Of a DNA stretch of 10,538 nucleotides, positions 1-10,538 are shown in pieces. The position numbers and the translations under genes were made by a program. Source of the DNA: a bacterium (GTDB lineage: Bacteria > RBG-13-66-14). Within the stretch, counting starts at the first letter, position 1. Every line of letters starts with the position of its first letter. Location: NCBI GenBank assembly GCA_035528375.1, contig DATKYS010000026.1, positions 1-10,538 of the forward strand, read 5' to 3'. The notes beneath the pieces were generated by a model, which made no database searches, was not told the origin of the DNA, and saw nothing but the letters and a program-made list of their open reading frames with translations.

Positions 1-97
1 GGAAGCCCTCACCCTTAATCCCTCTCCCACGGGGAGAGGGGGGCCACGACCCTCACCATAACCCGTAGGCGAGTCTCCCCCCAGAGGGGGGAGGTGG
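1..97. repeat. Hairpin doublet downstream of mlaD
   Basis: No gene is visible here. Two GC-rich hairpins lie in tandem. The first has a perfect 9-bp stem (20-28 with 32-40) and a 3-base loop; the second has a perfect 8-bp stem (75-82 with 86-93) and a 3-base AGA loop. Similar lead sequences, CCCTCACCCTTAATCC at 6-21 and CCCTCACCATAACCC at 50-64, precede each of them, so the stretch reads as two diverged copies of one unit. The second hairpin starts 4 bases after the mlaD stop codon in the direction of mlaD transcription and could end the transcript or protect its 3' end, but no clear U-tract follows. Motifs of the CCCTCACCC...CCCTCTCCC...GGGAGAGGG kind are common dispersed intergenic repeats in bacterial genomes, so a REP-like element is the likely identity. 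Confidence 0.6.
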
Positions 98-1042
98 TTA
101 AAACACCGACAGGTTCAGATACCGACGGGGGTCTTCGATGATGTTGTCCAACAGCGTCTTGGCCTTTTTGAGGGTTTCGGTGAAGTCCACGTAGGCCTCG
201 TCCGAGTAGATGAGCTTCCCGACGGTCCCCTCGCCCGAGGCGATCTGGGCGACGATGGAGTTGATGTGGTCCACGGCCAGGGTGGCGCCGGAGGCGACCT
301 CCTCGATGCTCGCCACGGCGCTCTCGAACCGGGGGAGCGAGCGGGCCAGGGTTCCCTCGAAGTCCTGGGTTATCCGGGAGGCGCTGGCGGTTATCTGGGA
401 GACGTTGTCGGTTATCTGTCGCAGGTTCCTCACGGCGGCGGTGATCTCGCCCGTCGAGAGCTTGATCAGCTCGTCCAGGTCGGTGGCCATCGAGTCTATG
501 TGTACGATGGTGTCCTTGATCTGGGCCACCGTCTCTTCGTCGAAGAGGTTTGATAAGTCGGCCAGGGCGTCCCCGATCTTGATCACGATGCTGCCCGCCG
601 ACTCGAAGAGCTCGTCCATGCCGATGGAACGCTCGCCCTTGACGGTCGAGCCGGGCGGGACCACGGGCGAGTCGCTCGTGCCGGGCGTGATGTCCACGTA
701 CTTGTCGGCCATCAGCCCCTTCAGGCGGATGGCGATGACCGAGTTCTCCCGCACCACGACGTCTTCTTCCAGCCGGAGGATCACCTTGACCATGGGGGAG
801 TCGGAGCCCTCGGGCTTGAACCACTCGACGGATTCGACGCTGCCGGCGCGCACGCCGGCGTAGAGGACCTTGGCCTCGGTGACCAGTCCCGCGGCGGAGT
901 CGAAGATGACCGTTATCGTGTAGCCCCGGTGGAAGAGCTGGCACTCACCCGTGGAGAAAATGAGCGCGACGAATATCGCCAGGGCGACGACGACGGTGAT
1001 CCCGACCTTGAGCTCGGCGGAACGTTTTATCTTTTTACTCAT
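98..1042 (-). CDS. mlaD: MlaD-family MCE-domain protein of a phospholipid ABC transporter
   Basis: This is the substrate-binding, membrane-anchored subunit of an Mla-type lipid transporter (314 aa). MCE proteins form hexameric rings in the periplasm that pass phospholipids between the inner membrane and the outer envelope. A single N-terminal membrane helix lies at about residues 11-30. The MCE domain follows at about 40-121, with the typical GVRAGSVESV stretch (63-72) and KGLMADKYVDI (108-118). A long helical, Ser/Thr-rich region covers about 135-265. The C-terminus (GEGTVGKLIYSDEAY, then PRRYLNLSVF at the very end) matches the usual end of MlaD/Ttg2C-like proteins in FCB-type bacteria. The ATG start has only a weak AGG upstream. 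It lies 42 bases after mlaF, and a TACAAT-like box in that gap (1056-1061) lacks a convincing -35. Family assignment is secure; the exact lipid and direction of transport are not visible. Confidence 0.93.
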   Translation of the reverse strand: MSKKIKRSAELKVGITVVVALAIFVALIFSTGECQLFHRGYTITVIFDSAAGLVTEAKVLYAGVRAGSVESVEWFKPEGSDSPMVKVILRLEEDVVVRENSVIAIRLKGLMADKYVDITPGTSDSPVVPPGSTVKGERSIGMDELFESAGSIVIKIGDALADLSNLFDEETVAQIKDTIVHIDSMATDLDELIKLSTGEITAAVRNLRQITDNVSQITASASRITQDFEGTLARSLPRFESAVASIEEVASGATLAVDHINSIVAQIASGEGTVGKLIYSDEAYVDFTETLKKAKTLLDNIIEDPRRYLNLSVF

Positions 1043-1084
1043 GTTGAACCTGACTATTGTACCAAAATCGCCTGACTGCCGCGA

Positions 1085-1852
1085 TCACTTGAACAGGGGG
1101 TTTATGGGCCCCCGGGCGCGGCCCTGGATGAACTGCTGCACGTAGGGATTCTCGGTGGCGCGGACCTCCTCGGCCGTGCCGTCGAAGATTATCCTCCCCT
1201 CGTGCAGCATGGCGATGCGGTCGGCGGTCTTGTAGGCCGAGGCCATGTCGTGGGTGATGATGACCGTGGTCGCCCGGGTCAGGTCCTTGGTCTCGTTGAT
1301 GAGATCGTTTATGGCGGCGGCGGTGATGGGGTCGAGGCCCGAGGTGGGCTCGTCGTAGAGGATTATCTGGGGCTCGCCCACCAGGGCTCGCGCCAGCCCC
1401 GCCCGCTTCTTCATCCCCCCGGAGAGCTCCGCCGGCATCAGGTGCGCCGTCTCCGGGAGGCCCACCTGCGCCAGCTTTTCGTCCACGATGCGGTCCACCT
1501 CGTCGGGCGGGGTGTCGGTGTGGTTGTCCAGAAAGAAGCCCACGTTCTCGCGGATGTTCAGCGAATCGAACAGGGCGGCGAACTGGAAGACGTAGCCCGC
1601 CCGGGAGCGTATCTCGTGCAGTTCGGCGAGGCTGGCCCCGTTCACCCGGATTCCCAGGCACCACACGTCCCCCTCGGTCGGCTGCAGGAGGCCCAGCACG
1701 TGCTTCAAGAGCACGCTCTTGCCCACGCCGGAGCGCCCGATGATGGCGATGGACTCCCCGCGGTGGATATCCAGGTCCACCCCCTCGAGCACCACCGTCT
1801 CGCCGAAGCTCTTGCGAAGGTTACGGGTCCGGATGACCGTCTCGGGGTCCAA
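1085..1852 (-). CDS. mlaF: MlaF-like ABC transporter ATP-binding protein
   Basis: ATPase subunit that powers the lipid transporter formed with the neighbouring MlaE permease and MlaD (255 aa from the chosen start). All ABC motifs are present: Walker A GRSGVGKS (39-46, Lys45), Q-loop Gln90, signature LSGGMKKR (143-150), Walker B IILYDEP (163-169, Glu168) and H-loop His201. LSGGMKKR, rather than the usual LSGGQ, is the hallmark of the MlaF/Ttg2A branch. The reading frame is open further upstream (to 1999), but that part lies inside mlaE and is Arg-rich shadow sequence. The best start is a TTG at 1852-1850, preceded by AGAGGGAG, 8 bases after the mlaE stop; it gives an N-terminus of normal length. 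The rare start codon and short gap suggest translation coupled to mlaE. Confidence 0.93.
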   Translation of the reverse strand: MDPETVIRTRNLRKSFGETVVLEGVDLDIHRGESIAIIGRSGVGKSVLLKHVLGLLQPTEGDVWCLGIRVNGASLAELHEIRSRAGYVFQFAALFDSLNIRENVGFFLDNHTDTPPDEVDRIVDEKLAQVGLPETAHLMPAELSGGMKKRAGLARALVGEPQIILYDEPTSGLDPITAAAINDLINETKDLTRATTVIITHDMASAYKTADRIAMLHEGRIIFDGTAEEVRATENPYVQQFIQGRARGPINPLFK

Positions 1853-1860
1853 GGCTCCCT

Positions 1861-2664
1861 CTAATCGAAGGCGATGAAGAAGAGCGTGGTCAAGAGCACG
1901 TCCACGATGAGGATGTTCACGGCGCTGACGACGACGGCGTTGGTGGTGGACCGGCCGACCCCCTCGGCCCCGCCGAAGGTCGAGAAGCCGTAGTAGCAAC
2001 TGATGAGCGTGAGGACCTGGCCGAAGGCGAAGGCCTTGATGAGGCCGCTGACGATGTCCCAGACGTTGGAGAAGGCGTCGAGCTCGGCGATGTAGACGCC
2101 GGGGTCCACGTCGGCCAGGACGGTGCAGACGAAAAAGGAGCCCACCTGGGCCACGCCCATGGCCAGGGCGGTGAGCGCCGGCGCCATGACGGCCATGGCG
2201 ATGATTCTGGGGGCCACGAGGTAGCGGAAGGGGTCGCTGGCCAGGGTCTCCAGGGCGTCTATCTGCTCGGTGACGCGCATGGTGCCGAGCTCGGCGGCCA
2301 TGGCCGCCCCCACGCGGCCGGCGAGCATGATGGCCGTGAGCACCGGCCCCAGCTCCCGGGCGAAGAGGACCGACACCATGCCGCCCACGTACGCCTCGGC
2401 TCCGAAGACCTTGAGCGAGTTCACCGACTGGAGCGCGATGACCATCCCGGTGAAGAGCGCGGTCATGGTCACCACGCCGATGGACTCCACCCCGAGGCGC
2501 ATCATCTGATCGTAGACGAGCTTGCCCCGGGGCCGCCGCCGGGCGATGCGGGCCACGGTCCGGCCGTAGAAGATGAACATGCCCCCCACGGCATGGGTCT
2601 TCTCCAGCAGCCAGTCGCCGATGCGCTCGAAGGTGTTCATCTTCAATGTGTCAGCTCGCGGCAC
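1861..2664 (-). CDS. mlaE: MlaE-family phospholipid ABC transporter permease
   Basis: Inner-membrane permease of the Mla-type transporter (267 aa, normal length). An amphipathic N-terminal part is followed by about five hydrophobic segments (roughly 62-82, 101-122, 150-185, 205-226 and 243-266). The family signature is clear: ARELGPVLTAIMLAGR (102-117) and GAAMAAELGTMRVTEQIDAL (119-138), then DPFRYLVAPR (144-153). Two starts are possible. A GTG at 2664 lies 3 bases after the alr stop and has GGAG 6 bases upstream; an ATG at 2640 (beginning MNTFERIGDW) has a poorer ribosome site. I prefer the GTG because of its Shine-Dalgarno match and its coupling to alr, but the ATG would give an equally plausible protein 8 residues shorter. 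It works with the MlaF ATPase and MlaD immediately downstream. Confidence 0.94.
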   Translation of the reverse strand: MPRADTLKMNTFERIGDWLLEKTHAVGGMFIFYGRTVARIARRRPRGKLVYDQMMRLGVESIGVVTMTALFTGMVIALQSVNSLKVFGAEAYVGGMVSVLFARELGPVLTAIMLAGRVGAAMAAELGTMRVTEQIDALETLASDPFRYLVAPRIIAMAVMAPALTALAMGVAQVGSFFVCTVLADVDPGVYIAELDAFSNVWDIVSGLIKAFAFGQVLTLISCYYGFSTFGGAEGVGRSTTNAVVVSAVNILIVDVLLTTLFFIAFD

Positions 2665-2667
2665 GGC

Positions 2668-3813
2668 TCACTCCGTCCGGAGGTAGTGCCGGGGGACGCG
2701 CTCCGACAGCCCGCAGGTGACCTCGTAGGGGATGGTGTCCATCCAGCGGGCCGCCTCCTCGACCTCTATCTTGGAGCCCGAGTAGTCGCGGCCCAGCAGG
2801 GTGACCACCTCGCCCGGGGCCACCTCGCCGAGGCCCCCCAGGTCCACCATGCACATGTCCATGCAGATGGCGCCGATGATGGGCCTCCTCTGGCCCCGCA
2901 CCAGCGCCTCGGCCCGGCCCGAGAGGCTCCTGCGCCAGCCGTCGGCGTAGCCCAGCGGCAGGACGCCCACGGACGTCTCCCGCTCCAGCCGGTGGAGGCG
3001 GCCGTAGCTCACCGTGGTCCCGGCGGGGAGCGTCTTGACCGCCGCGATGCGGGCCCGCAGGGCGATGGCCGTCCGGACGCCCAGGTTGCGGGTCACGTTT
3101 GGACTGGAGTAGCTGCCGTAGAGGGCCAGGCCCGGCCGGACCATGTCCAGAAAACTTTCGGGGAGGTCGGCGATGGCGGCGGAGTTGGCGGCGTGGCAGA
3201 GCTCGGGGCGAAGCCCATTTCTTTCCAGCTCCCGGCGGACCTTGGCGAAGCGCTCGAGCTGCTCGCGGGCGAAGCTCCTGTCCTCGCCGTCGGCCAGGGG
3301 GAAGTGGGTCATGAGCCCGGCGACGTGGACCCCGGGGACGGCCTCGATGCGCGCCGCCGTTTCGGGCGCGTCCTCGTGCCACACCCCCAGGCGCCCCATG
3401 CCGGTGTCCACCTTGACGTGGACGTCGAAGTCGCGGCGGTAGGCGTCCAGCCAACCCATCCGCGCCAGGCGCTCGCCCAGGTGCCCGGCCAGCCCGGCGT
3501 CGGACAGGACCGGGGTCAGCCGGTACTTGATCACCGCGTCCAGCTCGTCCGCCAGGGGGGTGACCAGGCAGAGGATCGGCTGATCGAAACCGGCCTGGCG
3601 GAGCTCCACCCCCTCGTCCACGAAGCTGACGCCGAACCAGTCGGCGTAGGGGTCCAGGGCCCGGGCGACCTCGAGCTTGCCGTGGCCATAGGCGTCGGAC
3701 TTGACCACGGCCATGATTTTCACGCCGCGGCCGACCCGCTCCCGGACGGCGAGGAGGTTGTCGCGGATGGCCGAGAGGTCCACCTCGGCCCAGATGGGAC
3801 GGTTGGGATACAT
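2668..3813 (-). CDS. alr: Alanine racemase
   Basis: Cytoplasmic PLP enzyme that interconverts L- and D-alanine and so feeds D-Ala-D-Ala into peptidoglycan (381 aa, normal length). The N-terminal barrel carries the PLP-lysine motif VVKSDAYGHG (Lys38). KVDTGMGRLG (134-143) holds the lysine that is carbamylated in some characterised homologues. CHAANSAA (206-213) and RPGLALYG (226-233) are PLP-contact regions. The C-terminal beta domain begins near the catalytic Tyr270 in TVSYG and includes LPLGYADGWRR (285-295) and the CMDMCMVD loop (317-324). Every expected catalytic residue is present. The ATG start lacks a strong Shine-Dalgarno. A 78-base gap separates it from dnaB, and mlaE follows after 3 bases, so alr heads the alr-mlaE-mlaF-mlaD unit. 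Confidence 0.96.
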   Translation of the reverse strand: MYPNRPIWAEVDLSAIRDNLLAVRERVGRGVKIMAVVKSDAYGHGKLEVARALDPYADWFGVSFVDEGVELRQAGFDQPILCLVTPLADELDAVIKYRLTPVLSDAGLAGHLGERLARMGWLDAYRRDFDVHVKVDTGMGRLGVWHEDAPETAARIEAVPGVHVAGLMTHFPLADGEDRSFAREQLERFAKVRRELERNGLRPELCHAANSAAIADLPESFLDMVRPGLALYGSYSSPNVTRNLGVRTAIALRARIAAVKTLPAGTTVSYGRLHRLERETSVGVLPLGYADGWRRSLSGRAEALVRGQRRPIIGAICMDMCMVDLGGLGEVAPGEVVTLLGRDYSGSKIEVEEAARWMDTIPYEVTCGLSERVPRHYLRTE

Positions 3814-3855
3814 CGTCTGAACGGCCGGGCCCGACCGGCTCTATCACGCCGTGTT

Positions 3856-3884
3856 AGGCTAATCCAGCGCGTCCGAGATGTCAA
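3856..3884 (-). promoter_or_regulatory. Possible sigma70 promoter for alr-mlaEFD
   Basis: On the minus strand a perfect TTGACA (3884-3879) is followed after exactly 17 bases by TAGCCT (3861-3856), a poor -10 with 3 of 6 matches. It lies in the 78-base gap just after the dnaB stop, and a start near 3849 would leave a leader of about 36 bases before alr. The strong -35 and good spacing support it; the weak -10 keeps it tentative. alr may instead, or also, be read through from dnaB, since no terminator is visible between the two genes. Confidence 0.4.
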
Positions 3885-3891
3885 GGCGGGG

Positions 3892-5358
3892 TCAGAAGGG
3901 GGCGCCCTCCCCGGAGGACGAGGACTTCGCGGGGGTGCGGAAGGAGCGGTCCAGGCTCTCGAAACGCATGAACTTCTTGCGGAACACGAGGTACACGGAG
4001 CCCACCGGGCCGTTGCGCTGCTTGGCGACGATGACCTGGCTGATGCCGGGCATCCGGGCCAGGTCGTCGGTGAGGCCGCCGCCGTTGCCGTAGTCCGGGC
4101 CCTCCGCCGCCTCCTGGGCCTCCTCGCCGGGGCTGGAGACCTGGTAGTACTCCTCGCGGTGCAAAAACATCACCACGTCGGCGTCCTGCTCGATGGCGCC
4201 CGATTCGCGCAGGTCCGAGAGCAGGGGCATCTTGGACCGGGGGCGGTTCACCGGCTGGCGGTTGAGCTGGGCGACGGCCAGGATGGGGACGTCGAGCTCC
4301 TTGGCCAGCGCCTTGAGGGAGCGGGAGATTTCGGCCACCTCGACCTGGCGGCTCTCCGTGCGGCGGTGGGTGGCGGTCATGAGCTGGAGGTAGTCCACGA
4401 CGATGAGCCCGACGCCCTTCTGCTTGACCAGTCGGCGGGCCTTGGCCCGCAGCTCCAGCACCGACAGGGCCGGGGTGTCGTCCAGGTAGAAGGGGGCGTT
4501 GGAGAGGCGGGCCACCTTGTTGATGAATTTTTCCATGTCGCCCTCGGAGACCAGCCCCCGGCGCACCTTCTGGGAGTCCACCCGCGCCTCGGAGCACAGC
4601 ATCCGCCGCACCAGCTCCTCCGCCGACATCTCCAGGGAGAAGAACCCGACCCCGATGCCCTGGTCAATGGCGATGCGCTGGGAGATGTTGAGCCCCAGGG
4701 CCGTCTTGCCCATGCCGGGCCGGCTCGCCAGGACGATGAGGTTGCCCCGGTGGAAGCCGGAGAGAATCTCGTCGAGGTCGAAGAAGCCGGTGAGGATTTC
4801 GCTCTGGGTGGAGCGCCCCTCGTGAAGGGCGCGTATCTCCTCCAGGGCGGAGTCCACCAGCTCGGAAAGCGGCCTCACCTCGCGGCGCATCCGCCTCTCG
4901 GCGATTTCCAGGATCAGCCCCTCGGCCTTCTCCAGGACGGTGGCCGGGGGCTCGGCGTCGGCGCGGGCCGATTCGTTTATCACCGACGCCGCCCTCACCA
5001 GCGAGCGCAGAATCGCCTTGTCGCGGATTATCTCAAGGTGGGACGCCAGCCCCGCCGTGGACGCCGTGGATTCCTTCACCTCCACCAGGTAGCCCAGCTC
5101 GGAGTCGGTGAGCCCCTCGGGCGAGCGCCGCAGCTCGTCGGAGACGGTCACCAGGTCAATGGCGCCGTCCCGCTTGGAGTAGAGGGTCATGATTGCGGTG
5201 TAGATTCGCCCGTGGAGGGGTTTTAAGAAGTCGTCGGGCCGCAGCGCGGCCTCGATGGAGCGGTGTACCGCCTCGGGGTAGCGCAGCGCCGCGCCCAGGG
5301 TCAGGCGCTCCGCCTCCAGGCTCGCGGGCAGGCCGAGGTCGTGCTCCAGTTCGTCCAT
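3892..5358 (-). CDS. dnaB: Replicative DNA helicase DnaB
   Basis: Hexameric 5'-3' helicase that unwinds the replication fork and recruits primase (488 aa). The N-terminal DnaB domain (about 14-115) contains the usual EAERLTLGAAL start, and a linker helix leads to the RecA-like motor (about 190-470). In the motor are Walker A SRPGMGKT (212-219, Lys218), the catalytic Glu in FSLEMS (Glu243), Walker B LIVVDYLQLM (318-327), the sensor glutamine in AVAQLNR (Gln364) and the arginine-finger loop AKQRNGPVG (445-453). There is no intein. Between REEYY (401-405) and ISQVIVAKQR the protein has about 33 residues that are acidic and Gly-rich; E. coli DnaB has roughly a dozen there. The C-terminus is a Ser-rich tail. 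The ATG has AAGGA 6 bases upstream. It is the first gene of the leftward block and has its own promoter. Confidence 0.97.
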   Translation of the reverse strand: MDELEHDLGLPASLEAERLTLGAALRYPEAVHRSIEAALRPDDFLKPLHGRIYTAIMTLYSKRDGAIDLVTVSDELRRSPEGLTDSELGYLVEVKESTASTAGLASHLEIIRDKAILRSLVRAASVINESARADAEPPATVLEKAEGLILEIAERRMRREVRPLSELVDSALEEIRALHEGRSTQSEILTGFFDLDEILSGFHRGNLIVLASRPGMGKTALGLNISQRIAIDQGIGVGFFSLEMSAEELVRRMLCSEARVDSQKVRRGLVSEGDMEKFINKVARLSNAPFYLDDTPALSVLELRAKARRLVKQKGVGLIVVDYLQLMTATHRRTESRQVEVAEISRSLKALAKELDVPILAVAQLNRQPVNRPRSKMPLLSDLRESGAIEQDADVVMFLHREEYYQVSSPGEEAQEAAEGPDYGNGGGLTDDLARMPGISQVIVAKQRNGPVGSVYLVFRKKFMRFESLDRSFRTPAKSSSSGEGAPF

Positions 5359-5405
5359 CGGGCGTCCTTGACGGGTCGGGGGGGGTGAACGGGGGCGAGG
5401 GTTTC

Positions 5406-5434
5406 AGTGTACCTCAACACCGTTGACGTGGCAA
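5406..5434 (-). promoter_or_regulatory. Likely sigma70 promoter for dnaB
   Basis: On the minus strand TTGCCA (5434-5429; 5 of 6 matches to TTGACA), a 17-base spacer and TACACT (5411-5406; 4 of 6 matches to TATAAT) fit a sigma70-type promoter. Transcription would start near 5399, giving a leader of about 40 bases with AAGGA placed correctly before the dnaB ATG. Confidence 0.5.
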
Positions 5435-5452
5435 TAAAGGGATGGGTATTTT
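5423..5452 (+). promoter_or_regulatory. Possible promoter for the ligase-permease pair
   Basis: TTGACG (5423-5428) and TATTTT (5447-5452) are separated by 18 bases and could start transcription near 5459. This overlaps the -35 box of the opposite dnaB promoter, so the two would compete for polymerase. If correct, it rules out the upstream ATG at 5442, which would lie before the transcript start, and supports the ATG at 5517. Both boxes are imperfect. Confidence 0.3.
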
Positions 5453-5516
5453 CAATAAATCCGCCCCGGCGGGCGCCGGTGGACGCGCCGCGGCCGCCGT
5501 GCTAATATCGCCCAAA

Positions 5517-6605
5517 ATGGCAACGAGGAGGCGCGTGGAGCTCTTCACCCTGGGCGTCGAGGAGGAGTTCGGGCTGGTGGACCCGGCCACGGGCCGGCTC
5601 ACGCCCCGCATCGCCGAGACCCTCTCCACGCTCTCGGAGGCCGAGCGGGTCGAAATCAAGCCCGACGTCCACCAGGCGACGCTGGAGATCGCCACCCCGG
5701 TGTGCCTGGACCTGGAGGAGGTGCGGGCGGAGCTCCGGCGCCTGCGTCACCTGGCGCGGCGGGCGGCGAACCGGGCCGGCGTGGAGCTCCTCCCCGTGGG
5801 GGCCCACCCGAACTGCCGCTGGCGCGAGCAGCCCGTGGTGGACTACCCCCGCTACCACCGCCTGGCGGAGTACCAGGGCGACAAGTGGCTCAAGTGCCTC
5901 TTCTGGGGCCTCCACGTCCACCTGGGGGTGCCCGAAGAAGAGGAGCGCATCACCATCGCCAACGGCCTTCGCCCGTACCTGCCGCTCTTCATCGCCTGCG
6001 CCGCCAACTCGCCCTTCTGGGAGGGGGAGCGTCATCCGGCCGCCGACGCGCGCCTGGACATCTACTCCCGCCTGGAGACCGTGGGCGCGCCGCCTTTATT
6101 GAAGAGCTTCGCCGACGTGGACGCCGCGATTCTGGCCCTCGCCTCCCAGGGCGCCACCGTGGAGAAGGACCTGTACTGGGACATCCGCCCCCGCCGGATG
6201 CTCCCCACCGTGGAGGTGCGCGTCTGCGACATGCAGACCACGGTGGAGGACTCGACGGCCCTCGTCGGGCTAATCGTCCTGGCCGCGCTGGCGGTGCGCT
6301 GGGGCGACGGGCGTCTGTCCGCCGCCGAGGATGAGATTTCTCCGAACCGAGCCGCCGCCATCGCGGGGGGCCTCGACGCCCACATCAGCCTCGGCGGTGA
6401 AATATCCACCGTCGCCGAGGCCGTCCTGGGTTTCCTCGACCGCTCCCGGGACCTGGCCGCCTCCGCCGGGCTGGCCGACGTCCACGCCCTGGTCGCGGAC
6501 CGGGTGTCGCGGCGCTTTTGGCCGGGTGAGCGCCTGTTGGACCTCCACGAAAAGTTCTCCGGCGAGGAGCAGAAAATCGTCGCCGGGCTCGTCTCCCTTT
6601 TATAA
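5517..6605 (+). CDS. YbdK-type carboxylate-amine ligase (GCS2 family)
   Basis: Member of the glutamate-cysteine ligase type 2 family (362 aa; E. coli YbdK is about 370). These ATP-grasp-like enzymes join a carboxylate to an amine using ATP; E. coli YbdK has only weak gamma-glutamylcysteine ligase activity in vitro, so the natural substrate is unknown. Visible motifs are LGVEEEFGLVDP (12-23), KPDVHQATLEIATPVC (48-63), GLHVHLGVP (131-139), LPLFIACAANSPFWEG (155-170) and WDIRPRRMLPTVEVRVCDMQ (221-240), all typical of the family. The frame is open back to an ATG at 5442, but that extension is Ala/Gly-rich and not conserved in character, so ATG 5517 is preferred. A GTG at 5535 with GAGGAGG just upstream is another candidate. 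The permease gene begins 5 bases after the stop, suggesting an operon. Confidence 0.9.
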   Translation: MATRRRVELFTLGVEEEFGLVDPATGRLTPRIAETLSTLSEAERVEIKPDVHQATLEIATPVCLDLEEVRAELRRLRHLARRAANRAGVELLPVGAHPNCRWREQPVVDYPRYHRLAEYQGDKWLKCLFWGLHVHLGVPEEEERITIANGLRPYLPLFIACAANSPFWEGERHPAADARLDIYSRLETVGAPPLLKSFADVDAAILALASQGATVEKDLYWDIRPRRMLPTVEVRVCDMQTTVEDSTALVGLIVLAALAVRWGDGRLSAAEDEISPNRAAAIAGGLDAHISLGGEISTVAEAVLGFLDRSRDLAASAGLADVHALVADRVSRRFWPGERLLDLHEKFSGEEQKIVAGLVSLL

Positions 6606-6610
6606 AAAAA

Positions 6611-7879
6611 ATGGAATCCCGCCGCCACCCCTTCTGGATCTTTTTCACCGGCACCCTGCGCGAGGCCGGGCGCATCGCCCTCGACGCCATCCGCTCCAAC
6701 AAGCTGCGCAGCTTTTTGACCGTCCTGGGAATCGTCATCGGGGTCACGGTCATCATCACCCTGGTGAGCCTCATCGAGGGGCTGTCGAACAGCGTGGCGG
6801 AGCACATAGGCTCGCTGGGCTCGAACTACATCTACGTGAGCACCATGCCCGCCATCCAGACGGGACGGCCCGACCCCGAGATCATGTTCCGCCCGGACCT
6901 CAGCCTGGACGACGCACAGGCCATCGCGGAGTTCTGCCCCGACGTGGAGGCGGTCACGCCGATGTACTTCACCGCGGCCCGCGTCACCCACGGCGGCTCC
7001 TCCACCGACACGGTCATGGTCAGCGGGGGCAACGAGGATTTCTGCCTGGTCAACGCGCTGGACATGGAGATCGGTCGGGACCTGACCCGCGCCGACGTGC
7101 GGGCGCGGCGGCGGGTGACCGTCATCGGCGCCGACATTGCCGAGGCGCTCTTCGGCTCCCGCGACCCCGTGGGCCGCGAGGTCCGCATCGGGCGCCACAG
7201 GTTCACCGTGATCGGGGTGCTCGAGCGGCGGGGAGATTTTCTGGGCCAGAGCCAGGACACCTACGTCATCGTCCCCCACACGCTCTTCGGGACCATCTTC
7301 GAGCCGACCCGGATGGGCCGGAGCAAGCTGTTCATCATCGCGACCAGCACGTCGCCCGCCACGGTCCTGCGGGCCGCCGACGAGATTGAGAGCCTCCTGC
7401 GCCGCCGCCGCGGCGTCGGGCCCGCCGAGGACAACAACTTCGAAGTCTCCACCCAGGGCGGCCTTCTCGATGTCTTCAAGGAGATGGAGACCGTCCTCTA
7501 CGCCGTCCTGATCGGCGTGGCTTCCATGTCGCTTCTCGTCGGCGGCATCGGCATCATGAACATCATGCTCGTCGCCGTAACCGAGCGCACGCGGGAGGTG
7601 GGCGTGCGCAAGGCCATCGGCGCCCGCCGCCGCGACATCACCGCCCAGTTCGTCACCGAGTCCGTGGTGCTGACCCTCTTCGGCGGGGTGGTCGGCGTGG
7701 GCCTGGGGTGGGGGATGGCGGCTATTCTGTCCGCGATACTCGAGCTACCAAACGCCATCACCTGGTGGTCCATCCTATTGGGCCTCTCCTTCAGCGTCAT
7801 CGTCGGCCTCTTCTTCGGCACATATCCCGCCATCAAAGCCTCCCGCCTGGACCCCATAGACGCCCTGCGGTACGAGTAG
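6611..7879 (+). CDS. MacB/FtsX-type ABC transporter permease
   Basis: Inner-membrane permease of the type VII ABC (mechanotransmission) class, which includes MacB, LolC/E and FtsX (422 aa). The topology is standard: one N-terminal membrane helix (about 34-56, after the conserved SNKLRSFLTVLGIVIGV), a large periplasmic MacB-PCD domain (about 60-290), then three C-terminal helices (about 294-323, 350-377 and 384-405). The cytoplasmic loop TERTREVGVRKAIGAR (324-339) and the ending PAIKASRLDPIDALRYE are diagnostic. No ATPase or membrane-fusion gene adjoins it here, so it must pair with a MacB/LolD-like ATPase encoded elsewhere. The ATG follows a run of A bases and has no Shine-Dalgarno. The 5-base gap to the ligase gene implies co-expression and perhaps translational coupling. 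The substrate is unknown; peptides, lipoproteins or antibiotics are possible from the family. Confidence 0.9.
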   Translation: MESRRHPFWIFFTGTLREAGRIALDAIRSNKLRSFLTVLGIVIGVTVIITLVSLIEGLSNSVAEHIGSLGSNYIYVSTMPAIQTGRPDPEIMFRPDLSLDDAQAIAEFCPDVEAVTPMYFTAARVTHGGSSTDTVMVSGGNEDFCLVNALDMEIGRDLTRADVRARRRVTVIGADIAEALFGSRDPVGREVRIGRHRFTVIGVLERRGDFLGQSQDTYVIVPHTLFGTIFEPTRMGRSKLFIIATSTSPATVLRAADEIESLLRRRRGVGPAEDNNFEVSTQGGLLDVFKEMETVLYAVLIGVASMSLLVGGIGIMNIMLVAVTERTREVGVRKAIGARRRDITAQFVTESVVLTLFGGVVGVGLGWGMAAILSAILELPNAITWWSILLGLSFSVIVGLFFGTYPAIKASRLDPIDALRYE

Positions 7880-7898
7880 ACGAGTGGATAACGAAAGA

Positions 7899-7920
7899 AG
7901 GCGGGGTCGAATCCCCGCCT
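7899..7920. terminator. Bidirectional hairpin terminator
   Basis: A perfect 8-bp GC-rich stem (AGGCGGGG at 7899-7906 with CCCCGCCT at 7913-7920) closes a 6-base loop. It lies 20 bases after the permease stop and 40 bases after the stop of the convergent lipoprotein gene. Read leftwards it is followed by TTCTTTCGTT, a fair U-tract; read rightwards by AATTATTCT, a weaker one. It probably ends both transcripts. Confidence 0.7.
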
Positions 7921-7960
7921 AATTATTCTCCGGGTGTGTCGGCAAATTTAGTCTGCCCCC

Positions 7961-8359
7961 CTAGTACAAATGAATATCCGCATGAACCGGTCCTTGCAGC
8001 GGAAAACCAAATCGTTTTTCTCCGGTTTTTAAGTCGTTTGTGCAGTCAACCTTGCCGAACCAACCAGAGGGCCAGCCGTCCTTCAGGGGGTCGAACTCGT
8101 AGTAGCCGACCCCGTTTGTGCTTACGCCGGCGATGTCAATCCAGTCGTCTTCTTCCGACTCCCTTTTGCAAACAAACACCGGGGCCCCTACCACTGGGAT
8201 TTCTGTACCACCGCCCTCGTAGACGTATCCCCATACCTTATCCGCGTCGTGGGCCAGGGGGTTCACCTCGTCGTCCGTCGAGACAGCGTCGGAGCAGGCG
8301 ATTAAACCGATGACGCTGGCGGCGATAACGGCGAGGAGCACTCTGTACAGCGTTTTCAT
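7961..8359 (-). CDS. Small lipoprotein with a transthyretin/carboxypeptidase-regulatory-like fold
   Basis: Predicted lipoprotein of 132 aa. Residues 1-22 form a lipoprotein signal peptide (basic MKTLYR, hydrophobic core, lipobox LIAC with the lipidated Cys22). Ser follows the cysteine, which by the E. coli rule would favour the outer membrane. After an acidic linker comes a single small domain with the pattern WGYVYEG...VVGAPVFV...STNGVGYYEF, which resembles carboxypeptidase-regulatory-like or related Ig-type beta-sandwiches. Two cysteines (64 and 106) could form a disulfide. I do not recognise a specific family. The ATG at 8359 is preferred; a GTG at 8371 would add four residues but has no better ribosome site. 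The gene converges on the permease operon and diverges from the large propeller gene, so it may belong with the latter functionally, but that is an inference. Confidence 0.75.
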   Translation of the reverse strand: MKTLYRVLLAVIAASVIGLIACSDAVSTDDEVNPLAHDADKVWGYVYEGGGTEIPVVGAPVFVCKRESEEDDWIDIAGVSTNGVGYYEFDPLKDGWPSGWFGKVDCTNDLKTGEKRFGFPLQGPVHADIHLY

Positions 8360-8401
8360 CCGTTTACGCACTTTTGTGGATTCGAGGAAACCTCAATTTA
8401 T

Positions 8402-8430
8402 AATTTATCATCACCGATTGTGGTTGTCAA
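8402..8430 (-). promoter_or_regulatory. Promoter for the lipoprotein gene
   Basis: On the minus strand a perfect TTGACA (8430-8425) is followed after 17 bases by TAAATT (8407-8402; 4 of 6). The predicted start near 8395 gives a leader of about 36 bases. The leader opens with a small GAGG-TTT-CCTC hairpin (8384-8394). Confidence 0.6.
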
Positions 8431-8547
8431 CCCATTTATGCAGACTAAAGTAGGCATTTTTTAAGAAAAGGAAAAAATTTTCTTTGTACGGGTTGTCGTT
8501 TATCAATAGAACTATGGGTATCCTCTTTTAAATGCTACTTTGACGTC
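8431..8547. other. AT-rich spacer between divergent promoters
   Basis: About 117 bases of AT-rich DNA, in sharp contrast to the GC-rich surroundings, separate the two divergent -35 boxes. It contains A- and T-tracts around 8455-8485, with a GAAAAAATTTTC palindrome near 8471-8482 that should bend the helix, and a second TTGACG (8540-8545) just upstream of the rightward -35. No open reading frame or RNA gene is seen. A regulator or a nucleoid protein could bind here, but no known operator is recognised. Confidence 0.45.
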
Positions 8548-8576
8548 TTGACACGGTTATGATTTGGGGTTATATT
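8548..8576 (+). promoter_or_regulatory. Strong sigma70-type promoter for the propeller gene
   Basis: TTGACA (8548-8553, perfect), a 17-base spacer and TATATT (8571-8576; 5 of 6) make the best promoter match in the window. Transcription would start near 8583, leaving a leader of about 31 bases before the ATG at 8614. A TTG at 8575 that extends the reading frame upstream overlaps the -10 box and so cannot be the true start. Confidence 0.75.
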
Positions 8577-8613
8577 GATAGCGGCTGATAAAAGTAATTT
8601 TGGGGTGGCGGGA

Positions 8614-10509
8614 ATGAAAGCGCTTCACTTTTGCTTGATTCTACTCGTCTTGGTATCCACCTCACTAGCAGGTGAGTGGCGCATCGAGACGGTGGACTCG
8701 ACGGATAACGTGGGTAAATTCACCTCCCTAGCGCTGGACTCCTCCGGTTACCCCCACATCTCGTATTACGATTACACCAACATTGATCTCAAATACGCAC
8801 GGTGGGACGGCGCCGCATGGCGGATAGAGACCGTGGACTCAGGAGGAGACGTGGGCGCGTACACCTCCCTGGCGCTGGACTCCTCCGACTACCCCCACAT
8901 CTCGTATCGCGATAGCACCAACGATAATCTCAAATACGCCCGCTGGGACGGCGACGAATGGCTGATCGAGACCGTGGACTCGGCGGGAGATGTGGGCTAT
9001 TGGATCTCTCTGGCGCTGGATGACTCCGGCTACCCGCATATCTCGTATGCAGCCGATTATAACGGTGATCTCAAATATGCCCGCTGGGATGGCGCCGAAT
9101 GGCGGATCGAAACCGTGGACTCGGCGGGAGATGTGGGCGGTTTCAGCTCCCTGGCGCTGGATTCCAACAATTACCCTCATATCTCGTATAACGAGTTTCT
9201 CGGCTTAACCGGTTATTTAAAGTACGCCCGCTGGGACGGCGCCGCATGGCGGATCGAGATCGTGGACTCAACAGGAAGCTCGGGCGTCTGGACCTCCCTG
9301 GCGTTGGATTCCAACGATTACCCACACATCTCGTGTAGCGTAGGCGATGACTCAGACTTGCTATATGCCCGCTGGGACGGCGCCGCCTGGCAAATCGAGA
9401 TAGTGGATTCGGATGATTGGGTGGGCCTGTACACCTCCCTGGCGATTGATTCCAACGACTACCCCCACATCTCGTATGGTTATTTCGTAGATTACACTGA
9501 TTATGATTTGAAGTACGCCCGCTGGGACGGCGCTGAATGGCGGATAGAGACGGTGGACTCGGAGGGGAACGTGGGCCAGTGGACCTCCCTGGCGCTTGAT
9601 GCTTCCGATAATCCGTATATTTCGTATTACGATGGGAGCAATAAAAACTTGAAGCTTGCTCGGTACGAACCCAACCGTTTTCACCTGCTTAGCCCCGGAA
9701 AAGGTGACACGATATACGAATTTCCCTTTACGTTCGACTGGGAGGACCACGACCTCGACGGGCTCGAGAGCTACACCCTCTGGTGGGGGACAGACCCGGA
9801 CTTTTTAACTTACAACGAGGTCACGGATATCGGCGAATCGGAGTATACGATAACGGGGGGCATCGAGGACGGGGCACGCGTCTGGTGGCGGGTGAAATCA
9901 CTGGACTCGGAGGGCGGGGAGTACTGGGCCGAGGAGCTGGACTGGTACTTCGATGTTGACCTGGGCGGCGGGATTGATCTTGCCGATTTCGGCGCGGGCT
10001 CGACCGACGAGGGCGTTTTGGTCAACTGGCGCCTCTCGGGCGGGGAACCGGCCGGGGTGCGCGTCCTGCGGGGCGAGGGCGAGCCGGAGGTTATATCAGG
10101 AAATTTAACCGGCGATTCATCGAGATACCTCGACCGCGGCGTGGAGCCGGGCGGGAGTTACGCCTATTGGCTGGAAGTGACCGAGGGCGATGGGACGGTC
10201 AGCCGCTTCGGCCCCACGGAGGCCGTCACCGTACCCGAGGAAACGTTTGCTCTCGTCCTCTACGCCGCCTACCCGAGTCCGTCGCGGGATGTCGTCAACT
10301 TCGTCTACTCCCTGCCCGATGACGGCCGCGTCGTGCTGTCGGTGTACGATTTATCGGGTCGGCGCGTGGCGACGCTGGTTGATTCGGAGCTGACCGCAGG
10401 TCGGCACGAAGTCTCCTGGAACTGCGCGGAAATCCCCTCCGGCGTTTACCTCTACCGTCTGGAAACGTCCGCCGGGTCGCTGACGCGGCGGCTGGTCGTC
10501 AGCCGGTAA
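8614..10509 (+). CDS. Secreted seven-repeat beta-propeller protein with FN3-like and sorting-type C-terminal domains
   Basis: Predicted exported protein of 631 aa. Residues 1-19 are a signal peptide (MKALHFC..., cleavage after SLA). Residues 20-353 are seven tandem repeats of 46-50 residues with the core WRIETVDS...TSLALDSSxYPHISY...DLKYARWDG, most simply a seven-bladed beta-propeller. Residues about 354-450 and 451-545 look like FN3-type beta domains (FDWEDHDLDGLESYTLWW; VNWRLSGGEPAGVRVLRG). The last 80 or so residues (YPSPSRD..., LSVYDLSGRRVATL, GRHEVSWN, SGVYLYRLE) match the FlgD-Ig/type IX sorting-domain pattern, which directs export and surface attachment in FCB bacteria. The ATG at 8614 is chosen because of the promoter at 8548-8576 and the signal peptide. 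The function is unknown; such propellers often bind glycans or proteins, and no catalytic motif is seen. The repeat part is less GC-rich than the C-terminal part. Confidence 0.85.
   Translation: MKALHFCLILLVLVSTSLAGEWRIETVDSTDNVGKFTSLALDSSGYPHISYYDYTNIDLKYARWDGAAWRIETVDSGGDVGAYTSLALDSSDYPHISYRDSTNDNLKYARWDGDEWLIETVDSAGDVGYWISLALDDSGYPHISYAADYNGDLKYARWDGAEWRIETVDSAGDVGGFSSLALDSNNYPHISYNEFLGLTGYLKYARWDGAAWRIEIVDSTGSSGVWTSLALDSNDYPHISCSVGDDSDLLYARWDGAAWQIEIVDSDDWVGLYTSLAIDSNDYPHISYGYFVDYTDYDLKYARWDGAEWRIETVDSEGNVGQWTSLALDASDNPYISYYDGSNKNLKLARYEPNRFHLLSPGKGDTIYEFPFTFDWEDHDLDGLESYTLWWGTDPDFLTYNEVTDIGESEYTITGGIEDGARVWWRVKSLDSEGGEYWAEELDWYFDVDLGGGIDLADFGAGSTDEGVLVNWRLSGGEPAGVRVLRGEGEPEVISGNLTGDSSRYLDRGVEPGGSYAYWLEVTEGDGTVSRFGPTEAVTVPEETFALVLYAAYPSPSRDVVNFVYSLPDDGRVVLSVYDLSGRRVATLVDSELTAGRHEVSWNCAEIPSGVYLYRLETSAGSLTRRLVVSR
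8671..9672 (+). repeat. Seven tandem 138-150 bp coding repeats
   Basis: In-frame units lie at 8671-8814, 8815-8955, 8956-9096, 9097-9243, 9244-9384, 9385-9534 and 9535-9672, encoding 48, 47, 47, 49, 47, 50 and 46 residues. The DNA is well conserved around the segments coding TSLALDS, YPHIS and KYARWDG, which points to tandem duplication followed by divergence or gene conversion. The last unit is the most diverged at its 3' end (KLARYEP instead of KYARWDG), as expected for the edge of an array. Confidence 0.92.
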
Positions 10510-10538
10510 TCTGCACCCCCCTCCCTGCCCTCCCCCCA
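10510..10538. other. C-rich tail with G-quadruplex potential on the minus strand
   Basis: Immediately after the propeller gene, runs of 6, 3, 3 and 6 C bases (10516-10537) are separated by 1-2 bases. The complementary strand therefore has four G-tracts with very short loops, a textbook quadruplex pattern. No hairpin terminator is visible before the window ends. Confidence 0.4.

Follow-up and report, generated by a model that had tools for sequence, protein, structure and literature searches.

The window analysed here, a stretch of 10,538 nucleotides, is an entire contig from a 2.63 Mb genome whose nearest named relatives are Candidatus Coatesbacteria. At 8614-10509 on the plus strand it encodes a propeller protein of 631 amino acids, which runs from a signal peptide through seven repeats to a type IX secretion system (T9SS) type A sorting domain. 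ATG 8614 is the likely start of the gene; the longest listed open reading frame begins at TTG 8575. The features are, all on the plus strand:

8614-8670, +: signal peptide MKALHFCLILLVLVSTSLA, read by eye from the translation, with ATG 8614 as the probable start
8677-9681, +: seven-repeat array, one predicted seven-bladed beta-propeller (repeat profile, AlphaFold2, Foldseek, VIA-align), with 28 predicted strands, the first of which (WRIETVD) probably closes blade 7
8677-8817, +: repeat 1 (repeat profile)
8818-8958, +: repeat 2 (repeat profile)
8959-9099, +: repeat 3 (repeat profile)
9100-9246, +: repeat 4, with a 2-residue insertion in the B-C loop
9247-9387, +: repeat 5 (repeat profile)
9388-9537, +: repeat 6, with a 3-residue insertion in the B-C loop
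9538-9675, +: repeat 7, with no W-strand after it
9676-10248, +: middle region without a Pfam match (residues 355-545)
10270-10500, +: T9SS type A C-terminal sorting domain (TIGR04183, Por_Secre_tail; also PF18962 and the genome scan)

Ordinary genes fill 98-7879 (MlaD, an Mla-type ATPase, MlaE, alanine racemase, DnaB, a GCS2 ligase and a MacB-like permease), and no operon that includes the propeller gene is evident among them. On the minus strand, 7961-8371 encodes a lipoprotein-like secreted protein of 136 residues, transcribed divergently from the propeller gene and without a Pfam match.

The seven repeats, of about 47 residues each, start at residues 22, 69, 116, 163, 212, 259 and 309 (spacing 47, 47, 47, 49, 47 and 50). 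Tandem Repeats Finder independently reported a 141-base array at 8677-9600 with a score of 625, and our repeat profile makes exactly seven matches in the protein at 69-95 bits each, which places the array far above chance. The initial annotation had counted exactly seven repeats at these coordinates, directly behind the signal peptide, and both points hold: the array follows the signal peptide MKALHFCLILLVLVSTSLA-G at residue 22. Its description of the repeats as near-identical was too strong, as their pairwise identity is 50-74% (mean 64%).

Predicted fold and closure of the ring

We ran the structure prediction that had been proposed with the initial annotation, giving AlphaFold2 the window protein together with 63 homologous propellers (64 sequences). 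The result is a confident seven-bladed propeller (pLDDT 95.8, pTM 0.93) with 28 strands, four per repeat, and these four correspond to the strand-like segments picked out earlier by eye. The top Foldseek matches are the Photorhabdus lectins PLL4, PHL and PLL2 (E 8e-14 to 4e-13), followed by GH145 enzymes, fungal and bacterial fucose lectins and PL25. VIA-align places CylK first (Z 35.1, rmsd 2.8, 323 aligned), ahead of virginiamycin B lyase (Z 31.8), BP39L (30.6) and PLL4 (29.8). With both programs, seven-bladed PDB chains match the propeller over its full length, and the model thus confirms that the seven repeats are predicted to form one closed seven-bladed beta-propeller. Designed TIM barrels, which came top when the PDB was searched with family profiles, were rejected as artefacts of repetitive queries because their fold and strand content disagree.

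The repeat carries a motif of its own. WD40, Kelch and NHL models all failed to match the window protein, as had been suspected from the consensus, and the suspicion that it is no strict Asp-box was also borne out: across 898 junctions the Asp-box (BNR) pattern S-x-D-x-G-x-T-W between strands 3 and 4 is not what the repeats carry, since the strict motif occurs at 2 and a short Asp-box motif at 54, while [DNST]-G-x-x-W occurs at 686. The place of an Asp-box in a blade is between strands 3 and 4 (PMC2716378), and the turn W-[DN]-G-x-x-W occupies this place without being an Asp-box.

We derived strand order and faces from DSSP, the aligned ranges and the Asp-box position. Because an Asp-box would lie at the turn that leads from LKYARW into the following W-strand, WxIETVD should be an outer strand, and the N-terminal strand should then close blade 7. 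Each 47-residue unit would begin with the outer strand D (W-x-I-E-T-V-D) and continue through a top loop to the inner strand A (T-S-L-A-L-D), a bottom turn, strand B (P-H-I-S-Y), a second top loop and strand C (L-K-Y-A-x-W), from which the turn [DN]-G-x-x would lead to the D strand of the next unit. The first WRIETVD strand therefore probably completes the last blade as its outer strand, in a velcro closure, so that repeat unit and blade probably do not coincide. Closure of the last blade by the first D strand would set the blade count at seven. The end of repeat 7 is degenerate (LKLARYEP), as expected at the point where a ring closes.

Blade number and spread of the family

To count repeats we ran an iterated one-repeat profile over all open reading frames in the fetched loci and considered distinct complete arrays. 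Seven repeats were found in 101 arrays, fourteen in 11 and fifteen (fourteen plus one weak copy) in 2; arrays of 12, 9 and 8 repeats each occur once as complete ones. By locus, the exceptions are L036/L185 (9 repeats), L192 (8) and L103 (12). Shorter arrays are mostly frame-split or distant, and L011 and L109 (6 repeats) and L165 (5) are among the few without such an explanation. Two frame-split genes still add up to seven (4+3 in L163, 5+2 in L113). The propeller genes of L163, L113 and L067 are broken by frame changes that may be sequencing errors or real decay. In the host genome a one-repeat query, which cannot favour seven, found 83 repeats at 13 loci; all 12 complete propeller loci have seven repeats and the thirteenth runs off its contig. 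Blade number is thus quantised at 7 or 14 with few exceptions, in agreement with the earlier expectation that homologues would lie near multiples of seven. The strict count offers a clean natural example of repeat number set by fold closure.

Fourteen uninterrupted repeats are seen at L055, L073, L075, L086, L091, L095, L101, L107 and L116; L075 belongs to a named strain, Chloroflexus islandicus isl-2. The archaeal L055 protein was predicted with a pLDDT of 91, a pTM of 0.76 and 56 strands. PLL lectins align to this model at residues 16-340 (TM up to 0.78 on the target), while the roughly 290-326 residues aligned to CylK and virginiamycin B lyase are spread from 1-2 to 663 (326 residues over 2-663 for CylK). 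These aligned ranges suggest that L055 consists of two interlocked seven-bladed rings and that the first strand of the protein closes the second. The 14 WD40 blades of WRAP likewise form two seven-bladed rings (PMC9218822).

The family extends to Chloroflexota, Armatimonadota, Thermoplasmata, Methanoculleus and others. The restriction to candidate phyla that the initial annotation had proposed for a family of surface-binding propellers therefore falls, whereas surface binding itself is a reading that the T9SS sorting domain and machinery suggest. A search of viral contigs and phages gave no relatives, and a plasmid search gave three distant ones and no others. Outside the host phylum the partner domains are LRR, PKD, M23, kelch and FIMAH; one Chloroflexota frame of 2103 residues (L051) joins an M23 peptidase, a propeller, many LRRs, Fn3 and a choice-of-anchor D domain. 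In the tree, 10 of the 61 inner branches are starred, and support is too weak for arguing gene transfer.

Among the 64 members Pfam finds DUF7253 in 60 and BNR_4 in 29, and the matches that we inspected are scattered and partial. We did not adopt DUF7253 as the family's identity, since its matches take in just about 20-36 of the 110 residues in the model; a literature search for it gave no paper. Single-member Pfam/NCBIfam matches to HisB, MtrF and a phage head chaperone were partial, fell on the repeat and were rejected. The family is uncharacterised and widespread, and it lies inside the known realm of seven-bladed propellers as kin to sugar-binding lectins. A large family across bacteria and archaea gains with this a firm structural footing and a diagnostic motif.

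Probable export, variation and possible function

TIGR04183 matches the window protein at 39.3 bits against a cut-off of 23 (E 4.7e-10), and PF18962 matches as well. The TIGR04183 scan of the host genome gave 46 type A sorting domains over cut-off. SprA is present in all 14 genomes of the phylum, over cut-off in 12, the host genome among them, which also encodes a PorU-like protein whose score of 250.9 bits (E 5.7e-75) falls short of the curated cut-off, 420. The protein thus has what defines a T9SS type A cargo, a C-terminal sorting domain and a SprA translocon in the genome. Because sorting domain and machinery are both present, we infer that the propeller is probably exported to the cell surface via T9SS; the signal peptide and type IX export would carry the ring out, and the C-terminal sorting domain would hold it outside the cell. 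Set against the 46 sorting domains over cut-off are about 13 propeller loci, some of which lack a sorting domain. For Coatesbacteria, represented here by one 2.6 Mb genome, the propellers point to a sizeable portion of the exported surface proteins.

Compared with the orthologue from RBG_13_66_14 (Coatesbacteria), dN is 0.24 in the D-A loop and 0.39 in the B-C loop and only 0.05-0.10 in the strands, where dS is 0.28-0.79; the same loop-versus-strand pattern is seen with paralogue C130. Across 895 blades the D-A and B-C loops are also the most variable by entropy (2.87 and 3.32 bits). Both loops belong to the same face of a propeller. With dN/dS in the top loops at about 0.4-0.6, and so under 1, the data do not demonstrate diversifying selection, and relaxed constraint is as good an explanation of the variability as ligand diversification. 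The positional register of the blades is preserved with the orthologue (0.79 at the same position, 0.65 at other positions) and with C130 (0.71 and 0.64), but not with the other paralogues that were compared. Within 9694-10053, residues 361-390 are 100% identical in DNA to C130 and residues 391-480 are 99% identical to paralogue C137. These 361-480 stretches are 90-100% identical to C130 or C137 DNA and most of the remaining sequence 56-88%, so the paralogues are probably mosaics, as gene conversion would produce.

Taken jointly, a closed ring, T9SS export and multivalent lectin-like binding seem to us a fairly probable description of this protein. The blade framework would stay fixed while the variable top face (D-A and B-C loops) sets specificity, and one ring would offer a number of equivalent sites for binding; such equivalence is suggested by the variable top face together with the lack of blade-specific conserved catalytic residues. 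Whether the putative ligand is a glycan is nearly an even question, leaning slightly to the negative. The host genome would carry about 13 such rings, whose putative ligands may differ between paralogues. That the family forms a class of multivalent surface receptors not described before, with a frozen framework, a diversifying face and module exchange between paralogues, is rather unlikely; if true, a T9SS-bearing cell would display around a dozen rings with differing ligands. A caveat to the lectin view is that propellers of this superfamily also act as enzymes or scaffolds.

The ring could instead be a protein-protein scaffold or a part of a surface layer, binding surface proteins rather than glycans. 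Beta-propellers often are platforms for protein interaction (PMC8916777), and homologues occur within very large multidomain proteins having LRR, PKD or M23 domains. However, many lectins stand among the nearest relatives in sequence and fold, and no partner gene adjoining the propeller gene is evident, so we regard this role as unlikely.

We find it quite unlikely that the protein acts enzymatically on carbohydrates after export, as a polysaccharide lyase or rhamnosidase-like propeller of the GH145/PL24/PL25/PL42 kind. The sialidase/BNR flavour sensed in the initial annotation is genuine, though distant (Pfam BNR_4, GH145): the isolated propeller scores 44.1 bits with BNR_4 (cut-off 27.3), over partial matches, a two-repeat profile matches BT3686 (E 1.4e-4) and BACOVA_03493 (8.9e-4), and GH145 and PL25 are among the Foldseek matches. 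The full-length protein, however, does not match BNR_4. Enzymes of this type have unique catalytic residues at particular places in the ring (PMC8377490). Here, every column that reaches 90% conservation in the 64 sequences is a repeat-consensus position. None is a blade-specific His, Arg, Tyr or Glu, so that a single active site is not visible.

It is highly improbable that the ring is a recently amplified propeller, a product of blade amplification as yet without a specialised function: the mean blade identity is just over the 60% median threshold for highly repetitive propellers (PMC9218822) and the distant paralogues lack register, but the register kept with another species' orthologue and the strong purifying selection on strand codons argue that the gene is old and maintained.

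Comparison with known propellers

The multivalent, lectin-like reading finds structural parallels in the Photorhabdus PLL/PHL lectins (with BP39L and CV39L), which are seven-bladed like the window propeller (Foldseek E 8e-14, TM 0.70-0.75, VIA Z 28-31). Identity in the structural alignments is 8-13%, and sequence searches with the family did not match PLL lectins. PHL has its sugar sites between blades, and in PLL lectins paired Trp and Thr residues form fucose sites there (PMC5584973). The window family has conserved Trp pairs, and the analysis gave no evidence of Trp/Thr fucose sites of the PLL kind.

In sequence, there is a detectable likeness to RSL. Taken by itself, one homologue (L053) reaches RSL constructs with an E of 4e-9 and the native RSL with 0.002, aligning 'hisyyd...wdgsaw' with 'hirvya...wdgngw', so that the W-D-G-x-x-W turn is common to both. 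Of the 64 homologues, 9 match NF052355 (RSL/AAL) with E values no higher than 0.1, the best being 8.5e-9; the window protein itself does not match. Rings of the RSL/AAL type have six blades, whereas the window family has 7 or 14 repeats. In RSL an Arg and a Glu bind fucose in each site; the corresponding positions are mostly Ser/Ala and Tyr here, and an RSL-type pair of R/K plus E/D/Q occurs in none of 895 blades, which makes fucose binding of the RSL type unlikely. At the level of sequence, the blades are kin to those of RSL-type lectins without belonging to them.

GH145/PL24/PL25/PL42 and BNR_4 proteins are seven-bladed as well, with a weak sequence match and a fold Z of 27-28. Unlike them, the window family has seven blades conserved alike and no blade-specific catalytic residues. 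CylK and virginiamycin B lyase give the top VIA Z scores (35.1 and 31.8), yet their identity is 9-14%, and CylK has an extra N-terminal calcium-binding domain with its catalytic site at the domain interface (PMC8916777). The window protein shares an internal blade identity above 60% with the highly repetitive propellers described by Pereira and Lupas, such as WRAP (PMC9218822); WRAP is of the WD40 type, whereas the window family has a motif of its own.
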